DNA of 64,000 bases, from the NCBI RefSeq assembly GCF_001425005.1, contig NZ_LMDB01000012.1:434001-498000 (forward strand), given 5' to 3'. The notes below the pieces were generated by a model. That model was not told the DNA's origin, searched no databases, and saw nothing but the letters and a program-made list of their open reading frames with translations. Source of the DNA: Duganella sp. Root336D2 (GTDB taxonomy: Bacteria > Pseudomonadota > Gammaproteobacteria > Burkholderiales > Burkholderiaceae_D). The position numbers were made by a program, and so were the translations under genes. Below, in pieces: positions 1 through 64,000 of this stretch. The number at the start of each line of letters is the position of its first letter. Within the stretch, counting starts at the first letter, position 1.

Positions 1-5
1 GCCCA

Positions 6-1631
6 ATGGATGAGTACGCCCAACAAAAATGGCTGCCTCACGAGCGCCCGCTGTTGCCGGGCTCTCCCTCTACGCCGCTGCACTCGGCGCCCAAGCGGCT
101 GGCCTTCCTGCTGGTAGGTCTGGTGGTGGCGCTGACCGGCGGCCTCGGTAACGCGCTGGTGACGGTCAACCTGGTGTATGCCCAGGGATCGCTGGGCGTG
201 ACCAGCGCGGAAATCCAGTGGCTGCCGGCGGCCTACGTCATGGGCAATGTCTCCATGAACCTGCTGCTGGTGAAGTTCCGCCAGCAGTTCGGCCTGCGCC
301 TGTTCACGGAGTTGTTCCTGCTGCTGTATGCCGTGGTTACGGTGGCCCACCTGTTCGTGCACGGCCTGGCGTCGGCCATTGCAGTGCGCGCGGCGCACGG
401 CATCAGCGGCGCAGCACTGACGGTGCTGGGGCTGTACTACGTGCTGCAGGCTTTTCCAGCGCAGCACCGCTTGAAAGGCGTGGTGCTGGGCATCGGCTTT
501 GCGCAATTATCGCTGCCGCTGGCGCGCATCTTTTCCTCCGAACTGCTGTCCATCGGCGAATGGCGCGGCTTGTACTCGTTTGAACTGGGCATGGCCTTGG
601 TGTCCTTCGGCTGCGTGCTGCTGCTCAAGCTTCCTCCGGGCGACCGCGTGAAAGCATTCGAGAAGATGGACTTCGTGACTTTTGCACTGTTTGCGCCCGG
701 AGTCGCTTTCCTGTGCGCGGTGCTGGCGCTGGGCCGCACGGTGTGGTGGTTCGAAGCGCGCTGGATCGGCTGGGCGCTGGTGGCCTTCATCGTGCTGTTC
801 ACGGCGGCGGTGGCAATCGAACATAACCGCCGCAAGCCCCTGCTCAACACGCGCTGGCTGACCACAACCAGCATGACACGCCTGGCGATCTCGGTGCTGC
901 TGATCCGCGTGGTGCAGTCGGAAGCTGGCGGTGCGGTGGGCTTCCTGCAGGCGATCGGGTTGAACAACGACCAGATGCAAACCTTGTGGCTGGTGGCCCT
1001 GGCGGGTTGCGCGCTGGGCATCCTGAGCAGTGCCCTGATCATCACGCCGCAGCGGCTGCAGCCAATGCTGATGTTCGCGCTGGCGCTGATGGCTGCCGGA
1101 GCGTGGATCGATTCGCAGGCCAGCAGCCTGACGCGCCCGGAGCAGATGTATTTCAGCCAGTTCCTGCTGGCGTTCAGCGGTACTTTCTTCCTGGGGCCGA
1201 TCTTCGTATCGGGCTTCGGCGCCGTAATTGCGCAACCGTGCAACCTGATCAGCTTTTCGCTGATGTTTTCGATGACGCAGAACCTGGGTAGCCTGCTTGG
1301 CTCGGCGCTGGTGGGCACCTTCCAGGTCGTGCGTGAAAAATTCCATTCGAGCCAGCTGGTCGAGCACCTGACGCTGCAGGACCCGCAGGTGGCGGCGCGC
1401 GTGCAGGCTTTCGGCCTGCCGTCGCTGAGCGGGGCGGCGACGAGGGAAGCCAATATCCTGGCCTATAACGATGTTTTCCTGATGATCTTCTTTGTTGCCT
1501 GCGGCACGCTGGCGTGGATGGCCCTGCATTATGCGTGGCAGGTCTGCACTGCCACCCGGGCGGCGGCGCCGGCACAGGATGCGCAGACTGGCATGGCACA
1601 GGTTTCACTTTCCAACTCGGGGGGCCAATGA
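6..1631 (+). CDS. MFS transporter, DHA2 (EmrB-like) drug/proton antiporter
   Basis: A 541-residue polytopic inner-membrane protein with about 14 hydrophobic segments, which fits the 14-TM DHA2 branch of the major facilitator superfamily. The first segment begins near residue 30 after a hydrophilic N-terminus. Together with the next two genes it forms a complete tripartite pump: MFS permease, HlyD adaptor and outer-membrane factor. Its stop overlaps the next start as ATGA, so translation is probably coupled. The ATG lies only 5 nt inside the window, so upstream regulation is not visible and a slightly earlier start cannot be excluded. The substrate is unknown; toxic organic compounds are the usual cargo of EmrAB-TolC-like pumps. 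Confidence 0.85.
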   Translation: MDEYAQQKWLPHERPLLPGSPSTPLHSAPKRLAFLLVGLVVALTGGLGNALVTVNLVYAQGSLGVTSAEIQWLPAAYVMGNVSMNLLLVKFRQQFGLRLFTELFLLLYAVVTVAHLFVHGLASAIAVRAAHGISGAALTVLGLYYVLQAFPAQHRLKGVVLGIGFAQLSLPLARIFSSELLSIGEWRGLYSFELGMALVSFGCVLLLKLPPGDRVKAFEKMDFVTFALFAPGVAFLCAVLALGRTVWWFEARWIGWALVAFIVLFTAAVAIEHNRRKPLLNTRWLTTTSMTRLAISVLLIRVVQSEAGGAVGFLQAIGLNNDQMQTLWLVALAGCALGILSSALIITPQRLQPMLMFALALMAAGAWIDSQASSLTRPEQMYFSQFLLAFSGTFFLGPIFVSGFGAVIAQPCNLISFSLMFSMTQNLGSLLGSALVGTFQVVREKFHSSQLVEHLTLQDPQVAARVQAFGLPSLSGAATREANILAYNDVFLMIFFVACGTLAWMALHYAWQVCTATRAAAPAQDAQTGMAQVSLSNSGGQ

Positions 1632-2746
1632 GCACATCACCACCAGCAAGCGAAACTGCCGCAGCGCCCCCTGCGCCCGACCGGCGCGCGCAATGGCTGT
1701 CGGGCGTCGGTTTCGCCCTGATCGCCTTGATCGGTGTGCTGGTTGTACTGTACGCGTGGCGCCTGCCGCCTTTCACCAGCCCTATCGTGTCGACCGAAAA
1801 TGCCACTGTGCGTGGCCAGGTGACGGTGATCGGCTCGCAGTTGCCGGCCTATGTCGCGGACGTGAAAGTGCAGGACTTCCAGTTCGTTCGCAAGGGCGAT
1901 TTGCTGGTGGAGCTGGATTCGCGCATCTACCGCCAGCGTTTCGAGCAGGCGCAGGCCCAGTTGGCTGCGCAAAAGGCAGCGCTGGCGAACTGGGAACAGT
2001 CGCGCGCCAGCGCCAAGGCAGGCATTGCACTGCAAGAGGCGGTGCTCTCAAACGCGCAGGCGCAAGCTGCGCGCGCCTCGGCCGACTACAGGCGTGCGGA
2101 GCAACTGGTCGGCGACGGCTCGCTGTCGGTGCGCGAGCAGGACGCCCAGCGTGCGGCCCGCGCGCAGGCGCAAGCGGCGGTAGCGCAGGCCAGGGCGAAT
2201 GTCGATATCGCGCGGCAGCAAGCGCAGTCGGTCACCGTCAATCGCGGCGCGCTGGAGGCTACGGTGGCGAATGCGGAGGCGGCGCTGAAGGCCGCGACCG
2301 TGGACCTGGACAACACGCGCATCATTGCACCGGCAGATGGACAGTTGGGGCAGGTGAATGTGCGGCGCGGCGCCTATGTGGGTTCAGGCGCCCAGCTTAT
2401 GGGGCTGGTGCCGCGCGACATGTGGGTCATCGCCAACCTCAAGGAAACGCAGATGAACGGCGTGCAGGTGGGGCAGGGGGCGACCTTCAAGGTCGACGCG
2501 CTGGACGGCGCGACGCTGACCGGGCAGGTCGAACGCATATCGCCCGCTACCGGCTCCGAGTTCGCCGTGCTGCCGGCGGATAATGCCACAGGCAACTTCG
2601 TCAAGATCTCGCAGCGGATTCCGGTTCGCATCAAGATTGACCAGGGCCAGAAGCTGGCACAGCGCCTGCGCCCGGGGATGTCGGTGATCGTCAGCATCGA
2701 TACAGCCTCGGTGCTGAATGAAAAAACGGACGGGGCGCGGCCATGA
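1628..2746 (+). CDS. HlyD/EmrA-family periplasmic adaptor of MFS pump
   Basis: A 372-residue membrane-fusion protein. One N-terminal TM segment lies near residues 20-45. It is followed by a biotinyl/lipoyl-like half-motif, a long Ala/Gln-rich coiled-coil hairpin (about residues 90-220) and a beta-barrel domain. It would bridge the MFS permease upstream and the outer-membrane factor downstream. The start chosen is the ATG overlapping the MFS stop (ATGA); an in-frame upstream ATG lies deep inside the MFS gene and is not needed. The stop again overlaps the next start as ATGA, so the three genes look translationally coupled. Confidence 0.88.
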   Translation: MSTSPPASETAAAPPAPDRRAQWLSGVGFALIALIGVLVVLYAWRLPPFTSPIVSTENATVRGQVTVIGSQLPAYVADVKVQDFQFVRKGDLLVELDSRIYRQRFEQAQAQLAAQKAALANWEQSRASAKAGIALQEAVLSNAQAQAARASADYRRAEQLVGDGSLSVREQDAQRAARAQAQAAVAQARANVDIARQQAQSVTVNRGALEATVANAEAALKAATVDLDNTRIIAPADGQLGQVNVRRGAYVGSGAQLMGLVPRDMWVIANLKETQMNGVQVGQGATFKVDALDGATLTGQVERISPATGSEFAVLPADNATGNFVKISQRIPVRIKIDQGQKLAQRLRPGMSVIVSIDTASVLNEKTDGARP

Positions 2747-4122
2747 AACGCAGCGCTGCCGCCGCAGGGGTAGCCCTGGTGCTGGCTGGCTGCGCCGCGC
2801 GCATCCCCGCACCGATTGAATCGCAGCTATCGGTTCCCGCGCAATGGCGTAGCCAGGCAGCCGGCATGGAAAAGGCTGCGCTGGAGCGCGAGTGGTGGCA
2901 GGCGTATGGCGATCCGGCGCTGTCGGACCTGGTGGCGCGCGTACTGCGGCACAATACGGATGTGCGGCTGGCACAACTGCGGGTGGCGGAGTTTCGCGCC
3001 CGGCTGGCCGCAGCGGATGCGAACCGGGCGCCGACGCTGGGTGCAACCTTGACTCCGGTGCGCACGCGCACGCTGGCCTACAACGGCGTGCCAGCCATCA
3101 CCAACCTGTTTGCAGGCGAATTCCAGGCCGCCTATGAAATCGACTTGTGGGGGCGCCTGGCTCACGCCAGCGAAGCCGCGGCCCAATCGCTGGCCGCGGA
3201 ACGCGCCAATGCGGATGCTGCGCAACTGTCGGTGGCGGCCCTGGCGGCCAACGGCTACCTGCAGTTGCGCGGGCTTGACGCACAGCTTGACCTGGCGCGC
3301 GCCACGCTGGATTTGCGCGAGCAATCGCGCCGGCTTGCGCAGCGGCAGTTTGAAACCGGCTATACCTCGCGCCTGGAATGGCTGCAGGCGCAGGCCGAGT
3401 ACGAGGCGGCAGCAGAGCAGGTGCCCCAGTTGCTGCGGCAGATCAGCGAGCAGGAAAACGCGCTGTCCCTGCTGGCCGGCAGCAGCCCCGGTCCGATCGC
3501 GCGCGGCAAGACCCTGGACGAGCTGTCGCCGCCGGTAATCCCGGTCGGCCTGCCATCAACCCTGCTGCAACGACGCCCGGACATCGCGCGCGCCGGGCAT
3601 GGTGTAGCCGCGGCGAAGTCCGGCGTGCAGGCGACCAGCGAACAATTACTGCCCACATTGCGCCTGACCGCTACCGGCGGCGTGCAATCGACGGATTTCA
3701 GCAAGTTCCTGCATGATCCGGCCTTCCTGTGGCGGGTGGGCGCGGGGCTGGCGGCTCCGGTCTGGGACGGCGGCCGTGTACAGGCCCAGACCGATGCCGC
3801 CGCCGCGCAGCGCGACCAGTCGCTGGTAGCCTATGAGCAAACAGTGCGCGTCGCGCTTGCCGAAGTTGAAAACAGCCTGAGCGCCTTGCAGCGCCTGCGC
3901 GAGCAGACGGTGCAGAACGACGCCCGCCGCGCCACGGCGGCAGAAACGCTGCGCATTGCGCGCAACCGCTACCGCAATGGCTACGCGTCCTACCTGGAAG
4001 AACTCGATGCCCAACGCACCCTGTTCAATGCCGACGTGACGCGCCTCCAGTTGCGCAGCCGCCTGCTGGGCGCCAGCGTGGACTTGTACCGGGCGCTGGG
4101 CGGCGGCTGGGCGGGCGACTAG
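2743..4122 (+). CDS. NodT-family outer-membrane efflux lipoprotein
   Basis: A 459-residue outer-membrane factor of the TolC/NodT type. The N-terminus is a lipoprotein signal with lipobox LAGC near residue 16. Two long helical OEP repeats follow (roughly residues 50-240 and 260-455), with typical motifs such as the RRPD stretch starting the second repeat and a conserved GGxVQ-like segment. It completes the pump of the two preceding genes. It converges with the exosortase-associated gene on the other strand, the two 3' ends overlapping by 4 bp. Confidence 0.88.
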   Translation: MKRSAAAAGVALVLAGCAARIPAPIESQLSVPAQWRSQAAGMEKAALEREWWQAYGDPALSDLVARVLRHNTDVRLAQLRVAEFRARLAAADANRAPTLGATLTPVRTRTLAYNGVPAITNLFAGEFQAAYEIDLWGRLAHASEAAAQSLAAERANADAAQLSVAALAANGYLQLRGLDAQLDLARATLDLREQSRRLAQRQFETGYTSRLEWLQAQAEYEAAAEQVPQLLRQISEQENALSLLAGSSPGPIARGKTLDELSPPVIPVGLPSTLLQRRPDIARAGHGVAAAKSGVQATSEQLLPTLRLTATGGVQSTDFSKFLHDPAFLWRVGAGLAAPVWDGGRVQAQTDAAAAQRDQSLVAYEQTVRVALAEVENSLSALQRLREQTVQNDARRATAAETLRIARNRYRNGYASYLEELDAQRTLFNADVTRLQLRSRLLGASVDLYRALGGGWAGD

Positions 4123-4637
4123 CTGCCAACGTTCTGCGCAACGGTAATGGCCCACCACGGGCCTTTCGTTTGGCCCAGTTGCGCGGCCCAATACCATGCC
4201 GAGACGTCGCTCCACTGTCCGCCGTAGGCATCGGCGATGCGTTCGTGAACCTCCAGCTTTTGCGTTCCCCGCGATGCAATGAAGCCGGACCAGCGCTCTT
4301 GCCCGACGATTTTGACTGGCTGCACGGTAAGTTCGTAGCCGTTCGCCTTGAAGCAGTCGCTGCTTGCGTGGAGCTTGCGCGTGCCCTGGTCCACCCAGCG
4401 GATGACGATTTCGCGCTCGCCATCGCTGAAACGGCCGACACGGCCGGGAAAGTTCTGCTGGAAGCGCGTCTCGATCGGCGTCAGGGGAAGCGGGGTGAGC
4501 TTTCGGCCCTCGAAGCTTGTGGGCCATCCCGGGAAGCCGGCGGTTACGCGGGCACCGGCGTTGTTCTCGAAAGCCAGCGGCGCGAGGGACGCTAAAGCGC
4601 ATAGGCCGGCAAATGCAATGGTGGCGAGCGATTTCAT
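4119..4637 (-). CDS. Exosortase-associated, EpsI-like periplasmic protein
   Basis: A 172-residue protein with an N-terminal signal peptide (about 22 residues). The mature domain resembles the EpsI (DUF3485) proteins that accompany or are fused to exosortases; the segment ASSDCFKANGY looks like the conserved Cys region of that family. The ATG at 4637 overlaps the stop of the exosortase gene (ATGA), so it is the third gene of a coupled operon. EpsI-like partners are thought to act with exosortase outside the cytoplasmic membrane, but the biochemical role is unknown. Assignment rests on context plus a weak motif. Confidence 0.65.
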   Translation of the reverse strand: MKSLATIAFAGLCALASLAPLAFENNAGARVTAGFPGWPTSFEGRKLTPLPLTPIETRFQQNFPGRVGRFSDGEREIVIRWVDQGTRKLHASSDCFKANGYELTVQPVKIVGQERWSGFIASRGTQKLEVHERIADAYGGQWSDVSAWYWAAQLGQTKGPWWAITVAQNVGS

Positions 4638-5419
4638 GCTGCGGGCGGCTCCAGGCGGCGGGTCATGAAGAGGATACCTGCACCCGCGGCAGCAAAACTG
4701 ACAATACCGATGGCGCCATGGGCTGTAGCGGGCAGCTGCACGATGCCGGCCTCCATATAGAACAGTGCCGTGGCGCGGACGGCGTTGGCGGCGACGACGG
4801 CGACGATTGCCAGCATCAGGGCGGCGGCCGTACGCAAGGACGACAGCCGGACTGCGCCAGCCAAGGTGGCGGCCAGCAGCAGTCCGGCCCACAGCATTTT
4901 TACGCCACTGCAAGGAGCATCGATGGCAACCAGTTGTCCGTGCCATGCCAGCATGGCGCCCTCGCGCGCGACCGCGATGCCGTTCATGCGCAGCAGGAAT
5001 ACCGACAGGTCGCCAGCGATAACGCGCAGTGGATAACCCAGGTAGAACTGCAAGGTCGCCGCAAACGGCAGCGCCAGGATGCACAGCGCGAACAAGGCCA
5101 TGTCAAAACGCTTGCCCAGCCGCAGGCTGCTGGCCAGCGTGGTGAGCGCCAGCGCAAAAACCAGGGAGCGAGCCGGAACAGGAACGTGGCATGCAGTGGC
5201 GGCGAGGTAGGCGGCCAGGCATGCGCTCGGCAGCAGTAGCGGACGGGCCAAGGCAGCGCGTTTCGGCGTCAAAGCGATGCTGGCGGCAGCAGCGGCAATG
5301 GCCAGCAGCCCGGCACTGTCGTTCGATCCATCCAAGGTTCCGGCTACGAACCAGTGCAGGGCTGGCCAGAACGCCAGGCATAAGGCGGCCAGCAGCAGCG
5401 AAAATGGCGGCAGCTTCAT
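4634..5419 (-). CDS. Exosortase (PEP-CTERM protein-sorting transpeptidase)
   Basis: A 261-residue, very hydrophobic protein with about eight TM segments. The exosortase/archaeosortase catalytic triad is visible: Cys170 in APCSG, Arg215 in NAVRA, and His234 in AHG. Exosortases are proposed to cut PEP-CTERM tails in the membrane and transfer the protein to an acceptor. I chose the ATG at 5419 because it overlaps the stop of the upstream PEP-CTERM gene as ATGA; an ATG at 5443 is possible but would add a larger overlap. It lies immediately after a gene with a PEP-CTERM tail, which is therefore its likely and perhaps only substrate. No exopolysaccharide genes are nearby. Confidence 0.85.
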   Translation of the reverse strand: MKLPPFSLLLAALCLAFWPALHWFVAGTLDGSNDSAGLLAIAAAAASIALTPKRAALARPLLLPSACLAAYLAATACHVPVPARSLVFALALTTLASSLRLGKRFDMALFALCILALPFAATLQFYLGYPLRVIAGDLSVFLLRMNGIAVAREGAMLAWHGQLVAIDAPCSGVKMLWAGLLLAATLAGAVRLSSLRTAAALMLAIVAVVAANAVRATALFYMEAGIVQLPATAHGAIGIVSFAAAGAGILFMTRRLEPPAA

Positions 5420-7764
5420 TGGCTGCGGTAGCGGCGATGCCATGCCAGCATGAGGGCCGCTACCATGATCATGGCCCAGGTTTCCGGTTCCGGAATGGTT
5501 GGCACGCTGCCAGGCGGCACTGGCTCCAGGCCCGCATCCTTATATTGCTCGCGTGTTTCCAGCACGACGGCGCCGGAAACGGCAGTGACCAGCTGGTAGC
5601 GCGTGGCCAGCGTGACGGCAGCGCCGCTCCGGCCCGGGTCCGCGCTCATGGCAGTGACTTCGTTTGCTGCCCACAACCGAACCAGGTGCTGGGAGCTACG
5701 GCTGGATAGCGGCATGCCGCTGCCGCTGCGGCGCTCGCGGGACAGGACCGTTTGCGTGGCTCCCGGTTGCCACTGCGCCAACAGCTTGCGCAGGTCATCG
5801 CCCACGTTGCCGAAGCCGGGTACAGCGCTTACTCCCTTGAGTTGCTGGGCAATCTCGTTGGGCCCACGCTCCAGCGCCAGGTCATACAGGGCAACCTGGC
5901 TTGCACGGCGTTCAAAGCGCTGCCGCAAGGCTTCAGCCGACTGCGATGCCAGCGGTTGTGCGCCATGTATCCATACGATCGCGCCGCGTGACGACATGGC
6001 AGCCCAGTCCCACGCCGCGCCCAGTGCTTCGCTGTTATCGCGTCCGCCTTTGAATTCCAGCTGCGCGAGGTACTGGCGCGTGAGGAGCGAGTTGGCGCTG
6101 TTATGAAGGAACAGCGCCGGCTTTTCATCGTCGGCAAATACCACGGCCATCTCGCTGTTTGCGGGCAAGGATGCCAGCCCTTCAAGCAGCTGGCGTTTGC
6201 GCTGCTGCATGGACAAGGAGCCGTCAATGACCACGGCAACCCGCTGGGGCGGCATGGCTGCGGTTTCGCTGAACTTCTGGACGACGATCTTTCCGTCATT
6301 GCTTATCTGGTCGGGGCTCCAGGCCAGCGCTGCCGGACGGCTAGCGGGCGCCCAGACCGTGTGCATCGGCTGCCATGGCGACGGCTCTTCCAGCTCGCCA
6401 CGGACGGCATACAGGTCGCGGGGACCCGCTTGTGCATTCAGTCCAGGGCTGCCTTTCAAAGGGGCCGTCGATTCGAACCAAACCGCGTGGCGCAGGTCCG
6501 GGGCCAGGTCGAAGTTGCGTTCGCTGAAAGCCGGCAGCTGGAGATGCATCGCGCCTTGCGCGGGAGGAGCCATGGGAACGGTGATGCCCAGGCGGATTTT
6601 CATGTTGCCCGAAGGAGGAATCGGGAACAGCTGCACCAGCACCCGGTCGTTGCCCGCCGTGGTGACCAGCAATGGATCGCGGCTCTGCCTGACCACTTTT
6701 GCGTAGGCCTCGCGCACTTGTGCGCGGCCGCCGAAGGCAGCCTCACGCTCCTCACCGTCAATCCAAAGCGTTGCGCGCGAAACTACGCCGCCCGGCGGCA
6801 AGGCGATTTCGGCCCGGCCTTCCTGCTGGCCCGGTGACTTGTTGTGGAACTCCATGGTCCATTCCATGTAGCCCAGCGCGGCATTGGCATCGATCGAGCC
6901 ATCCATGCGCGAGGCCACAAGGGCTATGTCGTTGACGCGCTGGCCTACACTGGTGCCTCCCCGGTCATTGTCGAAAGTGCGCTCCCAATCGCGCATCGAG
7001 CGGTGCAGTGGGGCGGGATGGGAATTGAACACGGTGCCCGTCACCCGATAGAAGGTGGTTCTTGCTTGCTCCGGGTCGCTCTCCGTCTGGCTGGTGAACA
7101 GGGTGCCGAGCAAGTCGGTCGCTTGCCCCGCCTGCCGGTAGCAAAGGCGCAGCATCATTTTTTCATCGCCGGCCTTGCGCAGGAGCTGGATGCCGCGCAG
7201 CCGGGTCGCGGCAGAATCCGATGCGGCCATCTGCATGCCTATCCGTGTCAAAGTGGAAGGGGCATCAATCGCCAGCAGTACAAGAAAGGCGAGCGCTATG
7301 CCTTTCCATAGCTTGCCGGGCGGCTGGCCGCTGCGAGATTTCAAAGCCTTGCGGGCAAAGACGGCGCATAGCAGGGCAAGCATCGGCGAAAGCCCGAGCA
7401 GTCCGATGCCGAAGGCGATAATCGCGATTGCTGCAATGGGGGATATCGGCAGGAACACCAGGCTGTAAAACACGGCCACGCCGGCAGAGAAGGTGTGCAG
7501 CAAGGCCCAGCGCGGCGGCACGGCTTCGCCGCGCACGAGCGCCAGCAGAAGCCGCGCATTTGCCAGCGGTATCGTGGCGTAGAGGATGAAGTGAAGCGGC
7601 GTTGGCAGGGGATCGAAGAAGATCTGGCGGCACATGCCGGTGAATGATTCGAACAGCAATGCGGCTATGGGCAGCACCACCCCGAACAGCGCAACAAAGG
7701 CGATGGTGCCATGGGGCTGGCGCGGCCGGCGCGGCAGGTCTTCTGCGGAGGAGTGTTCGGGCAT
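5416..7764 (-). CDS. PEP-CTERM integral membrane protein with VIT and vWA domains
   Basis: A 782-residue protein. After a short hydrophilic N-terminus there are about five TM segments (residues ~25-190). A VIT-like region (about 260-440) and a von Willebrand A domain (about 500-660) with MIDAS motif DGSLS follow. The C-terminus is a classic PEP-CTERM signal: PEPETWAM, a hydrophobic helix and the basic tail HRRYR. Integral membrane PEP-CTERM proteins are a recognised unusual class. It is first in a coupled operon with an exosortase and an EpsI-like protein, suggesting a dedicated sorting pair. The start is ATG 7764; a TTG at 7794 is also in frame. The ribosome-binding site and ATG lie in a stable hairpin (see 7763-7795). 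Confidence 0.82.
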   Translation of the reverse strand: MPEHSSAEDLPRRPRQPHGTIAFVALFGVVLPIAALLFESFTGMCRQIFFDPLPTPLHFILYATIPLANARLLLALVRGEAVPPRWALLHTFSAGVAVFYSLVFLPISPIAAIAIIAFGIGLLGLSPMLALLCAVFARKALKSRSGQPPGKLWKGIALAFLVLLAIDAPSTLTRIGMQMAASDSAATRLRGIQLLRKAGDEKMMLRLCYRQAGQATDLLGTLFTSQTESDPEQARTTFYRVTGTVFNSHPAPLHRSMRDWERTFDNDRGGTSVGQRVNDIALVASRMDGSIDANAALGYMEWTMEFHNKSPGQQEGRAEIALPPGGVVSRATLWIDGEEREAAFGGRAQVREAYAKVVRQSRDPLLVTTAGNDRVLVQLFPIPPSGNMKIRLGITVPMAPPAQGAMHLQLPAFSERNFDLAPDLRHAVWFESTAPLKGSPGLNAQAGPRDLYAVRGELEEPSPWQPMHTVWAPASRPAALAWSPDQISNDGKIVVQKFSETAAMPPQRVAVVIDGSLSMQQRKRQLLEGLASLPANSEMAVVFADDEKPALFLHNSANSLLTRQYLAQLEFKGGRDNSEALGAAWDWAAMSSRGAIVWIHGAQPLASQSAEALRQRFERRASQVALYDLALERGPNEIAQQLKGVSAVPGFGNVGDDLRKLLAQWQPGATQTVLSRERRSGSGMPLSSRSSQHLVRLWAANEVTAMSADPGRSGAAVTLATRYQLVTAVSGAVVLETREQYKDAGLEPVPPGSVPTIPEPETWAMIMVAALMLAWHRRYRSQ

Positions 7765-7795
7765 TGCGCTTCCAATGTGGATAGGGAAGCGCAAT
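7763..7795 (-). promoter_or_regulatory. Hairpin sequestering the ribosome-binding site and start codon
   Basis: On the minus strand, ATTGCGCTTCC (7795-7785) is followed by an 11-nt loop and the perfect complement GGAAGCGCAAT (7773-7763). The right arm contains the GGAAG ribosome-binding site and the first two bases of the ATG at 7764. An 11-bp perfect stem there should hinder initiation, suggesting translational control such as thermosensing or coupling to an upstream event. The structure is read directly from the sequence; the function is inferred. Confidence 0.6.
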
Positions 7796-7848
7796 CCTAG
7801 TTGATGAATGTGCGTTGACTATGTGTTTCGTGTGAAGCTGCGCGCCGC

Positions 7849-8334
7849 CTAATGCAGAAGGTGGCCGTGCACTTCAGCAGTCAGCTTGTCTATGCGTTCG
7901 ACCAGCTGCTTGGTGGTCTCGGTCAACTCGGTATTCTGGCGAAGCAGCTCCATCATCTGTGCCGTATGGCGCGCCGCCTGCTGCGCCAGCGCTTCCCGGT
8001 GCCGGGCGTCGGCATCATTATGGGCTTTGTCACGCTCGGCCTGGCGGGTCTGCGCCAGCAGGATCAGCGGCGCCGCGTAGGCGGCCTGCAGGCTGAATGC
8101 AAGGTTCAGCAGGATGAAGGGGTAGCGGTCGAAATGCGCGAAGCCCCATATGTTGGCGCCGATCCACAGCGCGACAATGATAGTCTGTGCCCCCAGGAAT
8201 AGCGGGGTACCGAAGAAGCGGGCGAAGGCTTCCGCTTTCAGGCCGAAGGTGTCCGCGCCAAACGTCTTGCTCAGGTGTTCATGCTCGCGGTGGAAGCGCA
8301 GGTGGTCGCCGTCGTGGCCTGGCTGGGCGCTCAT
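7849..8334 (-). CDS. DUF1003 family membrane protein
   Basis: A 161-residue protein. A charged N-terminus leads to two closely spaced TM helices (about residues 40-95) with the family-typical pattern FGTPLFLGAQ and NLAFSLQAAYAAPLILLAQ. A hydrophilic coiled-coil C-terminus follows, rich in Gln, Glu and His. The DUF1003 function is unknown. It lies 12 bp downstream of the GyrI-like gene on the same strand and may be the last gene of the RND efflux operon. Confidence 0.8.
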   Translation of the reverse strand: MSAQPGHDGDHLRFHREHEHLSKTFGADTFGLKAEAFARFFGTPLFLGAQTIIVALWIGANIWGFAHFDRYPFILLNLAFSLQAAYAAPLILLAQTRQAERDKAHNDADARHREALAQQAARHTAQMMELLRQNTELTETTKQLVERIDKLTAEVHGHLLH

Positions 8335-8346
8335 GACATTCTTTCC

Positions 8347-8811
8347 TTAGTCGACCGGGATGAACAGTTCGCAGGCAAATTCACCTGTTTCCGGATCTGC
8401 ACGGAAGTCGGCGGCATAGCGTTCGAAGCAGGGGCCGGGGCGGCTTGCCAGCCCCGCTGAGGGCAGGCCCTCGCTGTAGAAGGCATGCCACGCTTCGCCG
8501 ATGCCGGCCGGGTCGCCGTAGTAATCGGCCACCGCGTAGCGCCCGCCGGGAATGGTGGCCAGCGCCGCCGGCGGCGGCGCCGGGTCATCATGGCCGATTT
8601 CGACGCAGGCGTCGTAGCGGCATTTTTCCGGCGGCGTATTGCCGGGATCATCCATCGCTACGCCATAAGTGACCCGCCCCAGCAGGCCGTTGTCCCGCAT
8701 CCAGGGCGCCACGACGCCGCGCCAGAATTCGCCCAATGCCGGTCCAAAGGGGCCGGTGTGGCGCAGGAAGGCGACACGGGCGGGAGCAATTTCGATGGCG
8801 CGGACTTTCAT
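8347..8811 (-). CDS. GyrI-like / AraC effector-binding-domain protein
   Basis: A 154-residue soluble protein that is a stand-alone GyrI-like (SbmC, AraC effector-binding) fold: KVRAIEIAPARVAFLRHTGP at the start, a central DACVEIG and a C-terminal ELFIPVD are typical. Such domains bind small hydrophobic ligands; some family members act on cyclopropanoid toxins or inhibit gyrase. The ATG at 8811 fits the family N-terminus better than the upstream ATG at 8910, which would overlap the RND gene. It lies 10 bp after the RND gene, so a ligand-binding role linked to the pump is plausible. Confidence 0.78.
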   Translation of the reverse strand: MKVRAIEIAPARVAFLRHTGPFGPALGEFWRGVVAPWMRDNGLLGRVTYGVAMDDPGNTPPEKCRYDACVEIGHDDPAPPPAALATIPGGRYAVADYYGDPAGIGEAWHAFYSEGLPSAGLASRPGPCFERYAADFRADPETGEFACELFIPVD

Positions 8812-8821
8812 GGCAGGCTCC

Positions 8822-11800
8822 TTATTCGGCAACGGGTGCCGGTGCGTGCTTCTGATGCTTGCGTACCTTGTGGACGATGCGCTTGAGCAGGTGCTCTGCA
8901 TCGTCCACATAGGTGAACACGGCCGGCACCACCAGCAGCGACAGCAGGGTTGAAGTAATCAGGCCGCCGATCACCGCAATCGCCATCGGCGAGCGGAAGC
9001 TCGGGTCGGCGCCCCAGCCCATGGCTAGCGGCATCATGCCGGCGCCCATGGCGATGGTGGTCATCAGGATCGGGCGGCTGCGCTTGTGGCAGGCGTCGAC
9101 CAGCGCATCGAAGCGGCTCATGCCGTCGGCGCGCGCCAGGATCGCATAGTCGACCAGCAGGATCGAATTCTTGGTCACGATCCCCATCAGCATGATCAGG
9201 CCGATCATGGACGGCATCGACAGCGCTTTCTGCGTCACCAGCAGTGCCACGAAGGCGCCGCCGATCGACAGCGGCAGCGCGGCCAGGATGGTCAGCGGCT
9301 GCAGGAAGTCGTGGAACAGCAGCACCAGCACGCCATAGATGCACAGCACGCCGATCAGCATGGCGATGCCGAAACTGGCGAACAGGTTCTGCATCTCCTG
9401 GGTGTCGCCGAGTTCAGCGCGGGTCACGGTTGGCGGCAGGTTTTTCATTGAAGGCAGCTGGCGTGCTTCTTCGTCCAGCTCACCCAGCGAGCGGCTGCCC
9501 AGTTCCACGTCCAGCGTTACATTGCGGCTGCGGTTCAGGCGGTCGATCTGTGCCGGTCCCGAATCCATCGTGATGGATGCGACATTGGCCAGCATGACCG
9601 GGCCGTTGCGGCCGGGAACGGTCAGGCGTCCGATGGCATCGAGGTCGGCGCGCACGCTGTCCGGCAGCTTGACGCGGATCGGCACCTGGCGCTCGGCCAG
9701 GTTCATCTTGGTCAGCTCGAAGTCGTAATCGCCGGCGGTCGCCACGCGCACCGTTTCGCCGATGGCGTTGGCGGTTACGCCCAGGTCGGCGGCCCTGGCA
9801 AAGTCGGGACGCACGATGATTTCAGGACGCACCAGCGAGGCGCTGGAGGTCACGTTGCCGATGCCGTGCAGCGTGCGCAGGTCGCGCTCGACCTTGCGCG
9901 CCGAATCAATCAGCGCCACCGGGTCTTCCGAGCGCAGCACGAGCTGCATCTTCACGCCGGTATCCGGCGGACCGACTGTGAAGCGGGCGCCGGGCAGGGC
10001 GGACAGCTTCTCGCGGATCATATCGTCGATCTGCGGCATCGATTCCTTGCGGTCGTTGCGGTGCCTGGTAGTGATGGTCAGCACGGCACGGCGCGCTTCG
10101 GCAGCGGCGCCGGGCGCGAACGCATCGCCCGAGGAACCGCCGCCAATGGAACTGAACACATTGGTCACCGGCTTCACTTCCATGATGGCCAGGCGTGCAC
10201 GTTCTGCAATGGCGCGGGTCTCGGCCAGCGTGGAACCCGGCGGCAGTTCCAGGTTGACCATGGTCTGGCCGCGATCGGCCGGCGGCACGAAGCCGGTCGG
10301 CAGCAGGCCTACCAGCATGATCGAGCCGATGAAGAAGGCGCCTGCCGCCAGTGCGGTCTTGCCGCGATTGTTCAGGCACCAGCGCATGGTCTTCATGTAG
10401 CGCTGCATGATCCAGCCGTCTTCCTGCTGCGCCTTGTCGGTCGCTTTCAGCAGGTGGGCCGCCATCATCGGCGTCAGCAGGCGCGCCACCACCAGCGAAG
10501 CCAGCACCGCCAGCACTGCGGCCCAGCCGAACTGCTTGAAGAACTTGCCGGGAATGCCGCCCATGAAGGCGGTCGGCAGGAACACGGCCACCAGGGCGAA
10601 GGTGGTGGCGATCACCGCCATGCCGATTTCGTCGGCCGCTTCCATGGCTGCCTGCATCGGTGTCTTGCCCATGTGCAGGTGGCGTTCGATATTCTCGATT
10701 TCCACGATGGCGTCGTCCACCAGCACGCCGACCACCAGCGCCAGCGAGAGCAGGGTCACGGTGTTGAGCGTGAAGCCCATCCAGTACATGCCGAGGAAGG
10801 CCGGCAGCACGGACAACGGCAGCGCGGACGCGGCCACCAGCGTAGCGCGCCAGTCGCGCAGGAACCAGAACACCACCAGCACGGCCAGGATGGCACCTTC
10901 GTACAGCAGTTCCATCGAGCCGGAGAAGTTTTCGGCCACCGGTTCGGCGTTGTCGATCGATTGCGTGATGTCGATGGTCGGATGCGCCTTGCGCAGCTCT
11001 TCCACTGCGGCGCGCGCGTCGGCGGCGACCTGGGTTTCGCTGGCGCCCTTGGTGCGGAAGATTTCGAAGGCGACGACCTGCTTGCCGTCCTGGGATGCCT
11101 CGGAGCGCGGCTCGGCAATCGTATCGGTCACGTTGGCCACCTGCTCGAGGCGAATATGGCGGCCGTCGCCCAGCGGAATATCCATCTGCGACAGTTCCTG
11201 CGCGCTTTTTACGGTGGCGATGGTGCGTACCGATTGCTCGGCGCCGCTGACGTCGCCGCGCCCGCCCGGCGCTTCTTTTTGCACCTGGCGCAGCATGCGC
11301 GACACATCCAGCGCCGATACGCGCAGCGCTGCCATGCGTTCGTCATCGAGCTCGACGCGGATTTCGCGGCTCACGCCGCCGACCCGCTTGACCGCGCCAA
11401 CGCCCTGCACCGACAGCAGCTTCTTGGCGACGGCATTATCCACATACCAGCTGAGGTCCGCGTCGTCGACTTTGGTGCCTTCTTTCGGTGTGACGTTGAA
11501 AGCCAGGATCACGCGGCCTGCGGTGGAAACCTTGCTTACCACCGGGTCGCGCATCTCGCCGGGCATGTCGGCACGCACCTGGGTGACCGCATCGCGCACT
11601 TCGTTGACGGCGTCGGACAGGTTCTTCTCGAGGATGAATTCGACGGTAATGGTGGCGGTGCCGTCCAGCACCTTGGCATAGATATTCTTCACGCCTTGCA
11701 GCGTAGCGACCGAATCTTCGATCTTGCGCGCCACTTCGGTTTCCAGCTGGGCAGGGGCGGCCCCCGGCAGGGACGCTGAAACGGTGACGATCGGCAGTTC

Positions 11801-11920
11801 GATGTCCGGGAAGTCCTGCACCGGATTGGCGCGGTAGGCCATCCAGCCTGCCAGCGACAGCAGGATGAACAGCATGATTGCCGGAACCGGGTGTTTGATT
11901 GAGAGGGCTGAAAAATTCAC
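8822..11920 (-). CDS. RND efflux transporter permease (HAE1/AcrB-type)
   Basis: A 1032-residue inner-membrane pump of the resistance-nodulation-division family, the usual length for AcrB/MexB-type proteins. It has one N-terminal TM, a large periplasmic loop, a central TM cluster and a second repeat. TM4 holds the paired proton-relay aspartates (VLVDDAIVEIENIERHL). The start codon is GTG at 11920, preceded by a strong AGGAGG. It is third in an operon whose order is outer-membrane factor, adaptor, pump. The substrate cannot be told from sequence. Confidence 0.92.
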   Translation of the reverse strand: MNFSALSIKHPVPAIMLFILLSLAGWMAYRANPVQDFPDIELPIVTVSASLPGAAPAQLETEVARKIEDSVATLQGVKNIYAKVLDGTATITVEFILEKNLSDAVNEVRDAVTQVRADMPGEMRDPVVSKVSTAGRVILAFNVTPKEGTKVDDADLSWYVDNAVAKKLLSVQGVGAVKRVGGVSREIRVELDDERMAALRVSALDVSRMLRQVQKEAPGGRGDVSGAEQSVRTIATVKSAQELSQMDIPLGDGRHIRLEQVANVTDTIAEPRSEASQDGKQVVAFEIFRTKGASETQVAADARAAVEELRKAHPTIDITQSIDNAEPVAENFSGSMELLYEGAILAVLVVFWFLRDWRATLVAASALPLSVLPAFLGMYWMGFTLNTVTLLSLALVVGVLVDDAIVEIENIERHLHMGKTPMQAAMEAADEIGMAVIATTFALVAVFLPTAFMGGIPGKFFKQFGWAAVLAVLASLVVARLLTPMMAAHLLKATDKAQQEDGWIMQRYMKTMRWCLNNRGKTALAAGAFFIGSIMLVGLLPTGFVPPADRGQTMVNLELPPGSTLAETRAIAERARLAIMEVKPVTNVFSSIGGGSSGDAFAPGAAAEARRAVLTITTRHRNDRKESMPQIDDMIREKLSALPGARFTVGPPDTGVKMQLVLRSEDPVALIDSARKVERDLRTLHGIGNVTSSASLVRPEIIVRPDFARAADLGVTANAIGETVRVATAGDYDFELTKMNLAERQVPIRVKLPDSVRADLDAIGRLTVPGRNGPVMLANVASITMDSGPAQIDRLNRSRNVTLDVELGSRSLGELDEEARQLPSMKNLPPTVTRAELGDTQEMQNLFASFGIAMLIGVLCIYGVLVLLFHDFLQPLTILAALPLSIGGAFVALLVTQKALSMPSMIGLIMLMGIVTKNSILLVDYAILARADGMSRFDALVDACHKRSRPILMTTIAMGAGMMPLAMGWGADPSFRSPMAIAVIGGLITSTLLSLLVVPAVFTYVDDAEHLLKRIVHKVRKHQKHAPAPVAE

Positions 11921-11929
11921 GGCGCCTCC

Positions 11930-13075
11930 TTAGCGTGCCGGCTTGATCGGCGTCGAGGCCTGGGCTGGCGCGCCGGTATTGCGCACCAGGTCACCGTCAT
12001 TCAGGAAGCCCGCGCCGGCAGCCACAATCTGTGCGTCGGGCGCCAAACCGGACAGCACTTCAATGCGCTCGCCGATGCGGCGGCCCGGCTGCACCTTGAC
12101 CTGGCTCACGCGCTGGTCCTGGTTCAGGCGGAACACGTAGCTGAAGCCATCGCGCACCGTAATCGCCTGCTGCGGCACGGTCAGCGCATCGGAGGCGCCC
12201 AGCTCGAACTGGCCGGAAGCGAACATGCCTGCCTTGAATGGCGCCTGCTTGCCGCTGTTCGGCGGCAGGTCGACGTAGACCAGGGCCGAGCGGGTTTGCG
12301 GGTCGATGGTCGGCGCCACCATGCGCACCTTGCCGGTCAGTTCGCTGCCGTTGGCGGCCTTCACCACGGCGCTGCCGCCGAGCTTGACGTTGCGCAGGTC
12401 GGCCGCGGTGACTTCGGCGCGCCATTCCAGGCGGCCCTGGCGGATCATGCGGAACAATTCGGTGCCGGGGCCTGCGACCGCGCCGACGGTGGCGCTGCGG
12501 GCCGAGATCACGCCCGCATCGGGCGCGACAACCCTGGTGTAGCGCAAACGCAGTTCGGCCGAGGCCAACATGGCCTTGGCGGAGGCGGCGCGCGCCTTGG
12601 CGGTGGCTTCGGCCGTGGTGTACTGGCTGATTTGCTGGGCGCTCAAGGCGCCGGTGTCTTCAATCGAACGGGCGCGGTCGGCGTTGGCCTTGGCTTCCGC
12701 CGCGGCGGCTTCCGCTTCCATCAGCGCGGCCTTGGCCTGCGCCACTTCCGCCTGCGGGGTTTCCGGTGCAAACACGGCCAGCACTTCGCCCTTGGTGACT
12801 GCATCGCCGACGTTGACTTTGACGTCGGACAGGCGCAAACCGTTCGATTCGCTGCTGATAATGGCTTCCTGCCAGGCGGCGACGTTGCCGTTGGCGGTAA
12901 GACGGATCGGCAGGCTGGTTTTTTGCGGGCGAACGGTGCTGACGGTCAGCGCGGGCTTGGCGGTGGCCGGTTTCTTGTCCTCGGCCATGGCGGAAGGCGC
13001 CTGCGCCAGGGCGGCGAGGGCGGCGGCAACGGCGATGGCGGCGACGGCGGAGGGAGTGCGGTGCAGTGGTTTCAT
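11930..13075 (-). CDS. RND efflux periplasmic adaptor (AcrA/HlyD family)
   Basis: A 381-residue protein with an N-terminal signal peptide (residues ~1-31). Beta-barrel and lipoyl half-motifs flank an alpha-helical hairpin (about 100-165), with the typical TRVVAPDAGVIS lipoyl segment. There is no lipobox Cys, so it is probably a soluble or membrane-tethered periplasmic adaptor. It lies 9 bp upstream of the RND pump gene and 13 bp after the outer-membrane-factor gene. Confidence 0.9.
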   Translation of the reverse strand: MKPLHRTPSAVAAIAVAAALAALAQAPSAMAEDKKPATAKPALTVSTVRPQKTSLPIRLTANGNVAAWQEAIISSESNGLRLSDVKVNVGDAVTKGEVLAVFAPETPQAEVAQAKAALMEAEAAAAEAKANADRARSIEDTGALSAQQISQYTTAEATAKARAASAKAMLASAELRLRYTRVVAPDAGVISARSATVGAVAGPGTELFRMIRQGRLEWRAEVTAADLRNVKLGGSAVVKAANGSELTGKVRMVAPTIDPQTRSALVYVDLPPNSGKQAPFKAGMFASGQFELGASDALTVPQQAITVRDGFSYVFRLNQDQRVSQVKVQPGRRIGERIEVLSGLAPDAQIVAAGAGFLNDGDLVRNTGAPAQASTPIKPAR

Positions 13076-13088
13076 AGATTATCCAGTC

Positions 13089-14492
13089 TCATTGCGCTGC
13101 GGGTGCGGTCCAGCCGCCGCCTGCTGCACGGTACAGGGAGATCCAGGCGGCGCTGCGTTCGCGCTCCAGGTTCACCACTGTGTTTTCTGCGGCCAGCCGC
13201 GTACGGCGGGCGTCTTCCAGTTCGAGCAGGCTGGCCAGCCCGTTCTTGTAGCGTTCTTCGGTCGCGGTGAAGAAAATGCGGTAGCCTTCCAGCGCGGTCT
13301 GGGCATCCCCGGCGCGTTCCTGGGTGCTTTGCAGCGCCACCAGCGCCTGTTCAACTTCGGACACGGCCTGGCGCACGCTGGCCTTGTAGCTCGATACGGC
13401 GGCGTCGTAACGGGCGCGTGAAGCATCCACATTGGCGCGGCGCACGCCCCAGTCGATGATCGGCAGGGTCATTTGCAGCGGGCCGATGGTCCAGACATTG
13501 GCGCTGATGTCCTGGCCTTCGGCATGCAGGCGGCCGCGCCCGACGGAGCCGGACAGGCCCAGGCGCGGCAGGCGCTCGGCGCGCGCATTGGCGACGTCGT
13601 AGCTGGCCGCCGCCACTTCCCGTTCGGCGTTGAACACGTCCGGGCGCTGGGCCAGCAACCGGGCCGGCAGCGAATCGATGGCGACGCCGGCGGCCGGTGA
13701 CAGCACGGCATTGGCCGCGCTGTCGGCCAGGCGCGCGCGCAGGTCCGGTTCCGCGATGGCGGTCAGCGCCACCAGCACTTTCAATTCGCTGTCGCAGGCG
13801 GCGCGCTGGGCTACTGCACGGTTATTGCCATCGGCGGCGCTGGCGCGGGCCAGGGCGTTGGCCGACGTCGACTGGAAGCCGGCCTTGGTCGTGATGTCGG
13901 TCAGGCGCGCGGTATGGGTGCGCGATGCTGCGTCCATGCGGGCCACGGTCGACAGCTTTTCGCAGGCGCGCAGGCTGTAATACTGGTTGGCCGTTTCAGC
14001 CGCCACGCTGACGCGGGCTTCGTGCCAGCCCGCCTGGGCGCCTTCATGGCGCGCGATGGCGGCATTGCGGCGCGCCCGGCCGCCGCCGAACAGGTCGATT
14101 TCCCACTGGGCCTGGGCCAGCAGCTGGGTGGTGGTATTGCTTGGCGCGCTGGCGGACTGCTGGCTCATGCGGGTTGACGTCAATACGCCGGTCAGCGAAG
14201 GGGCGAGGGCGGCGCCGGCGGCGGTGCGCTCGGCGCTGGCTGCGGCAAAGCGCGCCTGGGCGCTGGCAATGGTGGGGCTGGCCGCCTGGGCGGCTTCAAT
14301 CAATTGCACCAGCAGCGGGTCGGACTGGCGCTGCCACCAATCAGCCAGTTCGCCGGTGCTGCCGTTATGCGGCAGCGGGGCCTGCCATTGTTGCGGCGCA
14401 TCCGCCGCGACCTTGTTCGCCGGTCCGGTGATGCCGCAGGCGCTTAGCGCCAGCATGGCCACCACCGATAGCGGGACCTGATATCTCTTCAT
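13089..14492 (-). CDS. NodT-family outer-membrane factor of RND pump
   Basis: A 467-residue outer-membrane lipoprotein. The N-terminus MKRYQVPLSVVAMLALSACG is a lipoprotein signal with lipobox Cys at residue 19. Two OEP helical repeats follow, including LARAEREVAAASY-type sequence after a LLAQRPDV motif. It is the first gene of the tripartite operon, so the promoter must lie in the 140-bp gap 14493-14632, shared with the divergent DUF1800 gene. I see no clear operator there and no regulator gene adjoining the operon. Confidence 0.88.
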   Translation of the reverse strand: MKRYQVPLSVVAMLALSACGITGPANKVAADAPQQWQAPLPHNGSTGELADWWQRQSDPLLVQLIEAAQAASPTIASAQARFAAASAERTAAGAALAPSLTGVLTSTRMSQQSASAPSNTTTQLLAQAQWEIDLFGGGRARRNAAIARHEGAQAGWHEARVSVAAETANQYYSLRACEKLSTVARMDAASRTHTARLTDITTKAGFQSTSANALARASAADGNNRAVAQRAACDSELKVLVALTAIAEPDLRARLADSAANAVLSPAAGVAIDSLPARLLAQRPDVFNAEREVAAASYDVANARAERLPRLGLSGSVGRGRLHAEGQDISANVWTIGPLQMTLPIIDWGVRRANVDASRARYDAAVSSYKASVRQAVSEVEQALVALQSTQERAGDAQTALEGYRIFFTATEERYKNGLASLLELEDARRTRLAAENTVVNLERERSAAWISLYRAAGGGWTAPAAQ

Positions 14493-14632
14493 GCCGTCCT
14501 TTCATTTTGCGCAACGTGAATTAGAGCATACAAATCAAACTATTAACATCCTGATACAAAGGAGTCTTTGCCCTCAATTCGGCGCCTAGCGTATAAAGAA
14601 AGCTCTGCGAATCATTGTATTGGGACGACATC

Positions 14633-15994
14633 ATGCGAGGCTGGATACTCGGCGCCGTGCTAGCGGCGCTACCCCAAGCTGCCCTGTGGGCGGCGCCGCT
14701 GGCTGGCGAGCAGGCTGCTATCCATGTCCTGAACCGGCTGGCATACGGGCCGCGGCCTGGCGACATCGAGCGGGTGCGCCAGGCCGGCGTGCAAGCCTAT
14801 ATCGATGAGCAACTCAAGCCGCCGCCCTTGCCCGTGGAGCTGGCCCAGCGGCTGGACAAGCTGGAAACGCTGCAACTGAGCGCCGGCGACGCGCTGGAAC
14901 GATTCCAGGAAGCACGAAATGGCGACAAAGGCGAGCGCCGCGAGGTGGTGCAGCAGATGGCGTCTGAAGCCGCCGAAGCCCGCCTGCTGCGCGCCATCGA
15001 CAGCCCGCGCCAGCTGGAAGAAGTGATGGTTGACTTCTGGTACAACCATTTCAACGTATTTTCGGGCAAAGGGCAGGATCGCGCGCTGGTCACCAGCTAT
15101 GAGCGCGACGCGATCCGTCCATACGTGTTCGGCTCCTTCCGCCAGATGCTGGGCGCCACGGCCCATCATCCGGCCATGCTGTTCTACCTGGATAACTGGG
15201 TCTCGAAGGCCGGCGGCCTGAATGAAAACTATGCGCGCGAGCTGATGGAGCTGCACACGCTGGGCGTGGACGGCGGCTATACGCAGAAGGACGTGACCGA
15301 ACTGGCGCGCATGCTGACCGGCTGGACCTACCGTCCCAAGCGCGATGCCCGGTTTGCGTTCGATCCGCGCCGCCACGACAACGGCACCAAGACCTGGCTG
15401 GGCAAGCCGGTGAGCGCGCGCGGCGAGGCCGAAGGCGAGTATGCGCTGGACGTGCTGGCGGTGCATCCGGCCACCGCGCGCAATATCAGCCGCAAGCTGG
15501 CGCAGTATTTCGTGGCCGACCAGCCGCCGCCTGCCCTGGTGGAGCGCATGGCGCAGGGCTGGATCGCCAGCAAGGGCGATATCCGCGCCGTGCTGCGCAC
15601 CCTGTTTGCCAGCCCGGAATTCATGGACCAGCAGTACGCCGGCGCCAAGTTCAAGACGCCGTACCAGTACGTGGTCTCCGCCTCGCGCGCGGCCGCCATG
15701 CCGCTGCCCGAAGTGAAGCCGCTGGTGGGCATCCTGAACCGCCTCGGCATGCCGCTGTACGGCTGCCAGACGCCGGACGGCTACAAGAATACCGAAGGCG
15801 CCTGGCTTAATCCGGATGGCCTTAGCCGCCGCATCAGCTACGCGCTGGCGCTTTCTGCCGGCGCCGATGCCGACAAGGTGCAGGAGGCGCTCGGCACGTC
15901 GGTATCCAGGCAGACCGCCGCCACCGTCGCCGGCAGCAACGAGCACCTGCGTGCCGCCATGCTGCTCGGCAGCCCCGATTTCATGCAACGCTAA
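14633..15994 (+). CDS. DUF1800 domain secreted protein
   Basis: A 453-residue protein with a signal peptide (about residues 1-20, AxA-like cleavage). The DUF1800 domain shows the typical landmarks HVLNRLAYGPRPGD, FWYNHFNVF, HPAMLFYLDN, NENYARELMELHTLGV and LTGWTY. The family is uncharacterised and almost always sits next to a DUF1501 gene, as here 11 bp downstream. I chose ATG 14633 because it begins the signal peptide; an upstream ATG at 14615 would add hydrophilic residues. The pair is probably exported and acts in the periplasm or on the surface. Confidence 0.88.
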   Translation: MRGWILGAVLAALPQAALWAAPLAGEQAAIHVLNRLAYGPRPGDIERVRQAGVQAYIDEQLKPPPLPVELAQRLDKLETLQLSAGDALERFQEARNGDKGERREVVQQMASEAAEARLLRAIDSPRQLEEVMVDFWYNHFNVFSGKGQDRALVTSYERDAIRPYVFGSFRQMLGATAHHPAMLFYLDNWVSKAGGLNENYARELMELHTLGVDGGYTQKDVTELARMLTGWTYRPKRDARFAFDPRRHDNGTKTWLGKPVSARGEAEGEYALDVLAVHPATARNISRKLAQYFVADQPPPALVERMAQGWIASKGDIRAVLRTLFASPEFMDQQYAGAKFKTPYQYVVSASRAAAMPLPEVKPLVGILNRLGMPLYGCQTPDGYKNTEGAWLNPDGLSRRISYALALSAGADADKVQEALGTSVSRQTAATVAGSNEHLRAAMLLGSPDFMQR

Positions 15995-16005
15995 CGGAGC
16001 GCGCC

Positions 16006-17253
16006 ATGCAACGACGCCAATTCCTGAATGCCTTTGCCGCCAGCGCCGGCCTGCTGCTGCCGCTCGGCCCCGATGCCTGGGCAGCCACCATGGCGCCGGG
16101 CAGCACCTCGCCGACCGCGAAAAAACTGATCGTTGTCATGCTGCGCGGCGCGGTGGACGGTTTGCACGTGGTGGCCCCGGTGTCCGACCCCGAATATGCG
16201 CGCCTGCGCCCGAATATCGCGCTGGCCAAACCGGGCGCCGAGGACGGCGCGCTGAACCTGGATGGCTACTTTGGCCTGCACCCCGCGCTGGCACCGCTAA
16301 TGCCGCTGTGGGAGCAGAAGAAGCTGGCTTTCGTGCACGCCAGCGGTTCGCCCGATGCCAGCCGTTCCCACTTCGACGCGCAAGACTATATGGAATCGGC
16401 CACGCCGGGGGTGAAGAGCACGCAGGATGGCTGGATGAACCGCCTGCTGGGCGCCCTGCCGGGCGACACCACGCCGACGCGGGCGCTCAGCATCGGGCCT
16501 GTGATGCCGCGCGTGCTTTCCGGTGCGCTGCCGGCCACCAACCTGGCCAACGGCGCGGCCGGCACGCGATCCACGCCGCTCGACCGGCCGCAGATTGCGA
16601 AAGCCTTCGACGCGCTGTATGCCGGCAATGAGCGCTATGGCAAGGTGTACCAGGCCGGCCGCCAGGCCCATGAAGAGGTGATGGCCGCGGCCAACAGCGG
16701 CATCATGTCCGAAATGCAGGCCGCCGATAATGGCGCCCCGCTGCCGAACGGCTTCCCCGACGATGCCGGCCGGCTCGCCACGCTGATGCGCAATAACCAG
16801 AATATCCAGCTCGCCTTCATTGCACTGGGCGGCTGGGACACCCACGCCAACCAGGGCGCTGGCACCGGGCAGCTTGCCAACCGGCTGCAGCCGCTCGGGC
16901 AAGGGCTGGCAACCCTGGCGCAGCGCCTTGGCCCGCTGTTCGACGATACGGTGATCGTGGTGATGTCCGAATTCGGCCGCACCGCGCGCGAAAACGGCAA
17001 TCGCGGCACCGACCATGGCCATGGCAACGCCATGTGGCTGCTGGGCGGGAAAGTCCAGGGCGGCAAGGTGGCCGGCGAATGGAAAGGCCTGGCCGACGCC
17101 CAGTTGAACGAAGGGCGCGACTTGCCGGTCACCACCGATTTCCGCCACGTGCTGGCCCATGTCGCCGAGCGCCACCTGCGCCTGCCTGATAGCGCGCTGG
17201 CTCGGACTTTCCCCGGCCTGCCGTCCGGTGCGCGCTTGCAGTTGCTGGCTTAG
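16006..17253 (+). CDS. DUF1501 domain protein, Tat-type signal
   Basis: A 415-residue DUF1501 protein with alkaline-phosphatase-like sulfatase relatives. The N-terminus MQRRQFLNAFAASAG carries a twin-arginine RRxFL motif, suggesting Tat export of a folded protein. Landmarks are VVMLRGAVDGLHVV, SHFDAQDYME, LGGWDTHANQG, VVMSEFGRTARENGN and TDHGHGNAMWLLGG. It is paired with the DUF1800 gene upstream. Function is unknown; the His/Asp-rich motifs suggest a metal-binding hydrolase. Its stop overlaps the convergent SnoaL-like gene by 4 bp. Confidence 0.88.
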   Translation: MQRRQFLNAFAASAGLLLPLGPDAWAATMAPGSTSPTAKKLIVVMLRGAVDGLHVVAPVSDPEYARLRPNIALAKPGAEDGALNLDGYFGLHPALAPLMPLWEQKKLAFVHASGSPDASRSHFDAQDYMESATPGVKSTQDGWMNRLLGALPGDTTPTRALSIGPVMPRVLSGALPATNLANGAAGTRSTPLDRPQIAKAFDALYAGNERYGKVYQAGRQAHEEVMAAANSGIMSEMQAADNGAPLPNGFPDDAGRLATLMRNNQNIQLAFIALGGWDTHANQGAGTGQLANRLQPLGQGLATLAQRLGPLFDDTVIVVMSEFGRTARENGNRGTDHGHGNAMWLLGGKVQGGKVAGEWKGLADAQLNEGRDLPVTTDFRHVLAHVAERHLRLPDSALARTFPGLPSGARLQLLA

Positions 17254-17780
17254 TCCGCAAGCACCCCGAGCTGGCGCAGGAAGGCGAGGTTGTCTTCGAT
17301 GTGCCAGTTATCGGTAATGCGGCCGCCGGCAATGCGGTAGATGTCGGTGGCGATGAAGTCGATCGCCTGTCCCCTGCCTTGCACGCCTTTGAAGCTGCCG
17401 GTGAAATGGCCGCGAAAGCGCAGGTGCACGACTGCGCGGTCGCCGCTGACGATCAACTGTTTGATGTCGGCGCGCATATCGGGTACGGCGCCGCGCACGA
17501 AGGCGGAAGCGGCCAGCGGGCCCGGCAAGCCCTGGGCGCGGCCGGGCGGCAGGGTGCGGTCGGTGAAGCCGGGCGCCAGCGCGGCGCGCGCCATTGCCTC
17601 GTCGCCGCTGTTCCAGAACGATGCATAGCGGCGGGCTGCGAGTACGCTGGCTTCAGCCAGTGCTGCCGGCAGCGAGGGATCGACGAATTGCGTGCGCGGG
17701 CGGACCAGTTGCGGGTCCGGCGCGGCGTGCGAGGCGGTCATCGCGAACGCGGCCAACAGCAGGGCAGTAGCGTGTTTCAT
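17250..17780 (-). CDS. SnoaL/NTF2-like exported protein
   Basis: A 176-residue protein with a signal peptide ending in SHA near residue 19. The remainder is an NTF2-like cone fold of the SnoaL ester-cyclase type: ARRYASFWNSGDEAMA, VVHLRFRGHFTGSF, and DIYRIAGGRITDNWHIED near the end. SnoaL-like proteins often carry a small-molecule binding pocket; the substrate is unknown. It is divergent from the LysR gene at 17879 and so is a likely target of that regulator. Confidence 0.75.
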   Translation of the reverse strand: MKHATALLLAAFAMTASHAAPDPQLVRPRTQFVDPSLPAALAEASVLAARRYASFWNSGDEAMARAALAPGFTDRTLPPGRAQGLPGPLAASAFVRGAVPDMRADIKQLIVSGDRAVVHLRFRGHFTGSFKGVQGRGQAIDFIATDIYRIAGGRITDNWHIEDNLAFLRQLGVLAD

Positions 17781-17823
17781 ATTATCTCCTGTGGAAAGGA
17801 TCTCATGCTATCCGCTTGGGAAT

Positions 17824-17836
17824 CGCTAAAATAGCG
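17824..17836. promoter_or_regulatory. Candidate LysR operator dyad
   Basis: CGCTA and TAGCG are perfect inverted arms around a 3-nt AAA spacer, inside the 98-bp gap between the divergent SnoaL-like and LysR genes. The size and location fit a LysR binding site, but five-base arms are short, so this is only a candidate. Confidence 0.35.
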
Positions 17837-17878
17837 CCTGACAACGAATACATATTTTCCAATTCGCGGAGAATGACG

Positions 17879-18826
17879 ATGCTAGACGACTTGCCTGCGC
17901 TAAGGGCCTTTGCGCAGATTGTTGCCGCAGGCAGCATGTCTGCCGCCGCACGCGAACTCGCGCTGCCGCTATCGGTGGTGAGCAAGCGCCTGGCGCAACT
18001 GGAGAAAAACGTCGGCCTGCGGCTTTTGCAGCGCACCACCCGGCGCCAGACGCTGACATCCGAGGGCGCAATGTTCCATGCGCGTGTCTTGCGCATCCTG
18101 GAGGAGGTGGCACAGGCGGAGTCCCTGCTCACGCATAGCCGGCGCGAGGTGGAGGGCCTGCTGCGCCTGAGTGCTCCCGCTGAACTGGGGCGGCAGTATA
18201 TCGTGCCGATTGTTGCCGGTTTCCAGCGCCGGCATCCCGCCCTGCAAGTGCAGCTCGAATTGACCGATACCGTGGTGAACCTGCTGGAAACCGGCCAGGA
18301 TATGGCGATTCGCTTCGGCAACGTGGCAGATCCCAACCTCGTCGTGCGCAGGCTGGCCCCGAATTTTCGCGTACTGTGCGCCGCACCGTCCTACCTGGCA
18401 CAGCATGGCACACCGGCACGTCCTGCTGAGCTAAGCGCGCATCGCTGCATCCTGATCGGCGACAGCAGTCGGGCTGATTGGCGCTTCGAAGGCACGGAAT
18501 CGGCCAGCGTGCGCGTGGCGGCCACCTTCCTCACCAATGACGGCCAGGCCGCGCACGCACTGGCGCTACAAGGTTCTGGCTTGGTAGTAAAATCGATCTG
18601 GGATGTAGGCGATGACCTGCTGGCCGGGCGCTTGCAGCGCCTGTTGCCACAGCACAGCATGCCAGCCGCGCCGCTGCAGGCGATTTTGCCGCACGGCCGC
18701 AACTTGCCGCTTCGGGTTCGCCTCTTCCTCGATTACTTGCAGGCAGGCCTGACGGCTGCATGGCGTTGGGACGCGGTTGGGGACAAGAATGCTGAAATTT
18801 CTTTGGAAGCTGACCAGCGCCGATGA
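17879..18826 (+). CDS. LysR-family transcriptional regulator
   Basis: A 315-residue LysR-type regulator. The N-terminal winged HTH covers residues ~3-62 (FAQIVAAGSMSAAARELALPLSVVSKRLAQLE) and a periplasmic-binding-like effector domain covers ~90-295. I chose ATG 17879 because GGAGA lies 7 nt upstream; ATG 17873 is too close to that site. Divergent orientation to the SnoaL-like gene suggests it controls that gene. The effector is unknown. The last residues overlap a possible small ORF at 18789. Confidence 0.85.
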   Translation: MLDDLPALRAFAQIVAAGSMSAAARELALPLSVVSKRLAQLEKNVGLRLLQRTTRRQTLTSEGAMFHARVLRILEEVAQAESLLTHSRREVEGLLRLSAPAELGRQYIVPIVAGFQRRHPALQVQLELTDTVVNLLETGQDMAIRFGNVADPNLVVRRLAPNFRVLCAAPSYLAQHGTPARPAELSAHRCILIGDSSRADWRFEGTESASVRVAATFLTNDGQAAHALALQGSGLVVKSIWDVGDDLLAGRLQRLLPQHSMPAAPLQAILPHGRNLPLRVRLFLDYLQAGLTAAWRWDAVGDKNAEISLEADQRR

Positions 18827-18902
18827 GCGCTCGGAGAACACACTGGGCATGGCAGCCGCAGTGTTCAGCCTGCTTGCGCTGGGTTGGCTGGTGCTGGCTT
18901 AA
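18789..18902 (+). CDS. Possible small membrane protein (37 residues)
   Basis: A short ORF beginning MLKFLWKLTSADERSEN and ending in one strongly hydrophobic helix of about 17 residues before TAA. GGGGA stands 5 nt before the ATG. It overlaps the 3' end of the LysR gene in another frame and ends 4 bp into the convergent membrane gene. Single-TM small proteins are common but easily missed. I have no family match, and it could be chance. Confidence 0.35.
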   Translation: MLKFLWKLTSADERSENTLGMAAAVFSLLALGWLVLA

Positions 18903-19348
18903 CGCGCCGGACCATGGTGATGGCGGCTGCGGTATCCGCGCAGCCAGTGCCAGCCGAATGGGCCGAGCAGGACGACACCCAATAACAGGTGCAGCAGCGC
19001 TGCGATCGTTCCCGCTTGTTCTTCGCCCAGGTAGTAGACCGCTACTGCGCTCATGCACAGCAGCACCAGCAAGGAACCCAGGAACAAGCCACTGCCGCGA
19101 TGCTTCCTGCGGCGCCAGCCTGCACGCATATGCAGGCTCCATAAAGATCCGGTAAATGCCGCCAGGCCGAAGCCGCCGGCCGCATGCAGCATGGCGGTGT
19201 AAACGCGTGCGCCGCCAGGCAGCCGCCAGGGCAGGTCCATCTCGGCTCGCATGACCAGGGTGCCGGGCGCCAGCAGCAAGCCGGTGGCCAGCATCAAGAG
19301 CATTGCGCCTATCAGTGCTCGCAGGAACCAATGCGGATAGCCTTTCAT
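18899..19348 (-). CDS. Four-TM, possibly heme-b-binding membrane protein
   Basis: A 149-residue protein with four TM helices and a His-rich cytoplasmic tail. Histidines stand in or at the edges of helices (AMLHAAGG, SLHMRAGW, LLHLLLG, FGWHWLRG), the pattern of small cytochrome-b-like electron carriers. Its ATG at 19348 overlaps the apbE stop (ATGA). As last gene of an operon with an FMN-binding protein and its flavin transferase, it could pass electrons across the membrane to a covalently flavinylated partner. That role is inferred; I cannot name the family firmly. Confidence 0.6.
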   Translation of the reverse strand: MKGYPHWFLRALIGAMLLMLATGLLLAPGTLVMRAEMDLPWRLPGGARVYTAMLHAAGGFGLAAFTGSLWSLHMRAGWRRRKHRGSGLFLGSLLVLLCMSAVAVYYLGEEQAGTIAALLHLLLGVVLLGPFGWHWLRGYRSRHHHGPAR

Positions 19349-20136
19349 GCCAATCGTCCTCGCAGGCGTTCCAGCAGCTGCTTGCGTGAATCGCCAGGTG
19401 CGATGGCGGCCACCTTGGTCAATGCGTCGGCGCGCCACGCGCTGCGGGCCAGTACCGACCAGACGCCTTGTTGCGGCGCCAGCCCGATGGGACCGATAAT
19501 GTCTGAAGGGAAGGAATCGCTGGGCACAGCGGCCACCTGCGAACTGGCGAAAGCAGCGTTGCGCAGCACGCCGCAAGGCTGTACGCCGCCATCCTCGCCA
19601 CGCAGGGCGAGCGGCAATTCGATGTCGCCGAAGACGCGGATATCTCCGCCGGCATTGACCCAGCCGGTGGGGGCGCCTGCGCCGCGCATCGCACGGCACG
19701 CGAGGTCGACGGCGAAACCCTTGGCAATCCCATCCAGCACCAGGCGCACCGGGCGCCGCAGGCGGACTGCGCCCGGACGCAGCTCCACATCCTGCGCCGA
19801 ACCGCGCTCCAGCGCCGGCAAGCCGCCATGGTCGGGCAGGCTGCCGCGCCTTACTTGCGCGCCGCCGACGGTAAAGTCGAAATAGCCGCCGCTGGCCAGC
19901 ATCAGACCGCGTGCAAGGTGCAGCAGGCGCACGGTATGGCCATGCACGGCCACCCAGTTGCCATTGCTGCCGTTGATGCGCGACAGCTCGCTGGACGGGT
20001 CCTGGAAGCTCCAGCGCTGTTGTGCCAGCGCCAGGCTGTCGAACGCCGCGTCGAGGGCGGGCAGGCCCGCGCTGGCGCTGGCACCCGCCTCGACGAAAGT
20101 GCCCAGTGCAGGGCGCATGCGGCGTACGACGCCCAT
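19345..20136 (-). CDS. apbE: FAD:protein FMN transferase
   Basis: A 263-residue ApbE-family enzyme, which uses FAD and Mg2+ to attach FMN covalently to Thr or Ser of a target protein. Visible landmarks are MGTFVEA-like GTFVEAGA, the conserved DGIAKGFAVD, NAGGDIRVFG, and the C-terminal ADALTKVAA containing the metal-binding Asp. No signal peptide is apparent with the start at 20136, which shares one base with the stop of the FMN-binding gene (TGATG). Longer in-frame starts exist but would lie inside that gene. The adjacent upstream gene encodes the obvious substrate. Confidence 0.88.
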   Translation of the reverse strand: MGVVRRMRPALGTFVEAGASASAGLPALDAAFDSLALAQQRWSFQDPSSELSRINGSNGNWVAVHGHTVRLLHLARGLMLASGGYFDFTVGGAQVRRGSLPDHGGLPALERGSAQDVELRPGAVRLRRPVRLVLDGIAKGFAVDLACRAMRGAGAPTGWVNAGGDIRVFGDIELPLALRGEDGGVQPCGVLRNAAFASSQVAAVPSDSFPSDIIGPIGLAPQQGVWSVLARSAWRADALTKVAAIAPGDSRKQLLERLRGRLA

Positions 20137-20675
20137 CACGCCTTGAGGAACATCTGCTGGATCACCAGCAGGCGCTTGACGCCATCCGTCACATTGCGGC
20201 ACGACAGGGTAGCGCCGCTGATGTTCTGGATATCCTGGTCCAGTTTGAAAGGATCGGAGACTGACTTGCCCGTGAACTGCTTGCGCCACGATTGCTCGCG
20301 CACCTGGCCGCCATGCGTTTCCCGGTAGCTCATGATCTCGATGCCGAGCACCTTGCCGTCTGCCCCGATGGCGGTGGCGTAGGTAATGAACTCGTGCTTG
20401 CCGATCACTTCATCGACCATCAGCCAGCCTTGCAGCTTGCCGTTCTTTTCGGCGCGCCACAGTTTCATTTCGTCGTTGCGCTGGCGCACGCCGGCAGCGG
20501 CCTTGATGCGGTCGCGCTGCTCGCTGCTGAACTTCAGCGCCTGCTCGCTGAACTGGGCGCCTGGAAACAACTGTTCCTGCGCCTGCGCCACCGTCAGGTA
20601 GTCGGTAGCGTATGCGGTAGGGCCAGCCAGCACCGCAACGGGAAGGAACAAGGCATTCCAGCGATGTGCACTCAT
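20136..20675 (-). CDS. Exported FMN-binding-domain protein, ApbE target
   Basis: A 179-residue protein with a signal peptide (cleavage near residue 24, after AYA). Near the C-terminus is an FMN-binding domain with ISGATLSCRNVTDGVK, the flavinylation motif of NqrC/RnfG-type domains. Thr156 in SGAT is the expected attachment site. The next gene encodes ApbE, so covalent FMN on the outside of the inner membrane is well supported. It lies 10 bp after an outer-membrane protein gene that has a Fur box upstream. Role: probably an extracytoplasmic one-electron carrier. Confidence 0.85.
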   Translation of the reverse strand: MSAHRWNALFLPVAVLAGPTAYATDYLTVAQAQEQLFPGAQFSEQALKFSSEQRDRIKAAAGVRQRNDEMKLWRAEKNGKLQGWLMVDEVIGKHEFITYATAIGADGKVLGIEIMSYRETHGGQVREQSWRKQFTGKSVSDPFKLDQDIQNISGATLSCRNVTDGVKRLLVIQQMFLKA

Positions 20676-20685
20676 GGTGGGCTCC

Positions 20686-21573
20686 TTAGAAGTTGTAGCC
20701 GACCTTCAGGCGCAGCTCGTTTTTGGTGCGCTCGATCAGATGCAGCTGTTTTGCCGGCTGGCCGTCGTAACGCTCGCCGCCGCCGCGCAATTGGCGGAAC
20801 ACGGTCAGGGTCGCCCACCATTGCTTGCCGCCGTAATGCAGCGAAGGACCGCCGAAAACAGACCAGCGTTCCTGGCCAACTTCGGTTTCGTACTCGTTTT
20901 CGAACAGCGCTTCCACACCGGCATACCAGCCTGGCGCGAAACGGTAGGACAGGCCGGTGCCGATCTTTGTCGAGATTTCCATCTCAGGATCGGCAGGCCA
21001 CTCGAAATCTTCCGGCAGGTCCGCAATCGCTTTGCGTTTTTCGTGCGCGGCGCGCAGGCCGATATTGCCAACCCAGGTCAGCTGGCCTTCCAGGAAGTAT
21101 TTCTGTGCCTGCAGCTGCGCTTCGAATTCCAGTTCGCGCTTGCGCTGCCCCGAATGCACATCGAGGCGGCCATATTCGACGGAGGTGTAGGCGGACAGGC
21201 CGAAATCGTCCTTGGCCGGGCTGAGGAAGTTGTATTTGGCGGCGACTTCAAAGCCCTGCAGGCGCAGGTTGGAGTCGATGTCTTTCGGCAGGTAGCCGTT
21301 GATCAGCAGGCCCTGGCTCTTGACGGCCAGGCCGTTCACTTCAGCCGATACCTGGAAGCGGTCAGTTACGCCGTATTCGACTTCGGTCTTGGTGTCGAGC
21401 GCACGGTAATGGCCAGTGCCCTTGTTGTTGCGCTGGGTGACCCACTGGTAAAACTCGCCGCTGCCTTTTGGCAGGACTTCGGAGCCGCGGACATAGCCGA
21501 ACAGGTTTTCATCCGCTACAGCGGGCAAGGCGGCAGCCAGCAGGCCGGCAGCCAAAAAGACATGATTGCGCAT
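20686..21573 (-). CDS. Outer-membrane beta-barrel protein, DUF6662-like
   Basis: A 295-residue protein with a signal peptide (MRNHVFLAAGLLAAALPAVA). The mature part begins DENLFGYVRGSEVLPKGSGE and has alternating amphipathic strands ending in an aromatic VGYNF, the classic C-terminal signature of outer-membrane barrels. It resembles DUF6662 proteins. The start at 21573 begins the signal peptide; an upstream ATG at 21606 adds a non-signal extension. It heads the flavinylation operon, 39 bp downstream of a Fur box. A role in iron or electron transfer at the outer membrane is inferred from context. Confidence 0.75.
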   Translation of the reverse strand: MRNHVFLAAGLLAAALPAVADENLFGYVRGSEVLPKGSGEFYQWVTQRNNKGTGHYRALDTKTEVEYGVTDRFQVSAEVNGLAVKSQGLLINGYLPKDIDSNLRLQGFEVAAKYNFLSPAKDDFGLSAYTSVEYGRLDVHSGQRKRELEFEAQLQAQKYFLEGQLTWVGNIGLRAAHEKRKAIADLPEDFEWPADPEMEISTKIGTGLSYRFAPGWYAGVEALFENEYETEVGQERWSVFGGPSLHYGGKQWWATLTVFRQLRGGGERYDGQPAKQLHLIERTKNELRLKVGYNF

Positions 21574-21611
21574 TGAACTGGTTTGATAAAGTTGAAAAAT
21601 GCGCAATCATA

Positions 21612-21630
21612 AATGCGAATCATTATCATT
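21612..21630 (-). promoter_or_regulatory. Fur box
   Basis: AATGCGAATCATTATCATT matches the 19-bp Fur sequence AATGATAATCATTATCATT at 17 of 19 positions. It lies 39 bp upstream of the start of the outer-membrane protein gene, in the 74-bp gap after the response-regulator gene. Fur with Fe2+ would repress the operon when iron is plentiful. Confidence 0.75.
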
Positions 21631-21647
21631 TCAAGTGAGGGAAACCC

Positions 21648-22454
21648 TTAATCGTGCAGCAGCGCCTCGATTGCGGCGACCAGTTGCTGCGGGTCGAGCG
21701 GGTGTGATAGCAAGCGGCGGCGGCGGCCCGCTCCCAAGCCACCCAGGTCATCCTCGTCGTCGGGACGAATCACCAGCACTGGCAGGCCGGGAGCCATTTC
21801 CAGTGCATCCCTCAGGAAGGACAGTCGGCCAGCCTCCAGCATTCCCAGTTCGCACAGCACCAGGTGGTAGGAGTGGCCGCCCATCAGGGCGCCGGCATCC
21901 ATCGGATTGGATACCGTGCTGACCGTGTAGCCGCTATGCGCCAGGATGGCAGCGACCAGGCCGGCATTCTCGGGTGCGGCGTCGAGCAGCAGCACGTGGG
22001 CTCGCGCGGCCGGCGCCATAGGCGGCGCGGCGTCGGGCTGCGCGGCAGCAGGCGCGGGTGCAGGCGGCGCGCTGCCGGAACGCAGGTGCGCAGGCAGGAA
22101 GGACTCCAGTGCCGGAATCAGGACGTCCGGCTCCAGCGATTTTGGCAGGCAGCCGGAAAAACCGGCGCGGCGCAAGGCCGCGCAACCGTCGGTGACGGGC
22201 AGGGCGCTGGCAGCCAGGACCGGGATTGCTTGCGTGGCCGGCTCGGCGCGCAGCCGCGCCACCACGCCCAGGCCATCCAGCTTGGGCAGGTGCAGGTCGC
22301 TCAGGATCAGGTCGGGTTTCTCGCTGATGGCCATCGCCACACCCGTTTCACCGTCGGTGGCGCACAAGGGGCGATGGCCGAAAGCCTGCAGCAAGTACGT
22401 CATCAGGTCCATATTGGCCTGGTTGTCTTCGATGATCAGGATGCGTGCCGACAT
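21648..22454 (-). CDS. Dual-receiver response regulator, second receiver degenerate
   Basis: A 268-residue protein. REC1 (residues ~3-120) has the acidic pair E9/D10, phospho-acceptor Asp53 (LILSDLHLP) and Lys in CLPKSLE. An Ala/Pro linker follows (~125-155), then a second receiver-like domain (~158-265) in which the acceptor position reads LVLCELGM, with no Asp. There is no DNA-binding or enzymatic output domain, so it probably acts by protein contact or as a phosphate sink. Its start lies 19 bp inside the upstream kinase gene, so the two are co-expressed. Confidence 0.82.
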   Translation of the reverse strand: MSARILIIEDNQANMDLMTYLLQAFGHRPLCATDGETGVAMAISEKPDLILSDLHLPKLDGLGVVARLRAEPATQAIPVLAASALPVTDGCAALRRAGFSGCLPKSLEPDVLIPALESFLPAHLRSGSAPPAPAPAAAQPDAAPPMAPAARAHVLLLDAAPENAGLVAAILAHSGYTVSTVSNPMDAGALMGGHSYHLVLCELGMLEAGRLSFLRDALEMAPGLPVLVIRPDDEDDLGGLGAGRRRRLLSHPLDPQQLVAAIEALLHD

Positions 22455-23797
22455 TTGAGTGCGAGCGTGAAGGTGCTGCCTTTGCCAAAGTCGCTGCTGA
22501 AGAACAGCGAACCGCCGAGGAGGTTGGCCAGGTTCTGGCTCAGGTAAAGGCCAAGGCCAGCGCCTTCCGCATGCCGGGTCGAGGTGCTATCCAGTTGCGA
22601 GAACGCCAGGAACAGCTTGGCCTGGTCTTCTTGCTTGATGCCGCTGCCGCTGTCGGTCACGCTGAACTCCGTGATCACCGCCTGCTCGTCGTCGGTGCGC
22701 TGCCTGAGCGCCAGTTTGACCATGCCTTTCTCGGTGAACTTGATGGCGTTGTTGGCCAGGTTGATCAAGATCTGCGCCAGTGCGCGGCGGTCGGTTTGCA
22801 GGGTGATCGGCTGCTGCGGCATTTCAATGAGGACCTCCAGGCCCTTCTGTCCGGCTAGCGGGCGCAGGGTATCGGCCACTTCGCCCATCAGCTGCTGGCA
22901 TTGCACCGGCTCCACCGTCAGCGTAACTTTGCCCGCTTCGATCTTGGCCACATCGAGGATGTCGTTGATCAGGGACAGCAGGTGGCGCGCGCTGTTGCGG
23001 ATGGTGTTGAGCTGGCGATCCTGTTCATCGGTCAGCGGGCCGGGGAGCTTCATCAGCAGCGCGCCGGTAAAGCCGATGATGGCGTTCAGCGGCGTGCGCA
23101 GCTCGTGCGACATATTGGCAATGAAGGCCGACTTCATGCGGCTCGCTTCGGCCAGCTCCAGGTTCTTCAGCGCGATTTCGCGGTTGATGGTTTCCAGTTC
23201 GCCCGCATGGTGGGCCAGGCGCATATTCAGTTCGATCACCTGCCGTTCGCGCGCCTGCAGCTCGCTGTTGACCTGCACCGCCTGCTCGTAAGTCGAAATC
23301 AGCAGGTCGAGGATCTGCTGGCGTTCGGCGTTGATGAAGTGCTTCTGGTCGCCCAGGTAGAGGGCGATGCCGACCTCCATGCTGGAATTCTTGCGCAGCT
23401 TCTGGTTGACCAGCATCTGGCCGATGCGGTTCAGCAGGTAGTCTTCGGCGTAGGGCTTGCGGATGAAGTTATCGGCGCCGCATTCGATGCCGCGGATGAT
23501 GTCCTTGGGATCGGTCAGCGAGGTGACCAGGATGACCGGGATGTCGCGCAGGGCAGGGTCGGCCTTGATGGCGCGGCACAGTTCATAGCCGTTCATCTCG
23601 GGCATGACGATGTCGGACAGGACCAGATGCGGCTTGTGTTCGTGGATCTCGCCCAGGGCCAGTTTACCGTTGGCGGCCACCCGGGCGTGGTAGCCCGAGG
23701 ACCTGATCAGCCGCCGCAGGCGCTCGGCCTGGGTCGGACTGTCCTCCACGATGAGTATTTCCAGCTCATCGGGCGCGATATCGTAGCTGGAGTCCAA
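22436..23797 (-). CDS. Receiver-histidine kinase hybrid (REC-HisKA-HATPase)
   Basis: A 453-residue soluble protein. The N-terminal receiver (residues ~12-130) has phospho-Asp62 (LVLSDIVMPEMNG) and Lys114. A coiled coil (~150-220) leads to a HisKA domain with His231 in NMSHELRTPLNAI and a HATPase domain with N box (LINLANNAIKF) and G boxes (DSGSGI, GAGLGLYLS). There are no TM segments, so the input comes through the receiver from another kinase. The start codon is TTG with GGAGG 4 nt upstream. It overlaps the dual-receiver gene downstream. Confidence 0.87.
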   Translation of the reverse strand: MDSSYDIAPDELEILIVEDSPTQAERLRRLIRSSGYHARVAANGKLALGEIHEHKPHLVLSDIVMPEMNGYELCRAIKADPALRDIPVILVTSLTDPKDIIRGIECGADNFIRKPYAEDYLLNRIGQMLVNQKLRKNSSMEVGIALYLGDQKHFINAERQQILDLLISTYEQAVQVNSELQARERQVIELNMRLAHHAGELETINREIALKNLELAEASRMKSAFIANMSHELRTPLNAIIGFTGALLMKLPGPLTDEQDRQLNTIRNSARHLLSLINDILDVAKIEAGKVTLTVEPVQCQQLMGEVADTLRPLAGQKGLEVLIEMPQQPITLQTDRRALAQILINLANNAIKFTEKGMVKLALRQRTDDEQAVITEFSVTDSGSGIKQEDQAKLFLAFSQLDSTSTRHAEGAGLGLYLSQNLANLLGGSLFFSSDFGKGSTFTLALKCRHAS

Positions 23798-23839
23798 GTC
23801 ACCTCCAAAATGGTTGGGTGATCAGACTATACCGTTTTT

Positions 23840-24550
23840 TCACCCGCCTTGGAAACCGCCGTCACGATAGGTGATGACCAGTGTGTCGCGGTGGCCATGA
23901 TCGGCCACGGGCTGGATCGGGGTCGATTCATGAATGACAGCCGCGTCGTCCAGCAGCAGCATGGTCCATGGCTCGGTCATGGTGAAGCGTTTGCCGTTCG
24001 GGCCATCGGCCTCGAACACGCGGGTCTCGCCGCCCTTGATGCCGTGGCGTCCAACCAGCAGCACTGCCACGAAGTCGACGCCGTCGCGGTGGGCGCCCTC
24101 CGGGGTGGGACGGCCGATGCCATCGGTGGTGTCGATGCGGAACTGGTGGGCTTCGACGTACCAGGGATGCTGGCCGCGCACCTGGGCGCAGGACTGGCCG
24201 ATGGCGGCGAGCAGCTTGCTCCAGGCCGGGTTGGCGACGGTCTCCGCTGCCACAGGTTCGAACAGCCGGCGCATGCCGCCGTGCAGGGCGTTGTATTCGA
24301 CCGGCTGCCAATGGGCGCGGTGTTCGGTCTGGTCCAGCGCCAGGCCGTCCTGCACGAAGCAGGAATGGCGGCGGCGGCGATAGCGGCCGCCGTCTTTCAG
24401 GTAGTTGTCCGTGGCCAGGTCGTCCCAGCTTGGGACCAGGGAATTCAGTTCATCCAGGGTGCAGCCAGCCAGGCTGGCCACGTCGGCCGGCTTGAGCAGG
24501 GCGTAGCCGGCGCTGCGCAGGGTGTGGATCAATTGGGGCAAGGGCGTCAT
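23840..24550 (-). CDS. 2OG-Fe(II) dioxygenase family protein
   Basis: A 236-residue protein resembling the 2OG-Fe dioxygenase family that includes free L-isoleucine 4-hydroxylase. Probable Fe ligands are His and Asp in AHRDGVDF and a later His in AVIHESTP; Arg in HRDTLVITYR fits 2-oxoglutarate binding. It would hydroxylate a small molecule, perhaps an amino acid. Two adjacent ATGs (24553, 24550) are possible; 24550 has better spacing to AAAGGG. It follows the TonB receptor gene by 17 bp on the same strand. Confidence 0.75.
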   Translation of the reverse strand: MTPLPQLIHTLRSAGYALLKPADVASLAGCTLDELNSLVPSWDDLATDNYLKDGGRYRRRRHSCFVQDGLALDQTEHRAHWQPVEYNALHGGMRRLFEPVAAETVANPAWSKLLAAIGQSCAQVRGQHPWYVEAHQFRIDTTDGIGRPTPEGAHRDGVDFVAVLLVGRHGIKGGETRVFEADGPNGKRFTMTEPWTMLLLDDAAVIHESTPIQPVADHGHRDTLVITYRDGGFQGG

Positions 24551-24567
24551 CATGCCCTTTATTGTAC

Positions 24568-26580
24568 TTAGAATATGCAATTCAGGCTGAGGCGGAAAGA
24601 CCTGGCCTCGACCGGGTGGAAATGGATGCCGGCACTGGGCCCGGATTCGCCCTTCAGGCGCGACTCGTAGAAGTAGTCGATGGCCGATACCCGGCGGTTG
24701 GCCAGGTTGAAGGCTTCCAGCTCCAGCGTGGTGCGGGCGGCCAGCTTGTAGGCCAGCCGGCTGTTGACGATGGCGCTGGCTTTCGAGCGCACCGAATTAT
24801 CCTCCACCAGCGGGCGCGGGCCGAACCAGCGCAGGCGCAGGGCGCCCGACCAGGGGCCGGCCGGGGTAAAGGTGGCGGCCAGTTGGGCCACGCCTTCGAC
24901 CGCACCCGGGATGCGGTCGCCTTCGGGCGCCGCATGTTGCAAGCGGCCGCGCGCAAAGGCCAGGTCGGCATCCAGCGACAGCCATTTGAACGGCTTGTAG
25001 TAGTTGGAAAACTCGATGCCGTAGCGGCGGCTCGGGCGGCCCGCTTCGGTGCTGCCGGCGTCGCCCAGGTAGACCAGTTCCGAATCGAAGTCCAGGCGGT
25101 ACAGGGCCAGGACCGTCTGCAGGCCTTTGACTGCTTCGCTACGCAAGCCCAATTCGAGGCCGCGCGAGCGGGCCAGGGGCGTGGCCGGATCCTGCGCCTG
25201 CGTCACGCCGCGCGCATCGTTGCTGTGGAAGCCGCGGCCGGCGTTCAGGTAGAACTCGGAACGCGACCAGGGGCCGAAGGCCAGGCTGATGCTCGGGCTG
25301 GCCAGGGTTTTGTCGGCGCGCGCATCGCCAACTGCAAAGCGGTAGCGGTCCAGCCGCACGCCGGCCTCGCCGCGCAGCCACGAAGTCACGCGCAGGCGCT
25401 GCTGCAGGTAGAGGGCGGCGCTGGTTTCGACGATATGGTCGGCGCGGACGGTCGCCAGCACTTGCCGCGCTGCCGTGCGCTGCAAGGCGTTGAAGATATT
25501 GTCGTTCTGCGCCTGCAGGCCCAGCGTGGTGCTCCAGGCCATGTCGTCCATATGGTCATGCCAGCTATGGCTTAGGTCGAAGCCGCTGGTGACGCGGCGG
25601 TCGGGCTGGGCGAACTGGTCGCCATGCACCGGGTCGTCGAGGAAATAGGTGAAGTTGGAGAACAGCTCGAGCCGGTTGTTGATGATGTAGGCGTTGGCAC
25701 GGCTGGTCTGCTTGTCGTCGCTGCGGGCCCAGCCGGCGGACAGGCTGAAACGGCGCGCCAGGCCGCCATCGGTCGGGTCGATGCCGTCAAAGCGGCCCAG
25801 CAGGCCGCTGTCCACTGCGCGTTGCGGGATCTGGTCGGTCGCATTCCATGCGCCGCGATACGCCATGGCGGTGATGGCGTAGCCGTTGTTGGCGAAGCCC
25901 TCGCTGTAGCGCAGCACCGCGTTCAGCTTGCGATAATTGTCGCCGCGTGTATACGGGCCGTCGCTGTGCACGGTCTCCAGCGCATACAGCCACGCTCCAC
26001 TGGCGCCGGATTCGCGCGAGCCGGCCAGCAGGGCGCGGCCATAGCCGTTCTGCCCCGCCGTGGTGCTGGCCTGGTCCTGTGGCAAACGGCTGGAATAATG
26101 GATTGCAGTGGCGCCGGCTGAGGAAAAATCGCCGCTGCCGGCGTTGTACGGCCCCTTGCTGTAATCGAGCCGCGCCACCAGTTCAGGGATGATGAAATTC
26201 AGGTCGGTCCAGCCCTGGCCGTGTGCATGGCTGCGCTGGTTGACCGGCATGCCGTCCACCGTGGTGCGCAGGTCGGTGCCGTGATCGAGGTTGAAACCGC
26301 GCAGGTAGAACTGGTTGGCCTTTCCTTCGCCGCTATGCTGGCTGGCGACCAGTCCGGGCGTTGCTTCCAGCAATTCGCCCGGACGGTAAATGGTGCGCGC
26401 CTCGAGCTGGCGCTGCGTCACGCTGCCCATGCCGGCGGAATCGGCTACGCCAACCTGGCTGGCGCGCGCGCCTTCGACCAGCACGCGCTGCGTGAAAGGA
26501 TCATCGGCATAAGCCGCGGCGGGCGCAAGCAGGCATGCACATGCCAGTGCTGTTCGCCGCTTAGGGGAGCGGCTGTTCAC
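24568..26580 (-). CDS. TonB-dependent outer-membrane receptor
   Basis: A 670-residue receptor with a signal peptide (residues ~1-25), a plug domain (~40-150, with GMGSVTQRQLEARTIYRPGELLEATPG-like order of motifs) and a beta-barrel ending in the aromatic LSLNCIF. There is no N-terminal STN signalling domain. It imports a scarce ligand with TonB energy. The start appears to be GTG 26580, inside the 3' end of the DUF6702 gene (20-bp overlap). Neighbours are an exported M1 peptidase and DUF6702 upstream and a 2OG-Fe dioxygenase downstream, so a peptide or metal-linked ligand is possible but unproven. I saw no Fur box. Confidence 0.85.
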   Translation of the reverse strand: MNSRSPKRRTALACACLLAPAAAYADDPFTQRVLVEGARASQVGVADSAGMGSVTQRQLEARTIYRPGELLEATPGLVASQHSGEGKANQFYLRGFNLDHGTDLRTTVDGMPVNQRSHAHGQGWTDLNFIIPELVARLDYSKGPYNAGSGDFSSAGATAIHYSSRLPQDQASTTAGQNGYGRALLAGSRESGASGAWLYALETVHSDGPYTRGDNYRKLNAVLRYSEGFANNGYAITAMAYRGAWNATDQIPQRAVDSGLLGRFDGIDPTDGGLARRFSLSAGWARSDDKQTSRANAYIINNRLELFSNFTYFLDDPVHGDQFAQPDRRVTSGFDLSHSWHDHMDDMAWSTTLGLQAQNDNIFNALQRTAARQVLATVRADHIVETSAALYLQQRLRVTSWLRGEAGVRLDRYRFAVGDARADKTLASPSISLAFGPWSRSEFYLNAGRGFHSNDARGVTQAQDPATPLARSRGLELGLRSEAVKGLQTVLALYRLDFDSELVYLGDAGSTEAGRPSRRYGIEFSNYYKPFKWLSLDADLAFARGRLQHAAPEGDRIPGAVEGVAQLAATFTPAGPWSGALRLRWFGPRPLVEDNSVRSKASAIVNSRLAYKLAARTTLELEAFNLANRRVSAIDYFYESRLKGESGPSAGIHFHPVEARSFRLSLNCIF

Positions 26581-27049
26581 GGCAATCGCGGTTGAAAACG
26601 ATGGAAGCCGGCGGGCGGCCCGGAGCGCTGACGTTGACGTTGTTGACTTGTTGCGGCAGGAAGTCAGTCAGCATGCCATCCAGCAGCACGGCACCCGGCG
26701 GCAGTGCGGTTTTTTCGATCTCCTGGAACACGGTGATGCTGTCGACATTGGCTTGCATGCCGACCCAGTGCAGCGCCACAGGCTTGCCGTTGACGCTGAT
26801 GCGGAACTGCTTTTCGAGGTAGCGACGGAACACGGCCTGATCCTCCTCCAACCCAAGGTCGAACTGGCGCTGGTACAGGTTCATCAGCAGCGCTTCCACG
26901 TCATGCGCCGTGTAGGTATGCACCACCTCCGTGCTGCCCGTGCGTTGGTTGAAGCTGATCTCCGTCAAGCCGACGTGAAAATTATGGGCTTGCGCGGCTG
27001 CGCTGCACCAGAGCAGCGCAGCCGCCAGGACTGCTTTAAAGCGGATCAT
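26561..27049 (-). CDS. DUF6702 family exported protein
   Basis: A 162-residue protein with a signal peptide ending AAAQA near residue 20. The mature protein starts HNFHVGLTEISFNQRTGSTEVVHTYTAHDVEALL, which matches the small exported family DUF6702, often found next to M1 peptidases and TonB receptors. ATG 27049 shares one base with the peptidase stop; GTG 27052 is also possible. The 3' end overlaps the TonB receptor gene by 20 bp. Function unknown. Confidence 0.75.
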   Translation of the reverse strand: MIRFKAVLAAALLWCSAAAQAHNFHVGLTEISFNQRTGSTEVVHTYTAHDVEALLMNLYQRQFDLGLEEDQAVFRRYLEKQFRISVNGKPVALHWVGMQANVDSITVFQEIEKTALPPGAVLLDGMLTDFLPQQVNNVNVSAPGRPPASIVFNRDCREQPLP

Positions 27050-29412
27050 CACTTGGCTTCAGTTTCCGCGTCCTGCTTCTTCTTCAGCGGAGTGTTGAAG
27101 TCCTTCATCATGTTATCCGGCTGGTGCGACTTGAACAGCTCCAGGCGCGAAGGCGTTATCTTGCGCGGCCAGGCGTTGTTCGACTGGTCGATGTCGGCGG
27201 TTTCCCAGTACGGGTCATGTACCAGCGACACCAGCGGCTCGTCGGTCACGATGACCTTGGTGATCTTCTTCGGCGAGTAGCGCCACACTTCGGCAGGAAC
27301 GCGCTCGATGTACTTTTTGCCCGACTTCAGCTCGAGCTGCAGGACCAGCGGGGTCACCAGGCCGCCCAGGTTCGAGAAGTCCACCAGGTACAGGTGCTTG
27401 CCCTGTGCCAGCAAGTCCTTTTCCCACTGTTCCAGGTCGTTGGTCGACTCGGAAAACTTGTTGCGGTCGGCGTTGGTGACGGTGAACTCGTCGTGTTCGT
27501 TGTAGAAGTCCTTCAGGGCGGGCTGCTCGTCCACCTTGTGCACCATGCCTTTGTTGCGCTGGTCGATGATGGAGACCGGCTCCGCATCACGCTGCGCCTT
27601 CTTCCAGGCTTTTTCCGTTTCAGGATTTTTGGTGCTGACGCCGTATTCGCTGATGCCATCGATCGACACGTCCACCGCATCGGTGGTGTAGAACCAGCCG
27701 CGCCAGAACCAGTCAAGGTCGGTACCCGAAGCGTCTTCCATGGTGCGGAAGAAGTCGGCCGGGGTAGGGCGCTTGAATTTCCAGCGGCGCGCATATTCGC
27801 GGAAGGCGTAGTCGAACAGCTCACGGCCCAGCACTGTTTCGCGCAGGATGTTCAGCGCCGCGGCAGGCTTGGCGTAGGCGTTATTCCCGAACTGGAGCAG
27901 CGACTCCGAGTTGGTCATGATCGGCACCTGGTTCTTGGAACGCATATAGTCGACGATGAAGCGCGGATCGCCGCGGCCGGCCGGGTAGTTGTCTTCCCAG
28001 GCCTCCTGCGCCAGCGACTGCACGAAGGTGTTCAGGCCTTCATCCATCCAGGTCCACTGGCGCTCGTCGCTGTTGACGATCATCGGGAAGTAGTTGTGGC
28101 CGACCTCGTGGATGACCACGCCGATCAGGCCATATTTGGCGCGCTTGGTGTAGGTGATTTCGCCGGTCTTCTTGTCCTTCACAGGGCGCGGGCCGTTGAA
28201 GGAGATCATCGGGTACTCCATGCCGCCCACCGGGCCGTTGACGGAAATCGCGGTCGGGTATGGGTAATCCAGGCTGTACTTGTTGTACTGCTCGATGGTG
28301 TGGATGATGGCTGCGGTCGAATACTTCTCCCACAGCGGATTGCCTTCCTTCGGATAGTAGGACATGGCCATCAGGTTGCTGCCGTCCTTCTTGTAGCCCT
28401 GTGCATCCCAGATGAACTTGCGCGAGGAGGCCCAGGCGAAGTCGCGCACGTTTTTGGCCTTGAAGTGCCAGGTCTTGCTGCCCTTGGCCTGGTTCTTCTC
28501 GGCTTGCTCGGCTTCGGCCTGAGTCACGATGACAACCGGCGTCTTGCTGGTGCGGGCCTTGGCCAGGCGGTCGCGCTGGCTTGCGCTCAGCACCTCGTTC
28601 GGATTTTGCAGCTCGCCGGTGGAGGCCACGATGTGGTCGGCCGGCACGGTGATTTGTACGTCGTAGTCGCCGAATTCCAGCGTGAACTCGCCGGAACCCA
28701 GGAACTGCTTGTGCTGCCAGCCGTACACGTCGTAGTAGGCCGCCATGCGCGGGAACCACTGGGCGATTTCGAACAGCGCGTTCTTGTCTTCGGCGAAGTA
28801 TTCGTAGCCGGACCGGCCGCCAAGTACTTTCTGCTCATTGATCTTGTAGGTCCAGTCGATGGAGAAGTTGAACTTCTCGCCCGGCTTCAGCGGCTGCTGC
28901 AGCTCGATGCGCATCATGGTGCGGTTGATCGTGGTCTTCAGCGGCGCGCCGCCGGGACCCTTGACGGAAGCGATCTTGAAGCCGCCGTCGAAGTCGCGGC
29001 CGGCCAGGATGTTGCGCAGGCCATCGTACTTCATGCCTTCTTCATCGCTCTTGGCACGGCCCCAGGCTTCGCGCGAAGGCGCGGTCATGGTCATGCGGGC
29101 ATCGGAATCCGATTTGTAGATGTTCTGGTCGAGCTGCAGCCACAGGTAATGCAGGGTGTCCGGCGAGTTATTGTGGTAAGTGACCTGGCCGCTGCCCGAA
29201 ATGGCGCGGTTGGCCTCATCCAGCGTGGCGCGGATCGTGTAGTCCGCACGCTGCTGCCAATAGGCATGGCCCGGAGCCCCGGAGGCGGTACGGTACTGAT
29301 TGGCGGCAGGCAGCAGCTCCTCGAGCTGGCGGAATTTGTCATCGAATGGATCGGCAGCGAAAGCCGTCGCCGTCAGGCAGAGTGCGGCAACACCGAATTG
29401 AAAGCGTTTCAT
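27049..29412 (-). CDS. Exported M1 family zinc metallopeptidase
   Basis: A 787-residue protein with a signal peptide (about 19 residues, AFA). The gluzincin site is clear: HEVGHNYFP at about residue 435, followed about 20 residues later by the third Zn ligand Glu in WMDEGLNTF. The exopeptidase GAMEN-like region reads GGMEYP. It is probably a periplasmic or surface aminopeptidase. It heads an operon with DUF6702, a TonB receptor and a 2OG-Fe dioxygenase, suggesting processing of a peptide before or during uptake. The promoter lies in the ~100 bp upstream, before the palindrome at 29511. Confidence 0.88.
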   Translation of the reverse strand: MKRFQFGVAALCLTATAFAADPFDDKFRQLEELLPAANQYRTASGAPGHAYWQQRADYTIRATLDEANRAISGSGQVTYHNNSPDTLHYLWLQLDQNIYKSDSDARMTMTAPSREAWGRAKSDEEGMKYDGLRNILAGRDFDGGFKIASVKGPGGAPLKTTINRTMMRIELQQPLKPGEKFNFSIDWTYKINEQKVLGGRSGYEYFAEDKNALFEIAQWFPRMAAYYDVYGWQHKQFLGSGEFTLEFGDYDVQITVPADHIVASTGELQNPNEVLSASQRDRLAKARTSKTPVVIVTQAEAEQAEKNQAKGSKTWHFKAKNVRDFAWASSRKFIWDAQGYKKDGSNLMAMSYYPKEGNPLWEKYSTAAIIHTIEQYNKYSLDYPYPTAISVNGPVGGMEYPMISFNGPRPVKDKKTGEITYTKRAKYGLIGVVIHEVGHNYFPMIVNSDERQWTWMDEGLNTFVQSLAQEAWEDNYPAGRGDPRFIVDYMRSKNQVPIMTNSESLLQFGNNAYAKPAAALNILRETVLGRELFDYAFREYARRWKFKRPTPADFFRTMEDASGTDLDWFWRGWFYTTDAVDVSIDGISEYGVSTKNPETEKAWKKAQRDAEPVSIIDQRNKGMVHKVDEQPALKDFYNEHDEFTVTNADRNKFSESTNDLEQWEKDLLAQGKHLYLVDFSNLGGLVTPLVLQLELKSGKKYIERVPAEVWRYSPKKITKVIVTDEPLVSLVHDPYWETADIDQSNNAWPRKITPSRLELFKSHQPDNMMKDFNTPLKKKQDAETEAK

Positions 29413-29510
29413 CGAATCCCCAGGCTTGTTGTAATAAATGCTGGGCTATTCTAGAGAGCTTTTCCCTACGACATTTCGTTTATTTGTAAAAAACCTGAAA
29501 CATCCGTTGT

Positions 29511-29585
29511 GAAAGTCGGGGTCAGCTCCGGCAATCGGACATTCGCTGCGCGAATGTCCGATTGCCGGAGCTGACCCCGACTTTC
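29511..29585. repeat. 75-bp perfect palindrome, copy 1
   Basis: Two perfectly complementary 36-bp arms flank a 3-nt loop (TGC, 29547-29549). The arm opens GAAAGTCGGGGTCAGCTCCG and ends with GGACATTCGC. It begins 5 nt after the stop codon of the hydrolase gene on the minus strand. A near-identical element stands at 62615-62689. The pairing is exact; whether it works as a terminator, an mRNA 3'-end protector or a mobile repeat is not shown. Confidence 0.92.
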
Positions 29586-29590
29586 ATCTT

Positions 29591-30589
29591 TCACTTCAGG
29601 CGGTATTTCAGCTCTTCACCAGCCTGGCGCATGGCGGTCTTGGTGCCGGGTACGTTGCTCAGCACGTTCAGCAGGCCGAAATCGTGGATCATGCCGTTGT
29701 AGCGGATGGTGGTGGTTTCGACACCGGCGGCATCGAGTTTTTTGCCATAAGCTTCGCCTTCGTCGCGCAACACGTCGAATTCGGCGGTCTGGATCAGGGT
29801 GGGCGGCAAGCCTTTCAACTGCTCGCTCGAAGCCTGCAAAGGCGATGCGTAGATCTCCTTGCGTTGCGCCAGGTCGGTCGTGTAATTGTCCCAGAACCAT
29901 TTCATGGCATTACGGGTCAGGAAGTGGCCATCGGCGTATTGCTGGTACGACGCGTTGTCGAAATTGGCGTCGGTGACCGGCCATAACAGGACCTGGGCGC
30001 GCAGCTTGGGCTGGCCCTGGTCTTTCGCCATCAGCGCCACGACCGCTGCCATATTGCCGCCGACGCTATTGCCGGCCACTGCGAGGCGGGAGCCGTCGAC
30101 ATTGATTTCCTTGCCATTCCTGGCGACCCATTTGCTTGCGCCATAGGCTTGCTTGATTGCCACGCCATAGCCGGCTTCCGGTGAAGGGGTGTAATCAACA
30201 AACACTGCAGCGGCGCCGGAATTCACCACCAGGTCGCGCACCAGGCGTTCATGGGTGGGAAAATCGCCCAAAACCCAGCCGCCGCCGTGGAAGAACATGA
30301 AGACCGGCAGCGCGCCTTTGGCGCCGGCGGGACGCACCACGTGCAGCTTGATCTTTTCGCCGTCGACTTCGATTACCTTTTCGGAGACGTCGGCGGCCGG
30401 CAGCTTGGCGCCTTTCTGCGCGCCCACCAGGACCTGGCGGGCATCGGCAGGGCTCAGCGACTCGAGCGGCGCGCCGCCTTCGATGGCTTTCAGGAATTGC
30501 GCGGTATGCGGTTCGACGCCCGGCAGGCTGGCGGCGAAAGCGGAACCGGCGAAGAGGGTAAGGGCAGATGCGGCGATAACGGTTTTCAT
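29591..30589 (-). CDS. Exported alpha/beta hydrolase (HSL-type esterase)
   Basis: A 332-residue protein with a signal peptide (MKTVIAASALTLFAGSAFA). The hormone-sensitive-lipase branch of alpha/beta hydrolases is shown by the oxyanion motif FFHGGGW, the nucleophile elbow GNSVGGN (Ser nucleophile), Asp in EFDVLRDEGEAY and His in MIHDFG. I chose ATG 30589, 7 nt after AGGAG; an upstream TTG at 30595 is less likely. It is preceded by a dyad resembling that before the OhrR-like gene, so that regulator may control it. Substrates are probably short-chain esters. Confidence 0.85.
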   Translation of the reverse strand: MKTVIAASALTLFAGSAFAASLPGVEPHTAQFLKAIEGGAPLESLSPADARQVLVGAQKGAKLPAADVSEKVIEVDGEKIKLHVVRPAGAKGALPVFMFFHGGGWVLGDFPTHERLVRDLVVNSGAAAVFVDYTPSPEAGYGVAIKQAYGASKWVARNGKEINVDGSRLAVAGNSVGGNMAAVVALMAKDQGQPKLRAQVLLWPVTDANFDNASYQQYADGHFLTRNAMKWFWDNYTTDLAQRKEIYASPLQASSEQLKGLPPTLIQTAEFDVLRDEGEAYGKKLDAAGVETTTIRYNGMIHDFGLLNVLSNVPGTKTAMRQAGEELKYRLK

Positions 30590-30612
30590 GGTCAAGCTCC
30601 TTTAGTTAACGA

Positions 30613-30632
30613 TTAAATAGCGTACTACTTAA
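30613..30632 (-). promoter_or_regulatory. Candidate operator upstream of the hydrolase gene
   Basis: TTAAATAG and CTACTTAA are inverted arms matching at 7 of 8 positions around a 4-nt centre. The site lies 24 bp before the hydrolase ATG. Its core shares an ATAG-x-G-x-AC pattern with the dyad at 31168-31185 before the OhrR-like gene (10 of 16 bases over the inner part), consistent with one regulator binding both. Confidence 0.45.
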
Positions 30633-30644
30633 TTGGTTTTAAAA

Positions 30645-30681
30645 AATGTCCACCTTGGGGTCAGGAACAAAGGTGGACATT
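30645..30681. repeat. Inverted repeat, short relative of the 75-bp palindromes
   Basis: AATGTCCACCTT (30645-30656) pairs perfectly with AAGGTGGACATT (30670-30681) around a 13-nt loop that begins GGGGTCAG. The 75-bp palindromes also carry GGGGTCAG and GGACA next to it. It lies about 20 bp after the stop of the minus-strand regulator gene, the same kind of place. It may be a diverged or different member of the same repeat family. Confidence 0.75.
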
Positions 30682-30700
30682 CGTTCTTACGCGTTACTTC

Positions 30701-31156
30701 TTACGAGTTATTCATCAGGCTGGTGCGCAACACGGACAGTTCGCGTTGCAGGCGGATCACTTGTTCCAGGTCGCATCCGCTGGCGCCGAGCACGCAGGCC
30801 GGCAGCTTGGCGCCTTCATTCCGCAATTCGCTGCCGTGCGCGGTGAGGGCGATGATCACCTGGCGCTCGTCTTGCGGACAGCGGGTGCGGGTGACCAGTT
30901 CAGCCTGCTCCATCCGCTTCAGCAGCGGCGTCAGCGTGGCCGAGTCGAGGAAAAGGCGGTCGCCCAGGGCGGAAACCGTCTGCTCGTCCTGTTCCCACAA
31001 CACCATCATCACCAGGTATTGCGAGTAGGTCAGGCCCAGCTTGCGCAGCAGCTTGCGGTACAACTTGTTCATCGCCAGGGAGGTCGAGTACAAAGCGAAG
31101 CACAGTTGCTGGTCGAGCTTGGGAACCTGTTCCAGGTCAAATGTTTTCGTATCCAT
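30701..31156 (-). CDS. OhrR-like MarR-family regulator
   Basis: A 151-residue winged-HTH regulator. The N-terminal [20 protein letters not shown] with Cys19 is the signature of OhrR-type organic-peroxide sensors, in which that Cys is oxidised to release DNA. The DNA-binding part is [14 protein letters not shown] through [13 protein letters not shown]. Start ATG 31156. No ohr gene is beside it; the neighbour is an esterase-like hydrolase, so its target may differ from classic OhrR. A near-perfect 18-bp palindrome lies 12 bp upstream and suggests autorepression. Confidence 0.82.
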
Positions 31157-31167
31157 GGATCGGAGTA

Positions 31168-31185
31168 TAGATAGTGCACGATCTA
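31168..31185 (-). promoter_or_regulatory. Candidate OhrR-like/MarR operator
   Basis: TAGATAGTGCACGATCTA is palindromic at 8 of 9 base pairs and lies 12 bp upstream of the regulator's ATG. Size and position fit a MarR-dimer site used for autorepression. Confidence 0.55.
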
Positions 31186-31279
31186 ATTGCAAGCAAATTT
31201 TTCCCTTGACCTTGCCTGATGAGGAATCTTTGACTATCGTTAAAGTGCCCGGAACCTGCGCTGCGCAAAGGGGATGACA

Positions 31280-31591
31280 ATGAATCAAATGAATCACTAT
31301 CATTCAGGCGCCTACCCAGTGCCCGACCAGCGAGGCCTGGAGCCCGCGCTTTTCCTGGTCGAACTGGACCCGCAGCGTGTCGTTGATGGCGTGCGCTACG
31401 ACGAAAACTACCTGGCGGATGATGTGCTTGCCTGCGGCACCATGCGCGAAACCTGCCCGATTTGCGAAGAAGGCCATCTGCAACTGGTCCTGCGCCAGAA
31501 GAACGTGCGGGTGGCACACTTGTTCTGTATCGAATGCACCCGTTGTTTTGGCGCTTTCCTGCCGGATGGTTCGCCGGCGCTTGCCGACTGA
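31280..31591 (+). CDS. Small Cys-rich putative zinc-ribbon protein
   Basis: A 103-residue protein. The C-terminal half has [13 protein letters not shown] and then [11 protein letters not shown], giving a likely zinc-ribbon. The N-terminal half is acidic with no recognised domain. I chose ATG 31280 because AAAGGGG lies 6 nt upstream; ATG 31274 abuts that site. It is divergent from the OhrR-like regulator, and the 123-bp gap includes the candidate operator, so it could share the regulation. Function unknown. Confidence 0.65.
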
Positions 31592-31630
31592 ACATCCCTA
31601 CGCGAAGTTCCCGTGCGGTATCATGCCGCA

Positions 31631-32698
31631 ATGAAGAGCCCAAAGACCAAGCCGCTGTTGCTGATCGTTGATGGATCGGCCGACCACCTGCAACAGCTCA
31701 GCCACCTGCTGGAAGACAAGTACGCCGTGCGCGCGGTCGACGATGGCGACGCCGCGCTGGCGGCGGCAGGGCAGCTGCCGCGGCCGGAGCTGATCCTGGT
31801 CGATGTGGTGCGCGATGGCTTTGCCGTTTGCCGGCGCCTGCGCGGCAACCCGGACACCGCCAGCATTCCCATGATCGCCATGATCGAACGCGGCCAGCCG
31901 GAGCAGGAGCAAAGCGCCCTTGCGGAAGGGGCTTCGGACGTGGTGGCGCGCCCGCTGGTGCCGGAATTGCTGCACGCGCGCATTGCCACCCAGCTGCAGC
32001 TGCGGGAGGCGCGCGCCAAGGTGCAACGCCAGCGCAGCCAGCTCAATGAACTGGGCCAGATCGCCGATGCCGCGGCCTGGGCCATCGCCAGCCTGGCCGA
32101 ATGGCGCGACGAGGAAGATCCATCGCACCTGCGCCGCATCCAGCACATTGTGCTGGCGCTGGCGCGCCAGTTGCAGGGCAATCCCCGCTTCGCCGATGAA
32201 CTGGTTGAAGCCCATATTCCCCTGCTGTTCAAGGCGGCGCCGCTGCACGATATCGGCAAGGTGCGTATTCCGGATGCGATCCTGCTCAAGCCGGGCCGCC
32301 TGACGCCGGAAGAATTCGAGGTCATGAAGCAGCACACCGTGCATGGCCGGGATGCCATCGCCGGGGTGGAGCGCGAACTGGGCTTCTCCAATGCCTTCCT
32401 GCGCTTTGCGCGCGAAATCACCTTTAGCCACCAGGAGCGATACGACGGCTCCGGCTATCCGCAAGGCCTGGCCGGCGATGCCATTCCGGTATCGGCGCGC
32501 CTGGTTGCGGTGGCTGATGTTTATGATGCGCTGGTGTCCAGGCGCGTGTACCGCCCGGCCTTCACGCATGAGACCGCCATCGAGCTGATCCGCCAGGGCA
32601 GCGGCGAGCAATTCGACCCGGATGTGGTTGACGCCTTGCTGGCCGCCGAGGAAAACGTCAAGGAAATCGCGCTTCGATACCATGATGCGACAGAGTAA
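31631..32698 (+). CDS. Response regulator with HD-GYP c-di-GMP phosphodiesterase domain
   Basis: A 355-residue protein. The N-terminal receiver (residues ~8-125; acceptor Asp in LILVDVVRDG) joins through a coiled coil to an HD-GYP domain. His206-Asp207 in LHDIGKVRIPD and GYP near residue 275 in YDGSGYPQGLAGD are intact, so it probably hydrolyses c-di-GMP. The ATG at 31631 starts the receiver correctly. A CHASE-domain histidine kinase follows 77 bp downstream and is the likely partner. Confidence 0.88.
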   Translation: MKSPKTKPLLLIVDGSADHLQQLSHLLEDKYAVRAVDDGDAALAAAGQLPRPELILVDVVRDGFAVCRRLRGNPDTASIPMIAMIERGQPEQEQSALAEGASDVVARPLVPELLHARIATQLQLREARAKVQRQRSQLNELGQIADAAAWAIASLAEWRDEEDPSHLRRIQHIVLALARQLQGNPRFADELVEAHIPLLFKAAPLHDIGKVRIPDAILLKPGRLTPEEFEVMKQHTVHGRDAIAGVERELGFSNAFLRFAREITFSHQERYDGSGYPQGLAGDAIPVSARLVAVADVYDALVSRRVYRPAFTHETAIELIRQGSGEQFDPDVVDALLAAEENVKEIALRYHDATE

Positions 32699-32775
32699 CA
32701 ACGGCTGAACGTTTCCCCGGCGTATTGTGGATTTCCCTATGCTATAGTCGTCTCCAAAGTCCCGTCGGAGCAAGC

Positions 32776-35091
32776 ATGCGCATACACGGATACCTGGCCT
32801 TTATTGTCGGTATTTGCGTTACCGTGTGGGTCTGCATGTTCGTGGTGAATGTGCAGGACCGCCAGACCAATGAAGCCTTCCAGCGCGATACGCAAAAGAT
32901 TGCGCGCGACACCCAGCTTCGCCTGCAAACCTATTTCGACATGCTGCTTAGCATTAAGGGGGTGTTTGCGGTCAAGGGCGATGTCTCGCGCGTGGAGTTC
33001 AGCCGCTACGTGCGTGAGCTGGACCTCAAGCGCCGCTATCCCGGCTTCCAGGCCATCCAGTTCGTGCGGCGCGTGCCATCCAGCCAACTGGATGTTTATG
33101 CGACAAAGATCCGCGCCGACGACAGCCTGCAAAGCGGCGGCTACCCCGACTACAAGGTGCACCCGGCATCGGTGCGGCCGGAGCACTTCCTGATTGAATA
33201 CAACGAGCCGATGCGGGGCAATGAAAACGCCTTCGGCCTTGATCTTGCCGCGTTGCCTCCGCATTACAAGGCCCTGCAACTGGGCAAGGCGAGCGGCCGC
33301 GTGGTGGCCACAGAACGCATCACGCTGGTGCAGGACGCCAGCGGCCAGCCAGGCTTCGTGGCGCGCGCCCCGATCTACCGCCGCGGCGCATCGCTGTTGA
33401 CGGAACAGGAACGCGATGCGGCACTGACGGGCTTCGTCGCCATTGTTTTCCGCGTCAACGACCTGATGTCGGAAACAATCGATAGCCCGATGCTGCAGCA
33501 TCTCTACGTCAGCATCAACGATGCGGGCTATCTCAGTGATGGCGGCAACATGCCGCCCACGGTCGATAACCTCATGTTCAACAGCTTCGGAAAACTTGGT
33601 TCGGGCGCGCGCTTGCCGGCGCTGCCCGGCCTGTCCGGCAAGATCCCGCTCGATGTCGGAGAGCGGCGTTGGGTGATGGCTTTTGAGGGCCATGCGGGCG
33701 AGCGCTACAGCCGTGACATGAGGCTGATTTCCGTTATCGGCTTCGCCGGCTTTGTTATCAGTGCCCTGATCGGCGCGCAGATCATGACGCTGCAACGGCG
33801 CCGTGCCCTGGCGCAAAAGCTGCGCATTACGGCTGACGAATTGCGCGCGCTGCAGGATAGCGCCATTGTCGGCATCGGCCTGTTTGTCAACGGCGTGATC
33901 GTGCGCTGCAACCGCGGGCTGGAGGAGATGATGGGCTACCAGGCGGGGCAACTGGCCGGACGTTCCTGCAATATGCTGACAGGCGGGCTGAGTGATCCGT
34001 TCGCCTGCGTGACCGACAGCACTTCGATGCATTTCGAACTGGAGCTGGCCAGCGCCAATGGCCGGCGCCTGTGGTGCATGGTGAATGGGCGCATGCTGGA
34101 CGAGAAGGAGCCGCGCAAGGGCTGCGTGTGGGTGATTATCGATATCACGGAGCGCAAACAGACCGAGGCAGCGCTGGTCGACACCAAGCATGGGCTGGAA
34201 CGCAGCCTGAGCGAGCTGGCGCTGCAAAAGTCCAATGTGGAAATGGCGCACAAGGATTTGTCGGCCGTGCTGTTGACACTTAAGCAGGCGCAGGCCAACC
34301 TGATCACGTCGGAAAAAATGGCGTCGCTGGGAGCCCTGGTGGCCGGCATTGCGCATGAGCTGAACACGCCGATCGGCAACAGCCTGCTGACTGCGACGGC
34401 CTTGAGCGATATGTGCAAGGAATTCGAGCGCCAGCTCGCCGATGGCGGCATCAAGCGCTCCACGCTCGATACGCACCTGAAGGATGCCCGCATGGCGTGC
34501 TCCATCATCACCAATTCCCTGACGCGCGCGGCTGACCTGATCCACTCCTTCAAGCAGGTGGCAGTGGACCAGACTTCCGATAAACGGCGCTCGTTCAACC
34601 TGCATGGCGTAGTGCACGACACGCTTGCCACGTATTCGGCCCAACTGCGCCGCGCCAACTGCGAAGTGAAGGTGTGGATGCCGGAGACGCTCACCTTCAT
34701 GTCCTACCCGGGCAGCATTGGGCAGGTTCTAAGCAACCTTATTCAGAACGCTATCATGCATGCATTCGAGGGACGCGAATCGGGGCACATCACCATCAGC
34801 GCCGTTGAAATGGACGATGACAACGTCGAACTGCGCTTCGCCGACGATGGCAATGGCATGAGCGCCCGCACGCTGCGCCAGGTGTACGATCCCTTCTTCA
34901 CCACCAAGATGGGGCAGGGCGGTTCCGGGCTGGGCATGAATATCGTCTACAACCTTGTCACCGGCGTTTTGCGCGGCACCATCCAGGTTGAATCCGAGGT
35001 TGGCAAAGGCACTACCGCGATCATCATCCTGCCGCGCAAAGTTCCCGCCAAAGACGATCTGACGGAAACCGACCTGCTGCACGCGCAGTAG
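32776..35091 (+). CDS. CHASE-PAS sensor histidine kinase
   Basis: A 771-residue membrane kinase. TM1 is at residues ~5-27. A periplasmic CHASE domain (~60-270) contains KRRYPGFQAIQFVRRVP, TM2 is at ~315-335 and a PAS domain at ~355-470. A coiled coil precedes the HisKA-like domain with His527 in GIAHELNTPIGNSL and a HATPase with LSNLIQNAIMHAFEG, DDGNGM and GQGGSGLGMNIVYNL. CHASE domains bind small extracellular ligands. The ATG at 32776 begins TM1. The preceding HD-GYP regulator may be its phosphate acceptor. Confidence 0.87.
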   Translation: MRIHGYLAFIVGICVTVWVCMFVVNVQDRQTNEAFQRDTQKIARDTQLRLQTYFDMLLSIKGVFAVKGDVSRVEFSRYVRELDLKRRYPGFQAIQFVRRVPSSQLDVYATKIRADDSLQSGGYPDYKVHPASVRPEHFLIEYNEPMRGNENAFGLDLAALPPHYKALQLGKASGRVVATERITLVQDASGQPGFVARAPIYRRGASLLTEQERDAALTGFVAIVFRVNDLMSETIDSPMLQHLYVSINDAGYLSDGGNMPPTVDNLMFNSFGKLGSGARLPALPGLSGKIPLDVGERRWVMAFEGHAGERYSRDMRLISVIGFAGFVISALIGAQIMTLQRRRALAQKLRITADELRALQDSAIVGIGLFVNGVIVRCNRGLEEMMGYQAGQLAGRSCNMLTGGLSDPFACVTDSTSMHFELELASANGRRLWCMVNGRMLDEKEPRKGCVWVIIDITERKQTEAALVDTKHGLERSLSELALQKSNVEMAHKDLSAVLLTLKQAQANLITSEKMASLGALVAGIAHELNTPIGNSLLTATALSDMCKEFERQLADGGIKRSTLDTHLKDARMACSIITNSLTRAADLIHSFKQVAVDQTSDKRRSFNLHGVVHDTLATYSAQLRRANCEVKVWMPETLTFMSYPGSIGQVLSNLIQNAIMHAFEGRESGHITISAVEMDDDNVELRFADDGNGMSARTLRQVYDPFFTTKMGQGGSGLGMNIVYNLVTGVLRGTIQVESEVGKGTTAIIILPRKVPAKDDLTETDLLHAQ

Positions 35092-35254
35092 TTGATGAAG
35101 TTGTATTAGCTCAAACTTGAAGTTGTATATTTAGAATCCCGCTCCAGTGGTAACGTGTTTCCGACATGGCGATTGAAAACGGCCAATAACGGACCTTCAA
35201 CCATTGGCCCCATCGATTAGAATTTGAAGAACTTTTATATCCAATCCGCCTAAT

Positions 35255-35416
35255 ATGAAGCCAGATGTCGTCCCTAATAAGGTAGTGGTCTTTACCGGTT
35301 CTGGCATTAGCGCGGAAAGTGGATTACCCACTTTCCGCGATTCGAACGGACTTTGGCGCTCATATTCTTGGGAGGAGGTGGCCAGCCCAGAAGGCTGGAA
35401 GGCTCGTCTATTATAA
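35255..35416 (+). pseudogene. Truncated Sir2-family NAD-dependent deacetylase
   Basis: The first 53 codons encode a clear Sir2 N-terminus: [20 protein letters not shown], then NGLW and [10 protein letters not shown]. Sir2 enzymes are about 230-280 residues. Here homology stops at WKARL, followed by TAA, and none of the three forward frames downstream continues the Sir2 fold (no Asn/Asp or catalytic His motifs). It therefore looks like a remnant cut off by deletion or insertion. No good ribosome-binding site is seen. Confidence 0.75.
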
Positions 35417-35659
35417 GAACACTGAAGCGTCTGCTTGCTCCTTGATTGTTGGTTTGATCGACGATGATGGAGTAATCAATGTTCAGCCAGTAGAAACATT
35501 CAAGTCTGGTTTCGGAACATGCATCGAAAAGAAAGCAAATGCGCAATAAGTACAGTCGCCCCCTTCTGTTGACCGACTGCATTTGGGCGACTTCGACAAT
35601 CGTGAGGCCGGAAGTAGCCGGCCAGAAGCCGCCGGTCATTCTTTGAATAGGGTGATAAA
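35417..35659. other. Non-coding gap after the Sir2 remnant
   Basis: AT-richer than the neighbourhood. A forward frame is open to 35549 and a reverse frame to 35307, but neither shows a recognisable domain, a ribosome-binding site or convincing composition. The gap probably holds sequence that replaced the rest of the Sir2 gene. The preceding gap 35092-35254 also shows nothing recognisable. Confidence 0.4.
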
Positions 35660-36088
35660 TTGCCGAACGATATAACTTTGACGGAAATTGAAATCGCGTT
35701 TGTAGCGAAATTGAAGGCGGCGAAAGTTGCCTTTGCAGGGAAATCAATTCGGCGGCTCGATATCGGCATATTCCCTTGGCATGGGACTATCGAATTATCA
35801 GCACTGTGCGTCGGCGACGCTTGCCAGCTTGAGGATATCGCTGGCTGGCCCCATTACAACTTTTCTGCTGTGCAAGAAGGAGGATGGCCTGAAGCTGCTG
35901 ACGTTTGCGCTCGAATGGAAGCTTGTTGGAAAAGGGGCGTGGCCGCTAACGATTTCTTTGAGCTTTTTGGTGCGGCGATGAACTCTCAACTTGTCCTGGC
36001 TCAGTTAGAAGAATTCAATCGCACCGAAGATTTCGGCGTTACCTTGATGAATCCCGACGCAAAAAATTCAAGGAATTACTGCGTCTGA
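35660..36088 (+). CDS. Hypothetical protein
   Basis: A 142-residue soluble acidic protein starting at TTG 35660 with AGGGTG about 6 nt upstream. Features are ALCVGDACQLEDIAGWPHYNF in the middle and a C-terminus ending NYCV. I recognise no domain. Its size, acidity and setting among other small orphan genes resemble immunity-type proteins, but there is no toxin next to it. Base composition is lower in GC than the flanking core genes, in keeping with acquired DNA. Confidence 0.55.
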   Translation: MPNDITLTEIEIAFVAKLKAAKVAFAGKSIRRLDIGIFPWHGTIELSALCVGDACQLEDIAGWPHYNFSAVQEGGWPEAADVCARMEACWKRGVAANDFFELFGAAMNSQLVLAQLEEFNRTEDFGVTLMNPDAKNSRNYCV

Positions 36089-36104
36089 GTCTCGACAATT
36101 CAAT

Positions 36105-36226
36105 GTCCGCAATGGGCGGAACCCGCCTGTGGTGCCTGCCTAGCTACAAGTCTGAGCGCAACACTTGAGAATCGAGACAGAGTCTGACATCTAGTGTCAG
36201 ATGGGGGCAGCTTCCCCATTGCGGAC
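36105..36226. repeat. Inverted repeat between convergent genes
   Basis: GTCCGCAATGGG (36105-36116) is exactly complementary to CCCATTGCGGAC (36215-36226), with 98 bp between. Inside lies a smaller hairpin, CTGACA/TGTCAG at 36184-36200. It occupies the gap between two convergent genes (36088 and 36281). It could be a small mobile repeat (MITE-like) or a bidirectional termination region. Confidence 0.6.
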
Positions 36227-36280
36227 GCCCTATAAAGTCTTTGAGGCCGGCTTGAAGCGGGGCCGCCATCTTAGCGCACA

Positions 36281-36793
36281 TCAAACTGCGTTTTGCCAAT
36301 AACTGGCGAGCGCTTTAAGGGCGTCTGAATGCCTTACGTCATCTTCCAAGCTCGCAGTAAATTTAAGGAAATGAATGACGATTTGCCTTTGGATCTCATT
36401 CAGAGCCGAATACTGTGCGATGGCGTATGCACGTAAATCCTCATTCTTAGTCGATGGTAAGAGCGAAGAAATGGTCATTCCAAGCACATCAGTTTCCCAG
36501 ATTGACCTATGGTGGTTCTTTAAACTGTAACGCATGTATGCGGGCAAATAATAGAGAAATTCTTCGGCTCCCATGTGAGCAAGTAAGCAGTCGCATTCTT
36601 CGATCTCTTCATCGGGAATTTCTTGCCAAGTTCTATCTACCCGTTTCTTGCCAGCCGCCGTCCACTCATCCGCAGTAATTTCCCGCGACATTCCATACTT
36701 ATCGGTTAATTGAAACTGCCGCAATGACGTCTCTGCACGTGCGGTGCCATCAAACGCATCTTCAATGCCTGTGATTAGACTGACCAGGTTCAT
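36281..36793 (-). CDS. DUF6714-like protein
   Basis: A 170-residue soluble protein. The central ECDCLLAHMGAEEFLYYLPAYM resembles the small family DUF6714, in which an L-YYLPA-M motif is conserved. The start is ATG 36793 or GTG 36799. No function is known; related proteins are often scattered in accessory regions with immunity-type genes. It is the last of four minus-strand small genes (36281-37852). Confidence 0.6.
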   Translation of the reverse strand: MNLVSLITGIEDAFDGTARAETSLRQFQLTDKYGMSREITADEWTAAGKKRVDRTWQEIPDEEIEECDCLLAHMGAEEFLYYLPAYMRYSLKNHHRSIWETDVLGMTISSLLPSTKNEDLRAYAIAQYSALNEIQRQIVIHFLKFTASLEDDVRHSDALKALASYWQNAV

Positions 36794-36831
36794 GTTCACT
36801 CAAATATTCTGAAAGATCAGATCGGGTTTGC

Positions 36832-37068
36832 TCAGGGGAGCAGGTCTTCCACGATCTTCAATGCGGCGCGCTCCGCCTCGGCCTCGGCGGCATGCTGGTC
36901 CAATAAGGTAAGATCCGCCGACACGCGCCGTTTTGGATAGATGTGGGTCATATGCATCGGGTTCGCAGATGGTGCGAAGATGGAAACGTAGGCGCCCCAT
37001 TGCTTCGTGCCTTCCAGCAGTTCGCCTGTGAACTCGATCTCGTAACCGTCAACGCTTTTGGTGGGCAT
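36832..37068 (-). CDS. Hypothetical small protein
   Basis: A 78-residue protein beginning MPTKSVDGYEIEFTGELLEG and ending in an acidic helix (AEAEAERAALKIVEDLLP). GGAG lies 7 nt before ATG 37068, which favours it over ATG 37074. No family recognised. It lies 32 bp after the phosphatase-like gene on the same strand. Confidence 0.6.
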   Translation of the reverse strand: MPTKSVDGYEIEFTGELLEGTKQWGAYVSIFAPSANPMHMTHIYPKRRVSADLTLLDQHAAEAEAERAALKIVEDLLP

Positions 37069-37100
37069 CCCCATTCTCCGCTTTGCATATGTGAGCAGTA

Positions 37101-37424
37101 TTAGCGCAGGAACTTGCCGGCTTTGAGTTCCAGAAGCCGCACCAACTCCGCTTGCATGTATTCGTAATCGTCTGGAATGTCGAGGCAGATCACACGCTTT
37201 CCGTTCAGGTGCGCCCGGAAGTTCCTGGAAAGGCGGTTGCGATGGGCCTTCTCCATCACGAAGATAATGTTTGCCCACGCTATCTGCTCGGTCGACAGCG
37301 ACACGTCGGCATCATTGCCCAGGCCGGCCGAATCGGTTTCCACGTCAGGCCAGCTTGCGAATACATGCTCCGCCGTCGGGCTGCGCAAGCGGTTTTGTGT
37401 GCAGATGAAAAGTGCTCGTTTCAT
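37101..37424 (-). CDS. Low-molecular-weight tyrosine-phosphatase-like protein
   Basis: A 107-residue protein beginning MKRALFICTQNRLRSPTAE. This matches the phosphatase P-loop C-x5-R-S (Cys8, Arg14, Ser15) of the LMW-PTP superfamily in a short version. The usual C-terminal DP general-acid loop appears as CLDIPDDYEYM. Start ATG 37424 overlaps the stop of the preceding NTF2-like gene (ATGA). It probably dephosphorylates a small or protein phosphoester; the substrate is unknown. Confidence 0.75.
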   Translation of the reverse strand: MKRALFICTQNRLRSPTAEHVFASWPDVETDSAGLGNDADVSLSTEQIAWANIIFVMEKAHRNRLSRNFRAHLNGKRVICLDIPDDYEYMQAELVRLLELKAGKFLR

Positions 37425-37852
37425 TGAATCCTTGTTACGTGGCTTACTACGATCGTCCAATTTCCTTTAACACGCACTAGCGTATCAGTGAATCGGACAT
37501 CCAGCGCAAACGGCTTGCCGCCGGAGCGTCCTTTGAGTGAGGTGATGCCTTGGACAACGGCCGCATCGCCATATACGCGTGCCGTCATGCTGTGATTCTC
37601 AAAGCGATCGTATTGCGGATCGCCGTCGCGAACTTCCTGGATCGCTTGCGCACGGCTCTGGACTTCGGAGTTCGAACTCACGAGATTGAACTCGGGAGCC
37701 AGCAAGCGCTCCAGTGCTGGAATATCCCGTAATCGAAACGCTTCACACGCCGCTTGCGTGAGGGCCATCACTTCCTGCTCCGGCGTGGGCGCCGCCATCG
37801 CTGAATGAAAGGCAAGGGCAGCTAAAAGACAAAGCGCGCGAATGAAGGACAT
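37421..37852 (-). CDS. Exported NTF2-like (DUF4440-type) protein
   Basis: A 143-residue protein with a signal peptide (MSFIRALCLLAALAFHSAMA). The remainder is an NTF2-like fold: LTQAACEAFRLRDIPALERLLAPEF, RVYGDAAVVQG, RFTDTLVRVKGNWTIVVSHVTR. DUF4440-type proteins are small ligand-binding or enzyme-like domains of unknown role. It is the first of four co-directional small genes, translationally coupled to the phosphatase-like gene. Confidence 0.75.
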   Translation of the reverse strand: MSFIRALCLLAALAFHSAMAAPTPEQEVMALTQAACEAFRLRDIPALERLLAPEFNLVSSNSEVQSRAQAIQEVRDGDPQYDRFENHSMTARVYGDAAVVQGITSLKGRSGGKPFALDVRFTDTLVRVKGNWTIVVSHVTRIQ

Positions 37853-37937
37853 GGCTGGTCTCCGGGAATTTTGCAGGAATCTTATCAAATTTAAACCAGG
37901 TCAAGGAAATCAAAAAACGGCGGTTCACATTGGTCTT

Positions 37938-37984
37938 TAACTACATTTAGTGTGTAATATCCATAAAGACACAACATATAGTTA
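37938..37984 (+). promoter_or_regulatory. Tandem NrdR boxes
   Basis: Two 16-bp sites match the NrdR consensus acaCwAtATaTwGtgt: TAACTACATTTAGTGT (37938-37953, 12 of 16) and ACACAACATATAGTTA (37969-37984, 13 of 16). Their 31-bp spacing (three helical turns) is the spacing typical of NrdR box pairs. They end 10 bp before the nrdD start. NrdR with dATP/ATP would repress the operon. Confidence 0.75.
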
Positions 37985-37993
37985 TTAAAAACG

Positions 37994-39715
37994 ATGACGC
38001 CGATTCGCAAGACAACCGTGGATGTGCAATCCTCGATCGATGAATACCTCCAGCAGCTTGACTGGCGGGTGAATGCCAACGCCAACCAGGGCTATTCCCT
38101 GGGCGGCATGATCCTCAATATCTCGGGCAAGATGGTCGCCAATTACTGGCTCGATCACGTCTACCCGCGTGAAGTCGGCGAGGCGCACCGCAATGCCGAT
38201 ATCCACATCCACGACCTCGACATGCTGGCCGGCTACTGCGCCGGCTGGTCGCTGCGTACTTTGCTGAGCGAAGGCCTGAATGGCGTGCCGGGGAAAGTGG
38301 AATCGGCGCCGCCGAAGCACTTGTCCAGCGCCGCCGGCCAGATCGTCAACTTCCTCGGTACACTGCAGAACGAATGGGCCGGTGCGCAGGCATTCAGTTC
38401 TTTCGACACCTATATGGCGCCTTATGTGCGCAAGGATAAGCTGGGATACGAGCAGGTACTGCAAACCATCCAGGAGCTGATCTACAACCTGAATGTCCCG
38501 TCGCGCTGGGGTACGCAAACGCCGTTCACCAATCTGACCTTCGACTGGACCTGTCCGGAAGACCTGCGGGAACAGGTGCCCGTGATCGCCGGCGAAGAAA
38601 TGCCCTTCACCTACGGCGAGCTGCAAGCCGAGATGGACATGATCAACCGCGCCTATATCGAAGTCATGATGCGCGGCGATGCCAAAGGGCGCGCCTTCAC
38701 TTTCCCGATCCCGACGTACAACATCACACCGGACTTCGACTGGCACAGCCCTAACGCGGAAATGCTGTTCGAGATGACGGCGCGCTACGGCCTGCCTTAT
38801 TTCCAGAACTTTGTGAATTCGGAACTCAAGCCGAACATGATCCGCTCCATGTGCTGCCGCCTGCAGCTCGACCTGCGCGAACTGCTCAAGCGCGGCAACG
38901 GCTTGTTTGGTTCGGCGGAGCAAACCGGCTCGCTTGGCGTGGTCACATTGAATTGCGCGCGCCTTGGCTACCTTTATGCGGGTGATGAGGCGGCGCTCCT
39001 TGGCCGCGTGGACGAACTTCTCGCGCTGGGCAAGACCAGCCTGGAAATCAAGCGCCAGGTGATCCAGCGCCTGATGGACGGTGGCCTGTTCCCCTATACC
39101 AAACGCTATCTCGGCACGCTGCGCAACCACTTCTCCACGCTCGGCGTGAACGGTATCAATGAAATGATCCGCAATTTCACCAACGACAGGGAAGACATCA
39201 CCACCGAAGCCGGCGCTGCGCTGGCCACCCGCCTGCTGGATCATATCCGCGCCCGCATGCTGGAGTTCCAGGAAGTGACCGGCCATATGTACAACCTGGA
39301 GGCGACTCCGGCCGAAGGCACAACCTACCGCTTTGCCAAGGAAGACCGAACCCGCATGCCGGCGATCCTCCAGGCCGGCACGAAGGAAATGCCGTACTAC
39401 ACCAACTCTTCGCAGCTCCCCGTTGGCTTTACCGACGATCCATTCGAGGCGCTGGAACGGCAGGACGAACTGCAAAGGAAGTACACCGGCGGCACGGTGC
39501 TGCACCTGTACATGACCGAGCAGGTATCCAGCGCCGATGCTTGCCGCCGCCTGGTGCAGCGCGCACTGACGCGCTTCCGCCTGCCCTATATCACCATTAC
39601 GCCGACATTCTCGATCTGCCCAAGACACGGCTACTTGAGCGGCAAGCACGAATTCTGTCCGAGATGCGATGAGGACATCATTGCGCGCAAATCGCGCGAA
39701 CTTTCACTTAACTGA
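37994..39715 (+). CDS. nrdD: Anaerobic (class III) ribonucleoside-triphosphate reductase, catalytic part
   Basis: A 573-residue protein that makes dNTPs without oxygen. It opens directly with the catalytic barrel (DWRVNANANQGYSLGG, ADIHIHDLDMLAGYCAG) and has no N-terminal ATP-cone. Active-site landmarks include SMCCRLQLDLRE and QTGSLGVVTLNCARLG. The C-terminus is the Zn-binding segment (ICPRHGYLSG, FCPRCDEDI). It stops before the glycyl-radical segment, which is a separate gene 10 bp downstream. There is no obvious ribosome-binding site before ATG 37994. The neighbours are the radical segment and nrdG. Confidence 0.92.
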   Translation: MTPIRKTTVDVQSSIDEYLQQLDWRVNANANQGYSLGGMILNISGKMVANYWLDHVYPREVGEAHRNADIHIHDLDMLAGYCAGWSLRTLLSEGLNGVPGKVESAPPKHLSSAAGQIVNFLGTLQNEWAGAQAFSSFDTYMAPYVRKDKLGYEQVLQTIQELIYNLNVPSRWGTQTPFTNLTFDWTCPEDLREQVPVIAGEEMPFTYGELQAEMDMINRAYIEVMMRGDAKGRAFTFPIPTYNITPDFDWHSPNAEMLFEMTARYGLPYFQNFVNSELKPNMIRSMCCRLQLDLRELLKRGNGLFGSAEQTGSLGVVTLNCARLGYLYAGDEAALLGRVDELLALGKTSLEIKRQVIQRLMDGGLFPYTKRYLGTLRNHFSTLGVNGINEMIRNFTNDREDITTEAGAALATRLLDHIRARMLEFQEVTGHMYNLEATPAEGTTYRFAKEDRTRMPAILQAGTKEMPYYTNSSQLPVGFTDDPFEALERQDELQRKYTGGTVLHLYMTEQVSSADACRRLVQRALTRFRLPYITITPTFSICPRHGYLSGKHEFCPRCDEDIIARKSRELSLN

Positions 39716-39725
39716 GGAGATATGC

Positions 39726-39899
39726 ATGACCGCTAACCAACCAGCCCGGGAGATCACGCTCACCAACGCCGAACGCCATCCTTGCGAAATCTGGACGCGC
39801 GTGATGGGCTACCACCGTCCATACTCGTCCTTCAACGTCGGCAAGAAGGGCGAATTCAACGAGCGCACTTATTTCGTCGAGCGCAAGAATAATGGCTGA
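39726..39899 (+). CDS. Glycyl-radical segment of class III ribonucleotide reductase (separate gene)
   Basis: A 57-residue protein. HPCEIWTRVMGYHRP contains the RVxGY glycyl-radical signature (Gly28 would carry the radical), and SSFNVGKKGEFNERTYF is the usual NrdD tail. In typical NrdD this is the C-terminus of one chain. Here it has its own GAGGAG ribosome-binding site overlapping the nrdD stop, its own ATG, and lies in a different frame. It must dock into the nrdD product for activity. It overlaps nrdG by 8 bp. Confidence 0.85.
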   Translation: MTANQPAREITLTNAERHPCEIWTRVMGYHRPYSSFNVGKKGEFNERTYFVERKNNG

Positions 39900-40602
39900 C
39901 AGGGAGCTCAAGGTTGGCGGCTACGCAAAGTTCACGTCGACCGACTATCCTGGAGAGCTGGCGGCCGTGGTGTTTGTCCAGGGCTGTCCCTGGCGCTGCG
40001 GCTACTGCCATAACCCGCACCTGCAGCCTCGCGACGCTGAGCCGGCAATTGCATGGCGTGATTTACTTGCCTTCCTCGCAGGCAGGGCAGGGATGCTGGA
40101 TGCCGTAGTTTTCTCCGGCGGCGAGCCGACCCTCGATCCTGCGCTGGAAAACGCCATGCGCAGCGTGAAAGGTCTTGGCTTTAAGATCGGCCTGCACACG
40201 GCAGGCATCTACCCAGAGCGTTTGAAACAGGTACTGCCTCTGGTGGACTGGGTGGGGTTGGATATCAAGACCGCATTCGATGCCTACGACGAACTGACTG
40301 GCGCCAGCGGCAGTGCGCAAGCAGCCCATGCAGCGGCACGCCTGGTGATTGAAAGCGGCGTGCCATACGAATTCAGGACCACGGTGCATCCCAAGTTGAC
40401 CACACGCCAGCATATTGTCACACTGACGCAACAGGTCTCGGACATGGGATGCGAGACTTATGTGCTGCAGGACTTTCGCTCTGCGGGATGCCGAGTCCAG
40501 GACTTGGTGAATTCCTCCAGCGAGGGCGGGCTGGACGGCGAATTGATCGGGCAGGTGAAATCGAAGTTCCGCCAGTTTATGCTAAGGCGTGCGGACGGCT
40601 GA
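39892..40602 (+). CDS. nrdG: Anaerobic ribonucleotide reductase activating enzyme (radical SAM)
   Basis: A 236-residue radical-SAM enzyme that uses S-adenosylmethionine and a [4Fe-4S] cluster to create the glycyl radical. The cluster motif CxxxCxxC is GCPWRCGYCHNP, followed by VVFSGGEPTL (SAM-binding GGE motif). It is somewhat longer than E. coli-type NrdG (~155) and closer to the 'NrdG2' type. The ATG overlaps the end of the radical-segment gene by 8 bp. The 3' end overlaps a convergent hydrolase gene by 26 bp. Confidence 0.9.
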   Translation: MADRELKVGGYAKFTSTDYPGELAAVVFVQGCPWRCGYCHNPHLQPRDAEPAIAWRDLLAFLAGRAGMLDAVVFSGGEPTLDPALENAMRSVKGLGFKIGLHTAGIYPERLKQVLPLVDWVGLDIKTAFDAYDELTGASGSAQAAHAAARLVIESGVPYEFRTTVHPKLTTRQHIVTLTQQVSDMGCETYVLQDFRSAGCRVQDLVNSSSEGGLDGELIGQVKSKFRQFMLRRADG

Positions 40603-41479
40603 TCAGTTTCGTTGAAACGGCCTGTCTCAATATTGTCCCGGCCATGTCCAAGGCATTTTTGCCTTCTGCCAGTTGCGGGTAGTAGTTCGGCCAGAAGTGG
40701 AACATCTTCGGCCATATCTCCAGCCGCACCTGGACGTCCGCCAGGGTTGCTGATCGGGCGAGGGCGATCGCGTCATCCAATAGCGTTTCGGTCGCGCCAA
40801 CGAAAATGGTGAGCGGTGCGATGCCGCGCAGGTCCGCGAAAGCGGGAGAGGCCAGGGGAGTATTCCTCGGCTGGCCGGCAAGGTACTGTGCGGCCAGGAA
40901 CTGCATGAGCTCCCGGTTCAGCACCGGGTCGCGTTCTGCGTTACGGGTGTAGCTGTCGGCCGAAATGCTCATGTCGGCCCAAGGCGAGAAAAGGACAACG
41001 CCTTTCGGCTGGGGCAAGCCAAGTTCCCGCAAGCGCACCAGCATGGCAGCCGCCAGGCCAGCACCCGCACTATCTCCTGCGACTGTAACCTGGCGGCTGC
41101 AATCCAGCAGATACTTATACCCGTTGATTGCATCTTCCAGGGCATGAGGGAAGGGGAATTCGGGGGCGAGCCGGTATTCGAGGGCGAGTGTTTTCATTTC
41201 CGCGGCGCGCCCCAACTCGCTTACGAAATGGCGATGGCTTGCCAGGGAACCCGAAACGAAACCGCCTCCATGCAGGTAGAGAATGACGCCATCATCACGC
41301 GCGGCAGGGGTGGAAGTCCATTCGGCCGGAACGCCATTGGCGATGACGGGCGTTACCTGAACGTCTGGCGCTGTCGGATAGCGCTCGGCCAGCTCATCGC
41401 ACGCTACCCGGCGCTGCTCAATGCTGAGGTTCGCTGGCCGGGCGCGAAACATGGCCTCCAATTGATCGAGCTCGCTCAT
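40577..41479 (-). CDS. Alpha/beta hydrolase (HSL-type esterase)
   Basis: A 300-residue cytoplasmic esterase-like protein. HSL-family motifs are intact: oxyanion-hole YLHGGGFVSG, nucleophile elbow GDSAGAG, Asp in ATETLLDDA and His in MFHFWP near the end. Compared with the exported hydrolase at 29591 it lacks a signal peptide. Typical substrates are short acyl esters. It converges on nrdG with a 26-bp overlap of coding ends. Confidence 0.83.
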   Translation of the reverse strand: MSELDQLEAMFRARPANLSIEQRRVACDELAERYPTAPDVQVTPVIANGVPAEWTSTPAARDDGVILYLHGGGFVSGSLASHRHFVSELGRAAEMKTLALEYRLAPEFPFPHALEDAINGYKYLLDCSRQVTVAGDSAGAGLAAAMLVRLRELGLPQPKGVVLFSPWADMSISADSYTRNAERDPVLNRELMQFLAAQYLAGQPRNTPLASPAFADLRGIAPLTIFVGATETLLDDAIALARSATLADVQVRLEIWPKMFHFWPNYYPQLAEGKNALDMAGTILRQAVSTKLISRPHALA

Positions 41480-41576
41480 AGGCTAGCTTTTAAAAGGTGT
41501 CAGACTATACGGTTTAGACGCGGAGCTGAGTCGAGTCAAGGTTAAATTACGCCGACTTGACCAGGCGGGATACTGC

Positions 41577-41882
41577 CTAAGCGAACACCGGACGGAAGAA
41601 GCTTCGTTCATAGCTGACGATACAACGGGTATCTTCGGCATATTTGAAAGCGGCCTGGCACTCCGGGTCCGCCAGAGACTTGATCCTGTATTCCTCATAC
41701 TTCGCCAGGCTCGGGAAAGAGAACATCGCCAGGGCGACATTGTTCGTGCCTTCCGACGGCAGGAAGTAGCCGTGGTGGGTGCCGCCAAATTTCTCTACTA
41801 GCGGAATCCAGACTTTACCGTAACGCTCAAATTCCTTGAGCTTGTACGGGTCGATGATGTAGCGGAGGTAGCAGGTGATCAT
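41577..41882 (-). CDS. NIPSNAP family protein
   Basis: A 101-residue single-domain NIPSNAP protein (ferredoxin-like dimeric alpha/beta barrel): MITCYLRYIIDPYKLKEFERY, then FGGTHHGYFLPSEGTNNVALAMFSF. Its exact role is unknown; relatives occur as stand-alone small-molecule-binding proteins. It is the last of nine tightly packed minus-strand genes. Confidence 0.82.
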   Translation of the reverse strand: MITCYLRYIIDPYKLKEFERYGKVWIPLVEKFGGTHHGYFLPSEGTNNVALAMFSFPSLAKYEEYRIKSLADPECQAAFKYAEDTRCIVSYERSFFRPVFA

Positions 41883-41903
41883 GGGGCCCCTTTATGGTTG
41901 AAT

Positions 41904-42398
41904 TTAATCGTTTGCGCCGCGCAGCTTTCGCATGAGCAGGATCGCTATGCCGATCGCCCCAGCTAGAACGCATGACCAGTGCAAGGTGTCGAGAGGGATC
42001 GCCCTCAGGAGTGGATTGGAATCGCTGAGCGGTGCAAAAGGCCGGATATCCGAATGCATGATGCTGTCGAATACGACGTGAGTGTAGCTGCCGAATGCGG
42101 CACCCGTTGCTACGCTGGCAGTGCTCAAATCGCGCCAGCCAAACAGATTCGGCAGCCGTAGTCGGTTGGCGCCGGCGCGCACTGCGATAAATAGCGCAAT
42201 GGCCAGGAAAATGATGAGCGTCGCCCCGATATAGGTATGAAAGAAGCGATGGAGCGGAAACTGCCCGGTACGCATGTAATAGAACGGCTCGATGTCGATC
42301 AGGACGTTCGCGGCGCAAAACGCAATGAAGCTGATTCGCTTGGGTGCGATTGCGTGAATTGCGGCCCCTGGGCCAAAGTGAAATGGGGTAATCGGCAT
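41904..42398 (-). CDS. Multi-TM protein, YdjM/DUF4184-like putative metal-dependent hydrolase
   Basis: A 164-residue membrane protein with about four TM helices, starting MPITPFHFGPGAAIHA. The early His, the DIEPFYYM and HRFFHTYIGATL segments, and THVVFDSIMHSD are the conserved His/Asp pattern of the membrane-bound YdjM/DUF4184-type hydrolase-like proteins. The ATG at 42398 fits the family start (MPxTPxH). The substrate is unknown. Confidence 0.7.
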   Translation of the reverse strand: MPITPFHFGPGAAIHAIAPKRISFIAFCAANVLIDIEPFYYMRTGQFPLHRFFHTYIGATLIIFLAIALFIAVRAGANRLRLPNLFGWRDLSTASVATGAAFGSYTHVVFDSIMHSDIRPFAPLSDSNPLLRAIPLDTLHWSCVLAGAIGIAILLMRKLRGAND

Positions 42399-42420
42399 TG
42401 CGCGGGAACCAATACGAAGC

Positions 42421-42873
42421 TTATGAAATGATAGGAGTTGCCATCGCCTCCGCCGTGCCCTTGGCGGCAATGCGGTTCAGGGTTCGTTCCAACGCTGCAG
42501 TATCGGGATAAATGCGGACGCTGGTTACTCGACCCCAGCGGATTTCGATCAGGTTCACGCCTTCCGCAGTGGTTTTGACGCCGTCGGTGCCGTTGTTTGT
42601 TTCGGTCCAAATCGCCTCGACCTGCGTGTGCCATGGCCAACCCGAAACCCTCACCTCGTGAAGCGTGAAGTTGATCCCCTGCAGCAGGCGAAGCAGCCGC
42701 TCGTACCAGGCGAGAATCGCTTCGGGAGTCCTGCGTGTTCCTGATAATGCATGTGTGCCGACAAAATAGTGCGTGGCGTGCGGAGCCAGTTCATCGGTTA
42801 CGGCCTCGATGCGTCCTGCGCTGAGCCCAGCAAATACCTGCGTGATTTTGCGGCGTACGATAGCGTGGTACAT
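42421..42873 (-). CDS. SnoaL/NTF2-like protein
   Basis: A 150-residue cytoplasmic NTF2-like protein (MYHAIVRRKITQVFAGLSAGRIEAVTDELA, then HYFVGTHALSG and GVNLIEIRWGRVTSVRIYPD). This is a SnoaL-type small-molecule pocket. No signal peptide. It lies in the run of small genes, 22 bp before the multi-TM gene. Confidence 0.75.
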   Translation of the reverse strand: MYHAIVRRKITQVFAGLSAGRIEAVTDELAPHATHYFVGTHALSGTRRTPEAILAWYERLLRLLQGINFTLHEVRVSGWPWHTQVEAIWTETNNGTDGVKTTAEGVNLIEIRWGRVTSVRIYPDTAALERTLNRIAAKGTAEAMATPIIS

Positions 42874-42905
42874 AGGCTATTCCTTAGCCAGTTTGAAAGC
42901 TGCAA

Positions 42906-43268
42906 TCATGGCGATCCTAACCAGAGAAGGGCTGCGACGGCGAAGAAAACTATCCAGGACAGGTGCCTGCCGCGGGTGAAGCAGAGCGGGAACAGGCCAG
43001 ATAGCAGAGCAACGATACTGAAGACACGCAGTACCGTTCCGGCCTGCAGCTGATCACCGGATGCAAGCATGACAAGGGCGGCGATACCCCACCAGACCAA
43101 GGTGAGGAGGTGCCAGACAAATCTCAACGTTCCCGTTGTGAAGTCGGTTCCACCGAAAAGCGTGGGCAGGTTATCGCGTTTGAAGAGGCGAATGAGGATG
43201 TAGCGCTCGCCGAGATACGAGTGGGCGACGCCGGTGATGAAAAGCAGAATTGCGGCGATGGTCAGCAT
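42906..43268 (-). CDS. Small membrane protein, four TM helices
   Basis: A 120-residue hydrophobic protein with about four TM segments. The first helix is followed by HSYLGERYILIRLFKRDNLP, and a WHLLTLVWWGIAALVM helix follows. No domain I can name. The start at 43268 overlaps the upstream gene by 7 bp, so the two are co-translated. Confidence 0.65.
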   Translation of the reverse strand: MLTIAAILLFITGVAHSYLGERYILIRLFKRDNLPTLFGGTDFTTGTLRFVWHLLTLVWWGIAALVMLASGDQLQAGTVLRVFSIVALLSGLFPLCFTRGRHLSWIVFFAVAALLWLGSP

Positions 43269-43699
43269 TTCCTGGCCCGTGGCGCGTGCCCGCGCAGGAT
43301 TTCGAGCCGGTTCGATGGAGCGTCAGGCGCGAGGAAGTCGGGAATAGTAAATTCGTCGCGTGCGGGCCTGGTCAGGAAAGTGACAGGCCACTCCGTAATT
43401 CGCTCTTCGCGGCAATGGACATACTCGCCCGGCTCGGGTTCGTCGATGTACTCGCGCTGGAGGACCAAGGCAAGGGGGGCTTCTGTCCCGGGATTTTGGT
43501 CGGCAAACTCCTTCGCCTCTTCGAACGTTTCGAAGGCGTAGTAGTAATCGCTTCCGTCATCTTCGTCAGGCGCGCCGCGCTCCGGATGACACCATACGCG
43601 GTATTCGAGGACAGCGTCCCACACGTAGCCGCCGCCAGACTTCGCGGAGGCCGGGTACTCGCCGACTTTTAGCGGATCAAGGACGTCGGGGTATTTCAT
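43262..43699 (-). CDS. Hypothetical acidic protein
   Basis: A 145-residue soluble, acidic protein with many aromatic residues: MKYPDVLDPLKVGEYPASAKSGG, then VWCHPERGAPDEDDG and the helix YAFETFEEAKEFADQNPG. No family recognised. It overlaps both neighbours by a few bases (4 and 7 bp), so it belongs to the same transcript. Confidence 0.6.
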   Translation of the reverse strand: MKYPDVLDPLKVGEYPASAKSGGGYVWDAVLEYRVWCHPERGAPDEDDGSDYYYAFETFEEAKEFADQNPGTEAPLALVLQREYIDEPEPGEYVHCREERITEWPVTFLTRPARDEFTIPDFLAPDAPSNRLEILRGHAPRARKC

Positions 43700-44118
43700 C
43701 GGTTAGGTGCAGGTGCAATGGCTGGTTGAAAGACTCGCTTTCGGCGAGCGATAAAGAACACAATCGCCCCACCGGACAAGAATGCCCAGAGCTTTTGTTC
43801 AAACAATATCAGGACAAGCGCAACTGGTCCATCTATGAAGGCTGCGGTGAACAAGACGCAAACTACGTTCGCCAGCAGGTGAATATAGGGTGCTTCAGGC
43901 AGGCGCTCGCCAGCCCACATCGTCAGCAAAGCACCGGCAACGCCGAAGAGGAAGGAACACAGCAGGATTGATAATCCTAATTTCAGCATCGAACCGTTGC
44001 CTGTACTGAGGGCAATGTCGAGATAGACGGACATCAGTCCAGAGCCGAACAACCACGCCAGACCGGACAAGACGCCGATGACGACTATAAGTCCCACCTT
44101 CAGTTTCGTGTTTTCCAT
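43696..44118 (-). CDS. Small membrane protein, four TM helices
   Basis: A 140-residue protein with four TM helices. A short N-terminal hydrophilic stretch (MENTKLK) precedes TM1, and a basic tail (ARRKRVF) follows TM4. No family recognised. It overlaps the next gene by 4 bp and lies 9 bp after the preceding one. Confidence 0.6.
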   Translation of the reverse strand: MENTKLKVGLIVVIGVLSGLAWLFGSGLMSVYLDIALSTGNGSMLKLGLSILLCSFLFGVAGALLTMWAGERLPEAPYIHLLANVVCVLFTAAFIDGPVALVLILFEQKLWAFLSGGAIVFFIARRKRVFQPAIAPAPNR

Positions 44119-44127
44119 GTTCCCTGA

Positions 44128-44424
44128 CTAATCGGTCCACATTGGCAGACCTGGTTTTGGAACGCCTGCTACCAGAAGATGCCGATGCTTGCGGCAGAAA
44201 AGTTCCTGATACCAGCCGTAATGCGGGTCGTTGCAGATCGAAGCTTCAATAGTATCGGGTAGAGCGCTCGTTGGCGTCGTAAGGTCTTTGGTCAAATGTC
44301 CGAAAACAGAACCTTTGTCAGGCCAATCCGTAACAGCCGGTTTTTCGGTCAAGGAGTTGCCGCTGGCGAGTTCCCTAGCCAGGATCGCTGCCAGGTCTTC
44401 ACAGAAAAGTGTCGAGGATCTCAA
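44128..44424 (-). CDS. Hypothetical protein
   Basis: A 98-residue protein that probably starts at TTG 44424, because GGAG lies 5 nt upstream and overlaps the stop of the previous gene. Longer starts would run inside the B-box-like gene. The sequence begins MRSSTLFCEDLAAILARELASG and contains a Cys/His-containing stretch ELFCRKHRHLLVAGVPKPG near the end. No domain recognised. Confidence 0.5.
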   Translation of the reverse strand: MRSSTLFCEDLAAILARELASGNSLTEKPAVTDWPDKGSVFGHLTKDLTTPTSALPDTIEASICNDPHYGWYQELFCRKHRHLLVAGVPKPGLPMWTD

Positions 44425-44432
44425 TTTAACTC

Positions 44433-44807
44433 CTAACACTGGATGCCGACGTCTTTCGCCCTGTAGTAGGCAAGCCATGCGATGAAAAATGATACTGCGC
44501 CGAAGAGCAAGAGGAACCATTCGGGTTCGCGGGAACGCAGCGACGCGTAGATCCCATATCCGCTGAAAAGCGCTCCAAGCAGAAGCCACATCACGACGCC
44601 GCTAGGCAGATTTTTTCGATCCGTCCCGATGCCGTATAGCTTTTTTCCTCGCTGGTTCATTTCGTGCACGTCGGCCGCTTCTTTGGCACAACGGTCGGAA
44701 CAAGCGATAGCGACTCCTGCATCAACCACGCAGGTCCGACAGACCGCTTTGCCGCAGGCCTTGCAGACGCCGACCGAATTGGAACCTGAATGTTCAAAGC
44801 ATTCCAT
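44433..44807 (-). CDS. B-box-like zinc-finger membrane protein
   Basis: A 124-residue protein. The N-terminus CFEHSGSNSVGVCKACGKAVCRTC, with later Cys residues (ACSDRC), is a B-box-type zinc finger. Two TM helices fill residues ~70-115. Bacterial B-box-plus-TM proteins of this type are widespread and uncharacterised. It lies 26 bp after the DUF4240 gene. Confidence 0.7.
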   Translation of the reverse strand: MECFEHSGSNSVGVCKACGKAVCRTCVVDAGVAIACSDRCAKEAADVHEMNQRGKKLYGIGTDRKNLPSGVVMWLLLGALFSGYGIYASLRSREPEWFLLLFGAVSFFIAWLAYYRAKDVGIQC

Positions 44808-44833
44808 TTGAAATCACTCCTGGTATCTTTACT

Positions 44834-45400
44834 TTAGCGTGCCGAAACGCCGAGCGGGCTGTTGGCCCGGAGGCCAAGGGTCGTGTATCGAGCGGGGGAA
44901 AACGCTTTGCCTTGCGCATGCGCGCATGCGCAAGTATCTTCCTCTTCCCATCGGGTGCCTTCAACCTCTCGCCCATTGGGGAGGTCGTGTTCGGGGAAGT
45001 CTTCGGAAGGTTTGCCGGTCTTCTCTTCCCAGGCCTCGGATGCAAGGTACTGGTAGCCCTCAACCTGGCAATCGTCGTCATGCTCTTCCACGAATTCGGC
45101 GAGCGAATCGGCATTGGCCATTGCTGATTCGTATACTTTCTCGCCGCGCGAAATCAGCCAGCCGCGGAAGTCCATGAAGCCATCGTCCGAGCAGCCGCCG
45201 CCAATGATGTAGGCGGCGCCCCAGAGATCCCAGTGATAGGCACGCGCATGGTATGCGCTCAAGTGGTAGTCGAAGGAGACGATTTCGTCCGGCGAAAGCT
45301 CACGCAGGAGTTCACCAAGAGTCCCGAGTTGCTCATACGGATCGCCGCCGGCAGCATTGCGCGATTTGTCGATGATGCTCCAAAAGCCTGCTTTATCCAT
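44834..45400 (-). CDS. DUF4240 domain protein with atypical tail
   Basis: A 188-residue protein. The DUF4240 domain fills residues ~1-150 (MDKAGFWSIIDKSRNAAGGD, WDLWGAAYIIGGGCSDDGFMDFRGWLISRG). After WEEED the family normally ends with a short Pro/Leu-rich stretch; here about 33 unrelated residues follow, encoded across a 24-bp palindrome. DUF4240 genes often stand among immunity-type genes. The start is ATG 45400. It is the first gene of the nine-gene run, so the promoter should lie in 45401-45464. Confidence 0.75.
   Translation of the reverse strand: MDKAGFWSIIDKSRNAAGGDPYEQLGTLGELLRELSPDEIVSFDYHLSAYHARAYHWDLWGAAYIIGGGCSDDGFMDFRGWLISRGEKVYESAMANADSLAEFVEEHDDDCQVEGYQYLASEAWEEKTGKPSEDFPEHDLPNGREVEGTRWEEEDTCACAHAQGKAFSPARYTTLGLRANSPLGVSAR
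44911..44934. repeat. 24-bp perfect palindrome inside the DUF4240 gene
   Basis: CTTGCGCATGCG is immediately followed by its exact complement CGCATGCGCAAG with no spacer. It lies in the atypical 3' tail of the DUF4240 gene. Confidence 0.85.
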
Positions 45401-45464
45401 GGTGATTCCGTTTGCGTCAAAAGAAATATTGCGAATATACAATTAGCAGTATGACATTGAACGG

Positions 45465-45499
45465 GGAAAAGAAAAAGGGCATGAATCATCATGCCCTTT
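45465..45499 (-). terminator. Rho-independent terminator
   Basis: On the minus strand an 11-bp perfect stem (AAAGGGCATGA/TCATGCCCTTT, 45499-45474) with a 4-nt loop runs directly into the T-rich tract CCCTTTTTCTTTTCC. It lies about 20 bp after the stop of the isomerase-like gene and should end that transcript. Confidence 0.85.
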
Positions 45500-45519
45500 G
45501 CTCACGAAGCGGATTTGAA

Positions 45520-46338
45520 TCACATGCAGTAGCGTTTGCGCAGCAGGTCCAGCATCGCCACGTTCTGGTCCCAAGCATTGCTGACCGGCTGGCCGGTGTA
45601 GGGCAAGGTGAAGGTATAAGGCGCCGGGCCGAATTCCGGCGTGAGCGTCATGCGTTCGGCGCCGTCGTTGCGGCGCAGTTCAATGATGCGGTCCCACCAG
45701 GACAGGTGGGCCTTCAACGCATCGGCGTTTTCCGGTGCGCGGAAGTCGGCCACCTGCGGGCCTTGCTGGTGGCCGATGCGGGCGTGGATGTGGCGCACGC
45801 GCGGCAGCACCTTGGCCAGCGTCAGTTCCTGGTCTTCCAGCAGCGATTCGCAAGCCACGCACCAGTGCGAGAGGTCGGCGTTCAGGTGCAGTTGCGGCAG
45901 GCGATCGAGGTAAGGCAGCAGCAGCATCGGGTGGCCGCTGAAGCGGCTGCGATGGATTTCGTGCACCACCGGCACGCCGTATTCTGTGGAGATGTCGGCG
46001 GCGAGTGCGATCAGCTCTTCGTTTTGCTGCGGCGTATACCAATCCTTGCCGGTGTGCGAGTTGACCAGCACAGGCTGCACCTCGCAGGCGTTGCGCAGCA
46101 GTTCGCCGAGTGCCTGTTTATGCGCTTCGAAGTCGCTGTGAAACACTGTCTCCCATTGGGCGACAATCAGATCCAGTCCTGCGTTGGCGACCTTATAGAC
46201 CCAGTTGTCGCGCTGGGCGCGGTCCAGCGGCAGCGACATTTCGATGCCGTCGAAGCCGGCCTCTTTTACCTTGGCGATGAAGACGTCCGGCGGCAACTCA
46301 TTGCTGCCCCAGTGCGGCGCGAAGATACTGATTTTCAC
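45520..46338 (-). CDS. Sugar phosphate isomerase/epimerase (AP endonuclease family 2 fold)
   Basis: A 272-residue TIM-barrel protein of the xylose-isomerase-like superfamily. Metal-ligand candidates are Glu and His in PVVHEIHRSRFSG, His in LNADLSHWC, His in HIHARIGHQQGP and Glu in LTPEFGP. Start GTG 46338 overlaps the PhyH stop (GTGA). A strong terminator follows. With the PhyH-like partner it suggests catabolism of a small hydroxylated or sugar-like compound, but the substrate is unknown. Confidence 0.83.
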   Translation of the reverse strand: MKISIFAPHWGSNELPPDVFIAKVKEAGFDGIEMSLPLDRAQRDNWVYKVANAGLDLIVAQWETVFHSDFEAHKQALGELLRNACEVQPVLVNSHTGKDWYTPQQNEELIALAADISTEYGVPVVHEIHRSRFSGHPMLLLPYLDRLPQLHLNADLSHWCVACESLLEDQELTLAKVLPRVRHIHARIGHQQGPQVADFRAPENADALKAHLSWWDRIIELRRNDGAERMTLTPEFGPAPYTFTLPYTGQPVSNAWDQNVAMLDLLRKRYCM

Positions 46339-47174
46339 AGGAAGCCTCGCACAGGGAAGGATGCGTCACGCTGGATCCAGTTGCGCTTGGAGTATTCAGT
46401 GCGGCCATCGGTCACGTGCAGCGTATAGGCGTGGCGCGAAACGGGCGAACGATTCGGGGCGCTGTAGTGTGGCAGCAGGCCGTGGAAGCAGACCAGAGAG
46501 CCGGCCTTGCATTCGAGCGGCACGGCGGTGGCGTCGGTTGGCCACGGCATGTTGTCCAGTTTTTCCACGCGCACCTGGTCGCCCTCGCGGATGAATCGTT
46601 CGCGCAGCGGAGAGCGATGGCCGCCAGGTTCAGCCCACATGCAGCCGTTTTCCAGCGTGGCGTCTTCCAGTGCGAACCAGAAGGTGGTGACGCTGATCGG
46701 GGTGGTGTCGAAGTAGGTGGCATCCTGGTGCCAGCGCACCTCGCCGCCGATGCCGGGCTGCTTGAAGATGTACATCGATTGCCAGACTTGCGGTTCGGCC
46801 AGGCCGATGTCGCGGGCGATCTGCTCCAGGCGCGCATCGGCGGTGAAGGCGCGGAAGGCCGGGTCCAGGTCGTGCATGGCGTGGCCGATTTTGTTGATCG
46901 ACAGTTCCTTGGCCTGTTTCAGTTGCCCGTCCGGGCCGAAAGCTTCTTCTTCAAAGAAGCAGCGCATGGTGTTGTCCGAGGCCAGGAAGTAATCGTCGGC
47001 TTTCTTCTCCTGCTCCTTGGTGGTGAAGATGCCTTGCGCAACGGCCGGGTCGAAGTCGTTGACGACTTGCGCGGCGCGGGCGCGCAGGGCGGCGATTTCG
47101 CCTGCGGTCTTGAAGCCGGGGATGACGATGAAGCCATCCTTGGCGTATTGGGCTTTCTGGGCGTCGGTCAGCAT
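46335..47174 (-). CDS. Phytanoyl-CoA dioxygenase (PhyH) family oxygenase
   Basis: A 279-residue Fe(II)/2-oxoglutarate-dependent oxygenase. Fe ligands are likely His and Asp in VRWHQDATYFDT and His in GLLPHYSAPNRSP, with an Arg downstream (SRHAYTLHV) for 2-oxoglutarate. PhyH-family enzymes hydroxylate many small molecules besides phytanoyl-CoA. It is cotranscribed with the isomerase-like gene and divergent from a LysR gene, which probably controls it through the palindrome at 47250. Confidence 0.83.
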   Translation of the reverse strand: MLTDAQKAQYAKDGFIVIPGFKTAGEIAALRARAAQVVNDFDPAVAQGIFTTKEQEKKADDYFLASDNTMRCFFEEEAFGPDGQLKQAKELSINKIGHAMHDLDPAFRAFTADARLEQIARDIGLAEPQVWQSMYIFKQPGIGGEVRWHQDATYFDTTPISVTTFWFALEDATLENGCMWAEPGGHRSPLRERFIREGDQVRVEKLDNMPWPTDATAVPLECKAGSLVCFHGLLPHYSAPNRSPVSRHAYTLHVTDGRTEYSKRNWIQRDASFPVRGFL

Positions 47175-47249
47175 GCTGTGCTCCTTTTCTTAATGCAGGT
47201 CATTGTAGGGAAGCCATTGGGTGCGAACAATGCGCAAACGGTTGACACA

Positions 47250-47270
47250 TTGTCTCCAAAATGGAGACAA
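47250..47270. promoter_or_regulatory. Palindromic operator between PhyH and LysR genes
   Basis: TTGTCTCCA (47250-47258) and TGGAGACAA (47262-47270) are perfect 9-bp inverted arms around a 3-nt AAA spacer. It lies between the divergent PhyH and LysR genes. It covers the upstream ATG at 47261, which favours GTG 47279 as the LysR start. A LysR binding site is the natural reading. Confidence 0.65.
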
Positions 47271-47278
47271 TTGTTGCC

Positions 47279-48214
47279 GTGGACCAGCTCAAGGCAATGG
47301 AAATCTTCGTGGAGGTGGCGCGCCAGCGCAGCTTCAGCGGCGCGGCGCGCCGGCTTGGCATGAGCCGCGCCATGGTGAGCAAGCATGTGATCGCGCTGGA
47401 AGAACGGCTCAATGCGCGCCTGCTGCATCGCTCCACGCGCGACGTGAGCCTGACCGATGCCGGGCAGGCCTACCTTGAACCTTGCGCCCTGGCGGTGCTG
47501 CAGGCGCAGGAAGCAGCTCGGGTGGTGACGCATGCCGGCATCGAGCTGGCGGGGCCGCTGCGGATACAGGCGCCGTCCAGCTTCGGCAGCGAATGGCTGG
47601 CCGATGCGGTGGCGCGATTCAGCCTGCCGCATCCGCAGTTGTCGCCTTTGCTGCATGTGGATGATGCGCTGCTCGACCCGATCGAGCATGGCTTCGACCT
47701 GACCATCCGTGTGGGCGGGATTCCGGATAGCCGTGCGCTGGCGATACGACCCCTGGCGCCTTGCCGCGGCGTGCTGTGCGCCTCGCCGGCCTACCTGGCG
47801 CGGGCCGGGCGGCCGGAGGTGCCGGACGACCTGCATCGCCACCAGTGCCTGCATTTCAGCCACCTGACCGGCGGCATCGCCTGGCATTTCGCGCGCGGCG
47901 AGGAGCAGGCTACGGTGCGGGTGACGCCCGCCTTCACTGCCAATAACGGGATGGTGCTGCAGCATGCCGCCCTGCGCGGGCTCGGCATCGTCTACACGAC
48001 AACCTTCCTGGCATGGCGCGACATTATCGAGGGACGGCTGGTGCCGGTGCTGTCCGACTGGGAGCTGCCCCTGAACCATTTGAGCGCCCTGTACCCGGCC
48101 ACGCGCCAGCTATCGCCGAAGGTGAGGGCGCTGATCGATTTCCTGGTGGCGGAATACCAGCCCGTGCCTCCTTGGGACAAGGCCTTGGCAGACGCGGGGT
48201 TGCTAAATATATAA
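47279..48214 (+). CDS. LysR-family transcriptional regulator
   Basis: A 311-residue LysR regulator with HTH (residues ~1-60, DQLKAMEIFVEVARQRSFSG, GMSRAMVSKHV) and effector domain (~88-295). The family consensus start (M-DQL-A) fits GTG 47279, although ATG 47261 is in frame and would add six residues. GGAG stands 12 nt before the GTG. It is divergent from PhyH with a palindrome between, so control of the PhyH-isomerase pair is likely. The effector is unknown. Confidence 0.85.
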   Translation: MDQLKAMEIFVEVARQRSFSGAARRLGMSRAMVSKHVIALEERLNARLLHRSTRDVSLTDAGQAYLEPCALAVLQAQEAARVVTHAGIELAGPLRIQAPSSFGSEWLADAVARFSLPHPQLSPLLHVDDALLDPIEHGFDLTIRVGGIPDSRALAIRPLAPCRGVLCASPAYLARAGRPEVPDDLHRHQCLHFSHLTGGIAWHFARGEEQATVRVTPAFTANNGMVLQHAALRGLGIVYTTTFLAWRDIIEGRLVPVLSDWELPLNHLSALYPATRQLSPKVRALIDFLVAEYQPVPPWDKALADAGLLNI

Positions 48215-48221
48215 TCACGGG

Positions 48222-49403
48222 ATGAACCAACACCGCCTCCTGCAGGTCGACGCCTTGCGCGCCTTTGCGCTGCTCGGCATCCTGGCCGTCAATATCTGGT
48301 CGTTCGCCGACCCCTATTTCGCCTCCGGCGTGAACAACCCGCGCTATGCGGGCGGGCTCGACGTGGCGGTGCGTTTCATCGTTGCGCTGCTGTTCGAAGC
48401 CAAGTTCTACCTGCTGTTCTCCTTCCTGTTTGGCTACAGTTTTACTTTGCAGCTGGCGGCGGCCGACCGTGCCGGCGCCGCATTCCGCCCGCGCATGCTG
48501 CGCCGGGCTGCGGGGCTGGTAGCACTGGGCGTGCTGCATGGCTGCTTTCTGTTTTATGGCGATATCCTGCACTTGTACGGCTTGCTGAGCTTACTGCTGC
48601 TGTTCTGGTATGGCCGCCAGTGGCGAACTGCCGAAAGTGCTGCACTATTGCTGATGCTGGCGGCGTGCATGCTGGTGGTGCTGGGCGTGGTGCTCATGCT
48701 CTCCCCGGAAGCGGGACCGCCGGAACTGAAGGCGGTATTTGCCAAGGTGGCCGCTTTCCATGCGAATGCGGGCAGCACGCAGGCATTCATCATGGACGAG
48801 TTTCCATCGACTGTCGCGTTCCTGATGTTTGGCCAGGGGCCAAGCGCGCTGGCGATGTTCCTGCTCGGACTTGGTGCGGGGCGTGCGCATTTGCTCGATG
48901 GTGTCGATTCGTTCGAGCAGCTGGTACGGCCCATCTTGCGCCTTGGCGCCTCGTTCGGGCTGGGCGGCGCACTGCTGTATGCGGCCGCAGCCGAGTTCGC
49001 GCCGGGCGGGGTGCTGATGATTTTCGCCACCGCGCTCAGCTACCTGACTGCGCCGATCCTGACGGCGGCGTATGTCGTGGCCCTGATGCTGTTGTTCGAA
49101 AGCCGCTACGGCGCGCGTGTGATCGCGGCACTGGCGCCGATGGGCAAGCTGGCGTTAAGCAATTACCTGATGCAGTCGCTGGCCATGGCCTTGCTGTTCA
49201 CCGGCTACGGCATGCGCTTGTGTGACGAACTTCCGCCAATCGCCGTGCTCGCGCTGGTACCGGCAATCTACTTCACGCAAATGGCCCTCAGCGCCCGGTG
49301 GCTCAGGCACCACGCCTACGGCCCGGCAGAATGGCTCTTGCGCGCCATTACCAACTGGCAGTGGGCGCCTCAGGAAGCAGGAGCCCAGCCGCCGTCGCGG
49401 TAG
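48222..49403 (+). CDS. DUF418 family membrane protein
   Basis: A 393-residue protein with about ten TM helices. DUF418 features are DALRAFALLGILAVNI near the N-terminus, the LLFSFLFGYSF segment, and the C-terminal membrane block with GKLALSNYLMQS. The family is related to acyltransferase-3-like membrane proteins, function unknown. It begins 7 bp after the LysR stop, so it may share that transcript. Its 3' end overlaps the convergent M29-like gene by 34 bp. Confidence 0.85.
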   Translation: MNQHRLLQVDALRAFALLGILAVNIWSFADPYFASGVNNPRYAGGLDVAVRFIVALLFEAKFYLLFSFLFGYSFTLQLAAADRAGAAFRPRMLRRAAGLVALGVLHGCFLFYGDILHLYGLLSLLLLFWYGRQWRTAESAALLLMLAACMLVVLGVVLMLSPEAGPPELKAVFAKVAAFHANAGSTQAFIMDEFPSTVAFLMFGQGPSALAMFLLGLGAGRAHLLDGVDSFEQLVRPILRLGASFGLGGALLYAAAAEFAPGGVLMIFATALSYLTAPILTAAYVVALMLLFESRYGARVIAALAPMGKLALSNYLMQSLAMALLFTGYGMRLCDELPPIAVLALVPAIYFTQMALSARWLRHHAYGPAEWLLRAITNWQWAPQEAGAQPPSR

Positions 49404-50398
49404 ACCTGGTCGTCGTCGAGGTAGACCGCGTCGGTCTGGACGAAGACGTCAACGTGGAAGCGGGCATCCTTGCGTTTGAACTGGGGCTTCTGGTACTGGC
49501 CGTGCTTGGCGCCCAGCGAAAGGTGGATGCCGCACATGCGTTCATAAGTGCCGATATCGTCCACCGTGCGTTCGCGCGAGAAGGCGCGGTTCATGCCGAA
49601 GCCGAGTTCGCGCACCCACACGTCGCCTTCGTGTGCGCGGATGATGGCCAGCATATTGTCGAATTCCGGCGTGCTGTTCTCGGCGCCGACCACGCGGCCT
49701 TTTTCGACGATCATGGTGATTGGAGTGGCTGGGCGGTTGACGTGGAAGGTGGTGTCGCCGAATACAAACACCTTGGCGCGGCCGTTGACCGCTTCCAGGT
49801 CTTGCGCCTCGGTGAACACTTCGCCGATCGGGAACAGGCCGCCGGCATTCTTCATCGCGCTGTAGTCGCCGATATTCAGCTTGGCCTCTTCAAACGGGGA
49901 AGCGAACACCAGCCTTTCGCCGCCGCTTTCCACCACGCCCGACTGCGCGCGTTCGATACGCGCCTTCAACGCGTGGCCGACGCCGCGGTAATACGCCGGG
50001 TCATAAGCCAATGCATCAATATAGACAAGACCTTGCTCGCCCGGCATGCGTGACAAATGCATATGCTCCATCACCTTCAGGCCGCGTTTGAACAGCTCCA
50101 TGCGGATGCGGTATTCGTTGAGGCGGAAGCTGGTGGTCTGTACCAGCACCACCAGGTCGCCGGGCTGTAGTTGCTCGAAAGCCGCAAGCACGTCATCCGG
50201 CTGTACCGTGTCGAAATCGATGAAACGGCCTTCGGGCAGGGCTGCGCGGTAGGCGTCGGCCAGCACTTGGGACAGTGGACTGCGCCGGTCGAACACCACC
50301 AAAGCCTGCTGTGGCGCGGCGTATTCGATGGCGTGGGCGAGCAGGTCGCGCACATTGCGGGCTGCCGAATCATGGGCGGCAGGTGGAAAAGCTGTCAT
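49370..50398 (-). CDS. M29 aminopeptidase-like protein
   Basis: A 342-residue protein resembling the M29 (aminopeptidase T/2,5-dihydroxypyridine dioxygenase-like) superfamily. Candidate metal-site motifs in order are RELGFGMNR, GIHLSLGAKHGQ and a terminal RFHVDVFV followed by a strand-turn and RDGGW. The N-terminal half is a divergent alpha/beta domain. Start ATG 50398 has no clear ribosome-binding site and ATG 50425 is an alternative. Metal-dependent hydrolase or ring-cleavage function is possible; I cannot choose between them. Confidence 0.6.
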   Translation of the reverse strand: MTAFPPAAHDSAARNVRDLLAHAIEYAAPQQALVVFDRRSPLSQVLADAYRAALPEGRFIDFDTVQPDDVLAAFEQLQPGDLVVLVQTTSFRLNEYRIRMELFKRGLKVMEHMHLSRMPGEQGLVYIDALAYDPAYYRGVGHALKARIERAQSGVVESGGERLVFASPFEEAKLNIGDYSAMKNAGGLFPIGEVFTEAQDLEAVNGRAKVFVFGDTTFHVNRPATPITMIVEKGRVVGAENSTPEFDNMLAIIRAHEGDVWVRELGFGMNRAFSRERTVDDIGTYERMCGIHLSLGAKHGQYQKPQFKRKDARFHVDVFVQTDAVYLDDDQVYRDGGWAPAS

Positions 50399-50507
50399 TA
50401 TCAGGCTATAAAGAGGATGAGGCATGCGCATTATACGGCGTGACGCTGCTTGAACCGGGAAGGGGCGCGAGGTAGAATCGGGTGAATATAGCCGGGGAGA
50501 AACATTG

Positions 50508-50963
50508 ATGGGTGTACAGTTTGGCCAGGACCTACCGCTGCAGCGGCCCGATGAAGCGGATAGCCGGGCGGCCATCTTCGTCCCGACTTCCAACATCAAG
50601 GAAGATATCCTGACTGCCATCCGCAAGGGGGCGGCGGTAGTCGGCTACGGCAATCACGACCACACTTTGACCATCTATTACGAAAGTAACCGCTTCAACG
50701 AGCCGACCCTGGCCAAGTGGGAGCAGAAGGCGCGCAAGGCTTACGACCGCCTGCGCGACAACCTGCCGACCACGTCCAAGATGGTGTGCAAGCTGGATAA
50801 CTTCGAGCAGATCGGCTACATCAGTAACAAAGGCATCACCATCCGCCGCCGTGCCAGCCTGGATCGCTGGCTTGAAGAGTCGGATGCCCAGGATTCCGCA
50901 CCGGATGGCGATAACGTCGCCTTTGCCCCGCCGCCGCCGCCCAAAAAGATCGTCGCCGATTAA
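50508..50963 (+). CDS. Conserved hypothetical protein
   Basis: A 151-residue soluble protein beginning MGVQFGQDLPLQRPDEADS and ending in a poly-Pro tail (PPPPPPKKIVAD). The middle part (YGNHDHTLTIYYES, WEQKARKAYDRLRDN) looks like a small alpha/beta fold. GGGGAGA lies 7 nt before ATG 50508. No domain recognised. Confidence 0.65.
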   Translation: MGVQFGQDLPLQRPDEADSRAAIFVPTSNIKEDILTAIRKGAAVVGYGNHDHTLTIYYESNRFNEPTLAKWEQKARKAYDRLRDNLPTTSKMVCKLDNFEQIGYISNKGITIRRRASLDRWLEESDAQDSAPDGDNVAFAPPPPPKKIVAD

Positions 50964-51007
50964 GACTCGGTGCTACCATCTGCCCACAGCCAAATAGTGG
51001 AGGGCAG

Positions 51008-51289
51008 ATGCAGGTAAGCCTTTTAGCGGCGGGCGGTGCGTTCCTGTTGGTGTTGCTGGCATCCAACGCCATGCGGCGTGCCTTCATGCGCCATGTGCAA
51101 GCGCGCGGAACCGATTTGTCGGCTGCCGATACGGCCGGCTGGCTGCTGTTCATCGGACTGGCTTTCCTGGCCGCCGCCGTGCTCGGGGTGCTGAACCTCT
51201 CGAAATTCCTCAACCTGGCTTTTTGCAGCACCTTGCTGGTGTTCGGCGTGGCCGCGCTGGTTGGCGCCTTTGTCATCGGTCGCCGCTAG
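51008..51289 (+). CDS. Small membrane protein, three TM helices
   Basis: A 93-residue protein with three TM helices (about residues 3-20, 43-62, 70-90). The first loop is basic (NAMRRAFMRHVQARG). AGTGGAGGG lies just upstream. It converges with the next gene with a 17-bp overlap. No family recognised. Confidence 0.65.
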   Translation: MQVSLLAAGGAFLLVLLASNAMRRAFMRHVQARGTDLSAADTAGWLLFIGLAFLAAAVLGVLNLSKFLNLAFCSTLLVFGVAALVGAFVIGRR

Positions 51290-51911
51290 CATCTTCTTGC
51301 CACGCCACCGGGATGTTGCGTATCTCGTTGCCGTTCCACGCAGTGACCAGCCCTTCAACACGTTTGCCTTCGACCTTCAGCGCTGCCACGTGATAGCGGT
51401 AATCCGGCCCGAACTGGCGTTCGGCGGCGCGGCGTGCGCGTTCCGCATCGTCGCCGTGCAGCAGTAGCGCCAGCGCGGCGCACAGCATGGTCGACAGGGC
51501 GGCGCCGCTGCCAGCTGCCAGTCCCATATGGCGCGGTTTGTGGCCGGCAGCGCGGCGCGCAGCCAGCACGGCTGGCGCGCCAAGGGTGCGGTACAGCCAG
51601 TGCAGCAGCAGCAGCCAGGTTGCGCTGGTGAGCAGGGAGGGGAGAACGCGCGGCTGCAGCTTGAGTTGGGCCAGGGTCAGGTCGACCGGCTGCATCAGGG
51701 GCCAGGCCAGCATCATCACGCCAAGCGCACACAGGCCGAAGGCGGCAATCCAGCGTACCAGGGAAGCCATATGCAGGCTGCCGAACAGCAAGCCGATACC
51801 GGCTGCTGCGCCGAGCAGGAAAAGGCCGGACCGTATGGCCAGCAAGTCGCAGGTGCCCAGCACCACCAGCACCATGCCCGCCCGCTTAAGGATGGGAATG
51901 TGCGCGTCCAT
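51273..51911 (-). CDS. Membrane protein with soluble C-terminal domain
   Basis: A 212-residue protein. About four or five TM helices occupy residues ~10-160, then a soluble ~50-residue tail ends WNGNEIRNIPVAWQEDASGDR. The tail region YRYHVAALKVEGKRVEGLVTAWNG reads like a small beta domain. No family recognised. Confidence 0.65.
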   Translation of the reverse strand: MDAHIPILKRAGMVLVVLGTCDLLAIRSGLFLLGAAAGIGLLFGSLHMASLVRWIAAFGLCALGVMMLAWPLMQPVDLTLAQLKLQPRVLPSLLTSATWLLLLHWLYRTLGAPAVLAARRAAGHKPRHMGLAAGSGAALSTMLCAALALLLHGDDAERARRAAERQFGPDYRYHVAALKVEGKRVEGLVTAWNGNEIRNIPVAWQEDASGDR

Positions 51912-51962
51912 TGGAGTATTCTAGCGTAACATTTTCAATATGCAGGAAGGAAAGGAGACACC

Positions 51963-52286
51963 ATGAAAAGCATGATTGCCGTGCTGTTTGCCACGCTTGT
52001 ACTGGCCCTGGGCGGTTGCCAGAAACCGGAAGACAAGCGCATTGGCCCGGCGGAGCAGGCCGGCCGCGAGATCGACAAAGCCGCCAGCGTGGCGGGCGAG
52101 AAGCTGGACCAGGCCGCCAGCAAGGCTGAAGAAAAACTGGGCCAGGCCGGCGAGAAACTGGACCAGGCGGCCCAGCAGGCTGGCGAAAAGCTGAACAAGG
52201 CGACTGAGAAGATCGGTGAAAAAGTCGAGCAGGCTGGCAAGGAGATGCAGGAGTCGGCCCGCGACGCGCGCAAGGAAAAGAACTAG
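51963..52286 (+). CDS. Lipoprotein with amphipathic helical repeats
   Basis: A 107-residue protein with lipobox LGGC (Cys19). The mature part is almost entirely tandem helical repeats of the AGEKLDQAA type (AGEKLDQAASKAEEKLGQ, EKLDQAAQQAGEKLNKAT), an alternating Glu/Lys pattern like LEA or apolipoprotein helices. Such proteins often lie along membranes or protect them under stress. AAGGAAAGGAG lies upstream. The 3' end overlaps the convergent GGDEF gene by 4 bp. Confidence 0.75.
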   Translation: MKSMIAVLFATLVLALGGCQKPEDKRIGPAEQAGREIDKAASVAGEKLDQAASKAEEKLGQAGEKLDQAAQQAGEKLNKATEKIGEKVEQAGKEMQESARDARKEKN

Positions 52287-54394
52287 TTTCCCGACTTGCT
52301 TTTCAGCGCCACCACGTTGGAAGGCGGCGGCTCGTCGGGCGTGCCGCCCAACACCAGCGTCAGGTCGACAAAGCCGGCGCGCCAGGCCTGTTCCAGGTTC
52401 TGTTCGATGGCTTCCATCGAGGTCTGCTCGAAGTTGCTGAAGCCGCGTACGCCGTAGGCGCGGTTGCGGCCATGGGCCTTGGCCAGGTACAGCGCCATGT
52501 CCACCAGGTTGACCGCGCGCTCCCAAGGCAGCGGCAAGCCGCCCGGCGCCAGCGGGAACGGCGCAAAGCCGACCGAGACGTTGACGTGGATCATGTGGTC
52601 CTGGAACGGCACCGGTTGCGACGATATGCAGTTCAGGATGCGGCGCGCAATCTCGTCCACGCCGTTGCGCGGGATGGCCGGCAGGAAGGCCAGGAATTCC
52701 TCACCGCCCCAACGCACGATCATATCGGTCTCGCGCAGCGCAATGCGAAGGCTTTCGGCAATCATCTTCAGTACCGCGTCGCCGGCCGCGTGGCCGTAGG
52801 TGTCGTTGACGTGCTTGAAATGGTCGACGTCCAGCAGGAACAGGGCGCCCACGATATCTTCGCCGTTGGCGCCGCGCCGCTCCACCTGGTTGTGGGTGCG
52901 CATGTAGTCCTGGAAGTGGCGGCGGTTGTACAGCGCCGTAAGCGGATCGAGCGAGCTTTGCGCCTTCAACTCCAGGTTCTTCACTTCAAGCTGGGCATTG
53001 GCCTGGCGCACCTTGCGATACAGCAGGCCGACGATCACGGCAGCCAGCGCGAACACCACCGCCAGCAGCCACCAGATGCGCTGCTGCAGGCGGCGCGCGG
53101 TCAGCTCCGCACCCTTGGCCTGGTTTTCATGCGACAGCTGTTCGATCTGGCGCTTCTTCTTTTCGGTGTCGTACTTTTCCTGCAGCTCCCACATGGTCTT
53201 CTTGCGCTGCGACTCGAACAGTTCGTTCGAAATCTGGCGTTCGCGGTGGTAGGCTTCCACCGCACCCTGGTAGTCGCCCACCCGCTCCAGCGCTTCGCCG
53301 TACTCGGTCAACAGGGCTTGCAGCTCCGGCTTGTCGCCGGTTTTCTCAAAGTAGGCCATGCCGAGCGCAAAGGACTTCTTGCCTTCGGCAACCTTATTGG
53401 TTCCCATGTAGGCTTGCCCGGCATTGATGCGCGCTGTGGCTTCGTTGGCATCGTCCTTGGCTTCGCGTGCCGCCGCCGACGCTTCGTTGGCAAAGCGCAG
53501 TGCAGCAGGGAAGTCATGCAGCTTGAGGTTGATATCGGACAGGTTCACCAGCGTGGTGGCGATCATGCGCTTGGCGCCGAGCTTGCGGGTCAGCTCCAGG
53601 TTGGCCAGCAGGGCGCGCATGCCGCGCTTGTATTGCTGCGTATCGACTGCCAGGCCATATTCGGTGTTGTTGGCGATTGCCATGCGGCCCGGCGATTCCA
53701 GGGATTCCGACACTTCGAAGGTTTCGCCCAGCGTTTCCCACGCCTTGTCGTACTCGCGCACCTGCGTGTAGAACAGGGTGAGGGCATTCAGCGCGCTGGC
53801 CAGCGGCACCTTGTCATGCTCGACCTTCTGCGCCAATTCCACTGCCGACTGCAGGCGGATCAGGGCCACGGGATAGTTGCCCTGTTCGGCGTAGCTTTGG
53901 CCGGCGGTGATGGTCGACTGCACGCGCAGCACCATGTCGCTGGTGGCGCTGGCCAGCTTTTCCGCCTCGAAGGCCATTTCGTGCGACACCTGGCGTTCGT
54001 TCATCGCGGAGCGGACATAGGCCTTGGTCAGCAAGCCTTTGGCGATGATGATCCTGTCGTCCTGTGCGCGCCCGAAGTCGTGCAGTTCTTCGGCCAGGGC
54101 GAGCGCGACGTCGAGCTTGCCAAGGCTGCGGTGGGTCAGGCTGAGCTGGGCGAGGAATTCGGCGCGGGTCAGGGGCGGGGCGGAGCGTGCCACCGGCTCC
54201 ATCTGCTGTAACTGGACCAGCGCTTTTTCGGGGACGAAGCGCACCAATTCGCGGATCTGGGCAATTTCGCTGTCGAGTGGCGACTGGGCAAACGCAAGGA
54301 GCGGCGCAAGCAGGCAGGCGCCGACCAGCGTGCGGAGGCGCTTGGAAATCGTCAAAACCGGAAAGCCTGGCAACTTGTGTCCTTGGGGTCGCAT
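52283..54394 (-). CDS. TPR-GGDEF diguanylate cyclase, exported sensor part
   Basis: A 703-residue protein. A signal-like hydrophobic segment lies at residues ~20-36, tetratricopeptide repeats fill ~40-420, and one TM helix (WLLAVVFALAAVIVGLLY) is followed by a coiled coil. The GGDEF domain has the active-site motif WGGEEF, preceded by the usual SLDPLTALYNRRHF. It should make c-di-GMP in response to a periplasmic protein contact. ATG 54394 is used; a TTG at 54355 is also in frame and would give a shorter signal sequence. Confidence 0.85.
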   Translation of the reverse strand: MRPQGHKLPGFPVLTISKRLRTLVGACLLAPLLAFAQSPLDSEIAQIRELVRFVPEKALVQLQQMEPVARSAPPLTRAEFLAQLSLTHRSLGKLDVALALAEELHDFGRAQDDRIIIAKGLLTKAYVRSAMNERQVSHEMAFEAEKLASATSDMVLRVQSTITAGQSYAEQGNYPVALIRLQSAVELAQKVEHDKVPLASALNALTLFYTQVREYDKAWETLGETFEVSESLESPGRMAIANNTEYGLAVDTQQYKRGMRALLANLELTRKLGAKRMIATTLVNLSDINLKLHDFPAALRFANEASAAAREAKDDANEATARINAGQAYMGTNKVAEGKKSFALGMAYFEKTGDKPELQALLTEYGEALERVGDYQGAVEAYHRERQISNELFESQRKKTMWELQEKYDTEKKKRQIEQLSHENQAKGAELTARRLQQRIWWLLAVVFALAAVIVGLLYRKVRQANAQLEVKNLELKAQSSLDPLTALYNRRHFQDYMRTHNQVERRGANGEDIVGALFLLDVDHFKHVNDTYGHAAGDAVLKMIAESLRIALRETDMIVRWGGEEFLAFLPAIPRNGVDEIARRILNCISSQPVPFQDHMIHVNVSVGFAPFPLAPGGLPLPWERAVNLVDMALYLAKAHGRNRAYGVRGFSNFEQTSMEAIEQNLEQAWRAGFVDLTLVLGGTPDEPPPSNVVALKSKSGN

Positions 54395-54491
54395 GAGCAG
54401 CGTGTGCGGTTCATTATATGCCTGTTGCAAGCAGGAAATCCGCAATATGACTCACTATTTTCATGATAGACGCCTTAACTGTGGGGAAAAT

Positions 54492-54512
54492 ACAAGTGGA
54501 ATTTCTACTTGT
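54492..54512. promoter_or_regulatory. 21-bp near-perfect dyad, candidate operator
   Basis: ACAAGTGGAA and TTCTACTTGT flank a central T and pair at 9 of 10 positions. The site lies in the gap between the GGDEF gene (minus, starts 54394) and the ABC gene (plus, starts 54635), about 98 and 122 bp from them. The rest of the 240-bp gap shows no gene. Confidence 0.5.
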
Positions 54513-54634
54513 GTAATTACTTAAGAGAAATTTCCGCCTGGACCTCGAATTCAACCGTTCGTCGCACGCGCCGCGCGCAGCGCTTGGGCACCCGATACAT
54601 TCCGCCTCACTAACACTCTTGAGGCGAAAACAAA

Positions 54635-55510
54635 ATGCTCGAACTGCGCAATGTCAGCAAAGCTTTCCGCGACCTGAAAGCGGTAGACGACGTTTCCCTG
54701 AAACTTGGTAGCGGCGTTGTTGGACTTGTCGGTCACAATGGCGCCGGCAAGACGACCTTGATGCAGCTGGTCGCTACGCTGTCGCGGCCGACTGCCGGCA
54801 GCATCCTGTTCGACGGCAAAGATATTGTGCGGAATCCTGATGCCATGCGGCGCCGCCTTGGTTTCCTGCCGCAGGAGTTTGGCGTGTATCCGAACCTGAC
54901 GGCGCTGGAGTGCATGCAGTATTTCGCGGCGTTGAAGGGCGTGCGCGATCCGGCCCGCATCCGTCACCTGCTGGAACTGGTGAACCTGTCGGAACACGCG
55001 CGGCGCCCGGCAGCTTCGTTCTCCGGCGGCATGCGGCGCCGGCTGGGAATCGCGCAGGCGCTGCTGAACGATCCCGATATCCTGATCGTGGATGAGCCGA
55101 CTGCTGGCCTGGACCCGGAGGAGCGCTTGCGCTTCCGCCGCCTGTTGTCCGAGCTGGGCTTCGGCAAGCTGGTGATCGTCTCGACCCATATCGTGCCGGA
55201 CGTGGAGAGCATCGCCGGCCAGTTGGCCATCATGCGCAGGGGCCGCTTGCTGGCGCTGGAAACCCCGGACGCCATACTGCAGCGGGCGCGCGGCCAGGTG
55301 TGGCAGGCCAGCGTCGATGCGGCCGACTACGATGCGTTGCGCAGCCGCTTTCATGTACTGCAGGCGCAGCGCCAGGGCGCGCAGGTGCAGTTGCGCGTGG
55401 CGCATCCGGGACAGCCTGTGGCTGGTGCGCAGGCGGTCGAGCCTAGCCTGGAAGAGGCGCTGATGGCGCAGCGCTACGCGTTGACGGAACCAACGGCGGA
55501 GGCCGCATGA
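54635..55510 (+). CDS. ABC transporter ATP-binding protein
   Basis: A 291-residue ABC ATPase. Walker A is GHNGAGKTTL, the signature is FSGGMRRRLGIAQAL, Walker B is ILIVDEPTAGLDPEE, and the H-loop is STHIVPD. This is the ABC-2-type exporter family (CcmA/NatA-like). The C-terminal ~80 residues extend beyond the core. The stop overlaps the permease start (ATGA). The substrate is unknown. Confidence 0.9.
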   Translation: MLELRNVSKAFRDLKAVDDVSLKLGSGVVGLVGHNGAGKTTLMQLVATLSRPTAGSILFDGKDIVRNPDAMRRRLGFLPQEFGVYPNLTALECMQYFAALKGVRDPARIRHLLELVNLSEHARRPAASFSGGMRRRLGIAQALLNDPDILIVDEPTAGLDPEERLRFRRLLSELGFGKLVIVSTHIVPDVESIAGQLAIMRRGRLLALETPDAILQRARGQVWQASVDAADYDALRSRFHVLQAQRQGAQVQLRVAHPGQPVAGAQAVEPSLEEALMAQRYALTEPTAEAA

Positions 55511-57060
55511 TTGCCCAGGCCTTGCGCGTCATCGCGCTCAACGAAGTGCGCTTGCGGCTGCGCCGCTTGTCCACGCTGGCGGCGCTGCTGGCGGCGATGG
55601 CCTTGTGCTGGCTTGCGATTGCCGATCCGGCCGACGGCGTCACGATGATGGTGATTGATGGCAGGCGCGTGCTGTACACCAGCCAGGCGCTGGCCTTTGG
55701 CAGCGCGCATATCGCCGGCATGCTGCTGGGGCTGGCGGGCTTCTACCTGGTGCGCGGCCGCGTGGCCGACGACCTGCAAAGCGGCATGGGAGCGGTGATC
55801 GCCGCCACTGGCGCCAGCAACGCCTTGCTGGCCGTCGGACGCTGGCTGGGCGGGATGGCGTACCTGATGCTGTTCGTGCTCGCGTACCTCGGTTCCACGC
55901 TGGCGCTGCACGCTTTGCGCGGCGAGGGGCCGATCCAGTTGCTGGTCTACCTGCAGACCTATGTGCTGATGCTGCTGCCGATTATCAGCTACGCGGCTGC
56001 GTGCGCGGTCCTGTTCGACAATGTCGGAGCGCTGGTTGGCAAGCGCGGCGACGTGCTGTTCTTCTTCCTCTGGTGCCTGCAGTTCGGCGCCCTCATTGGC
56101 GTGACCGAGAGTCCGGGAGCGTTATGGCCGATGTTCATCGATTTTTCCGGATTGTCGGTGGCAGTGACGACCCTGCGCGAGCACTTCGAGACCACTAACT
56201 TTGTCTTGGGACGCACTGCTTTCGATCCGGCTGGAGCGGTGCTGGTCATCCCGGATTCCTTGTGGACGCTGAAAGCGTGGGGGTTCAGGGTGGCTACCTT
56301 GCTGTTGTCGCTGCTGCTGTTAACTCCGGCAACGCTGTTCTTCCACCGTTATTCACCGGACCGCGTGCGGCCACGTTCGACGCGCGGCAACCGGCTGCTG
56401 GCGCTGGTCGACCGTGCGCTGCGTCCGGTGGCGTGGGCGGTGCGGCCATTGCCTGGCCTGGCAATGCGCGTGCCGGGCTTTGCGGGCGAGGTGCTGGCGG
56501 AGGTGGCGCTGGTGCTGTCAATGTCGCCTTCGGCGGCGCTGGCGCTGGCCGCGGGTACGGTCGCCGCATCGGTGGTGGCGCCCGGGGCGCTGACTGGCGT
56601 CATGATGGGCGGGGTTGCTTGCTGGGGCGTGATTGTATGCGGCATCGTGCCGCGCGATTGGCAGAACGGGGCCGATGCCATGACCGGCGCGCTGCCGGGC
56701 GGTGTCGTGCGGCGCTTCCTGCGGCAGTGGGCGGCCAGCCTGGTGCTCGCCCTCCCGCTGGCCATTATTGCCTTGCGCTGGTCGCTGGATGCGCCGGTAC
56801 GGGCGTCAGCGGCGATTGCCGGGGTGCTGGCACTGGCCTCGGCAGCCAGCCTGCTGGGCGGCCTGACGCGGGGGGCGCGGCTGTTCCTCGCGCTGTTCCT
56901 GTTCACCTGGTATATCGCGCTCAACTCTCCCAAGGAAGCGGCGCTGGACCTGGTTGGCTTTAATGGCTCGGCCAGCGCGGGCACTGCGGTTGCATGGGCG
57001 CTGGCAGGCTGCCTGGCGTGGGCGGCGGCTTTCGCCCACAGCCGCTGGCGCCAGGCTTAG
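55507..57060 (+). CDS. ABC-2-type transporter permease
   Basis: A 517-residue very hydrophobic protein with about 12 TM segments. It has no enzymatic domain visible and is translationally coupled to the ATPase gene just upstream. It is larger than many ABC-2 permeases (two similar halves may be present). The 3' end overlaps the convergent chemoreceptor gene by 4 bp. It is probably an exporter; the cargo is unknown. Confidence 0.8.
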
Positions 57061-58931
57061 AACTCCTCCCAGTCGTCGCCTGCAGGGGCGGGGGTACGGG
57101 TCGCGGCTTGCGTGTCCGGCTTCGGGCGCACCGCAGCGCGGGGCTTGCTGCCGGCAGGGGTTGCGCGGGGGCGCGGCGCCGGCAGGCGCGTTGCCGTCGC
57201 GGCTGCGGCGGCAGGTTCGGCGCGCGCAGCGGCGGCCGTCCTGGCGATTGCGGTGGCGCTGCTGCCGCCCTTCAGGCGGAAGATGCTGACTGCCTGCGCC
57301 AGTGACTGGGCCTGTTCCTGCAAGCTTTCTGCCGCAGCTGCCGCCTGTTCGACCAGCGCGGCATTCTGCTGCGTCATGGTATCCATCTGCCCGATCGCCT
57401 GGTTCACCTCACCGATGCCGCTGCCTTGTTGCTGGCTGGCGCTGGTGATTTCCCCCATGATGCCGGCCACCTTGTGAACCGAAGCGACGATGCGCTGCAT
57501 GGTATCGCCAGCCGCATCGACCAGCCGCCCGCCTTCTTCGACACGCGAAACCGAGGCGCCGATCAACTCCTTGATTTCCTTGGCCGCCGCCGCGCTGCGC
57601 TGCGCCAGGTTGCGCACTTCCGACGCAACGACGGCAAAGCCGCGTCCTTGTTCGCCGGCGCGCGCCGCCTCCACCGCCGCATTGAGCGCCAGGATATTGG
57701 TCTGGAACGCAATGCCATCGATCACGCCGATGATGTCGCTGATGCGCGCTGAACTATCCTTGATCGCGCCCATGGTGACGACCACCTGCGACACCACCTC
57801 GCCGCCTTGTTCCGCCACATGGGCAGCATCGGCCGCCAGCTGGTTGGCCTGCTGCGCATTGCTGGCGTTCTGCTGTACGGTATCGGTCAGGTTCTCCATC
57901 GCGCTAGCCGTTTCCTCCAGCGAGGAGGCCTGGGTTTCGGTGCGGGCGGACAGGTCGGCATTGCCGGTGGCGATCTCGCTGGTGGCCACCGTCATCTGGT
58001 CGGTGCTGCTGCGGATATTGCCGATCATCTCGGCAAGTCCCTTGTTGATGTGCTCCATCGCCTGCAGCAACTGTCCGATCTCATCACTGCGGCTGGAGGC
58101 GATATCGCGGCTCAGGTCACCGCCCGCGATGCATTCGGCGGTATCGATCGCCTGCTGCAGGCCGGAGCGGATATAGCGGTAGGCGAACAGCAGGCAAGCA
58201 ACTGCGGCGATCACCGACATGGCTTGCAACGCTTGCGCCAGCAACTGCGCCTTGTCGAACGCAGCGCTGGCAGCCGCCACCTCGGCGCTGGTGCGCTCGT
58301 CGAGCAGCGCCAGGAATTCGTTCACCGGTTGCATGATCTTGGCTTTGTTCTGGTGGTAGGCCTTGTCGTGCATGATGCGGCGCGCCATCTCGGGGTCAGG
58401 CGGGCCGTCGCGGGTGAAGCCACCCTTGCCGTCATCGAACTTTCCTTTGACCGCGTTCATCGCGATCACTTCGGTGCGAACCAGTTCGTTTGAATTGGCC
58501 TCCGCTTCCTTCAGCTTGGCGAATTCCTGGCCCGTGAAGCCGGCGCGTTTCATCAGCTCCGACAGGGCGATGGTCTGTCCCGGGGAGGGCGGCACGGGCG
58601 AACCGGCAGCGACGAAGTCCCAGTAGATGCGCTCATAGTTTTCAGGGCGCGGCTTCTGGCCGTTGCGGATGGCCAGGATGTCCATGTATTGCTGCTCGTA
58701 GGCGGCTTCGCCCGACACCACGTAGGTGCGCGCGAGGCGCGTAAGGTCGTCCGAGCTTTGCCGCAGCTCGTCGGCCAGCAGGTAGGATTGGTAGCGCGAA
58801 TCGGCGGCCTGCTTGGCTTCGGCCTCCTTGCTGGAGACCCGCAGCAGTGCCAGCATTGTCAGCGTTGCCAGCACGACCGTGATGGCGAAAAACGCAATGA
58901 AGATACGTTTGATGGATAGGTTCTTTTGCAT
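57057..58931 (-). CDS. Methyl-accepting chemotaxis protein with CheR-tether tail
   Basis: A 624-residue chemoreceptor. TM1 is at residues ~9-30, with a periplasmic helical sensor (~31-235), TM2 (~240-258) and HAMP. The signalling domain has the conserved hairpin [20 protein letters not shown] and flanking adaptation helices. A ~70-residue Ala/Pro/Thr-rich linker ends in DDWEEF, which resembles the C-terminal pentapeptide that tethers CheR methyltransferase. The ATG at 58931 begins TM1. The ligand is unknown. Confidence 0.88.
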
Positions 58932-59008
58932 GGCGCTGCCCCCCTCTGTAGGACAGCATACCTCTACTACCAATCGACTAGTAATACTTTTCGTGCGGAA
59001 ACAGGAAG

Positions 59009-60796
59009 TCAGGCGGCAAGCTGTTGCAGGAGATACAGGCGCTGGTACAGGCCATTATCAATTTGCATCAGTTCTTCGTGTGGCCCCTGTTCCACAATGC
59101 GTCCATGGTTCAGCACGACAATGCGGTCCGCCTCGCGGATCGTGGACAGGCGGTGCGCGATGGCGATGATGGTGACCTGGCCGCGCAACTCGTTCAATGC
59201 CACCTGCACGATCTGCTCCGTATGCGAGTCGATGCGCGAAGTAGCTTCATCGAGCAGCAGGATGCGCGGCTTACCCGCCAGCGCGCGCGCAATGGCGACC
59301 AGCTGCTTCTGGCCGGAAGACAGGCGCGAGCCGCCTTCGCCCAGCACGGTATCGTAGCCATCTTCCGTCGCCATGATGAAGTCGTGGCAATGCGCCGCCC
59401 GCGCCGCTGTTTCGATTTCCTGCTGCGACAGGCCGCGGCCCATGTCGATGTTCTCGCGCGCGGAAGCGGCAAGCAGGAAGGGGTCTTGCGGCACCAGGCC
59501 GACGTCGGCGCGGAACTGCTCGTTATCGATTTCATCCAGCAGCATGCCGTTCATGCGGATGCTGCCGTGCGGGGCGGGGTAGTAGCGCAGCAGCAGCGAC
59601 AACAAGGTCGACTTGCCGCTTCCCGTATGGCCGACGATGCCGAAGAAGGAGCCCTGCGGGATCGCCAGCGACAACTGGTGCAGTACGCGCTGGCCTTCGA
59701 TGTATTCGAAATCCAGGGCGCGGATATCGATGGCAGGGGCGCCGTCATCGTTGGCGGCATGGCGCGTGTGGGCGCTGGCGCCGCTGCGGTGCTCCGGTGC
59801 AATCTGCTCCGCAAGCAGGATCGCCACGCGCGATGTCGCCACCACCGACTGCTGCAATTGGCTGAACTGCATGGTGATCTGGATCAGCGGTTCGATCACG
59901 CGCGCGATGTAGTTGATGAATGCATACAGCACGCCGACTTCCGCCGCGCTCATGTCGCGCTGCCCGAACATATAGATCACCGACGCCAGCAACAGGACAT
60001 TCAGCATGTCCAGGGCGGGACGCAGCAGCCAGGCGTTGGCGCGAATTTCGGCCAGGCGCTGGGTGTAGTGCTCCGCGTTGGTGCCGGCGAAGCGCTCACC
60101 GAAGCGCAGCTCCGCGTTGTTCGCCTGCAGCACTGTCATGCCGCCGATGGATTCGGCGATCTGCGCGTTGATGTCGCTGCGCAGCTGGCGGGCGCGCGTC
60201 ACGGCCGGTGCGCTCAGGCGCTGGTAGGCCCAGACGATCACCAGCACGAAAGGCAGCAGCGCGACCACGATGGTCATCAGGCGCCAATCCAGCCAAGCCA
60301 TCGCGGCGACGGTGCCGAGCAGGACGATGGTGCTGTCCAGGATCACGAACAGGACCTGGATGTACAGGCCCTTCACGGCTTCGGTGTCGTTGGTAACGCG
60401 CGAAACCAGTTGGCCTGTGATGGCGCGGTCGAAGAACGCCATGGGCAAGCGCAGCACGTGGCTGTAGACCCGTTCGCGCAGGCGCTGCACTGAACGCATG
60501 GCCACGCCGGACAGCCGCACCAACTGGCGGTAACGCACCCAGGTGGCGATCCAGCCGGTCAGCAGCACGCCGCCCAGGAGCAGGGCCATGCGGGCCCAAT
60601 CCAGGTGCTTGGGAAGGAGGTGCTCGTCGATCAGGCGCTTGCCCAGCAGGGGGCCGAGCACCTCCATGCCGGCGGCGAAGACCAGCCATAGCATGGCCCA
60701 GCCCAGGTGGTGCAGGTCCGCAGCGGAGGCTTCCTTCAGCAGGCCGACAGCCTGGCGCGTCTGTTCGGGAGCGCTTTGTTTATCAGGCTGCGTCAA
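59009..60796 (-). CDS. ABC exporter subunit, TMD-NBD fusion (MdlB-like)
   Basis: A 595-residue half-transporter with six TM helices (~30-320) and an NBD. Walker A is [11 protein letters not shown], signature [15 protein letters not shown], Walker [13 protein letters not shown] with the catalytic Glu intact. I chose TTG 60796: GGAGG lies 6 nt upstream and the overlap with the preceding gene is only 14 bp. ATG 60835 is possible with a 53-bp overlap. It pairs with the next gene as a heterodimeric exporter. Cargo unknown; related pumps export lipids or drugs. Confidence 0.85.
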
Positions 60797-62534
60797 GGCT
60801 GGCCTCCAGTTGTTGGTAGCGCCACTGGCTGGCATACCAGCCGTTCAGCGCAAGCAGTTCCTCGTGCGAGCCCGACTCTGTGATGCGGCCGCGCTGCAGC
60901 ACCACGATCTGGTCCGCATCCACTACGGCGCTCAGGCGATGGCTGGCGATAATGGCGCTGCGGGTGGCGTGGGCGCGGCGCAGTTCTTCCAGGTGTTGCA
61001 GGATGGCGGTTTCGGTGCCGGTGTCGACCGCCGACAGGGCGTCGTCCAGCAGCAGCAAGTCGTTGTCCGACAGCAGGGCGCGCGCGATTGCGACGCGCTG
61101 GCGCTGGCCGCCGGACAGGGTAATGCCTTTCTCGCCCACTTCGGTTTCATACTTGTGCGGGAACAGCAGGATGTCGTCGTGGATGGCCGCCAGGTCGGCC
61201 GCACGCTCGACTTCCGCGCGGGTGGCGCCGGGCTTGGCCAGTGCGATATTGTCCGCAATCGAAGCCGAGAACAGGAAGGACTCCTGCGGCACCCAGCTGA
61301 TTGCCGCGCGCAGTGCCTGCAGCGTGTACCGGTCCAGCGCGTGGCCACTCCAGGTGGCGCTACCCTGGGTAGGCGTCACCTGGCGCAGCAGGACGCGCAG
61401 CAGCGTCGATTTGCCGGAGCCGGTCGGCCCGACAAGGCCCAGGGTCTGGCCTGGCTTCAGCGTCAGCGAAATGTCCGACAGAGCCGGTTCGTGCTGGCCG
61501 GGATAGGCGAAGCCCACGCCGTGCAATTCCAGGTTGCCGGGAGCGACGCGGGGCAAGCTGCCGTGGTCCTCAATGGTCAGCGGAGCATCCAGCATCGGCT
61601 GCAGGCGCGCATAGGCGGCGCGGCCGCGTTCGATCAGCGACAGCACCCAGCCCGCGGCAAACATCGGCCAGATCAATTGGCCAAGGTACATGCTGAAGGA
61701 AGTCAGTTCGCCAATTGTCAGTTCGCCGCGCCACACGAGGAAACCGCCGAGGCCCAGCGACAGGCCGGTAGCTGCTGTCAGCGTAAGACCGACTGCCGGC
61801 TCATAAGCCGCCTCCCAGCGCTGCGCGGTCAGGCTGGCATCGGCAGCGGCGCCGGCCAGTTCTTCGAAACGCGTGCTGCTGCGCTGTTCCAGTCCAAGCG
61901 CACGCAAGGTGCGCACGCCGGACAGCGTCTCCTGAACGTGGTCGTTCAAAGCGCTGAACCGCTTCAGCGAATCGGCAGAAGCGGTATGGATGTGCGACGA
62001 AATGCGCCAGAAGGCCCAGGCCATCAGGGGGAAAGGGATCAGCGCAAACAAGGCCAGGCGCCAGTCGACGCCGACCAGCATCATGCCCAGCACCAGCAGC
62101 AGGGTAAGCGAACCATCGAAGCCAGCCAGCATCGCCTCGCCCGCCGCCATCTCGATGGCATCAATGTCATTAGTGGCCAAGGCCATCAAGTCGCCGGTGC
62201 GCTGCTTCTGGAAGAACTGCGGACCTTGCAGCGACAGGCGGCGATAGAAACGTGTGCGCAGCTCAACGCCCAGTTGATAAGCGGCCGAGAACAGCTTCAT
62301 GCGCCACGCAACGCGCAAGCCATAGTTCGCCACACCCAGGATGAGGAGCAAGCCGATGGCCTGCCACAAAGCTTCGCGGCCAAGCTTGCCCGCCGCCAGT
62401 CCATCGACCATCAAGCCGATCTGGCGCGGGATACTGATACCGATGATGGCAACCCCGGCCAGCATGGCGCCGGCGGCTGCGTAAGGACGCCAATGGCTAC
62501 GGACGAAGCCACCGATCAGGCGCGATAAACTCAT
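60783..62534 (-). CDS. ABC exporter subunit, TMD-NBD fusion (MdlA-like)
   Basis: A 583-residue half-transporter with six TM helices (~15-310) and an NBD. Walker A is [11 protein letters not shown], signature LSGGQRQRVAIARAL, and Walker B LLLLDDALSAVD, where Asp replaces the catalytic Glu. That replacement is the mark of the degenerate site in MdlAB/BmrCD/TM287-288-type heterodimers. The ATG at 62534 starts the TM domain. It overlaps the partner gene by 14 bp. Confidence 0.88.
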   Translation of the reverse strand: MSLSRLIGGFVRSHWRPYAAAGAMLAGVAIIGISIPRQIGLMVDGLAAGKLGREALWQAIGLLLILGVANYGLRVAWRMKLFSAAYQLGVELRTRFYRRLSLQGPQFFQKQRTGDLMALATNDIDAIEMAAGEAMLAGFDGSLTLLLVLGMMLVGVDWRLALFALIPFPLMAWAFWRISSHIHTASADSLKRFSALNDHVQETLSGVRTLRALGLEQRSSTRFEELAGAAADASLTAQRWEAAYEPAVGLTLTAATGLSLGLGGFLVWRGELTIGELTSFSMYLGQLIWPMFAAGWVLSLIERGRAAYARLQPMLDAPLTIEDHGSLPRVAPGNLELHGVGFAYPGQHEPALSDISLTLKPGQTLGLVGPTGSGKSTLLRVLLRQVTPTQGSATWSGHALDRYTLQALRAAISWVPQESFLFSASIADNIALAKPGATRAEVERAADLAAIHDDILLFPHKYETEVGEKGITLSGGQRQRVAIARALLSDNDLLLLDDALSAVDTGTETAILQHLEELRRAHATRSAIIASHRLSAVVDADQIVVLQRGRITESGSHEELLALNGWYASQWRYQQLEASLDAA

Positions 62535-62614
62535 ATGCTCAGAAGGAAAATGCTGCCAAGAGCCTGCAAGCATACCTCAGCGCAGAATTTCTCGCCGAGC
62601 GCGCCTCTGCGATG

Positions 62615-62689
62615 AAAGTCGGGGTCAGGTCCGGCAATCGGACAAATCGCTATGCGATTTGTCCGATTGCCGGACCTGACCCCGACTTT
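62615..62689. repeat. 75-bp perfect palindrome, copy 2
   Basis: Two 36-bp arms pair perfectly around a 3-nt loop (TAT, 62651-62653). The arm opens AAAGTCGGGGTCAGGTCCGG and closes GGACAAATCGC. It differs from copy 1 (29511-29585) mainly by CAGGTC for CAGCTC, with the matching change in the other arm, and by the stem end next to the loop. It starts 5 nt after the phasin stop codon on the minus strand, the same position as copy 1. Confidence 0.92.
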
Positions 62690-62693
62690 TAAA

Positions 62694-63332
62694 TTACTTG
62701 TGAGCTTTGTTGCCGTTGGCGTTGGCGTTGGCGGCTTTTGGATCGGGGAAGCTGGCGGCTGCTTTGACTGGCTTGGCGTCGGCTTTTGCTTCGGCTTTGA
62801 CTTCCGGCTTGCTTTCCACTACATCGGGCTTTGCTTCGACTTTGGCTTCGGCTTTTGGTGCCGGCTTGGGCTCGGCTTTGGCGGCCTTCGGTGCAGGTGC
62901 CGGGACTGGAGCAGGGGCTGGAGCAGGGGCTGCTACCGGCGCCGGCGCTGGCGCGGCAATCGGTGCGGACAGTTTCGGCAGGTTTACGGCTTGCGTGCCG
63001 GCTTCTTTCAATTGCTCTTGCGCTGCCTGGAACAATTCCGCCTGGGTCTTGCTGGCAATGCTGAACAGTTCGCGGTTGTAGGCGAACAGGCCGTCGAAGT
63101 TGGGCACGCGGGCGCTGCTCTTGGCGAAGAATTCTTGCGGATCTTTCGCCTCCAGCAGTTCACGCGCGGCGGCGGAACTCTTTTCGACGGAGGCTTTGGT
63201 GGTGCTCAGGTTGAGAGCAATCACCTTTTGCGCGCCTTCGAAGGCAGTGGTGGCGAGGTTGTTGAGGATTTTCAGCTGCGCTTCCAGCTGCGACTTGGTG
63301 GCTGCGGAAAATTGCTCGGGAATCGAAAACAT
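62694..63332 (-). CDS. Phasin family protein
   Basis: A 212-residue protein. Residues ~1-110 are a phasin domain (MFSIPEQFSAATKSQLEAQL, FEGAQKVIALNLSTTKASVE, LFAYNRELFSIASKTQAELF), which coats polyhydroxyalkanoate granules. Residues ~125-212 are a low-complexity Ala/Pro tail passing into Lys/Glu/Ala repeats (KPEVKAEAKADAKPVKAAA), like histone-H1-type PHA proteins. GGAG stands 6 nt before ATG 63332. The perfect palindrome follows the stop by 5 nt. Confidence 0.87.
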   Translation of the reverse strand: MFSIPEQFSAATKSQLEAQLKILNNLATTAFEGAQKVIALNLSTTKASVEKSSAAARELLEAKDPQEFFAKSSARVPNFDGLFAYNRELFSIASKTQAELFQAAQEQLKEAGTQAVNLPKLSAPIAAPAPAPVAAPAPAPAPVPAPAPKAAKAEPKPAPKAEAKVEAKPDVVESKPEVKAEAKADAKPVKAAASFPDPKAANANANGNKAHK

Positions 63333-63507
63333 ATTTTCTCCTGGATCGATGGGAAATGGTGCGCTGCAATAAACCCATTCTAGCGACGAAATATGGTAAT
63401 GGAAAGACATTTTTGCCGACTATTAAAGCAAAAGTTATGCGCTGCAACATTGCGTGGCCTGCGCGGCCTGCCTACAATCGGCCATCCCCAACCTGTGGAG
63501 CTATGCG

Positions 63508-64000
63508 ATGGATCTTGTAATCCGCAATGCCAGCTTGCCCGATGGCCGCCATGGCATCGATATCGCCATCAACAACGGCCGCATCGCCGAAGTCGCTCCT
63601 GCTTTGCAAGCCAAGGGCGCGCGTGAGATCGATGCCGAAGGCGACCTGGTCGCGCCGCCTTTCGTCGATGCGCATTTCCATATGGATGCCACGCTCAGTT
63701 ACGGCCTGCCGCGTGTGAACCAGTCCGGCACGCTGCTGGAAGGTATTGCCTTGTGGGGTGAGCTAAAGCCGCAGCTGACGCAGGAGGCCCTGGTGGAACG
63801 CGCGCTGCAGTATTGCGATTGGGCCGTGGCGCGCGGCTTGCTCGCGATTCGCAGTCACGTGGATGTGTGCGACGACCGCTTGCTGGCAGTGGAGGCGCTG
63901 CTTGATGTAAAGCGCCGCGTGGCACCTTACCTTGACCTGCAGCTGGTGGCTTTCCCGCAGGATGGCGTGCTGCGCAGCCCGACTGCGCTGACCAACCTGA
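63508..64000 (+). CDS. Amidohydrolase, cytosine-deaminase-like (partial)
   Basis: The first 164 codons of an amidohydrolase that runs off the window. The start is ATG 63508 with GTGGAG 7 nt upstream. MDLVIRNASLPDG is a typical first strand of the family, and the metal-binding motif is FVDAHFHMDATL (HxH). SHVDVCDD supplies further conserved residues of the cytosine/isoguanine-deaminase branch. The C-terminal active-site residues are outside the window, so the substrate is open. Confidence 0.82.
   Translation, partial: MDLVIRNASLPDGRHGIDIAINNGRIAEVAPALQAKGAREIDAEGDLVAPPFVDAHFHMDATLSYGLPRVNQSGTLLEGIALWGELKPQLTQEALVERALQYCDWAVARGLLAIRSHVDVCDDRLLAVEALLDVKRRVAPYLDLQLVAFPQDGVLRSPTALTNL

Follow-up and report, generated by a model that had tools for sequence, protein, structure and literature searches.

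In textbook class III ribonucleotide reductases the radical glycine sits on the catalytic chain. The locus described here raises the question as to where this residue is to be found when the NrdD chain stops short of it, and whether such a gene is damaged or belongs to an enzyme of two chains. The window, the whole 64-kb stretch of DNA that we analysed, very probably encodes a class III (anaerobic) ribonucleotide reductase of the latter kind. In it, nrdD, a gene for 57 residues and nrdG form a single block, in which 10 bases and a change of reading frame separate nrdD from the small gene and nrdG starts 8 bases inside the latter. The features that matter for the argument are the following.

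37994..39715, + strand: nrdD large chain, 573 residues, without ATP-cone and without glycyl-radical loop, ending past the Zn ribbon; PF13597 positions 2-534 of 562, NF006126.
39726..39899, + strand: gene of the putative glycyl-radical subunit, 57 residues, Gly28 in TRVMGYHRP, conserved Cys20; PF13597 positions 532-562.
39892..40602, + strand: nrdG, radical-SAM activase, 236 residues, CxxxCxxC; TIGR02495 (NrdG2, 194 bits), Radical_SAM.
39714..39719, + strand: GAGGAG, Shine-Dalgarno element by sequence, overlapping the nrdD stop at 39713-39715.
37938-37953 and 37969-37984, + strand: two NrdR-box-like 16-mers, 31 bp apart, upstream of nrdD.
38852..38857, + strand: Cys287-Cys288 (SMCCR), position of the finger-loop radical cysteine, from alignment conservation; the radical role is presumed.
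39617..39667, + strand: candidate Zn-ribbon ligands Cys542, His545, Cys555 and Cys558 (C-x2-H-x9-C-x2-C), from conservation; ligand role by analogy.

The original prediction had let the 573-residue chain end after its Zn-binding Cys segment and had placed the radical motif, with Gly28, on an ORF of its own, with GAGGAG over the nrdD stop and coupling to nrdG. The ORFs and the Pfam match bear out its coordinates, frames and ribosome-binding site, and the coupling takes the form of the 8-base overlap. Upstream of the block, the pair of 16-mers scores 24 of 32 against a palindrome that we take to be the NrdR consensus, compared with a mean of 16 and a maximum of 20 when the 250 bases upstream were shuffled 500 times (mononucleotide shuffling). 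Scores of at least 21 occur upstream in 52 of 78 relatives vs. 9 of 3900 shuffles, and 59 of the 78 relatives score above all 50 of their own shuffles. Searches of the same genome returned a single copy of the small gene, two further ribonucleotide reductase large chains (PF02867) and no match to PF01228.

Profile searches show how the two proteins complement each other. Pfam NRDD (PF13597), the only Pfam family on the large chain, matches it with 568 bits over profile positions 2-534 of 562, and NF006126 matches with 1044 bits; the 57-residue protein takes up positions 532-562 of NRDD with 29.0 bits against a curated cut-off of 26.2, so that the two chains together make up one complete domain. 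The large chain runs for only 15 residues past its last zinc-ribbon cysteine. Both cysteines of the Cys287-Cys288 pair are present in all 86 split rows and all 8 fused rows of our alignment, as is C82, and we take these three residues to provide the active-site cysteine and the finger-loop radical cysteine. An SCCR motif in class III NrdD is described in the available part of PMC4493059, and the zinc ligands given there for the Thermotoga maritima enzyme are the basis for an analogous ligand role of Cys542, His545, Cys555 and Cys558, which are kept in 86/86 split rows (85 for Cys558, with one X) and 8/8 fused rows. A Pfam search found no ATP-cone in the NrdD of the window; the split NrdD of Cupriavidus necator H16 (L034:771-2798) has one at its N-terminus, and several relatives look, like the window's copy, too short for it.

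The small protein has its radical glycine at position 28, encoded by codon 39807-39809. TRVMGY is present in 119/119 bacterial and plasmid homologues and in 80/80 viral ones, where part of the motif, but not the glycine, was fixed by the search patterns for many homologues. Between the window and three relatives (L002-L004), the motif core of the small gene has a dN of 0.012-0.05 and a dS of 0.51-0.92, and by this sequence comparison it is under purifying selection. Cys20 (39783-39785) is likewise kept in 119/119 bacterial and plasmid and 76/80 viral homologues, 80 of the 119 having been found by patterns, one of which holds that cysteine, and the other 39 without them. Both re-fused chains described below have Cys20 and more distant fused NrdDs lack it, while Cys517 of the large chain is nearly confined to the split clade (84 of 86 rows). 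We considered an inter-chain role for Cys20, but two split rows do without Cys517, and we claim no pairing. A profile of the small protein gave 0 matches at E<=1 among PDB sequences, for which it is probably too short. We also considered an identity of the pyruvate formate-lyase (PFL)/YfiD type; Pfam at E<=1 returns NRDD and nothing else, and PF01228 has no match in the genome. The likeness to GrcA/YfiD drawn by the original prediction therefore holds as an idea and not as a family relationship.

Is the arrangement peculiar to this strain? Of 120 loci from bacteria and plasmids, which were not deduplicated, 113 hold split pairs: 29 of 30 from relatives, 8 of 10 from plasmids and 76 of 80 from GTDB. 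The other plasmid loci comprise one lone and one fused gene, and the other GTDB loci three without nrdD upstream and one apparently fused (L059), whose assembly shows multiple frame breaks. Of the large chains in the 113 split pairs, 76 are uninterrupted, 34 are truncated by the start of the locus or contig and 3 are frame-broken (L032, L067, L070); the Bradyrhizobium plasmid that carries L032 has a second nrdD site, L248, annotated in the usual order large-small-nrdG. When 61 genomes (our own and 60 relatives) were searched with the small protein, 32 gave a match, in one case weak and with stops inside, and nrdD lies directly upstream in 29 of the 30 loci fetched; with the small protein alone as query, 13 of 36 congeners gave no match. 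This co-occurrence is a positive outcome of the check suggested in the original prediction, which asked if a short nrdD always adjoins the small protein, and its guess that small proteins annotated 'NrdD' may exist also proved right, RefSeq calling the small gene nrdD. A congener whose small protein is 86% identical (L002) has the same TGAGGAGATATGCATG junction as the window, and L003 and L004 have a 4-base overlap instead. For the 85 of 113 pairs in which a start could be placed, the two genes are -51 to +298 bases apart and every frame offset is represented, the small gene being in the nrdD frame in 45 and in the other two in 24 and 16; an SD-like element precedes it in 74 of the 85. The three genes adjoin in most loci, but nrdD is 9.5 kb away from the small-nrdG pair in G043 and 2.4 kb away in G393, so in these two genomes the chains can only come together in trans.

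Counted by genome, NRDD occurs in 112 of 349 members of the window's order (Burkholderiales, judging from named relatives), with a truncated large chain in 86, a chain read across one in-frame stop in 5, a fused chain in 20 and a small match only in 1; by our own count, 91 of the 112 score as split. All 86 have one or more additional NRDD matches; the small gene is documented individually for part of them, with at least 33 small matches. In one assembly (G469, 92% complete, 580 contigs) the search found the small match alone, without a large chain. An even draw of Pseudomonadota has NRDD in 35 of 249 genomes, 10 of them split in this lineage according to the match table and a follow-up of the in-frame cases. 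Alphaproteobacteria (Paracoccus, Bradyrhizobium, Shinella) and Campylobacterota (Sulfuricurvum) have the split as well. In one further genome (G339; L232, G339:C1:443000-447500, about 2440-2750), an in-frame TAG, AAGGG and ATG precede the radical segment of a distant NrdD (21% identical), which may have been split independently. A class III reductase encoded by two genes is real, old and common, and with split pairs this widespread and profile halves this complementary, the two-piece enzyme of the original prediction is well supported.

These data bear directly on two simpler accounts of the locus. A sequencing or assembly frameshift, or a recent mutation, could have broken an ordinary nrdD in this strain, leaving barrel and motif in different frames 10 bases apart, and the nrdD of a few relatives does have frame breaks (L059 and the three frame-broken split loci). 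However, two-gene junctions recur with the same or different spacing in 113 of 120 loci, and the small gene has a selected motif core and an SD element of its own; the chance that error or a fresh mutation explains the locus is next to nil, in line with the argument of the original prediction against a sequencing error or stop mutation. Programmed frameshifting or stop read-through, by which one continuous protein would be made, could draw on the 45 pairs that share a frame and on the fact that AlphaFold accepts a read-through chain. It is nevertheless very improbable given the 40 pairs in the other two frames, spacings of up to +298, the genes that lie kilobases apart in two genomes, the SD-like elements in 74 of 85 pairs and the out-of-frame pair of the window itself. 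Conservation as two genes, varied spacing and frame, and distant genes together exclude error and make recoding unlikely, and leave the two-chain enzyme as our preferred reading.

The history of the split was approached with a tree of 76 large-chain rows (quick IQ-TREE with SH-aLRT), in which 34 of 73 inner branches are open and the long branches of the outgroup are flagged. Most rows were found via the small protein as query, so fused relatives are under-sampled, and G339 lies outside the tree. The tree needs three state changes, one split (branch support 97) and two re-fusions: the fused chain of Acidiphilium (L241) is nested among split rows at 96-97 and that of Actinomyces oris (L201) at 85-88. 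This fits a single origin of the split in the ancestor of this NrdD lineage, followed by two re-fusions, although in Actinomyces there may have been a second split in place of a re-fusion. According to the original prediction, continuous chains in relatives would count against a two-piece enzyme; they do exist in these two lineages, besides the frame-broken L059, but both are nested among split rows. Re-fusion in two lineages also means that the split is not indispensable.

For a structural view, we used AlphaFold on a read-through chain from a Paraburkholderia MAG (L063), in which the two genes are in frame with one TGA between them, read here as W; the alignment held 20 other rows, two of them natural fused rows. 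The model has a mean pLDDT of 80.1 and a pTM of 0.82, and is fair around the radical glycine (blocks 621-650 at 78-90) and weak around the radical cysteine (blocks 301-330 at 44-69). It matches the solved class III NrdDs of T4, T. maritima, Prevotella copri and Streptococcus thermophilus with Z-scores of 29-35. On the P. copri enzyme (Z 34.8, rmsd 2.5, 544 residues) residues 33-656 are placed on 94-735, and on that of T. maritima 23-660 on 8-647, these being end residues only. The radical domain of P. copri NrdD is given as 676-739, with Gly711, in the part of PMC11226230 available to us; the alignment reaches this domain, and the small chain is therefore predicted to occupy the normal radical-domain place. 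Given the artificial linkage and the two fused rows in its alignment, the model speaks for compatibility of fold and not for affinity.

In the mechanism that we propose, the large chain would provide the ten-stranded barrel, the thiyl-radical cysteine and the zinc ribbon, and the 57-residue chain the buried loop with the radical glycine. The small chain would dock on the zinc-ribbon side of the barrel, with the Gly28 loop inserted toward Cys288; NrdG would abstract hydrogen from Gly28, and the glycyl radical would generate a thiyl radical for NTP reduction. A cut by O2 at Gly28 would then cost only a subunit of ~6 kDa, for which fresh or extra copies could be substituted, and the enzyme of 573-680 residues would be spared. 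Once it had arisen in a forebear of this NrdD lineage, the split would have been retained, and the resident large chain would draw on lone copies in phages and in some genomes as a further source of radical subunits. That the radical subunit is exchanged after damage has, in our estimate, roughly even chances, helped by the lone phage copies and the extra ones.

Such lone copies are numerous in viral sequences. In IMG/VR, the best 80 of 135 loci with the small protein (L121-L200) have no NrdD or NrdG in the flanking DNA covered (80/80). Forty records (15-108 kb, perhaps fragments) were searched whole; their NRDD matches are pieces of the radical domain only (profile 526-562), and neither an NrdD body nor NrdG2 was found in any of the 40. 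The viral proteins are 44-89 residues long where a start was placed, the script placing none for 9 of 80; 63 of 80 cores are distinct, and three (L160, L163, L193) have a stop codon within the matched stretch, after the motif. Replacement changes are fewer than silent changes in the eight close phage pairs tested. Neighbouring genes include integrase, endolysin, spanin, helicases, DNA polymerase A, a Mu-type portal, tail fibre and ThyX, the last of these, a dNTP-supply gene, lying next to the lone copy in L138. The motif region also matches phrog_4132, whose listed function is unknown, at positions 115-156 of 179. Among INPHARED phages, the small protein of the window found no match at E<=0.01, and a phage version as query found three weak ones (E about 0.1-0.2). 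A scaffold of an unverified gut phage (MT835493.1, L246:1704-4109) encodes an NrdD of a different build, an 802-residue fused chain with ATP-cone, NRDD and a C-terminal glutaredoxin/thioredoxin-like domain.

Lone copies also occur in cells. Five genomes have six of them beside a split operon: G558 (two), G645 (near a contig start), G623, G347 (where the operon nrdD is in two pieces) and G348. Pfam found no phage families among the tested neighbours of the copies in G558, G645, G347 and G348, two neighbours having no family at all, so these copies may be chromosomal. In G623, by contrast, the lone gene comes after phage lysozyme sequence (prophage) and the complete split operon is on another contig; viral contig L126 is identical to G623 over 5,045 bases, and the small proteins of host and prophage are clearly alike. 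Two Allochromatium plasmids (L035, L245) bear a lone radical-subunit gene annotated nrdD, which in A. tepidum lies between genes for a zinc-finger-containing protein and a DUF4942 protein. Two lone copies from different genomes (L071, L258) have the same kinds of neighbour, a gene for an M20 peptidase and one for a carrier, which Pfam identifies as DcuC in L071 and which has a similar sequence start in L258.

We lean slightly towards an auxiliary function for the mobile copies: a phage or plasmid would bring in only the radical subunit, which would dock on the split NrdD of the host and be activated by host NrdG, and anaerobic dNTP supply would be kept up or restarted during infection, including after oxygen damage. 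Two other explanations have to be weighed against this. The two-chain enzyme may be real and its split neutral, the small chain staying bound for good and never being exchanged, with phage and extra copies as mere passengers; the three genes are together in most loci and two lineages have re-fused, as this would lead one to expect, and we regard it as a serious contender that falls short of an even chance. It sits less well with the glycine kept in 80/80 phage copies, with the excess of silent over replacement changes in the close pairs and with extra copies beside the split operon in five genomes. The lone phage proteins might instead be decoys that inhibit the host reductase, in keeping with records that contain neither NrdD nor NrdG2 (40/40). 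A decoy needs no radical glycine, yet every one of the 80 has it, and the ThyX gene in L138 points to dNTP supply; inhibition is hence an unlikely function. The lone copies could also have another role. If they are indeed auxiliary subunits, spare-part repair would extend beyond PFL to another glycyl radical enzyme, with the phage protein as the part, a possibility raised in the available text of PMC8683613; the lone copies also hint at a function for part of the phrog_4132 family.

For experimental work, a cloned or purified 'NrdD' of the split type should be dead without its neighbour of ~60 residues. Conversely, the split allows the radical subunit alone to be added, labelled, mutated or swapped, so that NrdG-NrdD activation, half-site behaviour and oxygen repair could each be tested directly. 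An enzyme that has been studied genetically would appear to be of this kind: C. necator H16 has an NrdD of 676 residues with an ATP-cone and an NRDD match stopping at 532, followed by a 66-residue RefSeq 'nrdD' and then nrdG. The genome paper of C. metallidurans, in the part available, lists NrdDG as Rmet_5137 and Rmet_5139, skipping 5138, and cites Siedow 1999 for the finding that H16 cannot denitrify fully without NrdDG. The name nrdD is already given to the small gene in RefSeq, but the available portions of the literature searched, with Siedow 1999 (J Bacteriol) outside it, yielded no description of this split. What is new is the recognition of the small gene as a separate radical subunit, together with the lone phage and plasmid copies and the extra copies beside split operons.

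How does this enzyme compare with known systems? With the class III NrdDs of T4, T. maritima, P. copri and S. thermophilus it shares the barrel, radical cysteine, active-site cysteine, Zn ribbon, RVxGY loop and NrdG, and the locus has the NRDD catalytic domain, both kinds of cysteine, the conserved zinc-ribbon residues and the NrdG partner expected of the class. It differs in that the glycyl-radical loop is a separate chain, RVxGY being supplied by the pair in trans and not by the large chain alone, and in that the window's copy has no ATP-cone. GrcA/YfiD and T4 Y06I are likewise small stand-alone glycyl-radical proteins for a large barrel enzyme, one of them phage-borne, and according to the accessible sections of PMC8683613 only these, for PFL, are validated as spare parts, although others may exist. 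YfiD, however, replaces a domain that intact PFL also has, whereas here the large chain never has such a domain, and the small protein does not contain the PFL-type Gly_radical domain PF01228. NrdJa/NrdJb of Pseudomonas aeruginosa (class II) also has a C-terminal functional piece on a separate gene, but in the excerpts available of PMC5704485 and PMC9669993 that piece is the Cys-rich reducing domain of an enzyme with B12 as its cofactor; in the present case it is the radical-bearing part that has its own gene, and the large chain is NRDD instead of a class II (B12) chain. Finally, phage nrdD genes split by introns or homing endonucleases also have their coding sequence in two parts; those cases, as far as the available text of PMC3653736 describes them, are insertions and fragmentation in phage genomes, whereas the split described here is a conserved two-gene bacterial design.
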